From contig JADLCR010000009.1 in the NCBI GenBank assembly GCA_020847095.1, forward strand, positions 1 through 64,000: DNA of 64,000 bases. Reading direction: 5' to 3'. The notes beneath the pieces were generated by a model. It was not told the DNA's origin and searched no databases. It saw only the letters and a list, made by a program, of their open reading frames with translations. This stretch comes from Oligoflexia bacterium (lineage in GTDB: Bacteria; Bdellovibrionota; Bdellovibrionia; JABDDW01). Below are positions 1-64,000 of this stretch, in pieces. Position 1 is the first letter of the stretch. Every line of letters begins with the position of its first letter. Made by a program: the position numbers and the translations under genes.

Positions 1-260
1 CGCCTCACACCAAGTCATGACCCGAATTGTTCTTCAGAGAAGTCACCCAATCCCCATTGCCTGCCCATTTCTTGACGACATAGTTAAGGGCGTTTTAACG
101 CGCTGAGAGGGGAAAAGCTAACGGGCGCTAAGTCGCTTTTCGCCTCACACCAAGTCATGACCCGAATTGTTCTTCAGAGAAGTCACCCAATCCCCATTGC
201 CTGCCCATTTCTTGACGACATAGTTGAGGGCGTTTTAACGCGCTGAGAGGGGAAAAGCAG
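1..260. repeat. Two 120-bp direct repeats, period 140 bp
   Basis: Positions 1-119 and 141-259 are identical except for one base (A at 86, G at 226), separated by about 21 bp of unrelated spacer. Read on the minus strand, each copy holds the same open stretch of about 29 codons ending in TGA (around 5-7 and 145-147). Its peptide begins NALNYVVKKWAG and ends NNSGHDLV. An in-frame TAA lies just upstream in both copies and there is no start codon. In that frame the single difference is synonymous (CTT/CTC), which suggests the unit derives from the 3' end of a real gene. The array may continue left of the window. I do not recognise the peptide family. Confidence 0.85.
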
Positions 261-262
261 CT

Positions 263-293
263 TAGCGCCTTCATAGCGCCTTCATTGCCTTCA
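263..293. repeat. Short 11-bp tandem repeat
   Basis: TAGCGCCTTCA occurs at 263-273 and 274-284 and is followed by a shortened copy, TTGCCTTCA, at 285-293. The preceding CTTAGCGC at 261-268 is the reverse complement of GCGCTAAG at 125-132, so the second 120-bp repeat copy is flanked by a short inverted repeat. No gene is seen in this non-coding stretch up to 310. Confidence 0.6.
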
Positions 294-310
294 CTTTCTC
301 TCCGCTTCAA

Positions 311-676
311 TCAGCTTAGGTTTTTTGGGTCGAAGTAGACTTCGTTTCGGGTGATTTTTTGATTGTGAATTTCGACAATGTCCACACCGTAAAACTTTTT
401 TGATTCTGACTCAGCCGATAATTGAGCTTCCCACTTTAAGACAAACCCTTTTTCATTTGGAAAAAGTTCAACCAAGCTCCACTTCCAATTTGGATAGATG
501 GCGAGTAGTTTTTTGAAATATCGGAATAAGGCGTCCTTCCCATGGATTCCCTGGGGTTTTGCCGGATCGAGATAAAATATATTGTCAGAATAAAACTCAA
601 TGAGGTGATCGGGCCGATTTCCTGACCAAGACTTGAGCCATTTTCCACAAAATTCCTTGAGATTCTGATCTTTCAA
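311..676 (-). CDS. SnoaL/NTF2-like domain protein
   Basis: A 121-residue cytoplasmic protein with no signal peptide. The early KEFCGKWLKSW helix, the HLIEFYSDNIFYLDP segment, the central KWSLVELFP strand and the WEAQL strand match the small cone-shaped NTF2/SnoaL fold, which spans the whole protein. Members bind small hydrophobic ligands or act as isomerases or cyclases, and the substrate cannot be told from sequence. The start is a TTG with GGAG about 8 nt upstream. It lies 30 nt downstream of the di-haem cytochrome gene on the same strand and is probably the last gene of that operon. Confidence 0.6.
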   Translation of the reverse strand: MKDQNLKEFCGKWLKSWSGNRPDHLIEFYSDNIFYLDPAKPQGIHGKDALFRYFKKLLAIYPNWKWSLVELFPNEKGFVLKWEAQLSAESESKKFYGVDIVEIHNQKITRNEVYFDPKNLS

Positions 677-706
677 AACTTATTCTCCGTTGCTCGTTTC
701 TACCAT

Positions 707-2167
707 TTAATAAGGCCGTTCGGCTAAGTTTGCCAGATAGGTTTCAATTTTCGAGATTTCCGCCGCTGATAAAATTTCATTTAGCGGCATGCGATCGGCT
801 CCTTTTGATTTCAATCGATATTTCATCTCTTGGTATAGAGTCCCGCGTGGGTATCCTCCCTTTTGTAAGGCCACTCGCAGTTGAGAGTCGCTATCAAATG
901 GGATCGTAGGGCCAGCATGATGATCGCCTGTATGACAACTCACACATCTATCGATTGGACGCGTCGCCTCGACCGAAAGGCCTTTTTGGGCATAGTAGCT
1001 CTTCCAATCATCGGTGGCCAAAGGGTTGGCTTTTAGCTCTTCTTCTCGCCGCTTATTAATTGATTCACAAAATTTTGCCGGCGACAGTTTTTGTTTCTTC
1101 AAAGCTTGAAGCTCAGGAGTGTCATCGACCACTGCTTCAAACAGTTTTGGCAAAACGTAACTCTCTACGGAAGAACCCGCTGCGGACTCGAAGGAATATG
1201 AATTTGCCTCTAAGCCACTTGCCCATTCTTCGAGAGAGATTCCGAACGCTTGAGAAATAACTTCGGCCTTTGCAATTTCTTCGGGATAAAATCGCTCAAA
1301 GCCTTTTCGGTTTGTCGTATTGTACTGATCAAAGTGCCGCGCGAGCCGGACCTTGAATCCGCGAGCACTCGCGCTACGAATTCCACTCAAAAGCTCTTCT
1401 GTGGGGCGAAACTTAAAACATCCCCTGAAACTAAAAAGCCAAAATTTATATTTTTCATAATTCGGGCTTTGGCGAATGAGGCGGATGATCCGATCCGCAT
1501 TGTTAAGTGAGATAAAAAGACCAAGCTCTTCGTTGGGGCTTGAATTGAACTTATAGTTAAGTTTTCGGCTTACAACAAATGGATAGACCGGAGACTTCGA
1601 AAAATCCCAATGTAAGTTTCCGTACCGTCCGGTTTTGGCATTTTTATTTAAAAACTCTTGGTACTTTTTTAACTCCCAAGTACCTTTTTGCATTTTTCCA
1701 TCGGTACTTCCGTATACCCCGGGCCAGAGATCGTAGGAGTCCCAAATGGGGCGCGGATCCTGACGATGGCAATGCAGACATTTGCTGTCGTTGAGATTGA
1801 ATTCATGCTTAGCGCCAAGTCGCCCTTCTGGAAAAACAATTTCATGAAACCGAAACCGTGACTCTTTTTGATCAAACTCCATCACCTCGAGCTTATCGAA
1901 GTTTTTCTGCTCCGGTGACCCGTTGAACGAGAACACGAGTTTTCCTCGATTCAAATAGACCAAGGCGCGCGGATTTAAAGCACTAGAACCATGGAGACTG
2001 CGGCTTTGATAAACGAAAGTGAAGTGCTTTTTGGACTCAGCCGGAAGTGCCTCTAGAAACGATTCGATTGTTTTGTACTCACCTTTTTGGATGAACTTCT
2101 GAAGATCCGCGAAAGAACTAATGGGAGTCGCCTGCGCCACTCCCATGAAAATCAAAAACCAAATCAT
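707..2167 (-). CDS. Exported di-haem cytochrome c-like protein
   Basis: A 486-residue protein with a short N-terminal signal sequence (IWFLIFMGVAQA). Two CXXCH haem-c attachment motifs are visible: CLHCH at residues 130-134 and CVSCH at 408-412. The 270 residues between them carry no further haem motif, so this is not a compact cytochrome. It resembles large periplasmic cytochromes of unknown role, and the haems imply a redox function outside the inner membrane. The last 40 residues (ending LANLAERPY) look like the closing helix of a cytochrome c domain. The start ATG lies 5 nt after the stop of the small membrane protein upstream, so the two are co-transcribed. Electron partner unknown. Confidence 0.7.
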   Translation of the reverse strand: MIWFLIFMGVAQATPISSFADLQKFIQKGEYKTIESFLEALPAESKKHFTFVYQSRSLHGSSALNPRALVYLNRGKLVFSFNGSPEQKNFDKLEVMEFDQKESRFRFHEIVFPEGRLGAKHEFNLNDSKCLHCHRQDPRPIWDSYDLWPGVYGSTDGKMQKGTWELKKYQEFLNKNAKTGRYGNLHWDFSKSPVYPFVVSRKLNYKFNSSPNEELGLFISLNNADRIIRLIRQSPNYEKYKFWLFSFRGCFKFRPTEELLSGIRSASARGFKVRLARHFDQYNTTNRKGFERFYPEEIAKAEVISQAFGISLEEWASGLEANSYSFESAAGSSVESYVLPKLFEAVVDDTPELQALKKQKLSPAKFCESINKRREEELKANPLATDDWKSYYAQKGLSVEATRPIDRCVSCHTGDHHAGPTIPFDSDSQLRVALQKGGYPRGTLYQEMKYRLKSKGADRMPLNEILSAAEISKIETYLANLAERPY

Positions 2168-2172
2168 TTAAA

Positions 2173-2580
2173 TTACTGCTCAGTTGGGACAAATTCCTTT
2201 TTAAATTCCATTGCCATCACGGCTGACAGCTTGCGCGTGTCACCTTGAATTTCAGGATTTTCGCTATAAACGCGAATAACCGATTCGGCCAACTTCGCTT
2301 CATCGGTATTCAATAACTTGGCAGTCTTTGTCAGCGCCGGGCCCGACCCCCTTACCGCATCATCGATAAGATTTGTGGTCGCCACCGCCTGGTAACGATC
2401 CCTCTGTGTGGATTCTGACAGTTCTTGAATCTTAGCTGTTGTGGAGCTGACTAAACATACGGGAAGTAGGATGAGACAAACGGCCCACATGCTCGATCCT
2501 GATGCCGAAGTCACCGTTGGCGTCAGCGTCACAGGGACCATCAGGCTTAACGCAACCACCAGCTTTAAAATTGAATTCAT
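2173..2580 (-). CDS. Small membrane-associated hypothetical protein
   Basis: A 135-residue protein starting at the ATG at 2580, preceded by GGGGGT at a suitable distance. An in-frame ATG 24 nt upstream is less well placed. A signal-like hydrophobic segment (residues 4-24) is followed by a second one (about 27-45, MWAVCLILLPVCLVSS). The hydrophilic C-terminal half is rich in Glu, Lys and Ala and ends KKEFVPTEQ. No family recognised. It is the first gene of the operon with the di-haem cytochrome and diverges from the hydrolase at 2635 with only 54 bp between start codons. Confidence 0.5.
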   Translation of the reverse strand: MNSILKLVVALSLMVPVTLTPTVTSASGSSMWAVCLILLPVCLVSSTTAKIQELSESTQRDRYQAVATTNLIDDAVRGSGPALTKTAKLLNTDEAKLAESVIRVYSENPEIQGDTRKLSAVMAMEFKKEFVPTEQ

Positions 2581-2634
2581 TTGATACCCCCTATTTGTTT
2601 CCAAAACTTCTACTTTTGTGTAAGTTTGGGGTCA

Positions 2635-3423
2635 ATGAAAATTATATTTGATAATCAGACAATCTGTAAGTTTCTTAAAAATCAAAGATCCTACTTCTTC
2701 AAATTTAACACCGTTTGGCACATAGCCTTGGTGATCACTTTAGGTCTCACAAAAATTCCGTTTGCTCTCGGCGTAGAGTGCGCCGGGCCCGTACGAGCCG
2801 ATATTAATGTCATTTATCTTCACGGCTTAGACACTCATCCGTCGAGCAAAGAATATGAAGCAACCAATCGCAAACTGTTGACGGAGCTGGCTCAAAAATC
2901 AAAAGACCCGAAATTTCGAATTGCTTTTCCTCGGGCCCAAATGTCCTGCCCAAACGATCGGTCCCTTCGCTGTTGGCCTTTAGGTGATATGGCCACCATC
3001 AAGCTCGAACACGATCGTCTTATCGATGAAACGAGGGTGTGTTGGCCCAACTCGACGGCCCCAAAAATGTTTGTGGGATTTTCGCGCGGCGGGATGTTTG
3101 TGTCCGCATTGAGCGAATCTTGCGTTGCCGATGCCGATTCACGCTTGGTGATTGTCGGAGCTGGCGCCCAGGACTATCCCCATGCCCCCAGCAAAGCCTG
3201 CAACCCAGTTGAAGTTTACTACGGCACTTTTGATACTTGGGGCTCGGTCCGGGCGCGCTCACTTTATAAGACGCTCCAAAACAAAGTGCCCGGAAGCACA
3301 ATTACTTCCTACGAAGGTGGACACATATTTACGGAAGATTTAATCCGCAAACTTTCCACCTGGCCCAACCCGCGCAGTCAGGCCACTGACAACGCGCGCG
3401 GAGCAACTTCAAAAATCAGATAA
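2635..3423 (+). CDS. Exported alpha/beta-hydrolase (esterase-like)
   Basis: A 262-residue protein. The ATG at 2635 is preferred over one 54 nt earlier because TTGGGGTC precedes it and the earlier start would overlap the divergent gene's upstream region. A hydrophobic segment near residues 29-46 is the likely export signal. Alpha/beta-hydrolase features follow: an INVIYLHGLD strand and oxyanion loop, the nucleophile elbow GFSRGG (Ser), a YYGTFDTWG segment that may supply the acid, and a late GGH with the probable catalytic His. The fold is clear, but the substrate (ester, thioester or peptide) is not. Several Cys residues fit a periplasmic, disulphide-bonded protein. Confidence 0.65.
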   Translation: MKIIFDNQTICKFLKNQRSYFFKFNTVWHIALVITLGLTKIPFALGVECAGPVRADINVIYLHGLDTHPSSKEYEATNRKLLTELAQKSKDPKFRIAFPRAQMSCPNDRSLRCWPLGDMATIKLEHDRLIDETRVCWPNSTAPKMFVGFSRGGMFVSALSESCVADADSRLVIVGAGAQDYPHAPSKACNPVEVYYGTFDTWGSVRARSLYKTLQNKVPGSTITSYEGGHIFTEDLIRKLSTWPNPRSQATDNARGATSKIR

Positions 3424-3693
3424 ATTTTCAATCGTGCAAAAATGAACAGTACACATTTCCCGACCCATCAGTATCACTATTAAATCACAGGATTATGGGC
3501 GCAACCTATTGAAACTACTATACTTTATTGCAATATGAGCCCTGATTTCAACAACGATAGAGGAGACGGCTGTTGTTGGATTTCAGACAGCTGATTAGCA
3601 ATTTTTGGCAACTCATGACGGCCCCGGGCTCAAATCAAATTTAGAAGGCTACTTTCTCAAAAATTGGGCACTTGATCTGCAGTTAAAAATGGC
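3424..3693. other. 270-bp gap with no supported gene
   Basis: AT-rich non-coding stretch between the exported hydrolase and the 532-residue exported protein. It holds one possible 23-codon reading frame (3573-3644, TTG start after GAGGAG), which is too short to support. No terminator hairpin or clear promoter was found by eye. Confidence 0.4.
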
Positions 3694-5292
3694 GTGAGAA
3701 CCATTTTATTATCCCTTCTTTTACTCTGGCCCTTGGCCATCAGCGCTTCAAGCACGAATTCGTGTGGCGACGACCTTTCAAGACTTTCAGGAATCAGTTG
3801 GTTTTCAAAAACTCCAATGGCGTTCTCCGACGTGCGCCAAAGGCTTTTGAAAACTTCTTTCGCAGGGGTTTTTTTTCAGCAAGAGTTTGAATCCCCCTTT
3901 GATCAAATCAGTCCCCTTGATTCCACTGGAAATCTTTTCACTTATTATGAGCCAAAATTAATTGATCCCGCCCTCGTCACTCAAGTGGTGAGTGAGCGAT
4001 CCAAAATTGGACAGTGGATGCACCGAACTCAAAAAGCATTTGGTTCGAAAGACTTCGATATTTTCTCACTCGATGAACAACTCAAGTATTTAGAACTACT
4101 AGCGGACAAATTTGAACGAGAATTTGGAGTGCAAACGGTATGGGGATCGGAAAGAGATTTTCTATTACTCGTGCGCAAACCTTCGGCTCCAAGCTATTTG
4201 GCTCTCAATCCGTCTTTTGAACCAGATTTCGGACAAATGATGATTGATGCTAAAAAAACGACGCTAACAAAACTTCAAATCACTCTTCGCCTTCCAGAAA
4301 TAAAAACAGCCAAAGATCAGCCCGCATTGAGTGTTGCCGAAACCACCCAGCGCGCTCAGCAAGTCATTGCGGCCACAGGACATACCGGCATGCACGAACA
4401 TGTATTTTTCCGCATTCCTCCAGAGGTGCTCAAGTCGCGCGAAAGTTCGATAAATCAGGTTCTCACATTTTTAAACCTTGTGGCCTTCACTACTCAACTG
4501 CACCTGTCGCGAGAGTTTTTAACGCAATCCGCACTGACTGTTTGGCATGAACACAAATCACAAAGGCTTTCTGAAATATTGAACCTTGAATCCGAAGAAC
4601 GAATCTCCCAACCACGATCCATTTACTCCACGAAAGCCGCAGGAATCGCCTTTCGCTATTGGGGTAAAACTAATGGAGATGCGTTAATCTCCCTTGAAAT
4701 CCGCTCTTTGCTTGCACCCCCCAAAAGAGCCGCAGTGCACTTTAAAGGCCTTGAAGACGGCGCTGTCGATCGGCAGCAACGTGACTTTAGGCTGCTCGAA
4801 GATGTCTTGTTAGCGGCGGCACTTATCGCTGAAGCGTTCGGGCAACGGAGAAATATTCAGCTGCCGTTTGAACCGCTTAAACTTGATATTATCGATTCAA
4901 GTCTCTTACGAAAAGCAGGAACGTCCATTGGATTAAGCGACGGAGACTATTTCGACGCCAGCACCGCTCTAAAGCTCATGAGTGAAATCAATCCCGAGTT
5001 CAAGACTAACGACGGCTACATCAACCCCAATCTTTTGGTTCCGTTTATTCTGGGAGAGAACTCAGGCATGCGTGTGGCGAGTCAGGCCTTTTTAAAAGAA
5101 TTTGCGAAATTTTCTTTAGAACTCAAACGAATCTCTGCTCACCCAGGGGCCAAAAGACAAGAAAGCCGCTATCTCACCCAACTTTTGTACGAGACCTATT
5201 TGGTTTGGGCCGAACACGCTTCGCCTGTTTTCTACACCCTACTTCAGCAGTTTATTTTGAATTTGGAACAGGTTCGATCCAAGCCGCTTTAA
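3694..5292 (+). CDS. Exported protein with amidoligase-like motifs
   Basis: A 532-residue protein with a GTG start and a clear signal peptide (LLLLWPLAISASS). I do not recognise a named family. Three spaced motifs resemble the glutamine synthetase/glutamate-cysteine ligase (amidoligase) fold: a strand with two acidic residues, QQEFES (E64, E66); GMHEHV at 232-237, matching the GxHxH(V/I) pattern; and R321 followed by SLEIRS at 333-338. The C-terminal 180 residues are mostly helical. If the fold is right, an exported ATP-grasp-independent ligase is unexpected, so it may have lost catalysis or bind another ligand. Its 3' end overlaps the convergent GH13 gene by 41 nt. Function is unproven. Confidence 0.5.
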   Translation: MRTILLSLLLLWPLAISASSTNSCGDDLSRLSGISWFSKTPMAFSDVRQRLLKTSFAGVFFQQEFESPFDQISPLDSTGNLFTYYEPKLIDPALVTQVVSERSKIGQWMHRTQKAFGSKDFDIFSLDEQLKYLELLADKFEREFGVQTVWGSERDFLLLVRKPSAPSYLALNPSFEPDFGQMMIDAKKTTLTKLQITLRLPEIKTAKDQPALSVAETTQRAQQVIAATGHTGMHEHVFFRIPPEVLKSRESSINQVLTFLNLVAFTTQLHLSREFLTQSALTVWHEHKSQRLSEILNLESEERISQPRSIYSTKAAGIAFRYWGKTNGDALISLEIRSLLAPPKRAAVHFKGLEDGAVDRQQRDFRLLEDVLLAAALIAEAFGQRRNIQLPFEPLKLDIIDSSLLRKAGTSIGLSDGDYFDASTALKLMSEINPEFKTNDGYINPNLLVPFILGENSGMRVASQAFLKEFAKFSLELKRISAHPGAKRQESRYLTQLLYETYLVWAEHASPVFYTLLQQFILNLEQVRSKPL

Positions 5293-7231
5293 TCACATAA
5301 ACACCATATGGAGCCAGGTGGTCCAACTCGATGCGATCGCCAAGAGATTTGATTTTCGTCGAATGAGAGCTCAGCTCAAGAAGTACCGCCGTGGAGTTTG
5401 CGCCAAATTGCCAATTTTTCAATTCGCGATGCCCAAGATTGATAACAATAAAAAACCCTTCGCTCCGATCGGTTTCTTGGCGTTTTAAAACAATGACTTT
5501 ATTCTCGTAATCGATCCAGTGTTCAATGTTTAAATCTTGGTTTGAAAAAGTGAACGCTGGATTATTGACGAAGAGTTCTATGAGCTGTGTAAACAAAGTC
5601 TGCAAGCTTTTGACTCTTGGATCGTTGCGATTTTCCCACTGCACACCTGGGTTCGTGTTGAAGCTTCCCTTTTGCATTAATCGCAACTGCGGCATATCTA
5701 GAAAATAAGAACCGGCCAACAAGGCCAATGCAGCGAAAGCACGAGTTTTTCCCTCAACAAAGAACGGGTCGCCGCCATCAACTAAAGAGGCAAAATACCT
5801 TCCCGTGGCTCCGCCTCGGTCATTAGACGCCTCGTCGTGATTCGTTAGGTAAAAGAGCCTTGCCGCTTCTTGCCAAGCCCAAGGATCTCTCAATGCGCGT
5901 CGTAAAATCTCCATATCGATTTCTTCGGTGGGCTTTTGTGCGAATTCTTTAATGAAATCAAAAAAATCTGAGTGGCTTCGAACATCCATTCCAAACCCAC
6001 CTTGATCCATGCGTCGCGTGACCCGATTATCCCCAAAAAACATTTCACTATTGGCCCAAATTTGAGGAGCGTACGCTCTAATTTCAGTCATGAGCTCTAA
6101 TAAAAACTGCTCACCACCCGGGGCACTCTTTATTCCGTCGTAATTATCCAGGCGAATGCCACCAATTCCGTAGTTTTTTATCATCAGCAGGGCCGCATCG
6201 ATGAGATAGCGGCGCACAAAGCGGTTCGCGTAATCGTATCGCAGTGTTTTCCATGGGCTTGGATCTTCTCCAAAAAGCTTTCGACCATCGGCTTTAATCC
6301 AACGGTGCAAACCAATGGGTTCAATATTGCGAACCCCCTCATTACCCCAATGAGGATAGTGACTGGCCACCATATCCATAACTACCGAAATCCCTGCTTC
6401 ATTAAATGCTTTAACCATTTCAGCAAACTCTTGTGGGCTTCCATAACGGGATTCGATCGAAAAAAGTCCGTAAACTAAATATCTTTTGTCCCACCGGCTG
6501 CCGTCGTCGCTAGCATTAAAAGGCAAAAATTCAATGGCGTTAATGCCCATCTTTTTGATTTCAGCAATGACGCCCGAAGTGCGAATAAATTCATAGGTAT
6601 GCTCAACAGAAGCAGGGCCAAATCGTCCTTCTTTTGGCCAGTGTCTCACCAACTCAAAAATTTCGATTTCGGTGGCGACCACAGGACGACCGCGCAAATC
6701 AGGAATCTTCTTGAAATATCGATTCGATGCAATTTGATCCAAATCCCAAAATATCGAATTAAGGAACTCACCCTCTCGCCCACTTTTTGAATTGAATGGT
6801 TTAGAAGAATAGACGGCCGCCGAAGGGTCCAGTACCTGCTCTCCGTTAAGCACGAGCCTATATTGATCTCCAGAGCGCCAACCCACTAAAGTTGCCGAAA
6901 AATAAGGAGAGTTAGGCTCCGGTTTGAGCCAAACAATCCGATTGCTATCCCATTGGTTGAAATCACCTATGACACCAATTTGATTTTGAGGATTGTCAGA
7001 AAGCACACGGAGTCTGATTTCAATGGGCGCGCCGTTGGAATTGCGCTTTGTGACCCTGATGCCGGTTTGAGGCTGAAATTTTTTGATTTGTTTCGTGGGT
7101 TTTAGACCGATTGTTCGGGTGGCCTCATACGAATCATTTTGAAGGTTAGACATGCGAAAGAAAGATTTGACGCAGTCGTCGGCATACAAATGACCTGATG
7201 CCAATAGCGCGCAAATAAAAATGATTCGCAA
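5252..7231 (-). CDS. Exported GH13 alpha-glucan branching-enzyme-like protein
   Basis: About 659 residues from a TTG start at 7231, chosen because GGAGGGGG precedes it and translation then begins directly with a signal peptide (LRIIFICALLASGHLYA). An ATG 48 nt upstream is the alternative. A CBM48-like beta-sandwich (residues ~70-145, IGVIGDFNQWD) precedes a GH13 barrel. Visible motifs are MDMVASHY (region I), GIRLDNYD with nucleophile D362, NSEMFF with acid/base E396, and LTNHDE (region IV). The CBM48-GH13 layout matches 1,4-alpha-glucan branching enzymes, which are normally cytoplasmic, so the signal peptide is odd. A debranching or amylase activity is also possible. It diverges from the GH15 gene, suggesting joint control of extracytoplasmic glucan processing. 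Confidence 0.75.
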   Translation of the reverse strand: MRIIFICALLASGHLYADDCVKSFFRMSNLQNDSYEATRTIGLKPTKQIKKFQPQTGIRVTKRNSNGAPIEIRLRVLSDNPQNQIGVIGDFNQWDSNRIVWLKPEPNSPYFSATLVGWRSGDQYRLVLNGEQVLDPSAAVYSSKPFNSKSGREGEFLNSIFWDLDQIASNRYFKKIPDLRGRPVVATEIEIFELVRHWPKEGRFGPASVEHTYEFIRTSGVIAEIKKMGINAIEFLPFNASDDGSRWDKRYLVYGLFSIESRYGSPQEFAEMVKAFNEAGISVVMDMVASHYPHWGNEGVRNIEPIGLHRWIKADGRKLFGEDPSPWKTLRYDYANRFVRRYLIDAALLMIKNYGIGGIRLDNYDGIKSAPGGEQFLLELMTEIRAYAPQIWANSEMFFGDNRVTRRMDQGGFGMDVRSHSDFFDFIKEFAQKPTEEIDMEILRRALRDPWAWQEAARLFYLTNHDEASNDRGGATGRYFASLVDGGDPFFVEGKTRAFAALALLAGSYFLDMPQLRLMQKGSFNTNPGVQWENRNDPRVKSLQTLFTQLIELFVNNPAFTFSNQDLNIEHWIDYENKVIVLKRQETDRSEGFFIVINLGHRELKNWQFGANSTAVLLELSSHSTKIKSLGDRIELDHLAPYGVYVIKAAWIEPVPNSK

Positions 7232-7356
7232 CTTCCCCCTCCACTTTTGTGAAGCAACCTTTACTGATCGCCGTTGCATATGGTCAAGCTCAAATTCGTT
7301 GACACCGTGAGACTTTCAAAACATATTGCCAGCAATTCAAAAATTCTGGGGTGATC

Positions 7357-9474
7357 ATGAAAAATTTATTCCTTTGTTCGGTGGTTTTGTTGAACTGTGC
7401 CATGGCCATTGGTCAAGACGCACCCAACGGTCCGGGAATGATGGGCGTGTGGAGTCGACCCGATAAGCAAGGACTCATCACATCAAAAACTCAGCCCTTG
7501 TGGGCGACCATTGCAGAAGGTGTTTTAACGGAAGTGCACTTTCCATTTGCCGATCGCGCCCAAACGAAAGACACACAAATTCTGATCCGCATTGGTCAAC
7601 GAATTCTAGAAGAACGAAAGCATTTCACTCACGTCGTCACGCGATACCCGGGCACACTCGCCTATCACGTCACTTCGGTAAATCAAGAACTTCAAATTCG
7701 CATTGAAAAGGATTTCGTACCTGATCCGCAACAGCCGAGCCTGTGGGTCTCTTATCGGATTTCAATGGCTCAGCCTTACCCAATTAAGATTTTTTTACTT
7801 CATAATCCCGCTGCCGACAATACCGCCGGCGGTGACGCGATTTTTGTGCGCTCGAGACAGGCCGGAGACCGTGAGCTTCTCGCGTTTCAATCGGATCGGC
7901 GCGGTGACGAACCTCCAACGTTGGCTCGCAGAGCCACTCAGTCACTTGTTCTGGCTGGCCCAACCGAGGGAGGAACAGTCGGCTTTGAGGGCGTCAATGG
8001 CCCCTACGAACAGCTCCTAAGATTCGGGATGCTCAATCAGACATTTACTTCTGCGAAAAACGGAAACGTTGCGGGGGCTCTGATTTTAAGCGGCAACAGT
8101 CGAGAAGTCAGTTTTCACTTTTCACTAAACTTTTCGTTAAATGAACCCTCCATCGACCCTATACCTTTTTTAGCCAAGGCTTCTTCAAAGTTTTCTATGC
8201 TCCCTCAAGAAGAGATTTTACGAAGATTGTTAACACTCAATCGCCAGTCTTGGGAAAGTTATCTGTCGCAATTAAACCCTTTGGGCCAACGCATGGAGCC
8301 CCATGTTTTAATGCTAAAAGGTTTGGAAGATAAATTTAATCCCGGAGCTCTCATTGCGGGATTAGCTAAACCCTCGCTTCCCGAACGTCTTGAGTTAATT
8401 GAATACGATTATGAAACCGCGCGCTTGAGAAAAGCTGACATTAACGGTGGTTATCACAGGGTTTGGCCCAGAGATTTAGCTCATATGGGAATTGCGCTAC
8501 TTGCCGCCGGAGATACAGTAACACCCATTAATGTTGCGAGATTTTTACAGCGAACACAAAAGGCCGATGGCTCATTTTGGCAAAACACATGGGTTGATGG
8601 CCAGCCGAGCTGGCTTGGCTATCAAATGGATCAAACCGGGCTTGCCATTTCACTTGTATCCAAACTCGTAGAACTTGGCATTGCTCGCTACAGTGACTTT
8701 CGCCCCATGGTGCTAAAAGCGGCCGATAGTCTTTTGACTCGAGGTCCAATCACGGACCAAGAACGATGGGAAGAAAATGGTGGGTTAAGTCCGAACTCAA
8801 TTGCAGCAGCCTGCCAAGGTTTGCTGGACGCCTCTTGGCTTGAACAGGGAATCGACCAGAGTCGATCGCAAGCCTACGGAATGTTGTGCGAAAAATATAA
8901 AACTTTGATCTTCGACTGGACTTACATTGATAACGGTCCGCTCGGCCGTGGTTATTTTGAACGGCTTCACGTAGGTCATCCCCAAGATCGCAGTCACTCT
9001 ACGGTCATTCAGATTAGAAACAACCCCGTCGGTGGGAATACTTTCCTAGAAAGTGAGATCGTTGACGGAGGCTTTCTCCACTGGATTTTTACAGGTCTTT
9101 TATCGCCGCTCGATCCAAGGTTGAACTCGGCGATCGCAACCCTTGATCGCGTGGCCGGCCCCATTGCCACCAATGGCCGAGGTTACTTAAGATACAATCA
9201 CGACGGATACGGGCAAGGACACCTTGGCCGACCTTGGCCCCTCTTGGCCGGCGAGCGCGCCTTAGCCGCTATAGCTCGGGGCGAAGACCCGACGCCGTTT
9301 GCACGAATGCTTTTTGGAGCGGCCGATGCTCGAACGGGAATTATTTGTGAGCAGATTGACGGAGCAAGCGTTTGCCCGTTGGGTTGGTCTCATGCCGAAG
9401 CTCTCATTGTGGCGCGCAGCATGGCTGAAAACCGAAGTTTCTACATGCCTCGCCGCATTTTGGGAATTAAGTGA
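7357..9474 (+). CDS. Exported GH15 glucoamylase-like protein
   Basis: A 705-residue protein that would hydrolyse alpha-1,4-linked glucose from non-reducing chain ends. The ATG at 7357 follows TGGGGTGATC, and a GTG two codons earlier is less likely. A signal peptide ends near MAIGQ. Residues ~20-270 form the N-terminal beta-sandwich of bacterial GH15 enzymes. The (alpha/alpha)6 barrel follows, with NGGYHRVWPRD (about 366-375) and RWEENGGLSP (about 472-481), whose glutamate is the family's general acid. Length fits bacterial glucoamylase/glucodextranase. It is divergent from the GH13 gene, and its stop overlaps the start of the next gene by 4 nt. Confidence 0.85.
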   Translation: MKNLFLCSVVLLNCAMAIGQDAPNGPGMMGVWSRPDKQGLITSKTQPLWATIAEGVLTEVHFPFADRAQTKDTQILIRIGQRILEERKHFTHVVTRYPGTLAYHVTSVNQELQIRIEKDFVPDPQQPSLWVSYRISMAQPYPIKIFLLHNPAADNTAGGDAIFVRSRQAGDRELLAFQSDRRGDEPPTLARRATQSLVLAGPTEGGTVGFEGVNGPYEQLLRFGMLNQTFTSAKNGNVAGALILSGNSREVSFHFSLNFSLNEPSIDPIPFLAKASSKFSMLPQEEILRRLLTLNRQSWESYLSQLNPLGQRMEPHVLMLKGLEDKFNPGALIAGLAKPSLPERLELIEYDYETARLRKADINGGYHRVWPRDLAHMGIALLAAGDTVTPINVARFLQRTQKADGSFWQNTWVDGQPSWLGYQMDQTGLAISLVSKLVELGIARYSDFRPMVLKAADSLLTRGPITDQERWEENGGLSPNSIAAACQGLLDASWLEQGIDQSRSQAYGMLCEKYKTLIFDWTYIDNGPLGRGYFERLHVGHPQDRSHSTVIQIRNNPVGGNTFLESEIVDGGFLHWIFTGLLSPLDPRLNSAIATLDRVAGPIATNGRGYLRYNHDGYGQGHLGRPWPLLAGERALAAIARGEDPTPFARMLFGAADARTGIICEQIDGASVCPLGWSHAEALIVARSMAENRSFYMPRRILGIK

Positions 9475-10025
9475 ATTTTCCTGAGTTTGCCGTAACGGGA
9501 GCCTTTTTGGCTTTGCCACTTGTCGTCGGTGGCATCGTTCACATGATTGCCGTCAAAGCGGACATTTTGAAGCCACTTAAAATCCCCATTTGCCAATCCG
9601 CCTTTGGCGCCAACAAAACCTGGAGAGGTTTTGTGATCATGCCTGTGACTTGCACCCTTGGCGTGTTCTTAGCTTTTATGGTTCAAGATCTTTTGACACC
9701 TTTGCTTCAGGTGAAATTTGCGAAAGAATCTCTGTGGTTTTTGGGTCCGATGCTTGGCATTGGATACATGGCGACAGAGTTGCCAAATTCTTTCCTCAAG
9801 CGGCGACTTGGAATTGCCCCAGGCACCAACACCAATGGAAGGTATAAATGGCTCTTTGTTTTTTTAGATCAAGTTGACTCAGGATTTGGCTGTTCCGTTG
9901 TGTATTATGCTCTGCTGGCCGTGCCGATTATTTATCTTGTCGCATTCTTAAGCGTCGGCCCCCTCATCCACCTTGTGGTGAATATGGGATTGTTTTCTCT
10001 GGGGTTAAAAAGGCAAAAGTTTTAA
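9471..10025 (+). CDS. CDP-archaeol/CDP-diglyceride synthase-like membrane protein
   Basis: A 184-residue integral membrane protein with about five hydrophobic segments and a GTG start inside the GH15 stop codon. FGANKTWRG near residue 45, TELPNSFLKRRLGIAPG near 105, and LDQVDS near 132 match the CarS (DUF46) family, which activates lipid phosphates with CTP to form CDP-lipids. The Asp-rich DQVDS motif is the expected metal site. In bacteria the substrate is presumably a diacyl or other phospholipid precursor, but this is inference. The gene converges on the GNAT gene, both ending on one TTAA at 10022-10025. Confidence 0.7.
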   Translation: MNFPEFAVTGAFLALPLVVGGIVHMIAVKADILKPLKIPICQSAFGANKTWRGFVIMPVTCTLGVFLAFMVQDLLTPLLQVKFAKESLWFLGPMLGIGYMATELPNSFLKRRLGIAPGTNTNGRYKWLFVFLDQVDSGFGCSVVYYALLAVPIIYLVAFLSVGPLIHLVVNMGLFSLGLKRQKF

Positions 10026-11095
10026 ATTTCAAGTTTGTACATCCAGTATTCCCGTTGATGGGGACCAAAGTGCGAGTAAATGGATTTCCCTTCGCGCACT
10101 AAATATCCGTAATAACGCTCGCGGGGTCGCTCAAGCGCGCTATAGAGACCGGATTTGAATAATAAATCGACCACTCCCTGCTGCCTGCTTTCTTTATCAA
10201 TGCCCATCATATTCAAGATATATGAATCCGTTGTTTCTGCTGCGTTCATCAACAAAGCTGGAGTAACCGCTCCCCCATGGGCATCTTTATAAGCTTTCCC
10301 GAAATCAGGATGACCCAAAGCTAGGCCGTGAGCTTTATTGTCGGGCCCTATGATAAAAAACAAGTGGATCAAGGGAAGGGCTTTCATCAGAGATCCAAAG
10401 CAAAACTTAAAGTCGAGATAATCAATTCCCGTTGCCAAATAGTTTTCAGAAAAAATTTCTATTAATAGGCGGTGGTAATTTTGAAAAGTGAGTTCGTCCT
10501 CAACCAGAATGCGCTCAACTCTCCAACCTTGAACTCCCTCTGCCCGCTTGATGCACATTTGATGCATGGCTTCGATGTTTGATCGAGAAACTTCCCAAGT
10601 TCTCCATCGCGCGTCTTTTTTGAATCCAAAACTTTCCCATTGTTGTGGATAATACGGTGGATTCACCGGCTCACCGCCATAATAAGGCAAGTCAAAAGCA
10701 TCCGTTTTGAATCGATACTTGGCCCAAATTCCGTAGTCAGCAGGCCCGATCACTGTGTTGATAGATTTTGTCTTCAACCATTCAACGGCTGCGCCCAACA
10801 GGGCTTTCGATGTCTCTGGCCGATTTTCGCATACATAACGCCCTAAGACGGCTTGTCCGGCAGGCAAAAGCTTGTCAATAAATGCGGTGACACTTCCTCT
10901 TACTTGATCACCCGATAAGGCCATGAAGTGACGAACTTCCGTGTGTCGATTCATTGGGTTTTGAGAAGAATAGAAGCTGACCTCATGGTCCTTTTGCGGC
11001 AGGGGCCATTGTTTGAATTGCCCCATCAACTCTTTCTGTAAATCGAACGATTTCAAAAGAAGTGCTTCGTTAAAATCGCAGTCAATTATCTTCAT
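10022..11095 (-). CDS. GNAT-type acyltransferase, possibly lipid-related
   Basis: A 357-residue soluble protein. The ATG at 11095 is preferred over a GTG two codons upstream because AGGAGG lies 5 nt before it. The central pattern IGPADYGIW...FDLPYYGGEP.NPPYYPQQW..FGFKKDA resembles large GNAT acyltransferases that acylate lipid amines, such as bacterial ceramide synthase (bCerS). This is a motif-level resemblance only. The C-terminus (LALGHPDFGKAY to NMMGIDKESRQQGV) carries the GNAT acyl-CoA region. Its start overlaps the stop of the PEP-synthase-like gene (ATGA), implying translational coupling and a shared pathway. Substrate not established. Confidence 0.55.
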   Translation of the reverse strand: MKIIDCDFNEALLLKSFDLQKELMGQFKQWPLPQKDHEVSFYSSQNPMNRHTEVRHFMALSGDQVRGSVTAFIDKLLPAGQAVLGRYVCENRPETSKALLGAAVEWLKTKSINTVIGPADYGIWAKYRFKTDAFDLPYYGGEPVNPPYYPQQWESFGFKKDARWRTWEVSRSNIEAMHQMCIKRAEGVQGWRVERILVEDELTFQNYHRLLIEIFSENYLATGIDYLDFKFCFGSLMKALPLIHLFFIIGPDNKAHGLALGHPDFGKAYKDAHGGAVTPALLMNAAETTDSYILNMMGIDKESRQQGVVDLLFKSGLYSALERPRERYYGYLVREGKSIYSHFGPHQREYWMYKLEI

Positions 11096-13632
11096 TGACA
11101 CCTCCTGACCAAGCCCTTTTCGCCATCTATCTCAATCATCTCGCCGGTTTGAAACATCTTGGTTGCTCCTCGGACTCCGACTACTGTTGGAGTCTTAAGC
11201 TCTCTTCCGATTATCGCTGTATGACTGAGGAGACTTCCTTTTTCAGAAACCAGTCCGCAACATTGCGAAAGAATAAAAATCCACGCTGGATCAGTCGTTT
11301 GAGTTATTAAAATGTATGATTTTAAATCATCAAAGGCCATGGCCTCTTGCGGCGTTTTTAAAACTAGTGCTTTAGCTCGAATGACACCGGGGCTGGCGCC
11401 TGTTCCAGAAAGGGAATCCCCGTCAAGCTTAACTTCTTCGGCTTTATCCTCATCAAAAAAATATGGGGGCACTTTAGAATTTTCCGGATGGCAGAAATTT
11501 TCTGGATAAGCGAACTTTGTTTCCGGCCATCCCTTTCTTAAGTCAATTAGCGACCGAACCTCGGCAGCAGAAATCTGACCGTCAGCATATTTTTTTAAAT
11601 CGCTAAATTCTAAGCTAAAAAAGTCAAGGCTCGTGAAATCAGAAAATAAGCTTGGATGCTCCTGTTTCAACAACTCCCCAATCTTAAGAATCGTTCGTCG
11701 CACCCACCCATAATACTGCCCACGCAACATTCGTGTTTTTTCACGAGTTTGAATGGTTCTTTCCGTAAAACCCATCACAACTTTGAGCTTCAATCGCGCG
11801 AGCAAACCCATGCGAGTCAAATCGAGAGCCTTTTCTTCTTCATAGACTCGATCCCCAAGATCGCTCTTGACCATCCAACGCATGAGCCCCAAAAAAGCCC
11901 GAGGACTTTGTTTAAAGGTCATACATTCAAGTTTAAGCTCTTCAAACGCGCGATCACCAAAGTTGTCTAGGTATTTTTCAATCAACCTGACTTCGCGAGC
12001 AAATCCTTGAGCGAGAAGGTTTGAATAAGCATTCTTCAATTCGTCTTTTGGATTTCCGGAATCGAGAAGCTTTCCAAGTGCTAGCCAAAAATCGGTATTT
12101 TCTTTAATGGCGGAGCATAACTTTTTAAGCTCCACCAAAGCTTGCATAGAATCGACGCCCTTTTTGGTTCGAAGCAACCCTGAGACAGCCTCTTCTCCAT
12201 ACCCGAAACGCTGTAGACTCTTAGTGACCTTGCGAAGCCCGCTCATCACCAAAATGTCGTTAAGAGCAGTCCATCCCCAGCCTTTAAGCCGGTCGATGGC
12301 CACGAACAGAAACTCAGAAAGTACCTTTGAATTGGTTGCGGTTTGCGTTTCGTTTTCAAGAACCAAAATTCTCTTTTCAGAACTTGTGCAAAAATCTCGG
12401 AAAATGTTTGTATGCCACAGCACGATCCAAGCAAAGCGAGCCAGCATGGTTAACTTTTCGAAACGACTAAACGGCTTTAACTTTGGCAACGGAACAGAAA
12501 TCTTCTGCCCGCCAATCATTCGGTGCCAATCATCAATGGCCTTTTGACCTCCGGGCAATACGCTCAGAACAGTGTAGTAGCTGTTGAGATTATAATACAT
12601 ATGACCGCCAAATTCAGAAATCAGCGAATCAAAATACGGGCCCAACTCAGCCATCCTTGATTTACCAAGACCTAAGTAAATTCCGATTTCGCTGATGACT
12701 TTTGTGTACATCTTTTTCACAAAATCTGCGGTCATGGGGCTTGTCAGCGCCGGATAGCTTTCACTCAAATTTGTATCCGAATAGTAAACAAGAGGTTCGA
12801 ACATTTGAGTTATGGGTCGCACCTGCAAGAGATGCAAATGACCCTGTTGATCAAAAGCCCATTCAATATCTGCAGGCCGTCCTAATTCTGCTTCTACTCT
12901 CAAAACTTCGCGCGAAAGTTCTTTGATCTGTGAATCCGAGAGAGATTGAAGGTTTCTAAGGGACTCCGGCACAGAAACCACTTCGGTGGCATGCCGATCT
13001 GCCACATAGGCCACTTGCTTTTCTTTGTTTTGAATCTGCGATTTATGAACTTCTAAAAATCTTGTTACCCAAAACGAATCGACTTCAACGAGTCCCGAAA
13101 CAATTCCCTCTCCCAGACCGTAACCACTGTCGATATAAATAAGTGATGAATTCCCTTGGGGAGCCCGACTAAATGCAACGCCGCTGACTACCGATGGAAT
13201 CATGGCTTGGACGACGACAGCGGCCTTGATCCCAGCGTCTTCTGAGCGTTTTTTCGAATAATCGATGGCCCTTTCAGAAAAAGCCGATTTAAAACAGTCG
13301 ATGATTCTTTCTTCAAGCTCTGGTTCTTTAACGTAGAGAAAGGTTTCCATCACACCAGCAAAGCTTGAAGTCTCACCATCTTCTGCGGTCATCGAACTTC
13401 GCACCGCAAAATACGGAGTGTTCCAGCTTCGAGCACGATTTCGAATATCAGCCAGCAAATTCGAATCAAGCTTGCTGCTTTTTTGCCACTGGTCAAATGC
13501 TACCGTCGTGACAACACCAAACGGGGGAACTTGCACCCCCCATTGCTTAAGTTTAAATAGGTTCATGCCCTTGCCCCCTAAAAGTTTAGGGGTCAGAACG
13601 GACGGGTTAATTTCGGTAATCCAAAGACTCAA
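11092..13632 (-). CDS. PEP-synthase/rifampicin-phosphotransferase-like enzyme
   Basis: An 846-residue protein with a TTG start after AGAGG. The N-terminal 290 residues form the ATP-grasp nucleotide-binding domain of PEP synthase/PPDK (GGKGMNLFKLK at 18-28, then AVRSSMTAEDG and FAGVMETFL). A helical middle region (about 290-740) starts NLSESYPALTSPMT. The C-terminal swivelling phosphohistidine domain carries GSLLSHTAIIGRE with the transfer His near residue 804. The classical TIM-barrel PEP domain is missing, so this is not a pyruvate-making synthase. The layout matches the rifampicin phosphotransferase type, which moves phosphate from ATP to an acceptor. The acceptor is unknown, and coupling to the GNAT gene suggests a shared substrate. 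Confidence 0.7.
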   Translation of the reverse strand: MSLWITEINPSVLTPKLLGGKGMNLFKLKQWGVQVPPFGVVTTVAFDQWQKSSKLDSNLLADIRNRARSWNTPYFAVRSSMTAEDGETSSFAGVMETFLYVKEPELEERIIDCFKSAFSERAIDYSKKRSEDAGIKAAVVVQAMIPSVVSGVAFSRAPQGNSSLIYIDSGYGLGEGIVSGLVEVDSFWVTRFLEVHKSQIQNKEKQVAYVADRHATEVVSVPESLRNLQSLSDSQIKELSREVLRVEAELGRPADIEWAFDQQGHLHLLQVRPITQMFEPLVYYSDTNLSESYPALTSPMTADFVKKMYTKVISEIGIYLGLGKSRMAELGPYFDSLISEFGGHMYYNLNSYYTVLSVLPGGQKAIDDWHRMIGGQKISVPLPKLKPFSRFEKLTMLARFAWIVLWHTNIFRDFCTSSEKRILVLENETQTATNSKVLSEFLFVAIDRLKGWGWTALNDILVMSGLRKVTKSLQRFGYGEEAVSGLLRTKKGVDSMQALVELKKLCSAIKENTDFWLALGKLLDSGNPKDELKNAYSNLLAQGFAREVRLIEKYLDNFGDRAFEELKLECMTFKQSPRAFLGLMRWMVKSDLGDRVYEEEKALDLTRMGLLARLKLKVVMGFTERTIQTREKTRMLRGQYYGWVRRTILKIGELLKQEHPSLFSDFTSLDFFSLEFSDLKKYADGQISAAEVRSLIDLRKGWPETKFAYPENFCHPENSKVPPYFFDEDKAEEVKLDGDSLSGTGASPGVIRAKALVLKTPQEAMAFDDLKSYILITQTTDPAWIFILSQCCGLVSEKGSLLSHTAIIGRELKTPTVVGVRGATKMFQTGEMIEIDGEKGLVRRCQ

Positions 13633-13659
13633 ATAAACCTCTATAAAATCTGGAATCTT

Positions 13660-14580
13660 TTGAGTAATCTCACGTGTATGCCAGATTTAGATGCAAAAAC
13701 CCAACCCATTTTTTTCATTAATCGCGCAACCGGAAAGCGCGAGCAGGAGCTGGTTTATGGCGGCGACATCATTGCCTGGCTCTACCAGAATCCAATAGGA
13801 CAGGGGTTGTCTTCGGTTTTAACCAGAAAATGGATCAGTCAAGTTTATGGGGCCGTTCAGTCGCGCCGGTCGAGCGCAAAAAAAATACCTGACTTTATTT
13901 CAAAGTTTCAAATCCCCATGGATCTTTATGAATCCGGACCATTTCAAAGCTTTAACGACTTTTTTATCAGAAAATTTCGATCTGGAGCTCGATCATTTGC
14001 ATCAGACCCCAAGCAAATGGGGGCTTTTGCTGAAGGACGTTATGCGGCTTTCGAAGCTTTGAATGATCAAGTGACTTTCCCAGTTAAAGGCGAATTCATA
14101 AGGCCAATGGACTTCCTAAAGGGAGTTAAGGATTGGTCGCGCTTCGAAAACGGACCAGGATTTGTAGCGCGCCTTTGCCCGGTGGATTATCACCGTTTTC
14201 ATTTTCCAGATGATGGAAATTTGGTTTTTGAAAAAAGAATTCACGGACCGTTTCACTCGGTCAACCCAATGGCCCTTACATTTAAACCTTCTATTTTGAG
14301 CACCAATGAAAGACACGTCAGCATTTTAGAAACGAAGAACTTCGGGCTTCTTGCCTATATTGAGGTTGGAGCTCTCTGCGTTGGCAAAATTGTCCAAACT
14401 CATTCTGGCCCTTCATTTAAAAAAGGCGATGAAAAGGGATATTTTTTATTTGGGGCCTCTACCGTGGTCGTTTTAGGTGAGCCTCAAAAATGGAAGCCCG
14501 CCGCTGACCTGATTAAAAATACAAGGGATGGAATTGAAACTTTAGTAAGACTCGGCGAACCTATTGCACAAGTCCTCTAG
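13660..14580 (+). CDS. psd: Phosphatidylserine decarboxylase proenzyme
   Basis: A 306-residue pyruvoyl enzyme that makes phosphatidylethanolamine from phosphatidylserine at the inner membrane. PVDYHRFHFP (about 174-183) contains the conserved His. The self-cleavage site YFLFGAST has the pyruvoyl-forming Ser at 267, and here the residue before Ser is Ala where LGST or GGST is usual. The TTG start at 13660 has GGA upstream, and an in-frame ATG at 13678 is the alternative. It diverges from the PEP-synthase-like gene, with 27 bp between two TTG starts, so their promoters must overlap coding sequence. It may also supply lipid substrate to the neighbouring enzymes, which is inference. The 3' end overlaps the convergent gene by 20 nt. 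Confidence 0.85.
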   Translation: MSNLTCMPDLDAKTQPIFFINRATGKREQELVYGGDIIAWLYQNPIGQGLSSVLTRKWISQVYGAVQSRRSSAKKIPDFISKFQIPMDLYESGPFQSFNDFFIRKFRSGARSFASDPKQMGAFAEGRYAAFEALNDQVTFPVKGEFIRPMDFLKGVKDWSRFENGPGFVARLCPVDYHRFHFPDDGNLVFEKRIHGPFHSVNPMALTFKPSILSTNERHVSILETKNFGLLAYIEVGALCVGKIVQTHSGPSFKKGDEKGYFLFGASTVVVLGEPQKWKPAADLIKNTRDGIETLVRLGEPIAQVL

Positions 14581-15949
14581 CACGCTTCACAAATTCGAGC
14601 TGTCGCCTTAAATAGGCATCATGTTTAATATAAAAATTGGTGAAGTCTTTTCGCTCCGCATAGAGCGACGAATTCCAAAACATTTCATTGGTGACACTGG
14701 GCTTTGTGCTCAAAGCTTTCGAATAAACGTCATCAAAGTATTCGAGGTTTGCCTTGAGATCATAGTACTTGGGGTCCTTTAAAATGACTTGACCGTCCGT
14801 TTTGATTCGAAGCGCTCCATCTATCATTTGTTTAATTCGAGCAACCGAAGTCCAGCCGAGTTGTCGTAGTAAGGCCGTCGTTTTTGACGGCAAACTTTTT
14901 AGATCAAATGCATAATCAGAGTATTCATAGAGTTCGTTTTCTGCATGTTGCAGATGCTCAATCACCGCGCCAGGCTGCATCGGCAGCCATTGGTGATTTA
15001 TCAAAAGTGATTTTGCCAAGGGGTGACGATAGAGCATTGAAGGGTGATTAAGCTTAAGATCTTTAATCCTTCGACCTGGATAAACTCCCTTCACCCCCAA
15101 ATGGGCCAAGTTGATAAATTGATTCATTGGAATTGCCAAATGAAATGCCACCTGCCGCCATCCAGGAAGTTCGAACTCAATGCTATCTAAGATGCCCGCC
15201 GCTGCCAGAGCATTAACGACGGTGTGAGTACAGTTATTGTACACTCCGCTCCAACGATAGTTGCGATAGTCCTGACTTGTGGGCTCTGCATACTTTTGAT
15301 TGAGCGCATTGAGATAATCCACCATGGGCTGAAGTTTTGACTGCGGGATGGGCAATCTCACGCAACTTACCGTTCTCCCAAACCACATGGCGTAATCAGT
15401 ATCCAAAGTTTTTAGCCCAATGACTCGGGGATCAGTGATTCCAGGAGCGGGACCAAATAGTCCCGTTACATCATCATCGGCTTGCCCAGCCAAGGCCTCT
15501 GGCCGATGTAACTCAACACCATTAAAAACCCCCTCTTTAACCAGAGAGTCTACAAGCGCATCTCGAAACGATGCGGTGAGCTTCGAAACGTCGTTAAGCC
15601 CGCCATTGATAAAAATGGATTTTCTCTCAACAGCCAACCAATTCACATTTCGAAACTGCTTATCCACACTTACCGAAGTGCCTGAGTCAGGATGACGAAT
15701 ATCTCCCATCGGGCCCTGGTTGCAGACTTTGATTTGAGGGTATGGAGCGCTTGTGTCTCGACAAACCCCCTTCAAGTATAGGGCAGCGTGACCGGCAATA
15801 CCGCCGGGCGTCCCTCCCTTTTCTTTGACTTGAGACACCGAGCAAAGCTCTACGTAATATGGAAATATTTCATCGTAAGTGATGGCCTGTGCGGACCATG
15901 AACCAAAGAACAGACCTAGTGCCAAAAAAATTCCGGAAAATGAAATCAC
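14561..15949 (-). CDS. Secreted protein with possible permuted cysteine-peptidase fold
   Basis: About 462 residues from a GTG at 15949 preceded by GGGAGG, with a signal peptide (ISFSGIFLALGLFFGSWSAQA). An upstream ATG at 15997 lacks a good site. No named family recognised. GGIAGHAALYLKG with H54 precedes NNCTHTVVNALAAAG with C240. A His-first, Cys-second order with an NC motif is seen in permuted papain-like families such as LRAT and DUF4105. That would make it a secreted peptidase, amidase or acyltransferase. The C-terminal 200 residues are basic and helical. It precedes no obvious partner. The fold is a suggestion, while the secretion signal is solid. Confidence 0.5.
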   Translation of the reverse strand: MISFSGIFLALGLFFGSWSAQAITYDEIFPYYVELCSVSQVKEKGGTPGGIAGHAALYLKGVCRDTSAPYPQIKVCNQGPMGDIRHPDSGTSVSVDKQFRNVNWLAVERKSIFINGGLNDVSKLTASFRDALVDSLVKEGVFNGVELHRPEALAGQADDDVTGLFGPAPGITDPRVIGLKTLDTDYAMWFGRTVSCVRLPIPQSKLQPMVDYLNALNQKYAEPTSQDYRNYRWSGVYNNCTHTVVNALAAAGILDSIEFELPGWRQVAFHLAIPMNQFINLAHLGVKGVYPGRRIKDLKLNHPSMLYRHPLAKSLLINHQWLPMQPGAVIEHLQHAENELYEYSDYAFDLKSLPSKTTALLRQLGWTSVARIKQMIDGALRIKTDGQVILKDPKYYDLKANLEYFDDVYSKALSTKPSVTNEMFWNSSLYAERKDFTNFYIKHDAYLRRQLEFVKRARGLVQ

Positions 15950-16006
15950 GTTAGCCTCCCGCCAGTTTTTGGGATTGGGATGCAACGGACTTGCCAACTG
16001 ATTGGC

Positions 16007-16501
16007 TTAAAAGCCCTTAATCAGCTCGCGGTATGATTTTGAAAGCACTTTGAATATTTCAACCCCTTGGGGATTGCGGTCCGGGTGGTATTTTTTAGAA
16101 AGGGATCGATACACCGATTTGATTTCCTCGAGACTACTGTCGACCGAAAGCGCATGTCCCCAGCTCTCAAATTTTTGAAGAGCGGTCTTCTGATCAGCGG
16201 TGAGCCGCTTTTCTTTTCGAAAGGTTTTGGGCTTTGGCTCTACCTTGCGTTTTTCAGGAGATTGAACCGGGACTTCAACTTTCGGCGGAGACATTGATTG
16301 CCTTGATTTAACGCTCTGAGAATAATGTTTTTTTGCTTGGGCCTTAACCAATGGTTCCTGCAGTCCAACCGGACCCACTTGAAATAGCCATGAATCGAGA
16401 TTCACTTCTGCCTGGTTTGAAGCGGTTTTCGGCGGCTCCGTTGGATTTGGTTCACCCTGCAAAAGCTTTGATAGAATTTCCGCGAAAGATTTTTCCACCA
16501 T
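16007..16501 (-). CDS. J-domain protein (C-terminal DnaJ domain)
   Basis: A 164-residue cytoplasmic protein whose last ~55 residues form a J domain, with the signature KKYHPDRN and following NPQGVEIFKVLSKSYREL. The N-terminal 100 residues are Pro-, Lys- and Gln-rich and look unstructured. J domains stimulate Hsp70 ATPase, so this is a likely specialised DnaK co-chaperone. No zinc-finger or Gly/Phe region is present, so it is not DnaJ itself. It lies upstream of the secreted possible-peptidase gene on the same strand with a ~57-bp gap that holds that gene's ribosome site. Confidence 0.8.
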   Translation of the reverse strand: MVEKSFAEILSKLLQGEPNPTEPPKTASNQAEVNLDSWLFQVGPVGLQEPLVKAQAKKHYSQSVKSRQSMSPPKVEVPVQSPEKRKVEPKPKTFRKEKRLTADQKTALQKFESWGHALSVDSSLEEIKSVYRSLSKKYHPDRNPQGVEIFKVLSKSYRELIKGF

Positions 16502-16558
16502 CAGCTAACTCTTCGGCGTAAGCTCCAAAGAATTAGACGGTCAAAAACTTCCTAGCCT

Positions 16559-18232
16559 TTAGTGCCGAAGTTTCTTATAGCGAACGCGATGGGGGATGAG
16601 CGTCTGAACGCCGAGGCGATTTTTCAAGTTCTCTTCGTAATCGCGATAATTTCCTTCATGCCAATACACCTGGCTGTCGTCCTCAAACCCCAAAATGTGG
16701 GTGGCGATACGATCCAAAAACCAGCGATCATGACTCACAACCAACACGCATCCCGAAAAGTTTAGAATTCCCTCTTCAAGGGCACGAAGGGTGTTAACGT
16801 CCAAATCGTTGGTAGGTTCGTCTAACATCAAGACGTTGGCCCCTTCTTTCAGCATCTTGGCTAAATACACACGATTACGCTCTCCACCCGAAAGCATAGA
16901 AACGCGCTTTTGCTGATCTGCCCCAGTAAAGTTAAACCAAGCGGCGTACTGTCTAGAGGGCACTTCGCGCTTGCCTACCATCACGATGTCTTTGCTGTCA
17001 GAAATTTCTTCCACAATGGTGAGCTTGTCGTTGAGCGGGCGTGATTGATCCACAAATCCGAGTTTTACGCTCTGGCCTAGAACGACTTCGCCCTGATCGG
17101 GCTTCTCGATCCCTGCGATCATTCTAAACAAGGTGGCTTTACCAGCACCGTTGGGGCCAACAATTCCCACAATAGCTCCGGGCGGAATATTGAAATTCAC
17201 TTTATCGACCAGCAATTTTTCCCCAAAGGCCTTGCTGACGTTTTTAAACTCGATCACCTTATCACCAAGCCGGGGCCCCGGTGGAATTTGAATCTCCACT
17301 TCTTCGATTTTTGTTTTTGCCTCCTCGGCTACTAAACTTTCGTACGCTGTTATGCGCGCCTTGCTTTTAGCTTGTCTCGCGCGAGGGGCCATGCGAATCC
17401 AGTCAAGCTCACGTTCTAAAGTCTTTTGTCGACGGGATTCAGCTTTTTCTTCTGCTCCAAGACGTTTCTGTTTTTGCTCCAACCACGAGGAGTAATTCCC
17501 TTTCCACGGAATTCCTGTTCCCCGGTCAAGCTCTAAGATCCATTCGGCAACATTATCCAAAAAGTAACGATCGTGAGTAATGGCGACGACTGTTCCTTTA
17601 TATTCTTTTAGATGGTTTTCAAGCCATGCAACGCTTTCCGCATCCAAATGGTTCGTCGGTTCGTCAAGAAGTAACAAATCAGGAGCTTCGAGAAGCAAGC
17701 GACACAAGGCCACGCGTCGCTTCTCACCGCCTGACAAATTCTTAACTGATGCATCTCCGGGCGGACACCTCAATGCGTCCATTGCCACTTCAAGAGTGCG
17801 ATCAAGCTCCCAAGCATTTAAGTGGTCGAGCTTCTCCTGAACCGCGGCCTGCTCGGCCAAAAGCTTCTCCATCACTTCAGGAGTCATTTCTTCGGCAAAC
17901 TTAGCATTAATTTCTTCGAAGCGCTTGAGGAGCTGGACCGTTTCACCTAATCCGTCTTGAACGTTTTCTTTTACGGTTTTGCTTTCATCAAGTTTTGGTT
18001 CTTGAGGTAAGTATCCAACTCTAAATTTGTCGCCCAAAAAAGCTTCACCAACAAATTCTTTGTCTAGCCCCGCCATAATCTTGAGGAGCGTACTTTTACC
18101 CGCGCCATTAAGACCTAGAACTCCAATTTTGGCGCCGTAATAAAACGACAAATAGATATCTTTTAGAACTTGTTTGTTTGGCGGATAAACCTTCCCCAAA
18201 CCTTTCATCGTATAAATAAAGTGCTGTGCCAT
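16559..18232 (-). CDS. ettA: ABC-F translational throttle EttA
   Basis: A 557-residue soluble ABC-F ATPase with two nucleotide-binding domains and no membrane part. Known EttA binds the ribosomal E site and gates elongation according to energy state. The first domain has GLNGAGKS (40-47), signature LSGGEKRR and [12 protein letters not shown]. The second has GPNGAGKAT (359-367), LSGGERNR and [12 protein letters not shown]. In the second Walker A, the Ser/Thr that coordinates magnesium is replaced by Ala366, which is unusual and may weaken ATP use at that site. The sequence around it is otherwise intact with no frameshift. The length and the toe/linker around 250-300 (rich in K, R and E) are typical. 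Confidence 0.9.
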
Positions 18233-18263
18233 GGGCCCAACCTGACACAGGAGGCGTTATTTT

Positions 18264-19271
18264 TCAAGGAAGAGAGATAGAAACCTCGGGATAGGCTAGA
18301 AATCCGGGATAACAGTACTCCTGCTGGAGCAATCGAGCCGAGCCATGCACGACTCCGCTCCCGTTGATGACGGCCGTTTTGCGGGCCCTGACATCTTCAA
18401 TATACTCAGGACGCACATGGCGCAAACGAAGGTCTAAAAGTTTTTGTAAACGATCCTGAATCGTAGACCCCGGGTTTGCCTGAACAAATGCATTAAAGTC
18501 ATTGTAATCGACTGATTTAAATCCGCCATTCTGAACACTGACATCAAACATAAACAAAAACGCTCGAAGCTCACCGAGTCCAAACCTATTATGATCGCGA
18601 ACGGCCCGCGCCCGATAAGTCGCTGCCGATTGCATTTGAATAGTACTAAAGTCCGGATTTCCTGCGAGTTCCAAAAAATCCTCTTTCCAAACTTGTATGA
18701 ACTGACCATTGGACAAATAAATGTTTTCAACGGCCCACGCAACCGAGTCGGAATTTCGACTTTTTAAATCTTTGTTAAAATCGATGTCTAAAAAATTTGC
18801 TTCACTTCCCGGATCCGCTTGTTTGTTTTGCTCCCAACTCATGAGCATGGATTCAAGACTTGCTCGTCTAGTGTCATCCGAAAAGATTCGAATCCAAGCC
18901 TGCGGATGTCTCCCCATAAACTTCAGCAGCATCGGTTGAAGTGTACCGGTTCCAAGATTTTGATTAAGTAACCCCAGACTTAGTCCCATACCATCAAAGT
19001 TTCGGGTGATATTTGTCCAACCATCGTGACCCTCAAAGCTTCCGGTGATATTGAGCGCAACTTTATAAACTTCTCGATCATACGGTGTCAGGTCTGCATC
19101 CCAACTCACTCCCGAAAACGATAGGGTCGGGCAAGCAGTAAATGGTGAACCCTTGTTACTCGTTGGTGATGGTCCAGAAGCAAGCAACGTTGACGCGGGC
19201 AAGAATGGTTGAGCCGGGCTGCAAGCCGTACACATTGTTGAAAAAACAAAAAGCGCGAGGATCCCTCTCAT
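18264..19271 (-). CDS. GH46/lysozyme-like lipoprotein
   Basis: A 335-residue lipoprotein with lipobox ...CTACS (Cys ~17) after MRGILALFVFST. After a Pro/Ser-rich linker, the segment ITGSFEG (E80) ... FDGMGLSLG (D93) resembles the Glu/Asp pair of GH46 chitosanase and of lysozyme-like peptidoglycan hydrolases. QNLGTGTLQPML and a late ARKTAVINGSGVVHG fit the same fold. It would act on a beta-1,4-linked amino sugar polymer such as peptidoglycan. That suits a predator that reshapes prey wall, but this use is inference. Anchored probably to the outer membrane. Family membership is by motif only. Confidence 0.55.
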   Translation of the reverse strand: MRGILALFVFSTMCTACSPAQPFLPASTLLASGPSPTSNKGSPFTACPTLSFSGVSWDADLTPYDREVYKVALNITGSFEGHDGWTNITRNFDGMGLSLGLLNQNLGTGTLQPMLLKFMGRHPQAWIRIFSDDTRRASLESMLMSWEQNKQADPGSEANFLDIDFNKDLKSRNSDSVAWAVENIYLSNGQFIQVWKEDFLELAGNPDFSTIQMQSAATYRARAVRDHNRFGLGELRAFLFMFDVSVQNGGFKSVDYNDFNAFVQANPGSTIQDRLQKLLDLRLRHVRPEYIEDVRARKTAVINGSGVVHGSARLLQQEYCYPGFLAYPEVSISLP

Positions 19272-19349
19272 CTCCCCATTTCAGCACCAGAAGCGGGTTT
19301 CAAAGGAGTCTAGTTTTTCAGATCTTTTAATTCCCCGACTAAAGTCGAT

Positions 19350-19381
19350 AAAAAAAATGGGCTCGTGATGACGAGCCCATT
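19350..19381 (-). terminator. Intrinsic terminator of the PuuD-like gene
   Basis: A perfect 9-bp stem, ATGGGCTCG (19357-19365) and CGAGCCCAT (19372-19380), with a 6-nt loop. An A7 run precedes it on the plus strand (19351-19357), which reads as a U-tract for minus-strand transcription. It lies 28 bp beyond the stop of the gene ending at 19409. Confidence 0.85.
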
Positions 19382-19408
19382 TGCTTGTTCAATCAAGTTT
19401 GACAGCTT

Positions 19409-20101
19409 TTACTTAGTCAAGATTTCAAGCATCAGGTAAAACACGACGGTTAAGAAGAGTCCCATGTGGATAACTCCTTTAACAGTTGTTAACGGACCAA
19501 GCTTACCTTTTAACGCGTTAAACTCTAGCGCTCCCAAAATCGCAAAGAAAATCCCAAAAAAGACTCCCATGTTGTATTCGGGATTAACAGCAATTCCTAA
19601 GTGCTGCGCTCCGAGCATGAAAAACAACATAGGAATGGAAAACAAGACATTGTGCCTTGACGCGAGTCCCGCTTTTGCGGCCGCCGCTGCCGCAGTTGGC
19701 AAGGCTTGCCCGCCTTGAGCCACTTGGGTAGCCGATTGAATCACGATCTTTTGGTTTGGCCAAATAACGAACCAAACGTTGAACCACATTACAAGACCCA
19801 AAGCCATTCCTAGAGTGATGGTTAGCGCGGGCGAATTATTGGGAATATAATTTCCATTCCCCATGTACAACAGCACCCCTGTGATCATGGTGATCATTGC
19901 GCCCCAACGAAACCACCATAAAGCTCTTGGCACAAGCTTTTGGATGGCGTTGGATTTTGTCGCCGCATCAGTTTCCGCAAAAAATGCCCCTTGGACAAAG
20001 TTGAAATAATAAAGATGCCCAATCCAAACAATACCCGCCAACACGTGAAAATAGCGGAGTAAGAACAAACCACCGCCGTGAGAAAATAATGAATATGACA
20101 T
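19409..20101 (-). CDS. PuuD-like membrane protein, cytochrome domain absent
   Basis: A 230-residue membrane protein with several hydrophobic segments and conserved histidines near the N-terminus (FHVLAGIVWIGHLYYFNFVQG). The sequence resembles the membrane part of urate hydroxylase PuuD (COG3748), but PuuD also has a C-terminal cytochrome c domain. None is present here and the gene ends at ...LEILTK. The urate role is therefore unsafe, and a haem-binding electron carrier or assembly protein is an alternative. The start is supported by AGAGGAG. It diverges from proline iminopeptidase, has no metabolic partner, and is followed by a strong terminator. Confidence 0.6.
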   Translation of the reverse strand: MSYSLFSHGGGLFLLRYFHVLAGIVWIGHLYYFNFVQGAFFAETDAATKSNAIQKLVPRALWWFRWGAMITMITGVLLYMGNGNYIPNNSPALTITLGMALGLVMWFNVWFVIWPNQKIVIQSATQVAQGGQALPTAAAAAAKAGLASRHNVLFSIPMLFFMLGAQHLGIAVNPEYNMGVFFGIFFAILGALEFNALKGKLGPLTTVKGVIHMGLFLTVVFYLMLEILTK

Positions 20102-20208
20102 AGATGTCTCCTCTTTTTAGTCCGAGAACGAATCCCTTGCAGTTCAATCCGAACACAAGTTAATGTCAAGACTCATCAGTTTTGACGTCAGGCGTTACTG
20201 GAGGACAG

Positions 20209-21159
20209 ATGCATACATTTTTTCCGGAAATCGAACCTTATAAAACTCATCGGCTTCAAGTTTCTGCCATACACAACCTTTACGTTGAAGAGTGTGGAAA
20301 TCCAAAGGGTCAGCCCGTTGTTTTTTTACACGGTGGACCCGGAGCTGGATTATCGAAAAATCACCGCAGATTTTTTGATCCCAAACATTATCGAATCATT
20401 CTTTTCGACCAACGGGGCTCGGGGCAAAGCACTCCGTTTGCTTCTCTAGAAGAAAACACGACGTGGCACCTCGTCGACGATATCGAGAAAGTTCGAAAAT
20501 TCATGGGCATCGACAAGTGGCTTGTTTTCGGCGGAAGTTGGGGAAGCACTCTTGCCCTAGCTTACGCTGAAACATACCCACAAGCCGTCACTGGACTTGT
20601 ACTTCGCGGAATATTTCTATGCCGCAAAGAGGAAATCGATTGGTTTTACCAAAAAGGATGCGATCTTCTCTTTCCGGATCTTTGGGAGAAATACGTGGCC
20701 CCAATCCCGCGAGAAGAACGCCACCACATGATCGCCTCCTATTATCAACGGTTAACTGGAGCGGACAACCAAGTAAAAGTCGCCTGCGCCAAAGCTTGGT
20801 CTGAATGGGAGGGTGGCACAATTAAGCTCCTTCCCGATCCGGCAGCCGTGGAGCAATTTGGTTCTGATCAAATGTCGATCAGTCTGGCGCGCATTGAATG
20901 CCATTACTTTTACAACAAATGTTGGTTTCGCGAAGACGACCATCTAGTCGCTGATATCGCCAAAATTCGCCACATACCAGGCGTGATTGTGCATGGGCGC
21001 TACGATGTGGTGTGCCCAGTAAAAAACGCTTGGGATTTGCACAAAGCCTGGCCTGAGTCAGAGCTAAAAATCATCGCGGACGCCGGGCACGCCGCTGACG
21101 AACCTGGAATTTTGAGCGCCCTTGTCGAAGCGACAGAAAAATTTAAAAATCTGCGGTAG
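20209..21159 (+). CDS. pip: Proline iminopeptidase
   Basis: A 316-residue cytoplasmic alpha/beta-hydrolase (peptidase family S33) that removes N-terminal proline. The ATG at 20209 follows GGAGGACAG, and a start 27 nt earlier has no such site. Family motifs are HGGPGAG (oxyanion region), DQRGSGQSTP, GGSWGS with the nucleophile Ser, and GRYDVVCP (Asp) with a late GHAAD (His). Length is that of the family. It sits 7 nt before yjbQ, and the two are probably one transcript. Confidence is high because the DQRGSGQS and GGSWGS signatures are characteristic. Confidence 0.92.
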   Translation: MHTFFPEIEPYKTHRLQVSAIHNLYVEECGNPKGQPVVFLHGGPGAGLSKNHRRFFDPKHYRIILFDQRGSGQSTPFASLEENTTWHLVDDIEKVRKFMGIDKWLVFGGSWGSTLALAYAETYPQAVTGLVLRGIFLCRKEEIDWFYQKGCDLLFPDLWEKYVAPIPREERHHMIASYYQRLTGADNQVKVACAKAWSEWEGGTIKLLPDPAAVEQFGSDQMSISLARIECHYFYNKCWFREDDHLVADIAKIRHIPGVIVHGRYDVVCPVKNAWDLHKAWPESELKIIADAGHAADEPGILSALVEATEKFKNLR

Positions 21160-21166
21160 ATAGATC

Positions 21167-21586
21167 ATGAAGAACTTTAGAAAAGAACTTTCTTACTTTA
21201 TAGAAGGTCGTCGCGGGTTTTTGAATATTACAGGGGATGTTCAAAAATGCGTCACCGAATCGGGTATTCGTGAAGGACTAGTTCTCGTCAACTCAATGCA
21301 CATCACATCATCGGTCTTTATCAATGACGATGAAAGCGGACTTCATCATGATTACGAAAAGTGGCTCGAAAGGCTTGCTCCCCATGCGCCCACTGGCCAA
21401 TACCGCCACAATGACACGGGTGAAGACAACGCCGATGCTCATATGAAACGTCAGATCATGGGTCGCGAAGTCGTGGTGGCCGTTACCGAAGGACGGCTCG
21501 ATTTCGGAACTTGGGAACAAATTTTCTATGGAGAGTTTGACGGGAATCGCAAAAAACGCGTACTCGTCAAAATTATTGGCTCATGA
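21167..21586 (+). CDS. yjbQ: YjbQ family protein (UPF0047)
   Basis: A 139-residue protein of the UPF0047/YjbQ family, assigned in E. coli a weak thiamine-phosphate synthase activity. True function is unsettled. Characteristic features are [16 protein letters not shown] near 45-60, the [19 protein letters not shown] segment with His/Asp residues around 83-100, and a terminal [13 protein letters not shown]. The TGA stop is shared with the convergent deoxynucleoside kinase gene through the palindrome TCATGA (21581-21586). Confidence 0.9.
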
Positions 21587-21599
21587 AAGCAAATGAGCC
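21578..21599. terminator. Possible terminator at the yjbQ/kinase junction
   Basis: A 7-bp stem GGCTCAT (21578-21584) and ATGAGCC (21593-21599) encloses the shared stop TCATGA, followed by GGCGGCTTTTCTT on the plus strand and an AT-rich run on the minus strand. It may work in both directions. The T-tract is imperfect. Confidence 0.4.
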
Positions 21600-22282
21600 G
21601 GCGGCTTTTCTTGCACACCTGTAATGGGACTACGCTTAATTGCGACTTCTTTGGAATAGCCCTTCCAAAATAGCGAAAATCGCTTGTTGGCCTCGAGTTG
21701 TTCTAAAACTTCGTCGATCGTTTTGAACGAATTCCAGTCGATTCGAATGACATGGCTGCCCCGGTCTTCAAGTTCCATCAATAGTTCGCTATAACACTTG
21801 TCCAGCCCCTTGAGATATTCGAGAGGAACTCCCGACTCGCACTCGCGCTGCCTAAGCTCATGAATTCGTTGGTAACAAACTTCAGGTTTAACATCCAAAA
21901 ATAAAGTCACATTAGGAGTTAGCAAACGATCAATATAGAGTTTGCGATGCTGCATATAGGACTTGTACCCACGATCGTCGATGTTTCCGTCGAGCCAGTT
22001 CTTCTTGGCAAAAACTGAATCGCCGTAAATGCTTCGATCCATCACAATAGCTTGCCCTGTGTAGGCGATGTGCTTGATCGCTTCTTCATGCATTTCAAAT
22101 CGGCGCGCCATCAACCAGTACTGCATTTCAAGGCCCCATCGCTTTGAGTCGGAATAATAATCTTCCAGATATGGGTTCGTTTCGACTGGTTCGTACATAG
22201 CTCTAGCACCTAAACGGTCTACCAAAGCTTTTGTGAGATGAGACTTACCTGCACCGATGTTGCCTTCGATAATGATCAGCAT
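21581..22282 (-). CDS. Deoxynucleoside kinase
   Basis: A 233-residue soluble kinase that phosphorylates deoxynucleosides for DNA precursor salvage. The ATG at 22282 follows GGGGGG; an upstream in-frame start at 22339 gives an extra 19 residues without a good site. Motifs: P-loop GNIGAGKS at 7-14, [14 protein letters not shown] (substrate pocket Glu), [12 protein letters not shown] (DRS motif) and [10 protein letters not shown] (lid). It fits the dCK/dGK family, but the preferred base cannot be read. It lies 70 nt downstream of the DUF2905 gene. Confidence 0.85.
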
Positions 22283-22352
22283 AGTCCCCCCGGAATTTGT
22301 ATGTGGCGGTAATCTATTGAAGGACCCCTTGCGGGTCAATAGCGGGGCTTAC

Positions 22353-22574
22353 TTATTTCGTAAAAAATCTGATTAAAAAAATGATTAAGCTTAATGCGGC
22401 GCTCAAAATCAGGCTGCTCATAATGGGAAAGTAGAATTTAAAATTTTCCTTTTCGACCGTGATGTCACCCGGCAAACGCCCAACAGGAAAGACTTTTGAG
22501 CCGAAATGCCATAGCACACCGGTCACAATGAGAATCAAACCAGCCAAAATCAGGGTTTTTGAAACAGCGTTCAT
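22353..22574 (-). CDS. DUF2905 small membrane protein
   Basis: A 73-residue protein with two transmembrane helices (about 5-25 and 48-70) joined by a loop with GRLPGDI, the mark of DUF2905. Function unknown. The ATG at 22574 has GAG-type sequence upstream; two ATGs 15-18 nt earlier are possible. It lies upstream of the kinase gene on the same strand. Confidence 0.75.
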   Translation of the reverse strand: MNAVSKTLILAGLILIVTGVLWHFGSKVFPVGRLPGDITVEKENFKFYFPIMSSLILSAALSLIIFLIRFFTK

Positions 22575-22718
22575 CGCACTCACTTTCATCATGCCGGACC
22601 AAATCTTTCAACACTTTGACAATCGGATTTCGGATGCCTCCGGCCGCCAAATCCAAAGGATTTTAATTACCGTTAGGCGACATTTTCGCATCACCCCCCG
22701 AGCTTGGAGGAAAAACCA

Positions 22719-23747
22719 ATGAAAACCTATCAAGTTCTAATAAGTTTAATAGTGACGATGTCGGGTGCCCTCATCGGCTGCCTAAAACAAGTGGAATCCG
22801 TTTCAGACTCAGGCCCTCAGGTACAGTTGATGTCCCCAGCCGGCGAAGATCCCTCGGTAAAACCGCTCAAAATAACGCTTAATCGAGGACAAGACGATTC
22901 AGTGGCCCACTATTCTATTTTCGCCAAGAATCTCGAAACCATCACAAAAATTGATTCAAAACTGACGTGCGGCGACGCCCAGTGGGTTCACAGTCAGCCG
23001 GTTAACGGCCCGCAAGACCTCGTCGTGACATTTAATGAAATTTCATTTCCTAAACTCCACACTTTACCTCGCGTGAACCGCTGCAACTTAAATCTGATTG
23101 TGACAAACTCCATTGGATCGACGCGCCAATTGAACATTCCCACTCAAATCGAGTTTGCCAGCCACTTTCCAATTCAAATCCAAACAATCAGAGTTCAGCA
23201 CAACGCTTATGAGTTTGCCGAATCAACCAATCATTTTGATGTATTGGAATTTCGTTTTGATAACTCTCTGAATCGCTCGGTAGGCTTTAAAATCATGCCT
23301 CAAAACGATCAACTCAAAAGTTTGATCGTTTACTCTGGTTACGTGAATGGGATGCATCAGTCCCTTGCTTCAAATCGAATGCGCCTTCTTGAGCCAGAAT
23401 TGATCATCTATGGAAACGGCCTTAAGCGCATGACTTCCGAAGATGGGTCAACTCACGTGGTTGTGGCCCCTGGCGGCCGCATGTCTGTTAAGCTGCGCGG
23501 GTGGCTTCGCGATCGACCCAAAGTTTCGCTCCAACATTTGGCTCATATTCCGACTGGTTCCATTCCACTCGAGTTTAAAAGTGCATGTCTTTATTTGAAG
23601 GAGCTTAATCCGCGGGCGTTTATCGTTCAATGGGCGGGCTTTGAACCCACTGATGGTCACGATGATGTTGAATTGGGATATGAATCCGTTGCCGGTCCTG
23701 GAAACTGCCCACCCACACGGATGGGCCCCGGACCTGTTGTCGATTAA
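22719..23747 (+). CDS. Hypothetical lipoprotein
   Basis: A 342-residue lipoprotein starting at the ATG after GGAGGAAAAACC. The signal ends in LIGC, so Cys ~21 is lipidated. The mature part contains beta-rich segments, including IQTIRVQHNAYEF and EFRFDNSLNRSVGF, and no catalytic motif I recognise. Aspartate follows Cys only later, so outer-membrane sorting is likely but not shown. Its end shares TTAA with the OMP gene (23744-23747). Confidence 0.55.
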   Translation: MKTYQVLISLIVTMSGALIGCLKQVESVSDSGPQVQLMSPAGEDPSVKPLKITLNRGQDDSVAHYSIFAKNLETITKIDSKLTCGDAQWVHSQPVNGPQDLVVTFNEISFPKLHTLPRVNRCNLNLIVTNSIGSTRQLNIPTQIEFASHFPIQIQTIRVQHNAYEFAESTNHFDVLEFRFDNSLNRSVGFKIMPQNDQLKSLIVYSGYVNGMHQSLASNRMRLLEPELIIYGNGLKRMTSEDGSTHVVVAPGGRMSVKLRGWLRDRPKVSLQHLAHIPTGSIPLEFKSACLYLKELNPRAFIVQWAGFEPTDGHDDVELGYESVAGPGNCPPTRMGPGPVVD

Positions 23748-24481
23748 AACGCGAATCGATACCCAACAAAGGCTTGAATGCCGGAGAACGTGGTGCCGAA
23801 ATCTTTAGAATCGATTTCCACTTCCCGGCCATTCGCCGCCTGAGACAATGATCCGTTGGCGCCCGATGAAAATGTTCCGCCGACCGAACTTGCTATATTG
23901 CGCTCAATATATAGATAGCGAACGTTTCCTTCAGTAATGAGGCAGTGGCGCCCGCTCGTACCAAAGCACCAATCAACACCAACACCGCCTTGAAAGCCGT
24001 AATTAGAACCAGAAAATTTTACGGAAGCTGAGGCCTCTTGGATTTCACTGTCTAACTTACCCCAGCCAACGCCCCCTTGGATGAATAGTTTAATTGATGA
24101 ACTTTCGAGAATGTGCACCCTCAGCAGAGGCATTATCGTATAGCCAGAAATTTTATATGAATAAGTTCCGGCGTTTGCACCGGACCCGCCATTACCTGAA
24201 ACCGTATTGAATAAATAAGAAGGTCGAAGCTGGATGGCGACTATACTTTGACTAAATCTTTTTTGCAGAAACATCGCAACTTCCCAAGAGTTAGTAAATT
24301 GAGGCGTGCTGATCCCGCCAACTCGAGTGTTAGCACGCGTTATCAGCGTGTTCATATCGTCTTGCTTATTAGTGGTGATCCCACCGAGAAAGCCAATGGA
24401 CCAGTTGTCACGAGTACTACCCGCGGCAAAACCAAAATCGGTCCAAAGCAAAATGCTGAGTAACAAAAGTGACCATTTCAT
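23744..24481 (-). CDS. Outer-membrane beta-barrel protein
   Basis: A 245-residue protein with a signal peptide (LLLLSILLWTDFGFA) and alternating hydrophobic strands such as SIVAIQLRPSYLF and SIKLFIQGGVGWG. The last residues FVGYRFAF end in Phe, the BAM recognition feature of outer-membrane barrels. Length suggests an 8-stranded OmpA/OmpW-like barrel. A disulphide may form in CFGTSGRHC. Ligand or role unknown. Confidence 0.75.
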   Translation of the reverse strand: MKWSLLLLSILLWTDFGFAAGSTRDNWSIGFLGGITTNKQDDMNTLITRANTRVGGISTPQFTNSWEVAMFLQKRFSQSIVAIQLRPSYLFNTVSGNGGSGANAGTYSYKISGYTIMPLLRVHILESSSIKLFIQGGVGWGKLDSEIQEASASVKFSGSNYGFQGGVGVDWCFGTSGRHCLITEGNVRYLYIERNIASSVGGTFSSGANGSLSQAANGREVEIDSKDFGTTFSGIQAFVGYRFAF

Positions 24482-24581
24482 TGATGCGCCTCCTAAATTG
24501 CGTGATCCTCTTTATTGTGAAGGAAGCTCATAGGGGAATCAAGTCGTGGGAGCGAAGTCCTTAGATTTTTCGGCCTCGGCT

Positions 24582-25346
24582 TTAGTCAGAAAGTTCTACG
24601 GAAACCGGACAATGGTCACTTCCTAGAACGTCGGGATGAATTTCGGCGCGTTGAATGCGTGACCTCAAATTGGGGCTCAAAACATGGTAATCGAGTCTCC
24701 ACCCAATGTTTTTTTCCCTCACTCCGGGACGATAACTCCACCAGCTATAGTGGCCAGGCTCAGGGCAAGCACTTCTAAACGAATCCACGTAGCCTTTTCC
24801 TAGAAACCGACTCATCCACGCCCGCTCTTCAGGCAAAAAGCCTGCGTTATTTCGGTTGGAGTGCGGATTTTTAAGATCAATTTCTTGATGAGCAATATTG
24901 AAATCGCCACACAAGACGACCGACTTCTTAGAGCTCACGAGTTTGTCGACGTACTCAGCAATGGCCTCACAAAAGTCAATTTTAAACCCTAGACGAGCAT
25001 GATCACGCTGGCTGTTTGGAAAATAGGCCGAGACCACAATTAAATCGCCGAACTGAGCCGCAATGACCCGCCCCTCCCGATCAAAGGCCTTCACACCTAA
25101 TCCCAAAGAAATATCGTCGGGTCGACGCCTCGAGTAAATAGCAACGCCGCTGTAACCTTTTTTCTCCGCAGAGTGCCAAAATGACTGGTAACCAAAGGGA
25201 CTGAGTATGAGCTGATCTACATCTTCTCTATTGGCTTTGAGTTCTTGAAAACACACAATGTCGGGAGATTCGTCCGAGAGCCATTTTAAAAGCCCCTGCG
25301 TTGCCGCCGAGCGGATGCCATTTAAATTCCAAGAATAAATTCGCAT
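24582..25346 (-). CDS. xth: Exodeoxyribonuclease III
   Basis: A 254-residue EEP-fold enzyme that cuts at abasic sites and digests from 3' ends in base excision repair. Features are MRIYSWNLNGIRSA (metal-binding Asn), FQELKA (catalytic Glu), GYSGVAIYSR, GDFNIAH with Asp/Asn, RLDYHVLSP and SDHCP near the end (catalytic His). Full family length and order. It diverges from aceB with 99 bp between starts, so the two probably share the intergenic promoter region. Confidence 0.93.
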   Translation of the reverse strand: MRIYSWNLNGIRSAATQGLLKWLSDESPDIVCFQELKANREDVDQLILSPFGYQSFWHSAEKKGYSGVAIYSRRRPDDISLGLGVKAFDREGRVIAAQFGDLIVVSAYFPNSQRDHARLGFKIDFCEAIAEYVDKLVSSKKSVVLCGDFNIAHQEIDLKNPHSNRNNAGFLPEERAWMSRFLGKGYVDSFRSACPEPGHYSWWSYRPGVREKNIGWRLDYHVLSPNLRSRIQRAEIHPDVLGSDHCPVSVELSD

Positions 25347-25445
25347 GAGACTTTTCTACCCATCAATTTTAATCCGTGCAACTGCGGGTTTTTGATTGAT
25401 ATTGCGTGATCGAAGCGAATATCATCGACAAAAAAAGGGGGCAGC

Positions 25446-27044
25446 ATGACGCCTGGCCAACTTGTCCAAAAAGATCTAGAAATTCTCGGGAAAATGTCCC
25501 CCGAATACCAACAAATTTTAAACTCCGATGCGCTTAAATTTCTCGTCGAACTCCACCGGCGATTTGGAACAAAACGAGAAGATCTTTTGCGCTCTAGAAT
25601 CGAACGCCAACACCGCATTGATGCCGGTGAAAAGCCGGCGTTTTTAACCGCAACCTCTGAAGTGCGGGCCTCCCATTGGAAGGTTGCCGAAGTTCCTAGC
25701 GACCTTCAAGATCGTCGCGTCGAGATCACCGGGCCCGTAGAAGCCAAAATGATGATCAATGCTTTGAACTCCGGTGCCAAAGTTTTTATGGCCGATTTCG
25801 AAGATGCCTGCTCGCCGACATGGGAAAATGTTCTGACCGGACAAATCAATTGTTCTAAGGCCATTCGCCGCACTCTGACTTTTACTAATCCTGATGGCAA
25901 AACCTATAAACTAAATGAAAACACGGCCACTTTGGTCATTCGTCCGCGTGGGTGGCACCTCACGGAGTCCCATTGCCAAATCGACAACAAACCCATCTCG
26001 GCAAGTCTTTTTGATTTCGGGCTTTACATGTTTCACAATGCCCGTGAGCTCTTAAAGCGTGGAACCGGGCCCTACTTTTACCTTCCAAAACTTGAAAGTC
26101 ACCTTGAAGCCCGGCTCTGGAACGAAGTCTTTAATTTTTCCCAGGATTATTTAGGAATCACTCGCGGCACCATTCGTGCCACCGTTTTAGTTGAAACAAT
26201 TCTGGCCTCCCTCGAAATGGAAGAGATTCTGTTTGAATTGCGCGATCACATCTGTGCCCTCAATGCAGGCCGTTGGGACTACATTTTTAGCGCCATCAAA
26301 AAATTTCGAAACGATCCCAAGGTCTGTTTTCCTGACCGAAGTTCAATCACCATGACTGTTCCCTTTATGCGCGCCTATACGGAATTGCTGGTGAAAACAT
26401 GCCATAAGCGCGGTGCCCATGCCATCGGTGGTATGGCAGCTTTCATCCCGAGCAGAAGGGACCCACAAGTCAATGAAGTCGCACTTAAAAAAGTTAGAGA
26501 AGATAAAAACCGCGAAGCTAATGACGGATTTGATGGGACTTGGGTTGCCCATCCGGATCTAGTTCCGGTGGCGATGGAAATCTTCAATCAAAAACTTGGA
26601 GTGCAGCCGCATCAAAAGAACCGAACACGAGAAGAAGTAAGCGTTAAAGCTAGCGACCTTCTTAATTTTCAGATTCCTCAAGGTCAGGTTACAGAAAATG
26701 GCGTCCGAAATAATATCAGTGTCGCCCTACAATACCTTGAAGCATGGCTGAGAGGGCTTGGCGCAGTCGGAATATTTAACCTGATGGAAGATGCTGCGAC
26801 CGCCGAAATTTCAAGAGCGGAATTGTGGCAATGGGTGCACCAACAGACCACTCTCTCTTCAGGCGAGAGAATTGATTCCACGCTTTATAAAAAGTGGCGG
26901 GAAGAGGAACTTCAAAAGCTCGATCAACCGAAAGGAAACAAGTTCGGCCAAGCCGTAGAAATTCTTGACGGTCTCGTTTTAAGTCAGAGCTTTGCCGAGT
27001 TTTTGACCATACCAGCTTACAAATACTTAACAGAAATCCATTAA
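25446..27044 (+). CDS. aceB: Malate synthase A
   Basis: A 532-residue cytoplasmic enzyme condensing glyoxylate with acetyl-CoA to form malate. The start follows GGGGGCAGC. Recognisable are [57 protein letters not shown] (catalytic Glu, Arg), and [13 protein letters not shown]. Length matches the isoform A type. It lies 14 nt before isocitrate lyase, forming the glyoxylate shunt operon that allows growth on acetate or fatty acids, plausible for an organism feeding on prey lipids. Confidence 0.95.
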
Positions 27045-27058
27045 CGGAGGGAGCCACC

Positions 27059-28351
27059 ATGACCAGTCACGGATTAGGAAAAGAAGAAGCTCAAAAAATG
27101 AAATATCAATGGGAGACTGATCCTCGTTGGAAAGGAATCTCGCGGCCTTATTCCCCCGAAGAAGTCATTAAGCTTCGCACTTCAATTCGAGTCGAGCACA
27201 CACTGGCAGAATTGGGTTCCATTAAACTTTGGGATCTCCTCCATACCGACCAATATATCAATGCGCTGGGTGCACTAACAGGTGCGCAAGCCGTTCAAAT
27301 GGCCAAAGCCGGATTGAAAGCTATTTATATGAGCGGTTGGCAAGTGGCCGCCGACGCGAATCTTAGCGGCCAAACTTATCCCGATCAAAGCCTCTATCCC
27401 GCGAACAGCGTCCCCAGCCTTGTTAAACGTCTCAACAATGCCATGATGCGCGCCGATCAAATTGCCTCATCGGAAGGTCAGCGAAGCTTGAACTGGTATC
27501 TCCCCATTGTTGCCGACGCCGAAGCTGGATTCGGAGGCCCCTTACACGCGTTCGAACTTATGAAATCAATGATCGAAGCGGGCGCTTCGGGCGTTCATTT
27601 TGAAGATCAGCTGGCGGCCGAGAAAAAATGCGGTCATCTCGGTGGCAAAGTTTTAATTCCCACAAGTGCCTTTGTCCGAACTCTGATATCGGCAAGACTT
27701 GCATCCGACGTTTTGGATGTTCCGTCGGTGATCATCGCTCGTACGGATGCTTTGGGTGCCACACTTCTAACATCGGACATCGACCCCGCAGATAAGGCTT
27801 TCTGTACCGGAGCCCGTACACCAGAGGGATACTTTTATGTTAAATCGGGAATCGACTCCGCCATTGCAAGAGCATTGGCTTATGCTCCCTATGCCGATTT
27901 GTTGTGGTTTGAAACATCCAAACCCGATGTGAAAGAAGCAAAACAATTTGCTGAAGCTATTCATAAAAAGTTTCCAGGTAAATTGTTGGCCTACAACTGC
28001 TCCCCGTCGTTCAACTGGGAGAAAAATTTAGATGGCGAAACGATTAAGAAATTCCAAAAAGAACTCGGGGCCATGGGCTATAAATTTCAGTTTATCACTC
28101 TGGCTGGCTGGCATCTGATTAATTTGGAAACATTCGAGCTCGCTAAGGCCTACAAAGATGAAGGGATGCCGGCTTATGTGCGCCTCCAAAATCGAGAATT
28201 TGCGAGAGAAAAAGACGGATATACCGCCGCTCGACATCAACGCGAAGTTGGAACAGGTTACTTCGACCAAGTGCTGATGACTATTACTGGAGGGCAAGCC
28301 TCAACGGCCGCGCTCAGTCACTCTACGGAAGCCGAACAATTTCATAACTAA
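27059..28351 (+). CDS. aceA: Isocitrate lyase
   Basis: A 430-residue cytoplasmic enzyme that splits isocitrate into glyoxylate and succinate. The start follows GGAGGGAGCC. Key motifs: [22 protein letters not shown] (metal-binding Asp), [18 protein letters not shown] with catalytic Cys, and NCSPSFNW. The complete order and length are standard. It is the second gene of the shunt pair and is followed by a strong terminator, so aceBA is a separate operon. Confidence 0.96.
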
Positions 28352-28383
28352 GCCCATTTGCTCGATCAGGGAGAATGCCCAGA

Positions 28384-28408
28384 AGCCCGCCGAAAGGCGG
28401 GCTTTTTA
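28384..28408 (+). terminator. Terminator of aceBA
   Basis: GC-rich 8-bp stem AGCCCGCC (28384-28391) and GGCGGGCT (28396-28403) with a GAAA tetraloop, followed by a T run. It lies 32 bp after the aceA stop. Confidence 0.93.
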
Positions 28409-28476
28409 CTTGTTTTTGAAGACCTAAAGCCATTTAATTATTTGTGGGGATTTTTAGAAATATCTAGGGGGAGCTT

Positions 28477-30000
28477 ATGAATGGATTCAAGGCAGTCTGT
28501 CTTATTTTGATATGGTCCTTCGTCTCGACACCAAGTTGGGCAGGATCAAATAAAATTGGCGTGCAACTATCCAAAATCTTGCGCAAAGCGAGGGGGCCGG
28601 TCAACGCCCTGATCATCATGCGCGAGCAGACAAAGTTTGAAGACATCGATTATCGTTTATCCAAGGAAGTGCGCGGTCGTATTGTTTACGATCGACTCCG
28701 ACAACGAGCGATGGCTTCACAAACAAGTTTAATCACCTACCTCGAAGCCGAGAAAATTTCTTATAAGCAGTTTCACATTATAAATGCCATTGCTGTCGAA
28801 CGGGTTTTCCCCGCGCAATTAGAGGCGCTGTCAATGCGAGAAGACGTCGGTAAAATTGTTGCCGATCCGCCTTTTTCTCGCCCTCCACTTCCTGGAGTTC
28901 CGTTCCCATCAGATGATCCCATTGGCATCAAAACTTTTGATTTCAATCAATCGATCGCTGCTGGACCAGGTGAGAATATTCGTTTCACTCAAGCCGATCG
29001 CGTTTGGAAAGAGTTGGGCGTTCGAGGGCGAGGAATTGTGATTGGGGCCCAAGATACCGGTTATCAATTTAATCACCCTGCATTGGTCGAAAAATATCGT
29101 GGAAATTTAGGCGGACAATTCGATCATCGTTATGCTTGGCACGACTCTATTCGTAAGCCCGTCAACAATAAGCCAAACAAGTGCGGCTATAACTTAAAGG
29201 CTCCATGCGATGACGATCAGCACGGCACCCATACCCTCGGTACCATACTTGGCGGTGACGAAAATCTCCCCATAGGAATGGCACCCGAGGCCCAATGGAT
29301 CGGCTGCAGAAACATGGACGGAGGCGTTGGTCGCCCCTCAACTTATATTGAGTGCTTCGAGTTCTTTCTTGCTCCGTATCCTCAAGGCGGAAATGCTCTG
29401 ACCCAAGGAAAGCCTGAGCTTGCTCCGCACATTCTAAATAATTCGTGGGGCTGCCCAAAAGATGAAGGCTGTGAAGGATGGGAGATGATGCCCGTCATGG
29501 AGGCGCTCAATGCCGCGGGAATTATGGTTGTTGTTTCGGCTGGAAACGAAGGTCCCGGATGCTCAACCATCTCAAGTCAACCGGCTCACTTTTCGCTCCT
29601 AACGTTGACCGTTGGCGCTCTCGACCATCGCAATGGAAAGATCGCCTCATTCTCAAGCCGTGGCCCCAGCGCCTTTGATGGTGGACTTGGCCCACACGTA
29701 ACAGCCCCTGGAGTTCGGGTATATTCGAGCATTCCAGGAAATGGCTATTCGGAAAATGGTTGGAGCGGAACCTCAATGGCAGGTCCACACGTTGTTGGAC
29801 AGATTGCTCTGATGTGGTCCGCAAACCCAAAACTAATTGGCAATACAGCCATTAGCGCCGAGCTTGTGCGAAAGACCGCCGCACCCAAAGTCTCAACAGA
29901 AAACTGCGGAAGTACAACGGCAGCGACCGTTCCGAATAATGCCTACGGGTTCGGATCCATCGACGCGCTTGCATCTGTTAAAGCGGCATTGCTGAATTAA
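28477..30000 (+). CDS. Secreted S8 (subtilisin-like) serine protease
   Basis: A 507-residue protein with a signal peptide ending near WAG. Residues ~25-130 resemble an inhibitor-like propeptide (NALIIMREQ... AIAVERVFPAQLEAL). The catalytic domain carries Asp193 (AQDTGY), His249 (QHGTHTLGT) and Ser433 (SGTSMAGPH), with the oxyanion Asn around 322 (NNSWG). A Cys-containing insert lies around residues 236-244. All triad residues are present, so it should be active. Extracellular or periplasmic proteolysis, possibly of prey protein, is inferred. The gene is followed by a hairpin terminator. Confidence 0.9.
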   Translation: MNGFKAVCLILIWSFVSTPSWAGSNKIGVQLSKILRKARGPVNALIIMREQTKFEDIDYRLSKEVRGRIVYDRLRQRAMASQTSLITYLEAEKISYKQFHIINAIAVERVFPAQLEALSMREDVGKIVADPPFSRPPLPGVPFPSDDPIGIKTFDFNQSIAAGPGENIRFTQADRVWKELGVRGRGIVIGAQDTGYQFNHPALVEKYRGNLGGQFDHRYAWHDSIRKPVNNKPNKCGYNLKAPCDDDQHGTHTLGTILGGDENLPIGMAPEAQWIGCRNMDGGVGRPSTYIECFEFFLAPYPQGGNALTQGKPELAPHILNNSWGCPKDEGCEGWEMMPVMEALNAAGIMVVVSAGNEGPGCSTISSQPAHFSLLTLTVGALDHRNGKIASFSSRGPSAFDGGLGPHVTAPGVRVYSSIPGNGYSENGWSGTSMAGPHVVGQIALMWSANPKLIGNTAISAELVRKTAAPKVSTENCGSTTAATVPNNAYGFGSIDALASVKAALLN

Positions 30001-30024
30001 TTGCTCTCCTGTGAGAATTTTGAC

Positions 30025-30058
30025 AAGGGATCCAGCTAACCAGCTGGATCCCTTTGCA
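30025..30058 (+). terminator. Terminator after the S8 protease
   Basis: A perfect 13-bp stem AAGGGATCCAGCT (30025-30037) and AGCTGGATCCCTT (30042-30054), four-base loop, followed by a short T-rich stretch. It lies 25 bp after the protease stop. Confidence 0.85.
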
Positions 30059-30104
30059 TTTGATGCCCCTTCCTAAGGCATGACCATTGCTTGGTAGGTC
30101 GGCC

Positions 30105-30872
30105 ATGAGGGCGAATTTTCTGACCATTCTCATATTGCTGACCTTGACCTTAAACCCGATGGCGCATGCTCAACAGTCTACACGTCGCCCCAGTTGTCCT
30201 GAAGACGTGGAAGTTTATGTTCACACGCGCCTACTTTGCGACCGATTCAACGACTACCTGAACAAACCAACTGCTGAGTCGTGGTCTGCCTACTTTCACT
30301 TCGTGCGCAATATCGCTTATGAGTCCTATAAGAACACCAAGCTAACCAAATGGTGCCATATCGACGATGCCACTCAGAAAAAGACATGTGACTACGTAAA
30401 CCCAAAACTCTTAGCCACAATCAGCAACCCCTGGTTTGATCAGGCAGCCTTTGAATGCTTTGGAACCGATCAAAACAAACATTTTCGCTTTTTGTTCAGC
30501 ATGAGAGCAGCCGATGTTTTGGGCAAAGAATTTATCATGCTGAAGGTTGTGGCCGCTGCCACTGCGGTTATTCGAGGTGGACAAATAATCTCGGGCGCCC
30601 TTGCGCTCGTAAAAGGCTCCATCGGTGTAACTGCTTATCGGATACTCATCGGAGGTGCTGCTGCAGGATCTGGAGCTGCCGGATGGAAATCATATAACGA
30701 CAAGAAAAAAGAGCTCGAAAAAATTGCGGATGACCCTGACGCCACTTGGCTTGATGTTCTTAAGATTGATAAGAATAAACTTGTTCGAGTCAAAGACGAA
30801 AACGGCTGCTTCATGTCAGTCACGTTGCAAGAATATATGGATTCGGACAACCTGACCCCGGTCGAACAATAG
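30105..30872 (+). CDS. Exported hypothetical protein
   Basis: A 255-residue protein. The ATG at 30105 begins a clean signal peptide (LTILILLTLTLNPMAHAQ); an earlier TTG at 30087 is less likely. Six Cys residues in the first half suggest disulphides. A hydrophobic, Gly/Ala-rich stretch at about 145-195 (KVVAAATAVIRGGQII...GGAAAGSGAAGW) could be one or two membrane helices. The tail is acidic. No family recognised, and it may be a periplasmic protein tethered to the membrane. It ends 6 bp from the convergent corA stop. Confidence 0.5.
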   Translation: MRANFLTILILLTLTLNPMAHAQQSTRRPSCPEDVEVYVHTRLLCDRFNDYLNKPTAESWSAYFHFVRNIAYESYKNTKLTKWCHIDDATQKKTCDYVNPKLLATISNPWFDQAAFECFGTDQNKHFRFLFSMRAADVLGKEFIMLKVVAAATAVIRGGQIISGALALVKGSIGVTAYRILIGGAAAGSGAAGWKSYNDKKKELEKIADDPDATWLDVLKIDKNKLVRVKDENGCFMSVTLQEYMDSDNLTPVEQ

Positions 30873-30878
30873 ACTAGG

Positions 30879-31796
30879 TTAATTCAACCAACCTTTTCGC
30901 TTGAACCAAATAAATATCAACGCTGTGACAGATACCATGAGAATCCAAATTCCCAAATATCCGAGGGGCCACTCTAGTTCGGGCATGAATTTAAAATTCA
31001 TTCCATAAATTCCTACGATAAAAGTCAGCGGCATAAAGAAGACCGAAAAGAGAGTCAGTACTCGCAAGACCTCACCGGTCCGATGACTCGCAATCGATAG
31101 GTTTGTGGCAAGCAAGTTGTCTAAATTTTCGAGTATGCTGTCAGCAAAAAATGAGAGCCGGTCGCCGTCTTGACGAAGGTCCTCAACCATCAGCAGTCCA
31201 TACTTAGTATTTGTATCAATCTTGTAAGTCACATCGATGACCCTTCGTAACAGTTTTTTCACCACACTTACTTTTCTCTTCAGAAAGTAAACCTCTTCAA
31301 TGAGATCTTCCCGAAATTGCTTACCTGAAAACACTCGAGACTCAAATTGATCCATCGTCTCTTCTGCGCGATCAAGGGGTCTTTCATAAGACCAAATAAC
31401 CTCTTCTAAGATTTGCGTTAGAATAGTAAGTGAAAGCTCTTTTGAGGCGTTTCGCTGTTTCGACCATCGTTCTACTAGTTGTTCTAAAAATGAAATGGGA
31501 CTTCGACGGATCGTGATGATGACATTGTTTCTTAAAAACACCGCAATCTTTCTAGTTAAGTCTTGCACCGTGTGCGCATCAGGATCGTCAAAATTTCTAT
31601 CGCCAAACGCCCGGACAATAATAAAGAAATGATCTTCAAACTTTTCAACTTTGGGCAAATGCTCGGGGTCGAGACAATCTTGAACGGACTGACTCGGAAG
31701 TCCGAATTCTTTTGAGATTTGATCAAGCTCCTCATGGGATGGGCTTACCAGATCAATCCAATGAAAACCGTCTTTCTCTAAAACCTTACGCATCAT
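30879..31796 (-). CDS. corA: CorA family magnesium/cobalt channel
   Basis: A 305-residue inner-membrane divalent cation channel. The cytoplasmic N-terminal domain (about 1-240, rich in charged helices) precedes two transmembrane helices. The first ends in YGMNF (GMN at 265-267), the CorA selectivity signature, and the second precedes the basic tail FKRKGWLN. Length and layout are typical. Mg2+ is the likely substrate, but cobalt, nickel or zinc efflux cannot be excluded. Confidence 0.92.
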   Translation of the reverse strand: MMRKVLEKDGFHWIDLVSPSHEELDQISKEFGLPSQSVQDCLDPEHLPKVEKFEDHFFIIVRAFGDRNFDDPDAHTVQDLTRKIAVFLRNNVIITIRRSPISFLEQLVERWSKQRNASKELSLTILTQILEEVIWSYERPLDRAEETMDQFESRVFSGKQFREDLIEEVYFLKRKVSVVKKLLRRVIDVTYKIDTNTKYGLLMVEDLRQDGDRLSFFADSILENLDNLLATNLSIASHRTGEVLRVLTLFSVFFMPLTFIVGIYGMNFKFMPELEWPLGYLGIWILMVSVTALIFIWFKRKGWLN

Positions 31797-31883
31797 GACA
31801 AAGCCTCGCCAATCTCCTGCCGCCCATAAAATTCAGGCAGGTTCCATTCAAATTGACCATAACACGGACCGTTAGAATCTGAA

Positions 31884-31899
31884 TCCAATTTTCATTGGA
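31884..31899. promoter_or_regulatory. Candidate operator in the corA/envelope divergent region
   Basis: TCCAAT and ATTGGA face each other around TTTC (31884-31899). It lies between the corA start and the start at 31946, where a regulator could affect both. The arms are only six bases, so it may be chance. Confidence 0.25.
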
Positions 31900-31945
31900 A
31901 ATTGTGAGTCGTTTGAACTCTAATCGATTGCCGGTAGGAGGAATT

Positions 31946-32425
31946 ATGAAACAACTAATCATTTCGATCGTTATTTTATTGGCCGCTTCGCCCATCGCCC
32001 TTGCTCATGAGGCGCTGATGACTTGCTATACGCCAAACGTTGCCGATGCCGGCCATGGTTTTACCTTGATGGATCACGGTGGCGGTGTATTTCACGGAAG
32101 TCTTTCCGCAAATACCTTTGCGGGCCCCACGGAAGTTTTTTCTCATGAAAATATGCGAGTGAGAACCGTTCATCGCAAAAGCGGATGCGTTGCCATTATC
32201 ACGCTTGAAAAGGACTGCGCCTCAAGCGGGTTTGCCGTTCATTTCGTCGCGGAGAAGCTTGCGGCGGGCGTTGAGAAAAAAGCCGTCCTCTCACTCTTAA
32301 ATGATGGCATGCCCTTAGAGCCCGAGTTGCGAAAGTTTGCCTGCACGTTTGAAAGTAAGTTTGTAGATCTCTTAGTTAAGTCTTGCGGCCCCAGTCATTT
32401 GACTGTCCCGCCCAATAAAAAATAA
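31946..32425 (+). CDS. Exported hypothetical protein
   Basis: A 159-residue protein starting at the ATG after GGAGGAATT. A signal peptide ends in ALAHEAL, so the mature form begins near His. Four Cys residues and mixed beta/loop content fit a small periplasmic protein. No recognised family. First gene of a three-gene cluster with two lipoproteins (13 nt before the next). Confidence 0.5.
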   Translation: MKQLIISIVILLAASPIALAHEALMTCYTPNVADAGHGFTLMDHGGGVFHGSLSANTFAGPTEVFSHENMRVRTVHRKSGCVAIITLEKDCASSGFAVHFVAEKLAAGVEKKAVLSLLNDGMPLEPELRKFACTFESKFVDLLVKSCGPSHLTVPPNKK

Positions 32426-32438
32426 AAGGGAGCGCTAA

Positions 32439-33008
32439 ATGAAATTTATCGTATTGATCACTGCTGCACTTTTTGTTGGAGCTTGTTCGTCTAACCCGCA
32501 TAAAGCCGAAAAAGTTGAAACGGATATGGAGCGCTCCGACACCGTATCCGGTGACACCAAAGTAGGTGTTAAAGACGGCAATCTCGTGGTTCAGAAAAAA
32601 ACCATGATGAATGAGGAACTTCGCGACTTGCAACATGATGTTTTTGGCCTCGAAGACCGCGTCTACGGAAACCGAAAATATGGTTCGACTGGCCTTTACG
32701 GAGCGCTGAAAGATTGCAAAGCCAAACTTTCTGACAAAAGTAACGGTGGAGATGGAAAACTCATTTGGACTGAGCCTATTGATCGCGTCACTGACAAAGA
32801 AGAAGACTACAAAATTGGAATAGATGAAAAAGACAAGCTCGTGGCCGTTTCAGAAGAGTTTTTGAAAGATCGCATTAAGCGATTCCGAGAATATAAAAGA
32901 ATTCTCCAAAAGCGCCAAGACGAGTACGAAGAAAAGGTCGATATCTGCAAAACAGAATTGAAATCTCGTCAGCACGATAAATCGACTGCCGAGGGAGCTA
33001 AACCGTGA
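32439..33008 (+). CDS. Hypothetical lipoprotein, helical
   Basis: A 189-residue lipoprotein (lipobox VGAC, Cys 16). The mature part is highly charged with Lys- and Glu-rich helical stretches (about 65-90 and 140-180, FLKDRIKRFREYKRILQKRQDEYEEK in type), likely a coiled-coil. No family recognised. Its stop overlaps the start of the next lipoprotein gene by 4 nt, implying coupling. Confidence 0.6.
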   Translation: MKFIVLITAALFVGACSSNPHKAEKVETDMERSDTVSGDTKVGVKDGNLVVQKKTMMNEELRDLQHDVFGLEDRVYGNRKYGSTGLYGALKDCKAKLSDKSNGGDGKLIWTEPIDRVTDKEEDYKIGIDEKDKLVAVSEEFLKDRIKRFREYKRILQKRQDEYEEKVDICKTELKSRQHDKSTAEGAKP

Positions 33009-33292
33009 AAAAGCTCATCCTGTTAACAGCGGCAATTGTTTTTTCTGCTTGTAGTAGCCAGCCTATTTTACCCGAGGCCGATTCCATAAAGGTCGGCCGC
33101 TCTAAACCCAGTTCCGATTGTACTGAAATTGGAGTGGTTCGCGGAACGACCATAACGGCTAAAGGCAGTGCCGAAGAGGCCCTACAAGACATGAAAGACG
33201 AAGCCGCCAAAAAAGGCGCCACTTACGTTCTTGTCGATCAATACTCAGGTCAAGCAACAGCCGTAAAAGGTATTGCTTATAAATGTCCTTGA
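33005..33292 (+). CDS. DUF4156-like small lipoprotein
   Basis: A 95-residue lipoprotein (FSAC, Cys 16) with GTG start inside the previous stop. The core EIGVVRGTTITAKGSAEEALQDMKDEAAKKGATYVLVDQ matches the DUF4156 pattern found in envelope lipoproteins, with Cys at both ends that may pair. Envelope role presumed, exact function unknown. The following hairpin at 33313-33333 may end this transcript. Confidence 0.7.
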   Translation: MKKLILLTAAIVFSACSSQPILPEADSIKVGRSKPSSDCTEIGVVRGTTITAKGSAEEALQDMKDEAAKKGATYVLVDQYSGQATAVKGIAYKCP

Positions 33293-34332
33293 TTTAAATT
33301 TACGCTAAGTTTGGGGTGAGCAAGACTCACCCCTTCTTCAGTCAGCCCTCGCACCACTTCAGAAAAAACTTTGTCAGCCACGATCCACTGCTGTCCATAA
33401 TTTTCTACAAAGTAAACGAGTTTATAAAGCATCCAACTTTCCGCCGCTTCTGAAATGACCACCATTGGTGAAGGGCTGGTTTGAACGCCATGAATTTTTA
33501 GAGCCGATTGAATCATGAGCCTTTTTACTTTTTCTTCTGGAACTCCGTAGGGCAGTCGAAATGTCAGTCGTCTCGCTATCGGGTTTCGTTTTGCAGCAAA
33601 GTTTGACACCTGACTTTGCGCCACAATTCGATTTGGTATGGTGATAAACTCATCGCTTAATCCAAGCAAAACCGTGGCTCTCCAAGATATTTCATAAACT
33701 TGGCCAATCCAAGTTTGATTGTTTGAGTAAATCTCTACCCAATCTCCAATTTCATAGGGCTTATCGAATTGCATGGCGGCACCGGCAAACAAATTTCCCA
33801 AGGTATCTTGAAGAGCAAGACCGATAACGACAGAAAAAATCGCTGACGTGGCCAGAAGGCTACTGACCTTGAAACCAAACACCTCTGTCGCAATCCATCC
33901 CGTAACAAGCAATGACAAGACAAGGGTCACTAAGTTAACGGTCAGTAACGGGACCCCTTGTTTCATGTGCCCCAAAAACAAATATTCAAAAGCTAAGATC
34001 CGAGCCGATTTAATTAAAACAACGGCTCCCCATAAAAGTGCGATTAATCCCACGTAGGCCGCGAGATGGCGAACGCTCGGTGAGTCCTCCGAAAACGAGA
34101 GCAGATTCCAAAAGACGATAGCGAATATGCTCGTAGCTAAAACATGACCCCAGAGATTCCAAAATAATTCGCGCAGATTGCGATGACGATCTTCGTTTAG
34201 AGCCTTAAAAAAGATTTTGTAAATAAGCCACGACCCGAGGGCTGCTGATAATATAACTAGGCCCACGTCAATTCTGACGACAGCTTCCAAACGTTCGAGA
34301 GGAATCCAAGGCTGCTGAATCCGAATGTTCAT
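33277..34332 (-). CDS. MscS family mechanosensitive channel
   Basis: A 351-residue inner-membrane protein with several transmembrane helices in the first 180 residues. The pore-type helix and beta domain carry ALQDTLGNLFAGAAMQFDKPYEIGDWVEI, the MscS signature, followed by LGLSDEFITIPNRIVAQSQVSNFA. It would open under membrane tension to release solutes. Length fits a MscS of intermediate size. It converges on the lipoprotein gene and overlaps its end by 16 nt, and its start is 158 bp from pstS, which is divergent. Confidence 0.88.
   Translation of the reverse strand: MNIRIQQPWIPLERLEAVVRIDVGLVILSAALGSWLIYKIFFKALNEDRHRNLRELFWNLWGHVLATSIFAIVFWNLLSFSEDSPSVRHLAAYVGLIALLWGAVVLIKSARILAFEYLFLGHMKQGVPLLTVNLVTLVLSLLVTGWIATEVFGFKVSSLLATSAIFSVVIGLALQDTLGNLFAGAAMQFDKPYEIGDWVEIYSNNQTWIGQVYEISWRATVLLGLSDEFITIPNRIVAQSQVSNFAAKRNPIARRLTFRLPYGVPEEKVKRLMIQSALKIHGVQTSPSPMVVISEAAESWMLYKLVYFVENYGQQWIVADKVFSEVVRGLTEEGVSLAHPKLSVNLNQGHL
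33313..33339 (+). terminator. Possible terminator inside mscS 3' end
   Basis: An 8-bp stem GGGGTGAG (33313-33320) and CTCACCCC (33326-33333) with a 5-nt loop, followed by TTCTTC. It lies 20 bp after the plus-strand lipoprotein stop, within the opposing mscS coding sequence. Confidence 0.5.
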
Positions 34333-34490
34333 GCCATCTTTTCGGATTGATTGAGTTTTTTCGAAAGCGATTATTGACTCCCCAGGCCAAAGTCGAATCG
34401 CAAAATTATAGAGCCCTAACCAAATCTTAAAAAAAGTTCGCCTCTAATTTAGATAAGAGTGAGGCAGCACGCATGCCACAGGAGGCTCTA

Positions 34491-35516
34491 ATGAAACTAC
34501 TCATCACATTGATAACGGCCTTAAGTCTAGGAAGTACAAGTATTGCTGCAACCTTGATTAACGGAGCAGGAGCAACGTTTCCTTATCCGATTTATTCTAA
34601 ATGGTTTTCGGAATACCAAAAAGTATCTTCAGAAGTACAAATCAATTATCAGTCCATCGGAAGTGGTGGAGGAATCAAACAATTTTCCGATCGGACCGTC
34701 GACTTTGGTGCTAGCGACGCCCCAATGACCGACGAGCAAATTGAAAAAGTAAAAGGGGATGTTCTTCATGTTCCAACCGTACTCGGGGCGGTCGTACTTA
34801 CTTATAACTTGCCCACTCTTAAAAAAGAGTTGCGGCTTACACCTGGAGTGATTGCTGATATCTTTTTAGGAAAAATCACCAAATGGAATGATGAAAGAAT
34901 AAAAAAAGCAAACCCAGGCTTAGAATTGCCTACTTCTGACATTATGGTTGTTCGAAGAAGTGACGGAAGTGGTACAACGAACATCTTCACAGAATATCTT
35001 TCCAAAATTAGTCCGGATTGGGCTTCTAAAGTCGGAAAAGGAACCGCCGTTAACTTTCCTGTGGGCTTAGGTGGAAAAGGAAATGAGGGCGTCACAGGAC
35101 TTGTAAAGCAAACTCCAGGCGCGATTGGTTATGTGGAGCTTATTTACGCACTCAATAACAAATTGGCATTTGCCGATGTGGAAAATAAATCCGGTCAATT
35201 TATTAAACCATCGACAAAGAGTGTTACCGCTGCTGCCGCTGAATACTTTAAGACAACAAAAAAGAGCGAAATTCCAGAGGACCTCAGAATTTCACTAACA
35301 AACTCCGCCGGAAAAGGGGCCTATCCCATTTCTGCGTTTACATTTATTTTGGTCAACAAAACTCTTCCAAAAGGTAAGGGCGAATCCATACAGAAGTTTT
35401 TGGAGTGGGCCGTTTCGTCAGGACAAAAATTCGCCGAAGATTTGGGATACGCCAAACTTCCCAATGAGCTGACGCCTCGAGTTTCGAAAATGATTAAGGG
35501 CATTCAAGTCAAATGA
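34491..35516 (+). CDS. pstS: Phosphate-binding protein PstS
   Basis: A 341-residue periplasmic phosphate receptor. The ATG at 34491 follows GGAGG. Signal peptide ends near SIAATL. Characteristic: GAGATFPYPIYSKWF, SIGSGGGIKQFSDRTVDFGASDAPM, and RRSDGSGTTNIF, whose Ser/Arg/Gly residues bind phosphate. First gene of the Pst-Pho operon. No Pho-box-like pair was found in the 158 bp upstream, although the search was by eye. The stop overlaps the pstC start by 4 nt. Confidence 0.95.
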   Translation: MKLLITLITALSLGSTSIAATLINGAGATFPYPIYSKWFSEYQKVSSEVQINYQSIGSGGGIKQFSDRTVDFGASDAPMTDEQIEKVKGDVLHVPTVLGAVVLTYNLPTLKKELRLTPGVIADIFLGKITKWNDERIKKANPGLELPTSDIMVVRRSDGSGTTNIFTEYLSKISPDWASKVGKGTAVNFPVGLGGKGNEGVTGLVKQTPGAIGYVELIYALNNKLAFADVENKSGQFIKPSTKSVTAAAAEYFKTTKKSEIPEDLRISLTNSAGKGAYPISAFTFILVNKTLPKGKGESIQKFLEWAVSSGQKFAEDLGYAKLPNELTPRVSKMIKGIQVK

Positions 35517-36454
35517 CCACAATCGCTAAGAGACCGAAAGATGTTCATTTGGGGGACAGGGTTTTTGCCTTGTCCCTTAAATCTATCGCAGCATTTGTCG
35601 GCATCATGCTCATCGCAATTGGTTTTTTTCTAGCCAAGGCGTCTATTCCAGCTCTTAACAATTCTGGGTTTGCCTTTTTTGTTACGTCGGTTTGGGATCC
35701 AGTGCAAAACGTTTATGGTGCATTGCCTGTTATTTTTGGAACCATTGTATCGTCCCTAACCGCTCTTATGATTGCGGGTCCCATGAGTGTTGGGGTTGCT
35801 CTGTTTTTAACAGAGCTTGCTCCAGCTTGGATTGCCTCGGTGTTTGGATTCCTCGTTCAAATGTTGGCGGCAATCCCTAGCGTCGTTTACGGTCTCTGGG
35901 GTATTTTTGTTCTCGCGCCTTGGATGCGTGAAACTGTTCAACCAACACTGAGCTCATCACTTGGATTTTTACCCTTGTTTCAAGGCCCGCCCTACGGAGT
36001 GGGAATGCTAACCGCATCGCTGATTCTTGCGATCATGATCACCCCCACCATTGCTTCAATTTGCCAAGAGGTTTTCAAAGCGGTTCCTACGGCCCAACGC
36101 GAATCCGCCCTAGCTCTTGGGTCAACTCGCTGGGAAATGATGAAATTGGCCGTTTTAAAAACTTCAAAACCAGGGATTTTTGGCGCCATCATTTTAGGTT
36201 TGGGCCGAGCATTTGGAGAAACGATGGCCGTAACTATGGTCATCGGAAACCGATCCGAAATTTCATTTTCCCTCTTCGCCCCTGGGCAAACCATGGCCAG
36301 CGTTATTGCCAATGAATACGCAGAGGCCACTCACGACTTGCATTTAAGTGCCTTGGCCGCCGTTGGCCTGGCACTTTTCATAGTGACCATTATCATCAAT
36401 GGAACGGCGCGGGTTTTGATTTCAAGAATTACTTTCAAAAGGCAGCAAGCATGA
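35513..36454 (+). CDS. pstC: Phosphate ABC permease PstC
   Basis: A 313-residue inner-membrane permease of the phosphate importer with six predicted helices. Typical features are FGTIVSSLTALMIAGPMSVGVALFLTEL, and the EAA-type loop AVPTAQRESALALGSTRWEMMK which contacts PstB. Start inside the pstS stop, end overlapping pstA (ATGA). It pairs with PstA to form the channel. Confidence 0.95.
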   Translation: MTTIAKRPKDVHLGDRVFALSLKSIAAFVGIMLIAIGFFLAKASIPALNNSGFAFFVTSVWDPVQNVYGALPVIFGTIVSSLTALMIAGPMSVGVALFLTELAPAWIASVFGFLVQMLAAIPSVVYGLWGIFVLAPWMRETVQPTLSSSLGFLPLFQGPPYGVGMLTASLILAIMITPTIASICQEVFKAVPTAQRESALALGSTRWEMMKLAVLKTSKPGIFGAIILGLGRAFGETMAVTMVIGNRSEISFSLFAPGQTMASVIANEYAEATHDLHLSALAAVGLALFIVTIIINGTARVLISRITFKRQQA

Positions 36455-37389
36455 GTTCGTCAGAAAGCTTAATGACATTTGATCGCCCGCTTAAAGGCTT
36501 ACATCCCTCGCTTCGACGAAAGGGCCTCGCCTTTGATTATTATCGTCGCAGCAAATTTCGAAGCTTTCTTGTTCAAATTTGTTTGTGCCTCGTTACTATT
36601 GGAGCTTTGGTCCCACTTTTTAGCGTGTTTATCTATGTCTTGCAGCAAGGTTTACCTGCGCTCAATCTGGCTTTTTTCACAGAAACACCAAAACCCGTAG
36701 GTGAAGTCGGGGGCGGAATGGCCAACTCCCTGGCCGGTACTCTTGTCATCATTGGAATTGCATCATTGATAGGAATTCCAGTGGGTGTAGGCACTGGGCT
36801 TTACCTTTCCGAATATGGACAGGGCAAGCGCGGATCCACGATTAGGTTTCTGGTTGATATCCTTGCTAGCATCCCCTCTATCGTTGTGGGTTTATTTGCC
36901 TACTCCATGGTCGTTTTACCGATGAAGAGATTTTCTGCGTTGGCTGGTGGAATTGCCCTAAGCATCATCATGATTCCCACGGTCGCGCGAAGCGCAGAAG
37001 AACTTCTAAAGCTGGTCCCTCAAACTGTGCGTGAAGCTGGCCTTGCTCTGGGACTACCGCGTTGGAAAGTTACATTGCAGATTGTTTTGAAGGGCTGCCG
37101 AGCGGGCATCATCACCGGAGTTATTTTGGCTTTGGCGCGCATTGCCGGAGAAACGGCACCTTTGCTTTTTACGGCGCTTAATAACCGTTTTTGGTCGACC
37201 CAACTTGATCAACCCATGTCGACCCTTCCCGTTCAAATTTACAGTTACGCCATTTCGCCGTTTGATGATTGGCATCGACAAGCTTGGGCCGGTGCACTAG
37301 TGCTTGTCTTGTTGGTTTTATTGGTAAATCTTATGACCCGTATAGTATTTTCTCGCGCAGCAACGACGCTGCGAGGTTGGCGAAAGTAA
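36451..37389 (+). CDS. pstA: Phosphate ABC permease PstA
   Basis: A 312-residue permease partner of PstC with six helices. [36 protein letters not shown] and the coupling loop [19 protein letters not shown] are diagnostic. The charged N-terminal ~35 residues precede the first helix. It overlaps pstC by 4 nt and the pstB start by 1 nt. Confidence 0.95.
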
Positions 37390-38150
37390 TGGACTCACAA
37401 ATCATGCACGTCAGAAATCTGAATGCGTACTTTGGGCAAAGCCATGCCGTCAAAGATGTGAACATCGCTTTTTCTGAACTTTCTGTGACCGCCATCATCG
37501 GCCCATCCGGTTGCGGTAAATCCACATTCATTCGTGGTCTCAATAGACTTCACGAAGAAGTTCCGGGAGCGCGAGCCTCGGGAACCGTGTTGTTCAAAGG
37601 CGAAGATATTTACGCCCCGATGATCGACCCGGTGGCTTTAAGAAGAACTATTGGAATGGTTTTTCAAAAGCCTAGTCCATTTCCGGCATTCTCCATTTTT
37701 GAGAATGTGGCCGTGGGTCTTAAATTGGCGGGTGTAAATAAAAAGCAAATCCTAAAAGATGCTGTTGAGCGCAGTCTTCGAAAAGCCGCTTTATGGGACG
37801 AAGTTAAAGACAAACTCCATATGCCCGGCACAAGCCTGTCTGGTGGCCAACAACAACGACTTTGCATCGCCAGAGCCTTAGCCGTGGACCCGGATGTTTT
37901 GCTCATGGACGAACCCACAAGTGCTTTAGACCCAATTTCAACGGCAAAAATCGAAGAACTTATTGCCGAATTAAAGAAATCGGTTACGGTCATTATCGTG
38001 ACACATAATATGCAGCAAGCGGCCCGAATCTCAGACCATACCGCTTTCTTCCTAATGGGAGAACTGGTAGAGTTTGGAGAAACTTCTCAGGTGTTCACAG
38101 CACCTAAAGAAGGACGGACGGAGCGCTATATAACAGGGAGGTTCGGATGA
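37389..38150 (+). CDS. pstB: Phosphate import ATPase PstB
   Basis: A 253-residue ABC ATPase. The ATG at 37389 overlaps the TAA stop of pstA; a longer in-frame extension inside pstA is unlikely. Motifs: Walker A GPSGCGKS (37-44), the Q-loop QKPSPFP, signature [15 protein letters not shown], Walker [13 protein letters not shown] and the H-loop VTHNMQQA. It drives import through PstC/PstA. Overlaps phoU by 4 nt. Confidence 0.96.
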
Positions 38151-38821
38151 GCGAGAGGTCATTCGATACACATTTCAGGGAGTTAAAAGAACATTTGCTC
38201 ACAATGGGAGGCTACGTCGAGCGCTCCATTGAACACGCCACAAAGGCTTTACTTGAGGGCGACCCCGCGGTGCTCGCCATGGTTTACGAAATTGAAAACA
38301 AAATTAATCAAAGTCACAAACTCATTGATGATGGTTGCGTAAAGCTCTTGGCCACCCAACAACCAATGGCCACTGACTTAAGAACTATTGTGGCCATTTT
38401 AAAAATTAACACAGACTTAGAACGCATGGGGGATCAAGCGGTTAATATTGCCCATAATAGCGAACGCTATTTAAAAGAAATTCCCCTTCAGTCAGCCTCG
38501 GATTTGAAACAGATGGCTGAGTCAGCAAAGCAAATGGTGGGACTCGCTCTTGATGCTTTCACTCAAAAATCGACAGAAATTGCACAAACTGTGGTCAAAA
38601 AAGACGACGAAGTCGATAATTTGAAAAATAAAATTTTTCATCAGGTCTTGGATTATCTCAAAACCCATGAAAAAGAAGTTGAGCAAGGTCTTAACGTAAT
38701 CTTAATTGCAAGAAACCTTGAAAGAATCGGCGATCACGCTACTCATATTGCTGAAGAAGTTATTTTCGCTCTGACTGGGGCCGATATTCGGCACCCACAG
38801 TCCGCAGGAGTGAAAAGGTAG
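38147..38821 (+). CDS. phoU: Phosphate regulator PhoU
   Basis: A 224-residue helical protein with two three-helix bundles. Metal-binding motifs: [15 protein letters not shown] in the first bundle and [14 protein letters not shown] in the second, both typical. PhoU links Pst transport state to PhoR signalling, keeping the kinase silent when phosphate is plentiful. Its GTG/ATG start overlaps pstB; phoB begins 8 nt after. Confidence 0.95.
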
Positions 38822-38829
38822 GGAAATTA

Positions 38830-39537
38830 ATGGCAACCCCCAATCCATCGGCAGTGAAGATCCTCGTTGTAGAAGATGAAAGAGATGTTCGAGATCTCAT
38901 GCTTCTTCACCTCAACCGAGAAGGATATCAATGCCAGGTGGCCGAGGATGGCGAGCAGGCCCTGGCTCAAACCCAAAAAGACAAATATCATTTGCTGGTT
39001 TTAGATTGGATGCTTCCCGGAGTTAATGGGTTGGAAATCTGCAAACGCATCCGAGCCAGTGGCCCTAATGCGCAGGTCCCCGTTTTGATGGTGACGGCGC
39101 GGGCGGACTCTTCGGACATCGTCCTGAGCCTCGAAATGGGGGCTGATGACTACGTCACCAAGCCCTTTGAAATCCCGGTTTTTTTGGCGCGAGTTCGCTC
39201 TTTGCTGAGGCGGGCTGCAATTCAAGCGGAAAGCTCAAAACTTAAAGTTTTGTCCATCGGTAAGCTCAAGGTCAATTTAGAAAGTCATGATGTTCTTTGC
39301 GAAAATCAAAAAGTCTCTCTAACCCCATCAGAGTTTAAGATGCTGGTGGCCCTGTGCGAAAATCGGGGCAAAGTTTTATCTAGGGAAAAGCTTATTGGAA
39401 TGGTTCAAGGTGATGGGGTTGCAGTCATTGATCGAACTGTCGATACGCATATATTTGGACTCAGAAAGAAATTGGGCGCTTGTTCAGAAGTAGTAGAGAC
39501 TATTCGTGGAATTGGATATAGAATCCCAGCCGAGTGA
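38830..39537 (+). CDS. phoB: Response regulator PhoB
   Basis: A 235-residue OmpR/PhoB type regulator. The receiver domain (about 10-125) has acidic VVEDE, phospho-Asp in LVLDWMLPG and Lys in YVTKPFE. The winged-helix domain (about 140-232) has LTPSEFKML and RTVDTHIFGLRKKLG, the DNA-recognition helix. It likely activates phosphate-starvation genes. Overlaps phoR by 4 nt, consistent with a two-component pair. Confidence 0.95.
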   Translation: MATPNPSAVKILVVEDERDVRDLMLLHLNREGYQCQVAEDGEQALAQTQKDKYHLLVLDWMLPGVNGLEICKRIRASGPNAQVPVLMVTARADSSDIVLSLEMGADDYVTKPFEIPVFLARVRSLLRRAAIQAESSKLKVLSIGKLKVNLESHDVLCENQKVSLTPSEFKMLVALCENRGKVLSREKLIGMVQGDGVAVIDRTVDTHIFGLRKKLGACSEVVETIRGIGYRIPAE

Positions 39538-41282
39538 TAAAAGAGATTCCTACAAAATTATTTAAAAAGGCAATGATAAGCCAGGCGCTTATCTTCTTTA
39601 TTGCAATGGTGGGCTTTGGCTTTATTGGTGATTACCTCATAAAGTCAGAATTCCATTCAATGTTTTTGATTCAATCCCAGCATTCCTGGGAACAAACCAA
39701 GAAAACCTTTCCAGAAGAAACCAATTCCTTTTGTCGGCACCTTAAACAAATAGAAATTCCTCAAATATGGCTCGCCGACTCGAGCGGAAAAGTCTTGTGC
39801 ACAAACACAGGCCAAACCACCAATATAGACTTGGCAAAAGACGGAGCCGCCAGTCTTGGTAGTCCGTTAGAATCTCATACTTGGATCGATAAACAATTGG
39901 CCCAGGCATACGTCTCAAAAACTCTCAGTCGCGATGGGCGAATTTTGCGCGTGGGTACTTCTTTGGATCTATTGAATCTTCAACAGATAAGACTTCGAAA
40001 ACTTTTGTGGTCTGTCATAGCAGCCATTTTCTTTATTCAGATAACTTCATCTCTCATTTGGACAAGAAGAATCACCAACCCAGTTTCGAGAATTCTTCGT
40101 CGAGCCCAAGCACTTAGCGCTAAATCAAACAAAGCACTCTATGAACAAGACTATTTCGGCGAAGAAGAGCTTGGAGAATGGCAAGAAATTGAATCGGCCC
40201 TCGAAAATGCACGCAAGGACCTGGTCATAAAAACTGAGTCATTGCTGCGAGAGCAAGAAGAGCTATCAACTTTGATGTCGGCTATTTCCGACGCTATTTT
40301 GGCCACCGATTCATCCGGTCGGTTTTTGTTTTATAACAGCAGATTTGCACTTCAATTCATGCCAAGAAATTTCACTCAAACTCAAAGCCTTTCTGTGGCC
40401 GATGTGTTTCGAATTCCAGAAATATTGGAAGCCTTTCAGGCAGTGAATAAACTTGGCCAAACGGTTTTGATACAATCCATTCAACTTGGTCCACAAGAAG
40501 GGCCGAAAAATTTCTACTCAATCTCAGTATCCCCGCTTAAAAAATCTGATGGGCAAATTTACGGAGCAATCGGAATCTTCCACGATGTAACGGAGTTAAA
40601 AAGTGCCGAACAAATTCGAATTGATTTTGTTGCCAACGTGTCTCACGAGCTACGCACTCCTTTGACATCAATTAAAGGATTTACTGACACCGTGATTCAG
40701 GATTTAAGATCCAACCGCACCGTTGATACCTCTCACATGGAAGTCATTTCGAGAAATGTGAATAGATTGATGGATTTGATCAACGACTTATTGGATCTCT
40801 CGGCGCTTGAAAGCACTGATGTTATTCATAAATCGTCAATTGCAGTGGAGGAGCTCACCCAAAGAGTTGCCACTCAATTGCAAAGTCGATTTGAAACCAA
40901 GCGCCAAAAACTTCAGTTTCAGTTTGCCACACCAAAATTGCTCGCTGACTCACGACGCGTGGAACAGGTGCTTGTCAATTTGTTAGATAATGCCCACAAG
41001 TACACTCCCGAAGGTGGGGCCGTTAAGGTCGTGTGGGAAGAAGACCCCAACGCAATTGTCCTGAAAGTTTCTGACAATGGTAAGGGAATTCCTCCTGAGC
41101 ATCAAAGCCGATTATTTGAAAGATTTTATCGCGTTGATAAGGCCCGATCCCGAGAACAAGGTGGAACCGGACTTGGTCTCGCTATTGTTAAGCACATCAT
41201 GCAGCGCCATCAGGGTAGCGCTGAAGTAGAAAGTCGCCCCGGCCAGGGGGCGACCTTTATTTGTCGTTTTCCTAAAAATTAA
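39534..41282 (+). CDS. phoR: Sensor histidine kinase PhoR
   Basis: A 582-residue membrane kinase with a GTG start in the phoB stop. Two transmembrane helices (about 15-35 and 155-178) flank a periplasmic loop of about 120 residues, which is longer than in E. coli PhoR and carries two Cys residues. Then HAMP-like region, PAS domain (~245-350), HELRTPLTS with the phospho-His, NLLDNAHKYTPEG (N box), DNGKGIP (G1) and GGTGLGLAIV (G2). It should phosphorylate PhoB under phosphate limitation. The loop suggests it may also sense something periplasmic. Confidence 0.94.
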   Translation: MIKEIPTKLFKKAMISQALIFFIAMVGFGFIGDYLIKSEFHSMFLIQSQHSWEQTKKTFPEETNSFCRHLKQIEIPQIWLADSSGKVLCTNTGQTTNIDLAKDGAASLGSPLESHTWIDKQLAQAYVSKTLSRDGRILRVGTSLDLLNLQQIRLRKLLWSVIAAIFFIQITSSLIWTRRITNPVSRILRRAQALSAKSNKALYEQDYFGEEELGEWQEIESALENARKDLVIKTESLLREQEELSTLMSAISDAILATDSSGRFLFYNSRFALQFMPRNFTQTQSLSVADVFRIPEILEAFQAVNKLGQTVLIQSIQLGPQEGPKNFYSISVSPLKKSDGQIYGAIGIFHDVTELKSAEQIRIDFVANVSHELRTPLTSIKGFTDTVIQDLRSNRTVDTSHMEVISRNVNRLMDLINDLLDLSALESTDVIHKSSIAVEELTQRVATQLQSRFETKRQKLQFQFATPKLLADSRRVEQVLVNLLDNAHKYTPEGGAVKVVWEEDPNAIVLKVSDNGKGIPPEHQSRLFERFYRVDKARSREQGGTGLGLAIVKHIMQRHQGSAEVESRPGQGATFICRFPKN

Positions 41283-41283
41283 A

Positions 41284-42171
41284 TTAGGCGCTTTGGAGTC
41301 GTCGAATTCGCTCTTCGAGTGGCGGATGGGTAGACAACAACGCCATAAGACCACCAGCTTTTCCGCTGATTTTCAAAGTTGCCACAGCAGGCTGAGCTTC
41401 AGTGTCAACTAGTTCAATGGTTCGTCGTAGTCCTTGCAAAGCATCAATCATTTTGCCTCGGCCCGCTAAGTCCGCACCACCCGCGTCGGCTCGATATTCA
41501 CGCATGCGCGAAAAGTATGCGACTACGAACATGCCCAAAATACTCAAAAGAATTTCCACAACAAACGTGGTCATGAACTGAACCCAGTGACGATTTTCTT
41601 CGCGTGCATTTTGGCTTAAGACAAATCCAATGACACGAGCAAAGAACATGACAAACGCGTTCACAACCCCCTGAATAAGTGTCATGGTCACCATGTCACC
41701 ATTTGCAATATGCGCAACTTCATGGCCCAGCACGCCTTCAACCTGCCCCTGACTCAATCGATTCAGCAAGCCCGTTGAAACAGCCACCAAGGCCCGATTC
41801 TTAGTTGGACCAGTAGCAAAAGCGTTCACCTCAGGGCTGTCGTAAACCCCAACCTCAGGCATTGTGGTAATGCCCACTTGCTGAGACATTCTGTGAATGG
41901 ACTGAACGAGCCAACGTAGTTGGGGATCATTTGTTGAAGGGTCAATAATTCGAACACCCATCATCATTTTGGCCATGATTCGACTTAGGCCCAAAGAGAT
42001 GAGCGCACCAGCAAAACCCCAAATTAAACAAAAGATCATGAGGCTGTTGTAATCAAGCCCCTGTGCGGACAAGTAGGGTCTAACACCCAAGAAGCTCGTG
42101 ACCATGCTTATAGTGAGAACCACGAGGACGTTAACAATCATGAATAGAAAAATTCGCTTAGCCCATTTCAT
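41284..42171 (-). CDS. htpX: Membrane metalloprotease HtpX
   Basis: A 295-residue inner-membrane zinc protease (family M48). Zinc motif HEVAH at 150-154, third ligand in the EYRADAGGADLAG region, helices at about 5-30, 40-65, 165-185 and 195-220. It degrades damaged membrane proteins. Preceded by a 149-bp gap with two TTAAAGCAAA direct repeats (42251 and 42280) that could serve regulation. Its stop faces phoR with a 1-bp gap. Confidence 0.95.
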   Translation of the reverse strand: MKWAKRIFLFMIVNVLVVLTISMVTSFLGVRPYLSAQGLDYNSLMIFCLIWGFAGALISLGLSRIMAKMMMGVRIIDPSTNDPQLRWLVQSIHRMSQQVGITTMPEVGVYDSPEVNAFATGPTKNRALVAVSTGLLNRLSQGQVEGVLGHEVAHIANGDMVTMTLIQGVVNAFVMFFARVIGFVLSQNAREENRHWVQFMTTFVVEILLSILGMFVVAYFSRMREYRADAGGADLAGRGKMIDALQGLRRTIELVDTEAQPAVATLKISGKAGGLMALLSTHPPLEERIRRLQSA

Positions 42172-42250
42172 TTTTTAAGTCTCCTTTTTGGTCATTATAT
42201 GCTGGCTCAAGGTCATTGTGAAAATCGATAATAATCAACATATTGATCGC

Positions 42251-42289
42251 TTAAAGCAAATCAGCACATGTAGACCCAATTAAAGCAAA
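42251..42289. promoter_or_regulatory. Direct repeats upstream of htpX
   Basis: TTAAAGCAAA at 42251-42260 and 42280-42289, 29 bp apart, in the 149-bp gap upstream of htpX. Possible regulator sites. No hairpin or gene seen in the rest of the gap. Confidence 0.3.
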
Positions 42290-42320
42290 GTATGGGGGCT
42301 TTTATTTGAATGTCAATGGC

Positions 42321-43172
42321 CTACAGCCGGCTTAAAATAGCATGGGCAAATCGAATTTCCGACCCAGGGCTTTGCGCAAGAAACAGCGACGGCTCCAAAA
42401 CTTCGAGTTCCATTAAATGGAGTTTTTTGTCGCGCCAGATTCCGTCAACCCGAGCATACAGCGGCAAAACGGGAGCTTGTTGAACAACCCACTTCGCTTG
42501 CTCAATCAAATCGCCTGGAGCAACAGCCGATTCGACCGTACCCCCTAATCGCTCTTGAACCCTGAACTCTGCCATTGCGGGTTTTTTAACGACTCCGTGG
42601 GAAAATTCACCGTTAAAAAAAAGTAGAGACCATTCGCCTTGAGTTCTTATTTCTTCAAATAGCGGTTGAATCATGAGTTCTTCTTCAGAAAATCTCAAAG
42701 TGGGGTATTTAAGCCATCTTTCGCCAGGCTGGAACAAAAAAGTTTCACCCCCACCTGCCGAGATCGAACGCTTAATCACATACCCTTGAGGCGCATGTTC
42801 ATCTGCCCATTTTTGGATAAGTTGGTCATCAGGGCTCTTCAACCAAAGGGTCGGAATGATTCTAACGCCTCTTGATTGTAATTCCCGGAGATACGTTTTA
42901 TTCAAATTCCATTGCAACAGTCGTCGTTCGTTTTGAAGCCCGACTTGATCTTCGTGATTGATGAATAGTTTAAACTGCTCAAGCTTTTCCACATAGTCCC
43001 AGGTGGACCTGACAACATTAAGATCTTGCTCACCAATGAGTTCGATTTCTTTTGGATCGTCCCAAACAAGTGGCATAACCTTGTGTCCGAGTCGTTCCAA
43101 TGCGCTCGCGGCCAGACGGTCATCATCGGTCAAGGATCGAAACTCATGAGATGTCAAAAAAGAAATTTTCAT
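42321..43172 (-). CDS. ATP-grasp enzyme, DcsG/RimK-like
   Basis: A 283-residue soluble protein. A pre-ATP-grasp N-terminal region (DDRLAASALERLGHKVMPLVWDD, RSTWDY), a central ATP-grasp domain with YVIKRSISAGGGET and a C-terminal LYARVDGIWRDKKLHLMELEVLEPSLFL (Mg/ATP residues D, E, E) match the family of cycloserine synthase DcsG and related peptide ligases. It would join a carboxylate to an amine using ATP. The substrate is unknown and no biosynthetic neighbours are seen. Diverges from the helicase gene with 65 bp between starts. Confidence 0.7.
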   Translation of the reverse strand: MKISFLTSHEFRSLTDDDRLAASALERLGHKVMPLVWDDPKEIELIGEQDLNVVRSTWDYVEKLEQFKLFINHEDQVGLQNERRLLQWNLNKTYLRELQSRGVRIIPTLWLKSPDDQLIQKWADEHAPQGYVIKRSISAGGGETFLFQPGERWLKYPTLRFSEEELMIQPLFEEIRTQGEWSLLFFNGEFSHGVVKKPAMAEFRVQERLGGTVESAVAPGDLIEQAKWVVQQAPVLPLYARVDGIWRDKKLHLMELEVLEPSLFLAQSPGSEIRFAHAILSRL

Positions 43173-43237
43173 TTCATTCTAACTCTTCTGTTGCACATCG
43201 ACTCTACTCAGCTCATATTGTTGAGCACACATCAAAT

Positions 43238-45259
43238 ATGAGTAAGTGGGTATCACATCTCAATGCCGAACAAAAGCAGGCGGCCCTTCATAACAAGGGG
43301 CCGCAACTTATTCTTGCGGGCGCGGGTAGTGGCAAAACTACGGTCCTTGTCTCAAGAACGGGACGACTCATCGATGAGGGAATTGCCAGCCCTCGTCAAA
43401 TCGCGGTTTTAACGTTTACTAATAAAGCCGCCGCCGAGATCAAACACCGCGTTGCAGCCAAACTTGGCCCCATTGGTGAGGGTGTGTGGGCAGGCACATT
43501 TCACTCCTTTGGACTTCTGATATTGAAGCAATTTCATAAAGAATGTGGGCTTCCAAAATCTTTCGGTATCATTGATTCTCAAGACGCACAGGCCGTGGCA
43601 AAGGATCTGCTTAAAGATGTTGCCATTCCAGATAAAGATTCATTTGATATTGGGCGCCTCTTGTCTATTTTGAGTCGTTGGCGAGAAACCCGACGCACTG
43701 AAGCTGTCAATCCGGAGGATCCCTACCAAATTGCCGCTCAATGGCTTTTGCCACGGTATGAAAAACGACTAAGAACTCTAGGCGTTGTTGATTTTGACGG
43801 ACTATTACTCAAGCCGCTTGAATTAATTAAGACCCATTCTGAAATTCGCCAGCGCGTGCAAAACGCATTTACTCAAATTATGGTCGATGAGTTTCAAGAC
43901 ACGAGTGTTTCGCAACTCGACTTGGTCTTGCAAGTGGCAGAACCACACGGAAATCTAACTGTGGTTGGCGACGATGATCAGTCCATTTACGGATGGAGAG
44001 GGGCTTGTGTTGAAAACATCTTGTCCTTTCCAAAATTATTCTCCAACTGCAAAGTTGTTCGATTGGAGCGCAACTATCGCTCAACGCCTTCGATCATTGC
44101 TGTTGCCAACGCCATAATCGCAAAGAATGAAAAGCGACACGCTAAGGTCTTGAAGGCCGGCACCGAATGGGAAGAAAATCTAAAACCCGAGTTGTTCACC
44201 TATGAAAACGAAGATGACGAAATTCAAAGCACTCTCAATGACATTGTTTCTCGAAAAGGTACGGGGGCATGGAATCGCTTTGCCATCTTGTTTCGATCTA
44301 ACGGACAGGGAGCCCTATTTGAAGCTGAATTGAGAAAAAGGCAAATCCCCTATCAGATTGCAGGTGGCATGGGCTTTTTTGATCGTCGCGAAGTCAAAGA
44401 TGTGCTGAGTTTCATTCGATGTGCCATCCGGCCCAATGAAATGGCCCTGCGGCGGGTTTTAAATATTCCTAATCGCGGGATTGGAGATACTTCTCTCGAG
44501 CGAATGGCCGAATTCAGTCTCACTCAACATGTGGGATTTTGGTCAACTTGCAAACGATGGCGCGAAGCAGGAGTCCCCGATAGCGCTGGACAGTCACTCG
44601 ACTTATTTTTTTCGAAACTTGAGTGCCTAAAATCGGTGCTTGTTCAAGGTAGCCGATCGGCGGGGGCCGAGCTAACCAGTTGGCTTATTGATTTAGGGTA
44701 TCGCGAGCACCTGAGTAAACAATCCCATCGAGAAGACGTTATTCAGATGCGCTGGGGACTGGCTGAAACAGTCGCCATCATTTTAGACAAATTTGTGGCT
44801 CGCGGCGGCCGAAGTGAAAAGACCGTTCGCGAATTTCTGGATGCCCTTGAGCTCCATGATGCCGCAGGACAAGAACAGGAAAAGAGCGACGGCATTCAAC
44901 TCCTCACTCTCCATGCCTCAAAAGGATTGGAGTTTGAAACGGTTTATTTGGTTGGCGTCGAAGAAGACCTCATTCCGCATAAAACGCTTGGTACCGATTC
45001 GACCGAAGAGCGACGGCTCTTTTATGTTGGAATCACTCGCGCCAAACAAAATCTGATCCTAAGTCACGTTAGGACTCGAACTCGTTTTGGAAAGACCGGT
45101 CAAGTTGCTCCAAGCCGATTTCTAATCGAAATACCTAAGGAACTATTGCAACATTTCCCTCAAGGAGCGCGCCCTTTAAAAACCGAAGAGCGTAAAAATC
45201 TAATTAACGCGCTGTTCCAGAAGATTGATTCGATGAACACTCCAAGCGAGTCGATTTGA
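43238..45259 (+). CDS. UvrD/Rep family ATP-dependent DNA helicase
   Basis: A 673-residue superfamily 1A helicase. The ATG at 43238 is chosen because earlier starts would overlap the divergent gene. Motifs: LNAEQKQA (Q), AGAGSGKT (I), LTFTNKAA (Ia), DEFQDTS (II), GDDDQSIYGWRGA (III), IAILFRSN-type region (IV) as NRFAILFRSN, TLHASKGLEFETV (V) and RRLFYVGITRAK (VI). The C-terminal region is shorter than in long PcrA, so it may be closer to Rep or a smaller UvrD-like helicase; role in repair or replication restart. Confidence 0.9.
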   Translation: MSKWVSHLNAEQKQAALHNKGPQLILAGAGSGKTTVLVSRTGRLIDEGIASPRQIAVLTFTNKAAAEIKHRVAAKLGPIGEGVWAGTFHSFGLLILKQFHKECGLPKSFGIIDSQDAQAVAKDLLKDVAIPDKDSFDIGRLLSILSRWRETRRTEAVNPEDPYQIAAQWLLPRYEKRLRTLGVVDFDGLLLKPLELIKTHSEIRQRVQNAFTQIMVDEFQDTSVSQLDLVLQVAEPHGNLTVVGDDDQSIYGWRGACVENILSFPKLFSNCKVVRLERNYRSTPSIIAVANAIIAKNEKRHAKVLKAGTEWEENLKPELFTYENEDDEIQSTLNDIVSRKGTGAWNRFAILFRSNGQGALFEAELRKRQIPYQIAGGMGFFDRREVKDVLSFIRCAIRPNEMALRRVLNIPNRGIGDTSLERMAEFSLTQHVGFWSTCKRWREAGVPDSAGQSLDLFFSKLECLKSVLVQGSRSAGAELTSWLIDLGYREHLSKQSHREDVIQMRWGLAETVAIILDKFVARGGRSEKTVREFLDALELHDAAGQEQEKSDGIQLLTLHASKGLEFETVYLVGVEEDLIPHKTLGTDSTEERRLFYVGITRAKQNLILSHVRTRTRFGKTGQVAPSRFLIEIPKELLQHFPQGARPLKTEERKNLINALFQKIDSMNTPSESI

Positions 45260-45409
45260 AAATAACTCCAGGTCCATTAACTTTTTTTTGAAAGTTTTTA
45301 ACTGATTTCGCTCTAGAAGCACCGACCCCTTGTTCCGCATATAAATCTCTCCAATAACTGGGCACATCCATTGCAAAGTCGACTTAAAACCAACCTTGTG
45401 GGGAGTGTT

Positions 45410-46447
45410 GTGAAATTTAAAAATTTAATAGTCCTTGGAGTGGCTTTAGGCCTCAGTGTAATTTCTCATGTTTCGTTGGCGCGAGACTGCGCTCAAGACG
45501 TCAAAGACCTAAACCGGGTTGTTGACTCGCTTGAACAGGGAGCCACCCAACTACGGGTGATGGCCTTCAATGTTCGCAGACCCGATCGTTCTTCTAGCCC
45601 CGGCTATCGGTCGCTAAAAGAAACGAGCGAAGTGATTCGTGAAGTTTCGCCGGATATCGCTGTTTTGACCGAAATCGCTGATAAAGAATCCCTCGATCGA
45701 CTTAATGACTCCTTTTTGAATAGTGAGTATCGAACATTTTTTATTCAAGGAAATGATCCAGTACTCAACGTGGCTTTTGTTGTGCGCAAATCTGTACCAT
45801 TCGAAATTGAACATGTCAGCCATGCCCATTTAAAATGGTTTGATCCCGCAACGAGAACAGAAATTCCCTTGTTTTCACGAGATTTGCCTATGTTGATTTT
45901 TAGAAAATCTGGAGAAGAAACCCCAGCCTTCGTGTTTATGGGAACGCACAATAAATCGAAGAGAAATCGAGATGGCGACCCGCAATCACGTTTGTGGCGA
46001 CGGGCGCAAATTGACGGCGCCGCCCAAATCGCAAAGGACCTTAAAAGGCGCTTTGGAGCCGAGGTTCCCATTTTATTTGGCGGAGATTTCAATACAGATA
46101 TTCAAGAGTCAGGCGATATGAACATTCTTTGGAGAGAGTTTACCGACTCGTTTATGGTGGCAAAAGAGACGTTGCCATTATACCAACGCATCACACACTC
46201 CTATATTCCCCGTCGAGGTCGACCTCAGTATCACCAGATGGATACAATCTTGATTTCAAAAGAAGCAAAAATTAACGTTAAAAGAGCCGATGTCTATCGA
46301 TTCAAAGATCGTAACGGCAAAGACAAACCCTTACCTAGAAAACACAAAGACCGGGATCGCAACCCGTCTGATCACTTCCCTGTGGTCATTGACATATCTA
46401 TATTTGATTTGTTGCCAGCGCCCGTTGCTTTACCAGTCGCGAGCTAG
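45410..46447 (+). CDS. Exported endonuclease/exonuclease/phosphatase-fold protein
   Basis: A 345-residue protein starting at the GTG after GGGGAG; a TTG 39 nt earlier is less likely. Signal peptide ends near VSLARD. EEP features: RVMAFNVRRPD, DIAVLTEIAD (Glu), GTHNKSKRN, FGGDFNTD (Asp/Asn) and the closing DHFPVVIDI (Asp-His). All key residues are present, so active as a nuclease or phosphoesterase outside the cytoplasm, perhaps digesting extracellular DNA or inositol/lipid phosphates. Ends just before a terminator. Confidence 0.75.
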   Translation: MKFKNLIVLGVALGLSVISHVSLARDCAQDVKDLNRVVDSLEQGATQLRVMAFNVRRPDRSSSPGYRSLKETSEVIREVSPDIAVLTEIADKESLDRLNDSFLNSEYRTFFIQGNDPVLNVAFVVRKSVPFEIEHVSHAHLKWFDPATRTEIPLFSRDLPMLIFRKSGEETPAFVFMGTHNKSKRNRDGDPQSRLWRRAQIDGAAQIAKDLKRRFGAEVPILFGGDFNTDIQESGDMNILWREFTDSFMVAKETLPLYQRITHSYIPRRGRPQYHQMDTILISKEAKINVKRADVYRFKDRNGKDKPLPRKHKDRDRNPSDHFPVVIDISIFDLLPAPVALPVAS

Positions 46448-46450
46448 TCA

Positions 46451-47656
46451 TCAATGGGCGGCCTTCAGCCGCCCTTCCGTTTTCAACATAAAAACAGGAA
46501 TCAAAACCGTCGCAATGCATGAAACGATCGTAAGGTTACCCATCCCAATCAGGTGATGATGGCTGTCTTGAGTTAATATCACCGTTGATGCCATAGACCC
46601 TAGCCCCGCGGCCAGATGTTGAACCGAAGATTGCAGGGATTGAAATCTCGCTCGCTCCTGAGGCTGGGGAATTTTTGAAGCTTGCGTGTTGATCGTGATA
46701 TTACGAAGCGACATTGACGTCATAAATAATATGAAGAGCAAAACCGGCGGGATTAAGGGTCTTCCAAACCCAAATCCCAGTATCAAGGTGGCCACTAAAA
46801 ATACAGAAGCCAGCACGGCTACTTTGACCGCACCGTATTGATCAATCCAGTTACCGCCAATACGAAAAGCAAAAATAGACGCTACGCCACCGGAAAAATA
46901 AAGTAGTCCTAGTTGTTCCCGCGGAAATCCGGCATTGAGCTGCAAATAAGCTGAGATGTTAGGTATGATCATAAATCCAGCCCACATCCCTGCCGTCATG
47001 GCAAGCAGGCCCCATTGAACCTCTCTTCGCTTTAATATTCCAAACAGCTGCTTAAGGCCCCCGGTTTCTTTTGCAATAGATAAATGGCTGTCAAGCGGGG
47101 GCAAAATCATCATGACTCCGAATGCGATAACAAAACCCATTCCAGCCACCACAAAAAACGGCGCCTTCCAACCCCACAATCGCGCAAGCTCCAAGCCGAA
47201 CGGAAGTCCCAAAACTGATGCGGCCGAAAACGAAAGAGCAAGGGCAGCCATGGCTCGCCCCCGTCGCTCCGGTGGTACGATGTCCGATATAATAGACAAA
47301 GTGAATGACGTTGCCGGCCCGCCGAATGCGCCAGCCAAAACTCTTGCCGCAAGCATAGAATGAAAATCATAAGACAGCGCACACGCGATCGTTCCAACGA
47401 AAAGACCCACCAAACAAAAAACCAGCCCAACTCGGCGTCCAAATCGGTCTAAAAATAAGGCGCAGATGAGTCCTGTGATGGCTGCGCTGATCGTGTAACT
47501 TCCTCCAATTAATCCCAATTGGGAAATTGGAATTCCCAAGCTGATTGAAAAATCAGGACCCAACGGCATAACCATCATGAAATCCAAAATATTCATGAAT
47601 TGAACTGCTCCAAGAAGAATGATGATGCCTTTTTCCGTTTTGAGTCGTCGTGCCAT
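46451..47656 (-). CDS. MFS transporter, drug/H+ antiporter type
   Basis: A 401-residue inner-membrane transporter with twelve predicted helices. NILDFMMVMPLGPDF (helix 1) and DRFGRRVGLV (motif A) place it in the major facilitator superfamily, DHA1 branch. Substrate unknown. Its 3' end includes the terminator hairpin of the convergent EEP gene. It diverges from the DedA gene with 67 bp between starts. Confidence 0.85.
   Translation of the reverse strand: MARRLKTEKGIIILLGAVQFMNILDFMMVMPLGPDFSISLGIPISQLGLIGGSYTISAAITGLICALFLDRFGRRVGLVFCLVGLFVGTIACALSYDFHSMLAARVLAGAFGGPATSFTLSIISDIVPPERRGRAMAALALSFSAASVLGLPFGLELARLWGWKAPFFVVAGMGFVIAFGVMMILPPLDSHLSIAKETGGLKQLFGILKRREVQWGLLAMTAGMWAGFMIIPNISAYLQLNAGFPREQLGLLYFSGGVASIFAFRIGGNWIDQYGAVKVAVLASVFLVATLILGFGFGRPLIPPVLLFILFMTSMSLRNITINTQASKIPQPQERARFQSLQSSVQHLAAGLGSMASTVILTQDSHHHLIGMGNLTIVSCIATVLIPVFMLKTEGRLKAAH
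46456..46484 (+). terminator. Terminator of EEP gene, embedded in MFS 3' end
   Basis: GGGCGGC (46456-46462) and GCCGCCC (46468-46474) with a CTTCA loop, then TTCCGTTTT. It lies 8 bp after the EEP stop and inside the last codons of the opposing MFS gene. Confidence 0.75.
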
Positions 47657-47723
47657 AGAATGGTTATGATAGCCGAGCCGCAGATTTGTTGCGATCCAAA
47701 TCTGGCCGTGGCAAGATGATCCA

Positions 47724-48356
47724 ATGATTGATTGGATATCAACACTACATTCTTCCCAGGGAATTTCCCAAATTATTCAGGCCGGCGGGATTATTGCCCT
47801 CACGCTTATTATCTTTGCTGAAACAGGTTTGCTCGTTGGCTTCTTTTTGCCAGGAGACAGTCTTCTCATTACAGCTGGCGTGTTAAGCAATCCTCTCCAT
47901 CCTCAGCACGTGCCCGCCTTAGACCCGCTGTTTCTTAATTTAGTGCTTTGCGGGGCCGCTGTCGTAGGTGATCAAGTTGGATTTTATCTCGGACATAAAA
48001 CAGGAAATCGAATTTGGCGAAGACCCGACTCTTGGCTCTATAAGCGAAAGCACCTTGAGGCTGCCCAAGACTTGTACCAAAGATTTGGGGGCCCAGCAGT
48101 TGTTGGCGCGCGCTACGTGCCCATTCTGAGAACCTTCGTTCCGTTTGTTGCCGGCGTCGCAAAAATGCCTTACAAAAATTTCGTTTTCTGGAATATTTCA
48201 GGCGGAATTTTATGGATCACATCGCTCATTTGGCTAGGTTATTTTCTTGGTCAAACACCACTCGCAAATCGCTTAGATAAGTTGATCGTCGTTGTCGTTT
48301 TTATTTCTATTTTGCCCATGCTTATTAGCGTAACGAAACGCTTACGCCGCCGCTAG
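47724..48356 (+). CDS. DedA family membrane protein
   Basis: A 210-residue integral membrane protein. VGFFLPGDSLLITAGVL, GDQVGFYLGHKTG and RYVPILRTFVPFVAGVAKM (FvP and GxxR-type motifs) are DedA signatures. The family flips lipids such as undecaprenyl phosphate or phosphatidylethanolamine, or affects pH balance. Which applies here is not known. Shares the CTAG stop with the reductase gene. Confidence 0.9.
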   Translation: MIDWISTLHSSQGISQIIQAGGIIALTLIIFAETGLLVGFFLPGDSLLITAGVLSNPLHPQHVPALDPLFLNLVLCGAAVVGDQVGFYLGHKTGNRIWRRPDSWLYKRKHLEAAQDLYQRFGGPAVVGARYVPILRTFVPFVAGVAKMPYKNFVFWNISGGILWITSLIWLGYFLGQTPLANRLDKLIVVVVFISILPMLISVTKRLRRR

Positions 48357-49177
48357 GCTTCGTCAGTCGGATCCCAAGATGTCCGGAAATCTTCATTTAG
48401 ACCATCAAGAATTAACATGTCGGCCTCTGAAATATTAAAATCAAACACCTTGAAGTTTTCTTCAATTCGTTGAGGCGTTACTGATTTAGGGAGAACAATA
48501 ATTTCATGCTGAAGAGCCCATCGTAAAATTATCTGCGCTGATGTCTTTGAATATTTTTTTGCGAGTTCAGCAATTCGGCGGTCCTGAAGTTTTGCTCCCT
48601 TGGTTAACGGACTGTAGGCCTGAATATAAATCCGTTTTGATTTGCAAAATGCCAGAAGTTCTTTTTGATATAAAAAGGGACTAAACTCCACTTGGTTAAC
48701 TGCCGGAACTACTGTTGAATATTCGAGCAGCTCATTTAAGTGTCGAACCGTATAGTTACTGACTCCAATGGATTTGCAAATCCCCTGGGACTTGAGTCTT
48801 TCAAGCGCCTTCCAAGAATCTCGCCGTTTAGTCGGAACTGGCCAATGAATCAAATAGAGATCAATATATTCAAGACCCAAGCGCTTGTTACTTTCCTCGG
48901 CCGCGCGCAAAGCAGATTCCAAACCATGATCGTCATTCCACAGTTTTGTCGTGACACAGATTTGGTCCCGCGGAATTCCCGAATCCTTTACGGCCCGCCC
49001 CACATCGGTTTCATTGTTATAAAGCTTGGCCGTATCAATCAAACGGTAACCGACCTTGAGTGCTTGCTTAACCGCTTCATAGGTCGTTGTTCCAGGTTTT
49101 GTTTTAAAAACCCCCAGTCCAACAGTTGGGATTTTTCTACCGTCATTTAATGTGAATGTTCGTTTGGTATCAGTCAT
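48353..49177 (-). CDS. Aldo/keto reductase
   Basis: A 274-residue NADPH-dependent reductase. The ATG at 49177 has AGGAG upstream; a start 45 nt further up is less favoured. Motifs: GYRLIDTAKLYNNE (catalytic Asp/Tyr), VTTKLWN with Lys, YLIHWPVP (His), and IVLPKSVTPQRIEEN (cofactor). Similar to 2,5-diketogluconate or glyoxal reductases. Substrate unknown. Confidence 0.9.
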   Translation of the reverse strand: MTDTKRTFTLNDGRKIPTVGLGVFKTKPGTTTYEAVKQALKVGYRLIDTAKLYNNETDVGRAVKDSGIPRDQICVTTKLWNDDHGLESALRAAEESNKRLGLEYIDLYLIHWPVPTKRRDSWKALERLKSQGICKSIGVSNYTVRHLNELLEYSTVVPAVNQVEFSPFLYQKELLAFCKSKRIYIQAYSPLTKGAKLQDRRIAELAKKYSKTSAQIILRWALQHEIIVLPKSVTPQRIEENFKVFDFNISEADMLILDGLNEDFRTSWDPTDEA

Positions 49178-49247
49178 ACGGTGCTTGGCTCCTAAGGAGT
49201 TACTGTTTGTCTTGCTCCTCAATTCTAATTCAAGTTAACTTACCATT

Positions 49248-50507
49248 GTGGAAGAAACGATACCAAAATTTTGGGGAACCCTGCTATTCGGGCTTGCCGT
49301 ATTACACACCTTTTTAGCTCCGAATTTGCGTCATCTCGAACGATTTATCCAATCTAAATTATTTAAACGTTTTTGGCACTGGCTCACTGAACCTGAGCTT
49401 TCGTTTGCCATCTGGTCTTTAGTCCTAATGATCATTCTTGGTCTGACTGAGGGTCCCTCCGTATCTTTACGAACCATCACCCGCGCTCATTACACGGAGG
49501 CGTATTTTGTTTTAATTATTGTTCTCGTGACTTCAACGAGACCCATACTTATGGGTGCCGAGTTGTTTATTGCTAAGCTTGCGCGCCTGTTGCCCATAAA
49601 CAAAGGCTTAGGACACTTCTTCGTCTTGCTCACATTTGGAACGTTGCTGGGGAGTCTCATCACTGAGCCCGCTGCCATAACACTAGTGGCTCTACTTTTG
49701 GGCCGAGGGTTTTTCAAAAACAGTGACAACATTTTGTTTAAATATTCGTTGGTTGGAACTTTACTCGTCAATATTTCTGTTGGTGGACTTCTGACTCCGT
49801 ATGCGGCACCTCCGGTATTAATGGTTGCACGCACCTGGGGCTGGGATTTGAGCTTCATGCTTCAGCATTTTGGGTGGAAGGCCGCGCTCATCTGCATCTT
49901 AAACACGATCTTGCTGACTCTGGTGTTTCGAAGAGAAATTAAAAATTCCTTTGTATCCGAAAACCTCAGATCCACCTTCCCGCCGTTTCTCATAGCGATT
50001 CACTTAATATTACTCTTGGCCATTATATGGGCTCATCAAAACCCATGGCTTCTGACGAGCGGGCTCGTGGCCTTATTTATTCTTCATAAAATCACGGAGC
50101 GCCATCAAGAGCCACTTCGCTTTCAACTCGCTCTTCCTGTGGCAAGCTTTTTGGCCGGACTGATCTATTTTGGACCTTTTCAGTCTTGGTGGGTGATGGA
50201 GTTATCAAAGTACATTACCGAAGGAAAAATATTTTGGGGTTCAATGACTTTAACTGCAGTTCTTGATAATGCCGCTCTCACTTATTTGGGTACTCTTATT
50301 CCGACTCTTGATGACCGCCTAAAGTACTTACTCGTTGCAGGCGCGGTGACTGGCGGGGGCTTGACTATCATTGCCAATGCGCCAAACCCGGCCGGAATCG
50401 CCATATTGCAGCGCTACTTTCCCGACTCGGCAATAGATGCTGGAAAGCTTTTCTTCTTTGCCCTATTTCCCACTTTAGTTGCGGCAGGCTGTCTACTATT
50501 GTTATAA
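49248..50507 (+). CDS. Putative Na+/H+ antiporter (DUF1504 type)
   Basis: A 419-residue protein with about twelve helices and a GTG start. LTEGPSVSLRTITRAHYTEAYFV and PLAITLVALLL-type segments, seen as ITEPAAITLVALLLGRGF, resemble the CitMHS/NhaD-like family (PF07399). It would exchange sodium for protons. Its divergence from the reductase gene gives 70 bp of shared upstream sequence. The FAH gene follows after 24 bp. Confidence 0.75.
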   Translation: MEETIPKFWGTLLFGLAVLHTFLAPNLRHLERFIQSKLFKRFWHWLTEPELSFAIWSLVLMIILGLTEGPSVSLRTITRAHYTEAYFVLIIVLVTSTRPILMGAELFIAKLARLLPINKGLGHFFVLLTFGTLLGSLITEPAAITLVALLLGRGFFKNSDNILFKYSLVGTLLVNISVGGLLTPYAAPPVLMVARTWGWDLSFMLQHFGWKAALICILNTILLTLVFRREIKNSFVSENLRSTFPPFLIAIHLILLLAIIWAHQNPWLLTSGLVALFILHKITERHQEPLRFQLALPVASFLAGLIYFGPFQSWWVMELSKYITEGKIFWGSMTLTAVLDNAALTYLGTLIPTLDDRLKYLLVAGAVTGGGLTIIANAPNPAGIAILQRYFPDSAIDAGKLFFFALFPTLVAAGCLLLL

Positions 50508-50531
50508 CGATTTTCATACGAGGTTAATGAA

Positions 50532-51473
50532 ATGAATTTTGTAACTTTTCAGCATCAGAAAAAAGAAACTTTTGGACTTTTAATTGACCAAGACTCCATT
50601 CTCCCGCTTTCACATCAAGCGGGGCTTCCGGGAACCTTATTAGAGCTTATTTCACAGGGTCCTTCCGCATTGGCAACGGCATCAAGACTCAAAAGCTCTC
50701 CAAATGTTTCAACACTGTCATTAAAAGACGTTCAGCTCATGGCTCCTATTCCAAGGCCACCCTCAATGCGAGACGGATATGCTTTCAGACAGCATGTCAT
50801 GACCGCCAGGAGAAATCGGGGATTAGAAATGATTCCGGAGTTCGATCAGTTTCCGGTATTTTATTTTACTAATCATCAAGCTGTCACGGGCCCCGGCCCC
50901 GTTCATGTTCAGGAACTGCACTTAGATAAATTGGACTTTGAATTAGAGGTCGCCATCGTCATTGGAAAACGAGGCCGAAACATAAAAGCCACAGAGGCGG
51001 ATGAATATATTTTTGGGTATACAATAATGAATGACTGGAGTGCGCGAACGCTTCAGATGGAAGAAATGAAGTTAAATTTAGGACCCGCAAAAGGGAAAGA
51101 TTTTGCAACCTCGATTGGGCCCTTTCTCGCCACTCGCGAATCCCTTTTGAAAGCGGGTGCTCTGGTTCCCTCGCCCAAAGGCGAACGGCTCAACGCTTCT
51201 ATGAAGGCCTATTTAAACGGTCATCAATATTCCGAAGGAAACGTCAATCAAATGGATTGGACCTTTGCTCAAATAATCGAGCGCGCTAGTTACGGCGTTG
51301 ATCTATTTCCTGGGGATGTGATCGGCTCGGGGACTGTCGGCACTGGATGTTTCTTGGAGCTTAATGGATCTAAGATCACGCAAAATCTTTGGCTCAAACC
51401 AGGAGACAAAATGAAATTAGAAATCGATCACCTTGGCGTCCTTGAAAATGAAATAGTTTTGGATCGCAAATGA
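50532..51473 (+). CDS. Fumarylacetoacetate hydrolase-family protein
   Basis: A 313-residue soluble enzyme of the FAH fold. YAFRQHVMTARR, LDFELEVAIVIGKRG (metal-binding Glu pair), MNDWSAR, GPAKGKDFATSIGPFL and GDVIGSGTVGTGCFLEL are the family core. It would cleave fumarylacetoacetate to fumarate and acetoacetate, the last step of tyrosine/homogentisate degradation. Its 4-nt overlap with maiA supports this. No homogentisate dioxygenase lies in the window. Confidence 0.85.
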   Translation: MNFVTFQHQKKETFGLLIDQDSILPLSHQAGLPGTLLELISQGPSALATASRLKSSPNVSTLSLKDVQLMAPIPRPPSMRDGYAFRQHVMTARRNRGLEMIPEFDQFPVFYFTNHQAVTGPGPVHVQELHLDKLDFELEVAIVIGKRGRNIKATEADEYIFGYTIMNDWSARTLQMEEMKLNLGPAKGKDFATSIGPFLATRESLLKAGALVPSPKGERLNASMKAYLNGHQYSEGNVNQMDWTFAQIIERASYGVDLFPGDVIGSGTVGTGCFLELNGSKITQNLWLKPGDKMKLEIDHLGVLENEIVLDRK

Positions 51474-52090
51474 ACCTCACTCTATTTCATTATTGGAGAT
51501 CCAGTTCATCTTGGCGCGTTCGCTGGGCCTTAGCCTATAAGAAGATTCCGTACAAGGCGGTTCACGTTGACATCTTGAACGGTGAAAATGAATCTTCCGA
51601 ACATTTGAAGAGAAACCCCTTCGGGTATGTGCCGGCGCTTGCAACCAGTCGAGACGTTTTAGTTGAGAGCCTACCCATTATCGAGTGGATTGAAGAATTG
51701 CATCCGGGCCCGCCGCTACTCCCTGGTGGTCATGGGGAGCGCGCACGCATAAGAGCGTTGGCAGAATTCATAAATGCTGGAACCCAACCGATTCAAAACC
51801 TCTCCGTGGCCGAGTATTATTCGACTGATGCGGTTACTCAGAAGAAATGGATGGCTCATTTTATTGCGAGGGGACTAAGTGCGTATGAATCACTGCTCGG
51901 AGCACAAAGTGGAAAGTTTTCGGTTCTCGAGCAACTCACTTTGGCAGATTTGTGCTTGATTCCTCAAGTGTATAATGCCCTGAGACAGGAAGTTGATCTT
52001 AAACCCTACCCCAAAATTAAAAAGATTTTTGATCACTGCATGACTTTGGAGTCTTGCCAACAAAGTCATCCCGATCGTTACAAACCTTAA
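51470..52090 (+). CDS. maiA: Maleylacetoacetate isomerase (zeta-class GST)
   Basis: A 206-residue glutathione S-transferase fold enzyme converting maleylacetoacetate to fumarylacetoacetate. The SSSSWRVRWAL motif (zeta GST usually SSCSWRVRIAL, Cys replaced by Ser here) lies at residues 11-21. NPFGYVPAL and EFINAGTQPIQNLSV also fit. Overlaps the FAH gene by 4 nt. The stop shares TTAA with the DTW gene. Confidence 0.85.
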   Translation: MNLTLFHYWRSSSSWRVRWALAYKKIPYKAVHVDILNGENESSEHLKRNPFGYVPALATSRDVLVESLPIIEWIEELHPGPPLLPGGHGERARIRALAEFINAGTQPIQNLSVAEYYSTDAVTQKKWMAHFIARGLSAYESLLGAQSGKFSVLEQLTLADLCLIPQVYNALRQEVDLKPYPKIKKIFDHCMTLESCQQSHPDRYKP

Positions 52091-52701
52091 AGCGGTCGAA
52101 CCCCTTTTGGAAGTTGAGCCCGACTCCAAAGTGTTCGGCTAGCCATGATCTGAGATACTAAGCAAAGTTTCGAAGCCTCTTGAACCCCAAGCTCCTGAAG
52201 ACCTAACGCGATGGCCTCCATGGTGCTTATACGATCTTCAACGGCCTGGTGGCGAATTTTCAACTCCGTATTAGAAACAGATCCCAATCTCACTACCGGA
52301 ATCTTGAACCGCTCCACTATTCTTTTTGCAATTCGCCTTGCCTGCCTCCAGCTGCCGTCGGGGACAATCAAATGCATAGAAGAGCACTTGGATTTTTCAA
52401 AGTGTTCTGACAGCCCAACCGATTGTTCGGATGGAAAAAGGCAAAACGTTGGTTCATCTTCCCGAATTTCAAGATTGGCCAAACCATCAACGCCAGGCCC
52501 CCCATATGAAATAACTTGGCTGTTTTTCAAAGCCAAACAAGCCACCCTCCCCGTATTGGTTGGCCGATAATAATCTCGATGGTGTAAAACAAGGCTAATT
52601 CGAATTGAGCTTTCAATTTCGGGGATTTCACTGCAAAAACATAAATCGGTACGTATCATACATCTTGGGCAGCGAGATTTTGATTTGGTGCGACAAGCCA
52701 T
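52087..52701 (-). CDS. DTW-domain tRNA-modifying protein
   Basis: A 204-residue protein with an N-terminal zinc-like CPRCMI...CFC (Cys residues around 11-29). The C-terminal domain has LVLHHRDYYRPTNTGR and PDGSWRQAR, where the DxTW signature has Ser instead of Thr. DTW proteins (TapT/YfiP class) attach aminocarboxypropyl to uridine in tRNA. It diverges from rsmD with 44 bp between starts. Confidence 0.75.
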   Translation of the reverse strand: MACRTKSKSRCPRCMIRTDLCFCSEIPEIESSIRISLVLHHRDYYRPTNTGRVACLALKNSQVISYGGPGVDGLANLEIREDEPTFCLFPSEQSVGLSEHFEKSKCSSMHLIVPDGSWRQARRIAKRIVERFKIPVVRLGSVSNTELKIRHQAVEDRISTMEAIALGLQELGVQEASKLCLVSQIMASRTLWSRAQLPKGVRPL

Positions 52702-52745
52702 ATGATTGTGTTAACGAACCTCAGATTCAAACACAAGTGGAGATT

Positions 52746-53306
52746 ATGAAAGTCATTGGTGGCGCCTTTAAAGGCATTAAATTAGAGACGATTCAGGATA
52801 TGCGCGTGCGCCCTACGGTTGACCATTTAAAAAAGCATATTCTCAGACTTGCGATTTCCTCGAATCCAAAAACAGTGTGGGATTTGTTCGCTGGCTCTGG
52901 CGGCGTGGGCATCGAGTTTTTGAGCTTAGGGTCCCAGGTCGTTTTTGTAGAGGAGCTCAAATCCGCCTGCTCGGTTATCAACCTAAATATCGGTCAGTGT
53001 TTGATAAAAAAGCCTGAACTTCGACCGACAACAACCTTTCAGGTGATCAATCAAATCGTTGCGGATTTTTTAACCACGAGTGCAAGCCAATCACTATCCG
53101 TTGACTTAGTGTTCATGGATCCCCCATACGATAAGGGACTGGTCTCAAAAACGCTGTCTCAGTTGATTTCACACCCTGCAGTGACCCCCAAAACGACGGT
53201 TTTGGTTGAAAGCGCGACGGACGAAAAGTTTACTTCTCCCGAATATTTGACCGTTATTTCCGAAGTTTACGGCCCTAAAACATTAACTGTCCTTAGACCC
53301 CTTTAA
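52746..53306 (+). CDS. rsmD: 16S rRNA (guanine966-N2)-methyltransferase RsmD
   Basis: A 186-residue methyltransferase from the ATG at 52746 (GGAG 3-4 nt before); a longer frame upstream overlaps the divergent DTW gene. KVIGGAFKGIKLE at the start, VWDLFAGSGGVGIEFLSLG (AdoMet motif) and VFMDPPYDKG (catalytic DPPY) are typical. It modifies G966 of 16S rRNA. First of a three-gene group with a methyltransferase and a membrane protein. Confidence 0.9.
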   Translation: MKVIGGAFKGIKLETIQDMRVRPTVDHLKKHILRLAISSNPKTVWDLFAGSGGVGIEFLSLGSQVVFVEELKSACSVINLNIGQCLIKKPELRPTTTFQVINQIVADFLTTSASQSLSVDLVFMDPPYDKGLVSKTLSQLISHPAVTPKTTVLVESATDEKFTSPEYLTVISEVYGPKTLTVLRPL

Positions 53307-53348
53307 TCTCTTGCTCGACAGCTTAAACTCAAATAAAAACAGGGTTTT

Positions 53349-54101
53349 ATGTGTCCAGACGGTTTTGATTACGAACAAATTCCCCCGGGCTATTATGACA
53401 AAGTAGCCCAAGAGGGCACCGGTGTACGCCGTTACTGGCACGTTTACAAATTTAGTTACGTTATCGAAAAAATTCGCGCCCTCGGCGCTCAGGACATGCG
53501 ACTAAAGGTCGTTGATCTTGGATGCGGCCCGGGAACATTTCTTTCCCTTTTGTCAAAGGCAACACCAATTCAGGGTCTTGGGGTCGATATTGCACAAAAT
53601 CAAATTGCCTATGCTTCACAAACTTACGGAAATGAAAACCTAAAATTTACTCAGGCAAGTCTCTTTGATGAAAGCCTCAAGCCCCAACTTCAAGAGGCCG
53701 ACGTCGTCACTTTAATTGAAGTTATTGAACACGTACATCTCAATGAGGCAATGGCCATACTCAAGTTCTTAAAGCAGACGATGAAGCCCAACGCTCATCT
53801 TTTGGTCACGACTCCTAACTACTTAAGCGCTTGGCCCATTCTTGAGCAAGTGGTCAACTATGTGTCAGAGGTGAATTACGAAGACCAACACCTCACAAAA
53901 CTCAATCGCCGAAAGTTGCAGCGCCTTTTAGAAGAAGCAGGTTTTGACAAAATTCATGTGCGTTCTTATATGCACGCCTCTCCGTTTATTGCGGGACTCG
54001 TACACCCTCGTGTGGCTCATCCATTTAAGGCGATGGAGCAAAAATATCTCCTCAAAGGCGGCCCCTTACTCTGCGCCCAAGCTCAATGTCCAAGCTCATA
54101 A
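53349..54101 (+). CDS. Class I SAM-dependent methyltransferase
   Basis: A 250-residue soluble enzyme with VVDLGCGPGTFLSLL (motif I), VDIAQNQIAYA (motif II), and DVVTLIEVIEHVHLNEA, like UbiG/Coq3 types. Substrate unknown. The YAS tail and lack of membrane segments are ordinary. It overlaps the membrane-protein gene by 16 nt, suggesting a shared pathway. Confidence 0.8.
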   Translation: MCPDGFDYEQIPPGYYDKVAQEGTGVRRYWHVYKFSYVIEKIRALGAQDMRLKVVDLGCGPGTFLSLLSKATPIQGLGVDIAQNQIAYASQTYGNENLKFTQASLFDESLKPQLQEADVVTLIEVIEHVHLNEAMAILKFLKQTMKPNAHLLVTTPNYLSAWPILEQVVNYVSEVNYEDQHLTKLNRRKLQRLLEEAGFDKIHVRSYMHASPFIAGLVHPRVAHPFKAMEQKYLLKGGPLLCAQAQCPSS

Positions 54102-55423
54102 TATTTTCATTTTTCATGACGTTTGCGCTTTTGTTGCCATTTACGGCCCAAGAGTGGACCTTTATTGACGACACCGGATTTTATCGAGAATTGAAGTCAA
54201 ATCTTGATGCTCACGGCCCCGCGCTCGGACCAATTAAAAACTTTTTCTCAATTTACGAAGCCGACAAAGGTTGGGGACTGTTTCGTCCAGGATGGTGGAT
54301 CTACAGTTCTACCATTTATTCTTTATCAGCCTATCAAGCTCACTTAGTGAGAAATACCTTTTACTCACTAGCCTTGACTTTCTTTCTTATGCTCGCTTTC
54401 AAACTCGAAGATGATAGAAAACGAAAAACCATTTTATTAGGAGTAACGGCTCTTTGTTATTTTGCGAGCCGGGCACTTTTCGAGGGGGTTTATTTTACTT
54501 CTCTCCAAGAACTGACAGCGCTAGTGCCCTTGGCCCTTGGCTTTTTTGTCTACTTCACTTCGTCAAGTGCTACGGCACAATTCATTGGCTGGATTTTGGT
54601 TTTTTCAGCGGCGTTTTTTAAGGCCCCATTTGTTTGGAGTGCCATTTTGCTTTCGTTGCTTTGGCTATTCAAAAGCCCGCGACGCATGCTCGGTTTATTT
54701 GGCCTACTTTGCGGCTGCGCCCTCATATTTGTCATTTCCGACTGGGTAAAGTCGGGAGCCTATACGGCAAGATACAACCCTTTGAATTTGGCAAAGATTA
54801 TTCAATCAACAAAAGAACTTAGCCGCCCCATTTTTTACGGATTTATGACCCTTCTGTTTGCCACATTGGCATTGAGGCCCAAACCTAAAATTCAAAATCC
54901 AAAGTTATTTGAAACGGGGCTTGTACTGATTCTTGCTGGGGGATTGTATTTTGCCAATATCGCGCCTTGGGGAGCTGTAGGATATTATTTCGGACCATGC
55001 TCGGTTTTGATGCTTGTCGGTTTCGGCTTTGTACTTTGCTCACTAGAATCCCGCAAAGTCACTAGGGCGGGAGTGGCATTTCTAGCTTTGAGTTTTTTAT
55101 TTGCTTCTGCCAGCGTATTCAAAGGGCTATCACAAAACTTAAAGCGAGATCGCTCCGTGCGAGCTCTTCGAGATTGGACGTCAGCTCATCCTGGGGCTAT
55201 CATTTCGATGAATGCCGAAGAAGCTTCGGTTCGACTTGCACAAATAGTCATACTAAGAAATCCCAGCTGGGAGGGTAAAGTGACCTTCACGCCTTACAAT
55301 GAAAAACCCCAGGCAGACGCACAGTACTCGATACAATGGAGAGAAAATCCTGTGAATTTCGATTATTGTGATGGAACCGTATTGCATGCAGAGCTTGCCG
55401 AAGTGTGTGCTCTTAAACGTTAA
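54086..55423 (+). CDS. Integral membrane protein, possibly glycosyltransferase-like
   Basis: A 445-residue protein with about ten hydrophobic helices starting MSKLIIFSFF. The first periplasmic-side loop has FIDDTGFYREL and RPGWWIYSS, similar in style to GT-C glycosyltransferases that use lipid-linked sugars, but no diagnostic motif is certain. The C-terminal ~80 residues are soluble. Linked by overlap to the methyltransferase; a shared role in envelope polymer methylation is speculation. Confidence 0.45.
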   Translation: MSKLIIFSFFMTFALLLPFTAQEWTFIDDTGFYRELKSNLDAHGPALGPIKNFFSIYEADKGWGLFRPGWWIYSSTIYSLSAYQAHLVRNTFYSLALTFFLMLAFKLEDDRKRKTILLGVTALCYFASRALFEGVYFTSLQELTALVPLALGFFVYFTSSSATAQFIGWILVFSAAFFKAPFVWSAILLSLLWLFKSPRRMLGLFGLLCGCALIFVISDWVKSGAYTARYNPLNLAKIIQSTKELSRPIFYGFMTLLFATLALRPKPKIQNPKLFETGLVLILAGGLYFANIAPWGAVGYYFGPCSVLMLVGFGFVLCSLESRKVTRAGVAFLALSFLFASASVFKGLSQNLKRDRSVRALRDWTSAHPGAIISMNAEEASVRLAQIVILRNPSWEGKVTFTPYNEKPQADAQYSIQWRENPVNFDYCDGTVLHAELAEVCALKR

Positions 55424-57201
55424 CCCCAACCTTCACTTTGAAGATCGCGCATTCTCTTAACATCATCTTCCATTAACTGGCGCAGGTCTTCTCTCGATTG
55501 TCTCGCGATTGCAAGAAGGGTTTTATCATCACCTGCGTGACGAGCTGATCGCCTAAGCATTTCTTCATCGTGGGTTCGAAACTGCCTGACCACCTTTCGC
55601 GCTTCGTAAGCCCCAAATCCAAGTGATTTCAAAACATCTTCTGCCATTTCTAATGACGATCCCAAAGTATCTCGATAGACAGGTACACTTTCATTTATCC
55701 AAGCGTAGGCATCCGGTCTTGTTTCAACGCGCACAAAAAGTTTGAGGTGCGGAAATCTCTCTCGCACAAGCTCTGCGACCAATCGCGAAGTCGAAGGTCC
55801 CTTAATGGCTATGACCAAGATTTTTGCTGTTGCCGCTCCTGCAGCTTCAAGAAGATCAAGACGTGTAACGTCACCATAAAATGATTTCCAGCCGAACTTC
55901 TTCATAAACTCTATGTGGCCCGGATCGTAATCTAAAACCGTCGTGCCAATATTAAGAGTGTGGAGAATGCGGCCCAGAACCTGACCGAATCGGCCAAACC
56001 CGGCAATGATGACTGGATTGTTTTCCGAGTGTGGCGCTTCAACGTTATAAGTATGAACTTTTCGCGACCAAATCTTATAAAACGTCTGCTCATATATTTT
56101 CAGCAGTACCGGAGTGGTCGCCATGGAAAGGGCCACAATTAATACGTAGAAGTTTTTATCTTCTGATGTGATGAGCCCCACCGATTGGGCAAGAGAATAA
56201 AGAACAAATGCAAACTCTCCGCCCTGGGACAAAATGATGGCAAAAAGCAGATTTTCACTAAGGTCGAATCTGAAAATTTTGGCGATCAACATCAGGGAAA
56301 TGATCTTTGCCGCCAACAGAGCAAAAAGAGTCAACACCACAGAACCGGGTGCTATTTTGACGACAGACAGATCAATCGACATCCCAATGGCTATAAAAAA
56401 GAGTCCCAGGAGCAGTCCCTTAAATGGCTCGATGTCGATTTCAAGTTCGTGACGATATTCAGAATCGGCCAACAACACTCCGGCAAGAAAACTACCTAGC
56501 GCCATGGACACTCCGACCGACTGCATGAGGGCTGCAATTCCTAAAACTAATAACAAGCTAAACGCCGTGAATACCTCTCGCAGATTGGTTTGGGCCACCA
56601 GTCTAAAAACCGGTCTAAGCAAAAATCGCCCTAGAAAGGCTACTAACAGAACGGCTCCGATGGCTCGAAAAGGAATGATGCCCTCAGTTGACCCACCGGC
56701 TCCGGCCAGCCAAGGCAAAAAAGCCATTAACGGAATGACTGCTAGGTCTTGAAAAAGCAAAACAGAAAATGCGGACTTGCCCATTGCCGTATTAAGACGA
56801 TTGCGCTCTCTCAATATTGATAGCGAAACAGCGGTCGAAGAAAGCGCAAACCCAAGTGCAATGACAATTGATTTTTTCACATCATAGGACATGGCCAACA
56901 AAATTACCGTTACAAGCCCCGCGGTTACCACGACCTGCGCGCCACCCATTCCAATGAGCGGGCGTCGTAGATTCCAAAGCTTTCTGGGATTGAGTTCAAG
57001 GCCAATGAGAAACAGCAGCAGGACGACCCCAATTTCGCTAAAATGCAAAACCTCCTCGGCGCCAGATATAAAACCAAAACCATATGGTCCTATGAGGATT
57101 CCACCGATGAGATAACCTAAGACGCTTCCAAGCCCCAAAAATTGAAAAAGCGGGACCATGACAACGGCCGCGGTGAGATAAATCAAAGAATGTTGAAGCA
57201 T
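55420..57201 (-). CDS. Kef-type K+/H+ exchanger with TrkA-N domain
   Basis: A 593-residue inner-membrane exchanger. The first 380 residues hold about twelve helices (CPA2 Na+/H+ exchanger type; GLGSVLGYLIGGILIGPYGF, LLLFLIGLELNP). A Rossmann RCK/TrkA-N domain follows (IIAGFGRFGQVLGRIL near 395, GDVTRLDLLEAAGA). It exports potassium in exchange for protons, protecting from electrophiles. The gene downstream-coupled KefF-like partner lies 19 bp upstream in the operon. Confidence 0.9.
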   Translation of the reverse strand: MLQHSLIYLTAAVVMVPLFQFLGLGSVLGYLIGGILIGPYGFGFISGAEEVLHFSEIGVVLLLFLIGLELNPRKLWNLRRPLIGMGGAQVVVTAGLVTVILLAMSYDVKKSIVIALGFALSSTAVSLSILRERNRLNTAMGKSAFSVLLFQDLAVIPLMAFLPWLAGAGGSTEGIIPFRAIGAVLLVAFLGRFLLRPVFRLVAQTNLREVFTAFSLLLVLGIAALMQSVGVSMALGSFLAGVLLADSEYRHELEIDIEPFKGLLLGLFFIAIGMSIDLSVVKIAPGSVVLTLFALLAAKIISLMLIAKIFRFDLSENLLFAIILSQGGEFAFVLYSLAQSVGLITSEDKNFYVLIVALSMATTPVLLKIYEQTFYKIWSRKVHTYNVEAPHSENNPVIIAGFGRFGQVLGRILHTLNIGTTVLDYDPGHIEFMKKFGWKSFYGDVTRLDLLEAAGAATAKILVIAIKGPSTSRLVAELVRERFPHLKLFVRVETRPDAYAWINESVPVYRDTLGSSLEMAEDVLKSLGFGAYEARKVVRQFRTHDEEMLRRSARHAGDDKTLLAIARQSREDLRQLMEDDVKRMRDLQSEGWG

Positions 57202-57220
57202 TTAAGCACCTATTTCGAAT

Positions 57221-57778
57221 TTAAATTGAGCTAAACTTTTCTACTTTACCGTTTATGGCGTCTTGTAGGTAATGCCGCGCTCCCTCGGCGGCGTCCTGAA
57301 TACTGAGATCCGAAAGTTGACGAACCCCTTGAATCAAAAATGGCTTTAAATAGTGCATCTGGCATAGCTCGGCCGTCTGCTCAAAGGGCCTCAGCAATTC
57401 CGATATCGTAAATCGATTATATCCGCTTCTTTGATACGCAGTCTCGGGTCCACCGGTACTAATGATTTGCATCCAAAATTTGCCCTTAAGCGCCTCTCCT
57501 CCTTCGCCATAGGCAAATCCTCTCTCTAAGACCTCGTCAATCCAGAGTTTCATAAGTGGCGGGCAACTGTACCAATACATCGGGTGCTGAAAAACAATGA
57601 GATCATGCGCAAGCAGAAGGTTTTTTTCGAAATCCACATCGATGTGAAAATGTGGATAAGTTTCATAAAGATCTCGAACGGTGACCTCAGGTAAAAGCTT
57701 GATTTCCTCGAGAACTCTCCGATTGGTTCGAGATTTACGCGGTACCGGATGAACGAAATAAAAGAGAGTCTTTTTCAT
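57221..57778 (-). CDS. KefF/KefG-like NAD(P)H oxidoreductase
   Basis: A 185-residue flavodoxin-fold quinone reductase. FVHPVPRKSRTNRRVLEEI, DLIVFQHPMYWYSCPPLMKLWIDEVLERGFAYG and ISTGGPETAYQRSGYN fit the NQO1/KefF family. Its position directly before the Kef gene makes it the ancillary activator of that channel. First gene of the operon, and divergent from ccoNO with 239 bp between starts. Confidence 0.85.
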   Translation of the reverse strand: MKKTLFYFVHPVPRKSRTNRRVLEEIKLLPEVTVRDLYETYPHFHIDVDFEKNLLLAHDLIVFQHPMYWYSCPPLMKLWIDEVLERGFAYGEGGEALKGKFWMQIISTGGPETAYQRSGYNRFTISELLRPFEQTAELCQMHYLKPFLIQGVRQLSDLSIQDAAEGARHYLQDAINGKVEKFSSI

Positions 57779-57876
57779 TTTATTAGATTTGAGCCTAGAC
57801 CTTGGAATAGTTCAAGCGCACATTACATTTCCAGGACCTTTTTGGGACAGTTTTGCGGCGCACGCGCCCAATGAGT

Positions 57877-57918
57877 CAATTTGCCCCTTGGATATCGAGA
57901 CAATTTGCCTCGGACATC
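57877..57918. promoter_or_regulatory. Imperfect direct repeat upstream of ccoNO
   Basis: CAATTTGCCCCTTGGATATC at 57877 and CAATTTGCCTCGGACATC at 57901, with period 24 bp. Two related half sites on the same face of the helix (about two turns) could bind a regulator. Confidence 0.35.
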
Positions 57919-57936
57919 CAATTTCATAGACTTAAA

Positions 57937-57953
57937 AATTCAAAATTTGAATT
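57937..57953. promoter_or_regulatory. Candidate operator upstream of ccoNO
   Basis: Palindrome AATTCAAA-A-TTTGAATT at 57937-57953 with 8-bp arms, 65 bp before the ccoNO start. It is not an FNR box (TTGAT-N4-ATCAA). It may serve either cco or the divergent kef genes. Confidence 0.4.
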
Positions 57954-58017
57954 GAGTTCTGGCCCCTCAACTGCAATTCAGTTTTAATTAGCACAATCCC
58001 ACTACATTGGAGGAAAA

Positions 58018-60201
58018 GTGAACACGAACAACTACGACACCGTCAGGTACGATGATGCCATTGTACGAGCATTTTCTTGGGCCACTGCGATTTGGGGAAT
58101 AGTTGGGGGGCTCGTTGGAGTTATTGTCGCCTCACAACTCATCTTCCCGGCTTTAAATTTTGATCTTCCGTTTTTAACCTTTGGAAGATTACGCCCCCTA
58201 CATACAAATGCCATGATTTTCGCTTTTGCGGGGAATGCCATTTTTGCCGGCGTCTACTACTCCCTTCAGCGACTATCAAAAGCCCGACTCTTTTCAGACA
58301 AACTGAGTTGGCTCCACTTTTGGGGTTGGCAATTAATTATTGTAGCGGCCGCTCTCACCATCCCTCTAGGCTACACCGTTTCAAAGGAGTACGCCGAGCT
58401 CGAGGGGCCGATTGACATCGCAATCACTTTGATCTGGGTCGTATTTGCAATTAACTTTTTTGGAACTTTATTTAAACGCAGAGAAAAGCATATTTATGTT
58501 GCCGTTTGGTTTTATATCGCCTCAATTCTTGCCGTTGCGGTTTTGCACATTGTAAACAGCCTCGAAATCCCAGTGAGCTTGCTTAAAAGCTATCCCGTTT
58601 TTGCAGGAGTGCAAGACGCGCTGGTGCAGTGGTGGTACGGACATAACGCCGTTGCATTTTTCTTAACAACTCCATTTCTTGGTTTGATGTACTACTTTCT
58701 TCCCAAGGCCGCTGAAAAACCGGTTTATTCTTATCGGCTTTCGGTCGTTCACTTTTGGTCTTTAGTTTTCATTTACATCTGGGCTGGTCCTCACCATTTG
58801 CATTACACCGCTCTTCCCGATTGGGCACAAAGTTTGGGAATGGTGTTTTCAGTCATGCTTTGGATGCCTTCGTGGGGAGGCATGCTCAATGGCCTGCTGA
58901 CATTGAGAGGCGCTTGGGACAAAGTGCGCCAAGAGCCGGTCTTAAAGTTTCTCGTCGCCTCGGTTACTTTTTATGGAATGGCCACATTTGAAGGCCCGCT
59001 CATGTCGATCAAATCTGTAAACGCCCTTTCACACTACACGGATTGGACTATTGGTCATGTGCACTCGGGAGCTCTGGGGTGGAACGGCTTTCTTACTTTT
59101 GGCATGTTGTATTGGATGATGCCACGGCTTTATCGCACCAAACTTTTCAGTCAGTCTTGGGCCAATTTGCATTTTTGGCTGGGGACGTCAGGTATCGTGC
59201 TCTACGTACTTTCCATGTGGGGCTCGGGAGTCACTCAGGGACTTATGCTCAAAGCACTAACACCCGAGGGCAAACTTGCTTATCCAGAATTTATGGAAAC
59301 AGTTATCGCCATCCAACCGTTTTATTACCTAAGACTTCTTGGAGGCTTGCTCTATTTTTCGGGATTAGTTCTGGGATTACTCAATCTCTATAAAACTTCG
59401 AAAATGGCTGATGCTCGAGCCATGGATGAAGAGGTTCGCGTTCCAGCACGATATGAACCAGCCACTCCGGAAGAGGAAATCGAGTACATTTCCAATGCGA
59501 CAACGTTAGGCCAATTAGGAAAGCGCTTTCATCGATTTCTTGAAGGAAAGCCGCTGATCTTTACTGGGCTCACTATGGTCGCCGTACTTATTGGGGGCAT
59601 CGTTGAGATTGTGCCTTCTTTACTCATTGAATCTACCGTTCCAACAATTGTTGGAGTAAAGCCATACACACCTCTCGAAATTCATGGACGCGATCTTTAC
59701 ATACGAGAAGGTTGTTACAACTGTCATTCTCAAATGGTACGTCCATTTAAAGATGAACTTCTCCGCTATGGCGAATACTCCAGACCCGGAGAATTTGTTT
59801 ACGATCATCCGTTTCAATGGGGTTCTCGCCGCATCGGCCCAGATCTTCATCGAGTCGGAGGAAAGTATCCCGACCTCTGGCATTACCGACACATGCAAAA
59901 GCCGCAAACAATGGCTTCAACTTCGATTATGCCGGCGTATCCTTGGCTCATTTCGAACAAGGTGGATACCAAAATCATTCCTGCCAAAATTAACGCTCTG
60001 AAAAAGATTGGCGTCCCCTACAACGATGAAGACGTCAAAACTGCCGAAACCCAATATCAGGCTCAGGCGAGTCAAGTCGCCCAGCGGCTCAAAGATCAGG
60101 GACAAATTGAAGACGTTGCGGATAAAGAAATCGTTGCCATGATTGCCTATTTGCAACGACTTGGAATGGACTTCAAAGATTCCAAAGAAGCGAAGAGGTA
60201 A
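58018..60201 (+). CDS. ccoNO: Fused cbb3 oxidase subunits I and II (CcoNO)
   Basis: A 727-residue protein, GTG start after GGAGGAAAA. Residues 1-490 are CcoN with twelve helices: [12 protein letters not shown] (haem ligand His), [22 protein letters not shown] and [16 protein letters not shown] (copper ligands), and [16 protein letters not shown] (two His). A membrane anchor (~515-540) leads to CcoO with one haem-c site CYNCH at 566-570 and [21 protein letters not shown] high-affinity proton-pumping terminal oxidase. The two subunits are separate genes in most proteobacteria, so this is a natural fusion. Confidence 0.93.
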
Positions 60202-60204
60202 CCA

Positions 60205-60387
60205 ATGATTGCAGAGTTTGTTCGAAACAACGACTTGACTATCTTTCCGCAGATCTCGTTGGTCATTTTTCTTATTACTTATGCGATTGCGATTTACTTC
60301 GTTATGAGCCCTCGAAGAAAAAAAACCTACGAGGTCATTTCAAAACTACCACTGGCCGGTCATGGCGACGACAAGGAGAACTCATGA
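60205..60387 (+). CDS. ccoQ: CcoQ/FixQ subunit
   Basis: A 60-residue protein with one helix (about 13-35) and the tail SPRRKKTYEVIS. Position between ccoNO and ccoP and layout fit CcoQ, a stability subunit. Overlaps ccoP by 4 nt. Confidence 0.8.
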   Translation: MIAEFVRNNDLTIFPQISLVIFLITYAIAIYFVMSPRRKKTYEVISKLPLAGHGDDKENS

Positions 60388-60941
60388 GTAACAAATTTGA
60401 CGGTGAACATTCGTATGATGGTATCGATGAGTCAGATAACAAGCTGCCGTCTTGGTGGCTCAACATCTTTTACGTAACAATCATTTTTTCAATTGGTTAC
60501 ATGGGTTACTACCATTGGGGCGGCCCCGGCGTCGGCCTTGCTGAGAATTTCGAAATGCAACTCGCTCAAGAAAAGCTCACGGCTTCAGCACAACCTCCGC
60601 CTCAAACTGGGCATTCGGCGGAAGAATTTAAAGCCATACTATCTGATGAGGCCATCAAGAAAAAAGGGCAAGCTTTGTACACGACTAAATGCGCCGCCTG
60701 TCACGGCCCCGATGGCGGCGGAACTATCGGACCTAATCTTACCGATAAGTTTTGGATTCACGGTGGTAAGATCGAGCAAATCGCTAACACCATTACTAAC
60801 GGCGTTCCCGCAAAGGGAATGGTTTCTTGGGCTCCCCTCATGACCAAAGAAGAAATTCAGCAGGTCACGGTCTACGTTTACTCGTTAAAAGGCACGAAAC
60901 CAGCTGTCGGCAAAGCTCCTGAGGGAAATGCAGAGGAGTAA
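60384..60941 (+). CDS. ccoP: cbb3 oxidase subunit III (CcoP), mono-haem
   Basis: A 185-residue protein with an N-terminal helix (LNIFYVTIIFSIGYMGYYHWGGPG) after DNKLPSWWLN, the usual CcoP start. Only one haem motif, CAACH at 103-107, with axial Met probably in KGMVSWAPLM. Usual CcoP has two haems and ~300 residues. One haem domain is therefore missing, and the sequence has no sign of a frameshift. It should still pass electrons to CcoO. Confidence 0.9.
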   Translation: MSNKFDGEHSYDGIDESDNKLPSWWLNIFYVTIIFSIGYMGYYHWGGPGVGLAENFEMQLAQEKLTASAQPPPQTGHSAEEFKAILSDEAIKKKGQALYTTKCAACHGPDGGGTIGPNLTDKFWIHGGKIEQIANTITNGVPAKGMVSWAPLMTKEEIQQVTVYVYSLKGTKPAVGKAPEGNAEE

Positions 60942-62258
60942 ATGAAAGAGAATTTAGGGCTAAGGCAATGGGTCTATGCTGAAATATTCAGTGGCCCTTG
61001 GAGAGCGCGTCGTCGAATCGTGGCGACCGCTCTTATCGCATTTTACCTTCTTGCCCCGTGGATAAGAGTAAATGGCCAGCCGTTCATCCAATTTGACCTA
61101 AGTCACCAACGATTCTTCTTATTAGGAAACGTTTTCTTTTTTAATGAATTAGGATTGGTCGTTCCGCTGATTCTCGCCACTGTTTTTTTGATACTTGCGA
61201 TTACAAGCGCTTTGGGAAGAATTTGGTGCGGGTGGGCTTGCCCTCAATCTGTATTTCTTGAGTTTGTCTATAGACCCTTGGAAAAACTTTTTGAAGGGCG
61301 TGCCACCGAGCGCAAGCACAAAGATCAAACCGCTCAAGAAATTCGCTTCGAAAAGTATTTTAAATACGCGTCGTATTTGGCCATTAGTTTGCTTATCGGA
61401 AATACATTTATTTCTTATTTTTCCGGCACAACCCGCTTATTTGAAATGATTTCGAGCCCACCAGCACAAAACATGGGCTTCTTTATTACGATGACCGTTG
61501 TTACCGCAGGCTTCATGTTTAACTTCTCATACTTTAGAGAGCAGATGTGTACCTTCGTATGCCCCTATGGACGGCTCCAAAGTGTTTTGCTCGACAAAGA
61601 CTCTCTCATTGTGGGCTACGACACTCAACGTGGCGAACCCCGCGGAAAAAGTGGTCCAGGTGACTGCGTTGATTGCAAGAGGTGCCTCATCGTTTGCCCT
61701 ACAGGGATTGATATCCGTGAAGGCGTGCAGCTTGAATGCATTCACTGCACGGCCTGTGTCGATGCCTGCAACGACGTCATGTCAAAGATGAAGCGACGAC
61801 CGGATTTGATCAAATATACAACTCAAAACGAATTGAATAAAATCAAGCGGGGGTCTTGGACTCGACCGGCCATTTATATTGGCGCCGCCATCACTTTAAT
61901 ATTTTTAACGGGCTACAAAATGAGCCATCGGCGCCCGTTAGATATCATGATTCATCGATCCTACGCATCAACAATGAAAGTTGTTGATCATCGAATCGAA
62001 AATATACTTCATCTGACTCTTCGAAATAAAAGCGCCTCCTCGCAGCACATTCAAATTTCCAGCCCTGACCTTGATGTTGAAGTCAAATGCCCGCAATGTG
62101 GCTCTGAGCTTAAAGCTTTTCAAAAGGCCGAGTTTGACATCATTGTGTTAGCCCCAAAAGAATCATTTCGCGGGGGCCTTGCGGAGAGAACCCTAGACTT
62201 TGAAACCGAACAACATCAAGAATCAATAAAAGTCACTTTATTTGGAATGGAGAAATAG
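60942..62258 (+). CDS. ccoG: cbb3 accessory protein CcoG (FixG)
   Basis: A 438-residue membrane ferredoxin-type protein starting directly after the ccoP stop. CGWACPQSVFLEFVYRPLE, MCTFVCPYGRLQSVL, then two 4Fe-4S motifs CVDCKRCLIVCP and CIHCTACVDAC, then a C-terminal immunoglobulin-like domain with CPQCGSEL. It reduces copper for oxidase assembly. Full length and order. Confidence 0.93.
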   Translation: MKENLGLRQWVYAEIFSGPWRARRRIVATALIAFYLLAPWIRVNGQPFIQFDLSHQRFFLLGNVFFFNELGLVVPLILATVFLILAITSALGRIWCGWACPQSVFLEFVYRPLEKLFEGRATERKHKDQTAQEIRFEKYFKYASYLAISLLIGNTFISYFSGTTRLFEMISSPPAQNMGFFITMTVVTAGFMFNFSYFREQMCTFVCPYGRLQSVLLDKDSLIVGYDTQRGEPRGKSGPGDCVDCKRCLIVCPTGIDIREGVQLECIHCTACVDACNDVMSKMKRRPDLIKYTTQNELNKIKRGSWTRPAIYIGAAITLIFLTGYKMSHRRPLDIMIHRSYASTMKVVDHRIENILHLTLRNKSASSQHIQISSPDLDVEVKCPQCGSELKAFQKAEFDIIVLAPKESFRGGLAERTLDFETEQHQESIKVTLFGMEK

Positions 62259-62393
62259 ATGAATCGCTGGGCCATTGGAATTATTTCTGCTCTGGTATTG
62301 AGCTCAACGTTGGCACTCGCCATGGTGTGGATTGCGGTAAAAAATCCCCCTGAACTTCTTAAGAGGACCGATGATTGGAATATCAAGAAGTAA
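62259..62393 (+). CDS. Small CcoH/FixH-like membrane protein
   Basis: A 44-residue protein that starts one base after the ccoG stop, at ATG 62259. One helix (IGIISALVLSSTLALAMVWIAV) and a charged tail ending LLKRTDDWNIKK. CcoH normally lies between ccoG and ccoI and is longer (~150-160 residues), so this may be a reduced CcoH. Homology is not shown, only position and topology. The end overlaps the ccoI start. Confidence 0.6.
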   Translation: MNRWAIGIISALVLSSTLALAMVWIAVKNPPELLKRTDDWNIKK

Positions 62394-64000
62394 GGCAACT
62401 GACTCCGGTTGCCTGCACTCATTGCGGAAAAATATCCAACAGCCGTTTTTGCTGTCCGGGCTGTGAGGCCGCATTTCAACTTATTAAGTCCGCAAAGCTT
62501 GATGCTTATTATCAATATCGAACACGACCGCCTCAACCTGTTAAAAAAATAGAGCTCTCGGACTTTTCTAATTATACACATTCACTCGGAAGCGAACTCC
62601 TCGAGCTTAACCTTGCTCTTCGCGGAGTTGACTGCTCCGCATGCGCTTGGCTTATAGAGCGCATTCCACTCATTGATAGCCGTATTGTTAGCGTCAAGTT
62701 TCATTCGCTTCGTCAATCAGCTAAAATTCAATTTCTAAAATCAATAAGCACCTACCAAGTCGTTACATTATTCTCCGAATTGGGTTTTGAACCGCGCCCA
62801 CTTCTTGATCTCAATACGACAAACTCTCTCGATGCCTCCTTACGAGATCTATATCTTCGTACCGGAGTTGCATTAGGCTCTTGGATTTCGTCTATGCATA
62901 TCGCCCTGTCACTTTACGCGGGCATTCTAACTTCCATGGAATCTCAGGTCGCCATTGGACTGGGGTGGTTTTCCTTCGCGGCCGCCCTTCCCGCTATTTT
63001 CTACTCAGCCCAACCTTTTTATCGAAATGCCTGGCTGGGCCTTAAGACAAGACGACTGACTTTAGATAGCTTTGTGTCGTTGACCATTTTCGTCGGAAGC
63101 ATTGCTAGTATTCTTGATCTGACCAAAGGCAGAAGTCAGCTTTACTTTGAAGCGCTGGCTATGCTGATTTTTTGCTTACTTCTTGGGCGAACAGCCGTGA
63201 AATGGTTTGAAATCAAAATTGCCAATCGAATCTTGTCTGATCAAGAGCCGCTTCTCTCGCTCTCACGAATTTACGCTACGGGTGACAATGTTATTGTAAA
63301 ATCCGGAGAAGCCATTCCTTGCGATGGAGTAGTGGTTGATGGGGATTCAAGAGTTAACACCGCCTGGATCACTGGCGAATCAAAACTAGAAACAATTGGC
63401 CCGAACTCTCAAGTGCTTGCTGGCTCTATCAACATTGGAAGTCCTATCCAAATAAAAGTCTCCGCTTCAGGCAGCCAAACTCAATACGGAAAAATGATCG
63501 ATCGATGGATAAGCCTTTCAAAAGATCCCACCTTTGATCAAACTCAAAAACTTGAAACATTGTTCGTTTTAATCTCAATTGCCGCAACGGCAAGTTACGC
63601 CTTGTGGGCATTTTCGAATCGGTCTTTCGATATGAATATTCTCGTCGCCCTGTTTTTAGTCAGCTGCCCTTGTGCGTTAGGCCTGGCCGTTCCGCTTGTT
63701 TACTCTTCGGCACTCGCACAGGCTCTGAAACTAGGAATCTTAATCAAAAACGGAGCGGTCTTCAGTCGCTTAAGGCGGATCACAAACTTTGTTTTTGATA
63801 AAACCGGCACTCTAACCACACCCGACTTAACCTCACTCAAAATGGAATGGAATATCTTTAATCTAAAGAAGCTGAAACTTAGCCAAGAAGAAGTTCATAA
63901 TTGGATCCAGATTGCCAACCAATCTTCACATCACGCCGGATTAGTCGAAGTATCACATTTTTTAAAACTCACCTCTGAATCGAGCCTCAACAAAACCACT
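62375..64000 (+). CDS. ccoI: Copper P-type ATPase CcoI (FixI), 3' end cut by window
   Basis: At least 542 residues, open to the right edge. The TTG start at 62375 has AGAGG upstream and overlaps the previous gene. N-terminal metal sites CTHCG and FCCPGC (about 14-33), an HMA-like CSAC (about 85), then transmembrane helices, TGES motif as ITGES, SCPCALGLAVP (CPC copper site) and DKTGTLT with the phosphorylated Asp at codon ~475. It exports copper to the periplasm for cbb3 assembly. The ATP-binding part continues beyond the window. Confidence 0.92.
   Translation, partial: MEYQEVRQLTPVACTHCGKISNSRFCCPGCEAAFQLIKSAKLDAYYQYRTRPPQPVKKIELSDFSNYTHSLGSELLELNLALRGVDCSACAWLIERIPLIDSRIVSVKFHSLRQSAKIQFLKSISTYQVVTLFSELGFEPRPLLDLNTTNSLDASLRDLYLRTGVALGSWISSMHIALSLYAGILTSMESQVAIGLGWFSFAAALPAIFYSAQPFYRNAWLGLKTRRLTLDSFVSLTIFVGSIASILDLTKGRSQLYFEALAMLIFCLLLGRTAVKWFEIKIANRILSDQEPLLSLSRIYATGDNVIVKSGEAIPCDGVVVDGDSRVNTAWITGESKLETIGPNSQVLAGSINIGSPIQIKVSASGSQTQYGKMIDRWISLSKDPTFDQTQKLETLFVLISIAATASYALWAFSNRSFDMNILVALFLVSCPCALGLAVPLVYSSALAQALKLGILIKNGAVFSRLRRITNFVFDKTGTLTTPDLTSLKMEWNIFNLKKLKLSQEEVHNWIQIANQSSHHAGLVEVSHFLKLTSESSLNKTT

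Follow-up and report, generated by a model that had tools for sequence, protein, structure and literature searches.

HpeHI, CreHI and the phenylphosphate synthase PpsAB convert ATP to AMP and, by way of a phosphohistidine on a swivel domain, phosphorylate the hydroxyl of a small molecule (PMC12167813). A histidine is required for activity in HpeH and in the rifampin phosphotransferase RPH (PMC12167813). We analysed a stretch of 64,000 nucleotides (the window) from the genome of an Oligoflexia bacterium (G000), in which a predicted small-molecule dikinase of the RPH layout, here called DIK, is encoded next to a predicted N-acyltransferase of the GNAT superfamily and a CarS-like membrane protein. 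We consider it likely that these three genes (approximately 9471-13632) are one locus of an uncharacterised pathway to a lipid or lipid-like product, the recognisable remainder of which is encoded at a second locus.

Organisation of the locus

The features of the region are as follows.

7351..9474, + strand: GH15 glucoamylase-type gene bordering the apparent insertion on the left; it shares 53% identity with the gene immediately preceding psd in G002 and 52% with that in G001
9471..10025, + strand: CarS-like CTP:lipid cytidylyltransferase-type membrane protein (PF01864, E 2.9e-10)
10022..11095, - strand: predicted tandem-GNAT N-acyltransferase; open reading frame from 11101, likely start at 11095 (third codon)
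11092..13632, - strand: DIK, predicted RPH-layout small-molecule dikinase (PPDK_N 1.8e-60, PEP-utilizers 1.2e-19)
11221..11223, - strand: predicted catalytic phosphohistidine codon, DIK H804 (GSLLSHTAI), invariant in 46 aligned relatives
13633..13677, no strand: short gap between the divergently oriented DIK and psd genes, forming the right-hand border of the apparently inserted unit
13678..14580, + strand: psd, phosphatidylserine decarboxylase (PF02666, 1.6e-45); open reading frame from 13660; apparent resident neighbour, outside the cassette

The initial annotation had described four open reading frames (CarS, GNAT, DIK and psd) as a possible lipid-modification block, and all four were present at their positions. 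The ATGA overlap reported between GNAT and DIK is exact when GNAT starts at its third codon, just downstream of an AGGAGG, and the CarS-like gene begins with a GTG that overlaps the GH15 stop codon (GTGA). The start of Psd is probably at 13678 and not at 13660.

The lipid-type setting and the coupled GNAT-DIK pair of that block were borne out by our analysis, whereas the inclusion of psd was not, and the natural unit consists of CarS, GNAT and DIK, lying between the GH15 gene and psd. In G001 and G002, two genomes of the same family, psd directly follows the GH15 gene, their ends overlapping, so the three genes look inserted and psd looks resident. This synteny, and the fact that psd is the only such gene of G000, led us to reject Psd as a member of the cassette. 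The protein itself matches PF02666 (155.6 bits) and carries the GxST processing motif (GAST). Neither flanking repeats nor a step in base composition were found at the insertion, and scans for promoters and terminators gave no clear excess over shuffled sequences. Psd may be functionally connected to such genes in other genomes: in G076, a second Psd overlaps CarS by ATGA beside AurF-like, DIK, GNAT, UbiA and aminotransferase-AAR genes, and in g20 genomes a more distant dikinase has a second Psd nearby.

The dikinase and the acyltransferase

The RPH layout proposed for the phosphotransferase was confirmed by the agreement of Pfam domain order and predicted fold. An ATP-grasp domain (residues ~1-280) is followed by a middle substrate domain (~280-700) and a swivel/His domain (~740-846), and the Pfam search found no PEP/pyruvate domain. 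The best fold match of the AF2 model (pLDDT 81) is RPH (5hv1, E 5.4e-36), and H804, which is kept in all the aligned relatives, corresponds to the histidine required in RPH and HpeH. The NCBIfam score of DIK for the PEP synthase equivalog TIGR01418 is below the cut-off (223 of 740 bits). At 68 columns with a conservation of 90% or more, most of them in the divergent middle domain, the DIK of the window differs from its family, so its substrate may be a different one. It is sister (SH-aLRT 99) to the dikinase of the CarS-Psd-GNAT-UbiA cluster of G076.

The GNAT of the window matched no Pfam or NCBIfam model, and a scan of the genome contigs with this protein alone as query returned no match. 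Its assignment rests on its homologues, 37 of whose 43 aligned sequences match PF00583, and on the predicted fold: the AF2 model (pLDDT 82.5) suggests two GNAT folds in one chain and matches the tandem GNATs 2wpw, 5kf1 and 7q3a over ~380 alignment columns. The description of this protein as bCerS-like was not upheld. The fold is that of a generic tandem GNAT, and PF04339 (FemAB_like), which we take to be the family that holds bCerS, was undetected in G000, as was an Spt-like gene, which together with CerR would be expected to accompany bCerS, when a relative's Spt-like protein was the query.

A conserved gene set around the dikinase

DIK has relatives in several phyla, and in cultured Bdellovibrio and Bacteriovorax. 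In the 80 closest loci retrieved for DIK, a GNAT gene is immediately downstream in 46, with a 4-nt overlap in 21 of these, which bears out the conservation of the pair that the initial annotation had proposed to check. The pairing is far beyond chance, and the groups that show it include Bdellovibrionota, Gemmatimonadota and Chloroflexota. The neighbours in the 80 loci include an AMP-ligase (64), a UbiA-like prenyltransferase (56), DUF3419 (47), an acyl-ACP-reductase-like (AAR-like) enzyme (28), a lipid kinase (27) and an SDR (26), together with the exporter components FtsX (23), LolA (12) and MMPL (11). Finding the pair away from lipid genes was to have counted against a lipid role, and the retrieved loci show lipid-type neighbours. 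Some DIK loci that lack GNAT have a formyltransferase instead; 48 loci have GNAT alone, 12 have the formyltransferase alone and none has both (p 3.7e-6). The GNAT-DIK pair of the window, with CarS beside it, is an outlying copy of this gene set, which looks built to make and export a lipid-like molecule. No description of the DIK-GNAT gene set was found in the open-access literature, which is weak evidence of absence.

The CarS-like protein is above the gathering score of PF01864 (40.9 vs 22 bits) and below the NCBIfam cut-off of the CDP-archaeol synthase equivalog (55.2 of 148 bits). It is 32-40% identical to CarS-like proteins adjoining dikinases at four other loci (L048, L098, L102 and L094), and the CarS-like proteins beside dikinases have the motif ELPNSFLKRR...APG...LD..DS in common. 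Few CarS-like genes occur in the class, and five of the six, in a count that leaves out several weak partial Pfam matches (~20-23 bits), adjoin a DIK (G000, G044, G127, G089 and G076).

A probable second locus in the genome

G000 also encodes a UbiA-like prenyltransferase (8.1e-40), a fatty-acid desaturase, a YegS-type lipid kinase, an SDR resembling FAR and thioester reductases, and an AAR-like enzyme (2.5e-201) that is 53% identical to a Bdellovibrio cluster protein. We infer that these genes belong to one locus, as one SDR gene is split between the ends of two contigs. The genome holds a DIK with adjacent GNAT as well as UbiA-like, AAR-like, SDR and lipid kinase genes (L218, L219), while searches of G001 and G002 found no UbiA, full-length AAR, CarS, GNAT or DIK. 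The two loci of G000 are tied solely by this presence and absence in three genomes. DUF3419, which is common in the set and not universal, and an AurF-like gene were undetected in G000, and the AMP-ligase of the pathway was not located there.

Proposed pathway and alternative explanations

From gene content, linkage, co-occurrence, predicted folds and conserved catalytic residues we infer the substrates, the order of the steps and the product as follows. A fatty aldehyde or alcohol would come from the reductases. DIK, its swivel histidine charged from ATP, would phosphorylate a hydroxyl or enol group on a scaffold, with release of AMP and Pi. GNAT would N-acylate an amine on this same scaffold; in other lineages a formyltransferase seems to act in its place. 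CarS would then turn the phosphorylated lipid into a CDP-activated intermediate. Acylation and phosphorylation, the chemistry suggested in the initial annotation, remain likely. The broader idea of a widespread envelope-lipid pathway, in which a phosphohistidine dikinase, in place of an ordinary lipid kinase, phosphorylates a lipid whose amine is capped by an acyl or a formyl group according to lineage, the window being a CarS-using variant, is one that we put forward tentatively and would not yet favour. Because PigE and PigC, to which the AAR-like domain and DIK are respectively related, belong to a pigment pathway, a product other than a membrane lipid is conceivable.

A hydrophobic secondary metabolite, pigment-like or beta-lactone-like, made with a condensing enzyme of the PigC/RedH kind (DIK) and a thioester reductase resembling PigE (AAR), seems to us rather unlikely. 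DIK matches the NCBIfam models of PigC (3.8e-77) and RedH (6.5e-71), the AAR protein matches PigE (1.9e-52), and relatives have an OleB-OleC-like fusion, a P450 and an AurF-like oxygenase, but all three scores fall far under the curated cut-offs (260 of 1300, 239 of 1350 and 179 of 850 bits, respectively). The match of DIK to PigC and RedH is moreover split into separate stretches, the best of them in the ATP-grasp part, and the presence of CarS, the lipid kinase, the desaturase, PlsC and LolA/FtsX/MMPL speaks for a lipid. It is improbable that CarS, the GNAT-DIK pair and psd are independent neighbours that share no pathway: CarS is on the opposite strand and psd is resident at the site, yet CarS is linked to DIK in five genomes and GNAT to DIK in dozens, and G000 has the set whereas both family genomes searched lack it.

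GNATs commonly modify antibiotics, and the closest solved fold of DIK is that of RPH. The inactivation of an antibiotic by this pair is nevertheless very improbable, and we rejected a resistance role, which the initial annotation had named as evidence against its reading, since DIK falls far below the NCBIfam equivalog cut-offs of RPH (219 of 999 bits and 159 of 1700 bits), the profile of its middle domain resembles RPH only in the C-terminal part (E 5e-10) and its biosynthetic neighbours are conserved in many genomes. We give next to no credence to a bCerS-like GNAT acting in a ceramide or phosphonosphingolipid branch. The GNAT of the window is weakly similar (25%, E 1e-6) to one that adjoins an Spt-like gene in the relative G037, but no PEP mutase (TIGR02320) was detected anywhere in G000, as had been suspected; with the Spt-like gene and PF04339 also undetected and the GNAT fold generic, the suggested phosphonosphingolipid link was rejected for this genome. 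If the lipid-like pathway proposed here is correct, database "PEP synthase" proteins of predatory and environmental bacteria would represent an unrecognised lipid-like biosynthetic pathway in several phyla, and the dikinase family would gain lipid-type substrates beyond antibiotics, phenols, pyruvate and a pigment ligase.

Comparison with known systems

The CarS-like protein resembles the CDP-archaeol synthase CarS in its match to PF01864 with conserved motifs, but it adjoins a dikinase and its substrate is not necessarily of the archaeol type. Like bCerS of Caulobacter, the GNAT of the window is a predicted acyltransferase whose gene lies in a lipid setting, but it has no FemAB_like match and no Spt was detected in its genome. 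The prodigiosin enzymes PigC and RedH have dikinase domains in common with DIK, and PigE has the AAR-like domain, which some relatives fuse to a class-III aminotransferase. The domain order of this fusion is reversed, however, the scores are far under the equivalog cut-offs and the loci read contained no recognisable prodiginine genes. DIK has the same three-domain order as RPH (ATP-grasp, substrate, swivel with the catalytic histidine), which is also its best fold match, but the two are 22% identical over the structural alignment, their middle domains are largely unlike in sequence, and the neighbourhood of DIK is biosynthetic and not one of resistance. By analogy, DIK may be put in the same mechanism class as HpeHI, CreHI and PpsAB, although these are catabolic enzymes of two chains, whereas DIK is a single chain encoded in a biosynthetic cluster.

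The GNAT-dikinase pair and its conservation

The four open reading frames of the lipid-modification block proposed at 9471-14580 in the initial annotation are all present as claimed. With their neighbours, they are as follows.

7351-9474, +, glucoamylase-type gene (GH15)
9471-10025, +, CarS-like, CTP:lipid cytidylyltransferase-type (Pfam match)
10022-11095, -, N-acyltransferase gene (GNAT); no family match for the ORF itself
11092-13632, -, dikinase gene (DIK) of rifampin phosphotransferase (RPH) layout; Pfam PPDK_N and PEP-utilizers, without the PEP/pyruvate domain
13660-14580, + (probable start 13678), phosphatidylserine decarboxylase gene (psd); Pfam PS_Dcarbxylase
14561-15997, -, 478-aa ORF, N-terminus hydrophobic and signal-like by eye; no Pfam match up to E 0.1, sole NCBIfam match meaningless (E 0.07, 12.7/550 bits)

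The predicted structure of the window GNAT is a tandem GNAT (pLDDT 82.5), and Acetyltransf_1 is matched by 37 of 43 aligned GNAT sequences. The minus-strand DIK-GNAT junction reads AGGAGGTGTCAATGA, so the coupling proposed for this pair is exact with a GNAT start at 11095.

A scan of the DIK middle domain against one genome per species gave 343 relatives, of which the best 80 loci, those closest to the Bdellovibrionota-derived query, were examined; several are truncated by contig ends and a few come from genomes already represented. GNAT lies immediately downstream of DIK in 46 of these best 80 loci, with a 4-nt overlap in 21 of the 46. The pair, whose neighbourhood conservation the initial annotation had wanted checked, is thus real and conserved. 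Within the class of the window's genome (G000), GNAT directly adjoins DIK at L104, L106, L107, L108, L110, L111 and L112, and both are accompanied by UbiA-like and AMP-ligase genes at L039, L040, L096 and L099. DIK loci occur in Bdellovibrionota, Gemmatimonadota, Chloroflexota, Planctomycetota, Verrucomicrobia and Myxococcales, as named in MAG titles.

Genes accompanying DIK in the best 80 of 343 loci
AMP-ligase, 64/80
UbiA-like, 56/80
DUF3419, 47/80
Acyl-ACP-reductase-like (AAR), 28/80
Lipid kinase, 27/80
SDR, 26/80
FtsX, 23/80
LolA-like, 12/80
MMPL, 11/80
HMG-CoA-reductase-APH fusion, 11/80

A formyltransferase is encoded in 12 of the same 80 loci, none of which holds GNAT (Fisher p 3.7e-6); the two may be alternative ways of capping one amine. 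This exclusion may reflect few events, because most formyltransferase-type loci group within a single clade of the DIK tree.

The fusion of HMG-CoA reductase with an APH-type kinase directly adjoins the dikinase at L046:2783-5038, L096:3367-5784 and L100:6897-9248. A class-III aminotransferase-AAR fusion, with the domains of the prodigiosin enzyme PigE in reverse order, was seen at L053:11296-13893 and L094:17275-20000. A membrane protein at L193:10197-11576, L204, L206 and L217 (Gemmatimonadota and others) resembles CTP-dependent polyprenol/phytol kinases by eye and is a possible CarS counterpart; that of L206 has no match in Pfam or NCBIfam.

The psd gene and the probable insertion site

Comparison with the two family genomes searched, G001 and G002, showed that psd there directly follows GH15, with overlapping ends (L118:96-3096 and L119:9555-12550), an unusual case of a secreted-type glycosidase being translationally coupled to a phospholipid enzyme. 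The same DnaJ-like gene lies downstream of psd in both, adjoined by an ABC-F gene in G002, which is farther along in G001. It is precisely at this GH15/psd junction that the window carries CarS-GNAT-DIK, and CarS overlaps the GH15 stop. The simpler reading is an insertion between GH15 and psd, with a polarity that three genomes do not fix. The window psd, the only one in G000, is 52% identical to those of G001 and G002 and 36% to the copy in the G076 cluster. Membership of psd in the block was therefore abandoned; it is a bystander.

CarS-like genes are rare among the 144 genomes of the class. Besides the window, they adjoin DIK in G044 and G127 (4-nt overlap) and in G089 (1-nt overlap), in clusters that also hold PlsC, methyltransferase and desaturase genes. 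In G076, CarS overlaps Psd by ATGA; an AurF-like gene, DIK, GNAT, UbiA and an aminotransferase-AAR fusion come next. The G076 DIK is sister to the window DIK (SH-aLRT 99 in a quick tree with long branches), with 34% identity and common motif changes, e.g. SDxNLSESYP. The sixth CarS-like gene, in G110 (L095:383-928, G110:C288), lies beside an AMP-ligase on a short contig without DIK; its Pfam match (3.1e-25) is much better than those of the others in the class.

A probable second locus in the same genome

The remaining recognisable genes of the proposed pathway in G000 lie away from the window locus. Contig C13 carries UbiA, a desaturase, then a divergent lipid kinase and a first SDR half at the contig end; C65 carries a second half at its own end, followed by AAR. 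The two contigs probably adjoin, because one half spans residues 5-163 and the other residues 163-337 of the same 339-residue protein. The AAR-like protein (TIGR04058, 3.4e-18; PigE, 1.9e-52) and the FAR-like SDR (PF07993) suggest, with all substrates predicted, that these enzymes would supply an aldehyde or alcohol. DUF3419 and AurF-like genes were not found in G000; UbiA, full-length AAR, DIK, GNAT and CarS are all absent from G001 and G002, the CarS search in G002 giving only a 20-bit partial match interrupted by a stop.

No PEP mutase, which the initial annotation had not seen in the window either, was found in G000, nor were Spt-like (sphingolipid) or FemAB_like genes. G037 is a candidate phosphonosphingolipid producer because an Spt-like gene lies beside a GNAT gene (L007; G037:C145) and a PEP mutase scores above cut-off elsewhere (G037:C29:1410-2261), as one does in G044 and in G071. 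An Spt-like gene of G001 (G001:C156:3365-4504) is 67% identical to that of G037; none was detected in G000.

Comparison with known systems

The window locus belongs, as a divergent and split member, to a conserved gene set of which no description was found in the open-access papers searched, and whose product is directly testable in cultured relatives. The window DIK breaks with the family consensus at 68 alignment columns of 90% or higher conservation, chiefly within the middle domain, which suggests a substrate different from that of the UbiA-type enzymes. Assignment of DIK as RPH, PEP synthase or the prodigiosin enzyme PigC was rejected, since the equivalog cut-offs are widely missed. Work on HpeHI has shown that dikinases of this class turn ATP into AMP via a phospho-histidine carried by the swivel domain, with hydroxyls of small molecules as phosphate acceptors (PMC12167813). 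The rifampicin-phosphotransferase layout of the initial annotation holds for the architecture but not for RPH identity: the window DIK retains the catalytic histidine, and its predicted structure has the fold of rifampin phosphotransferase (E 5.4e-36).
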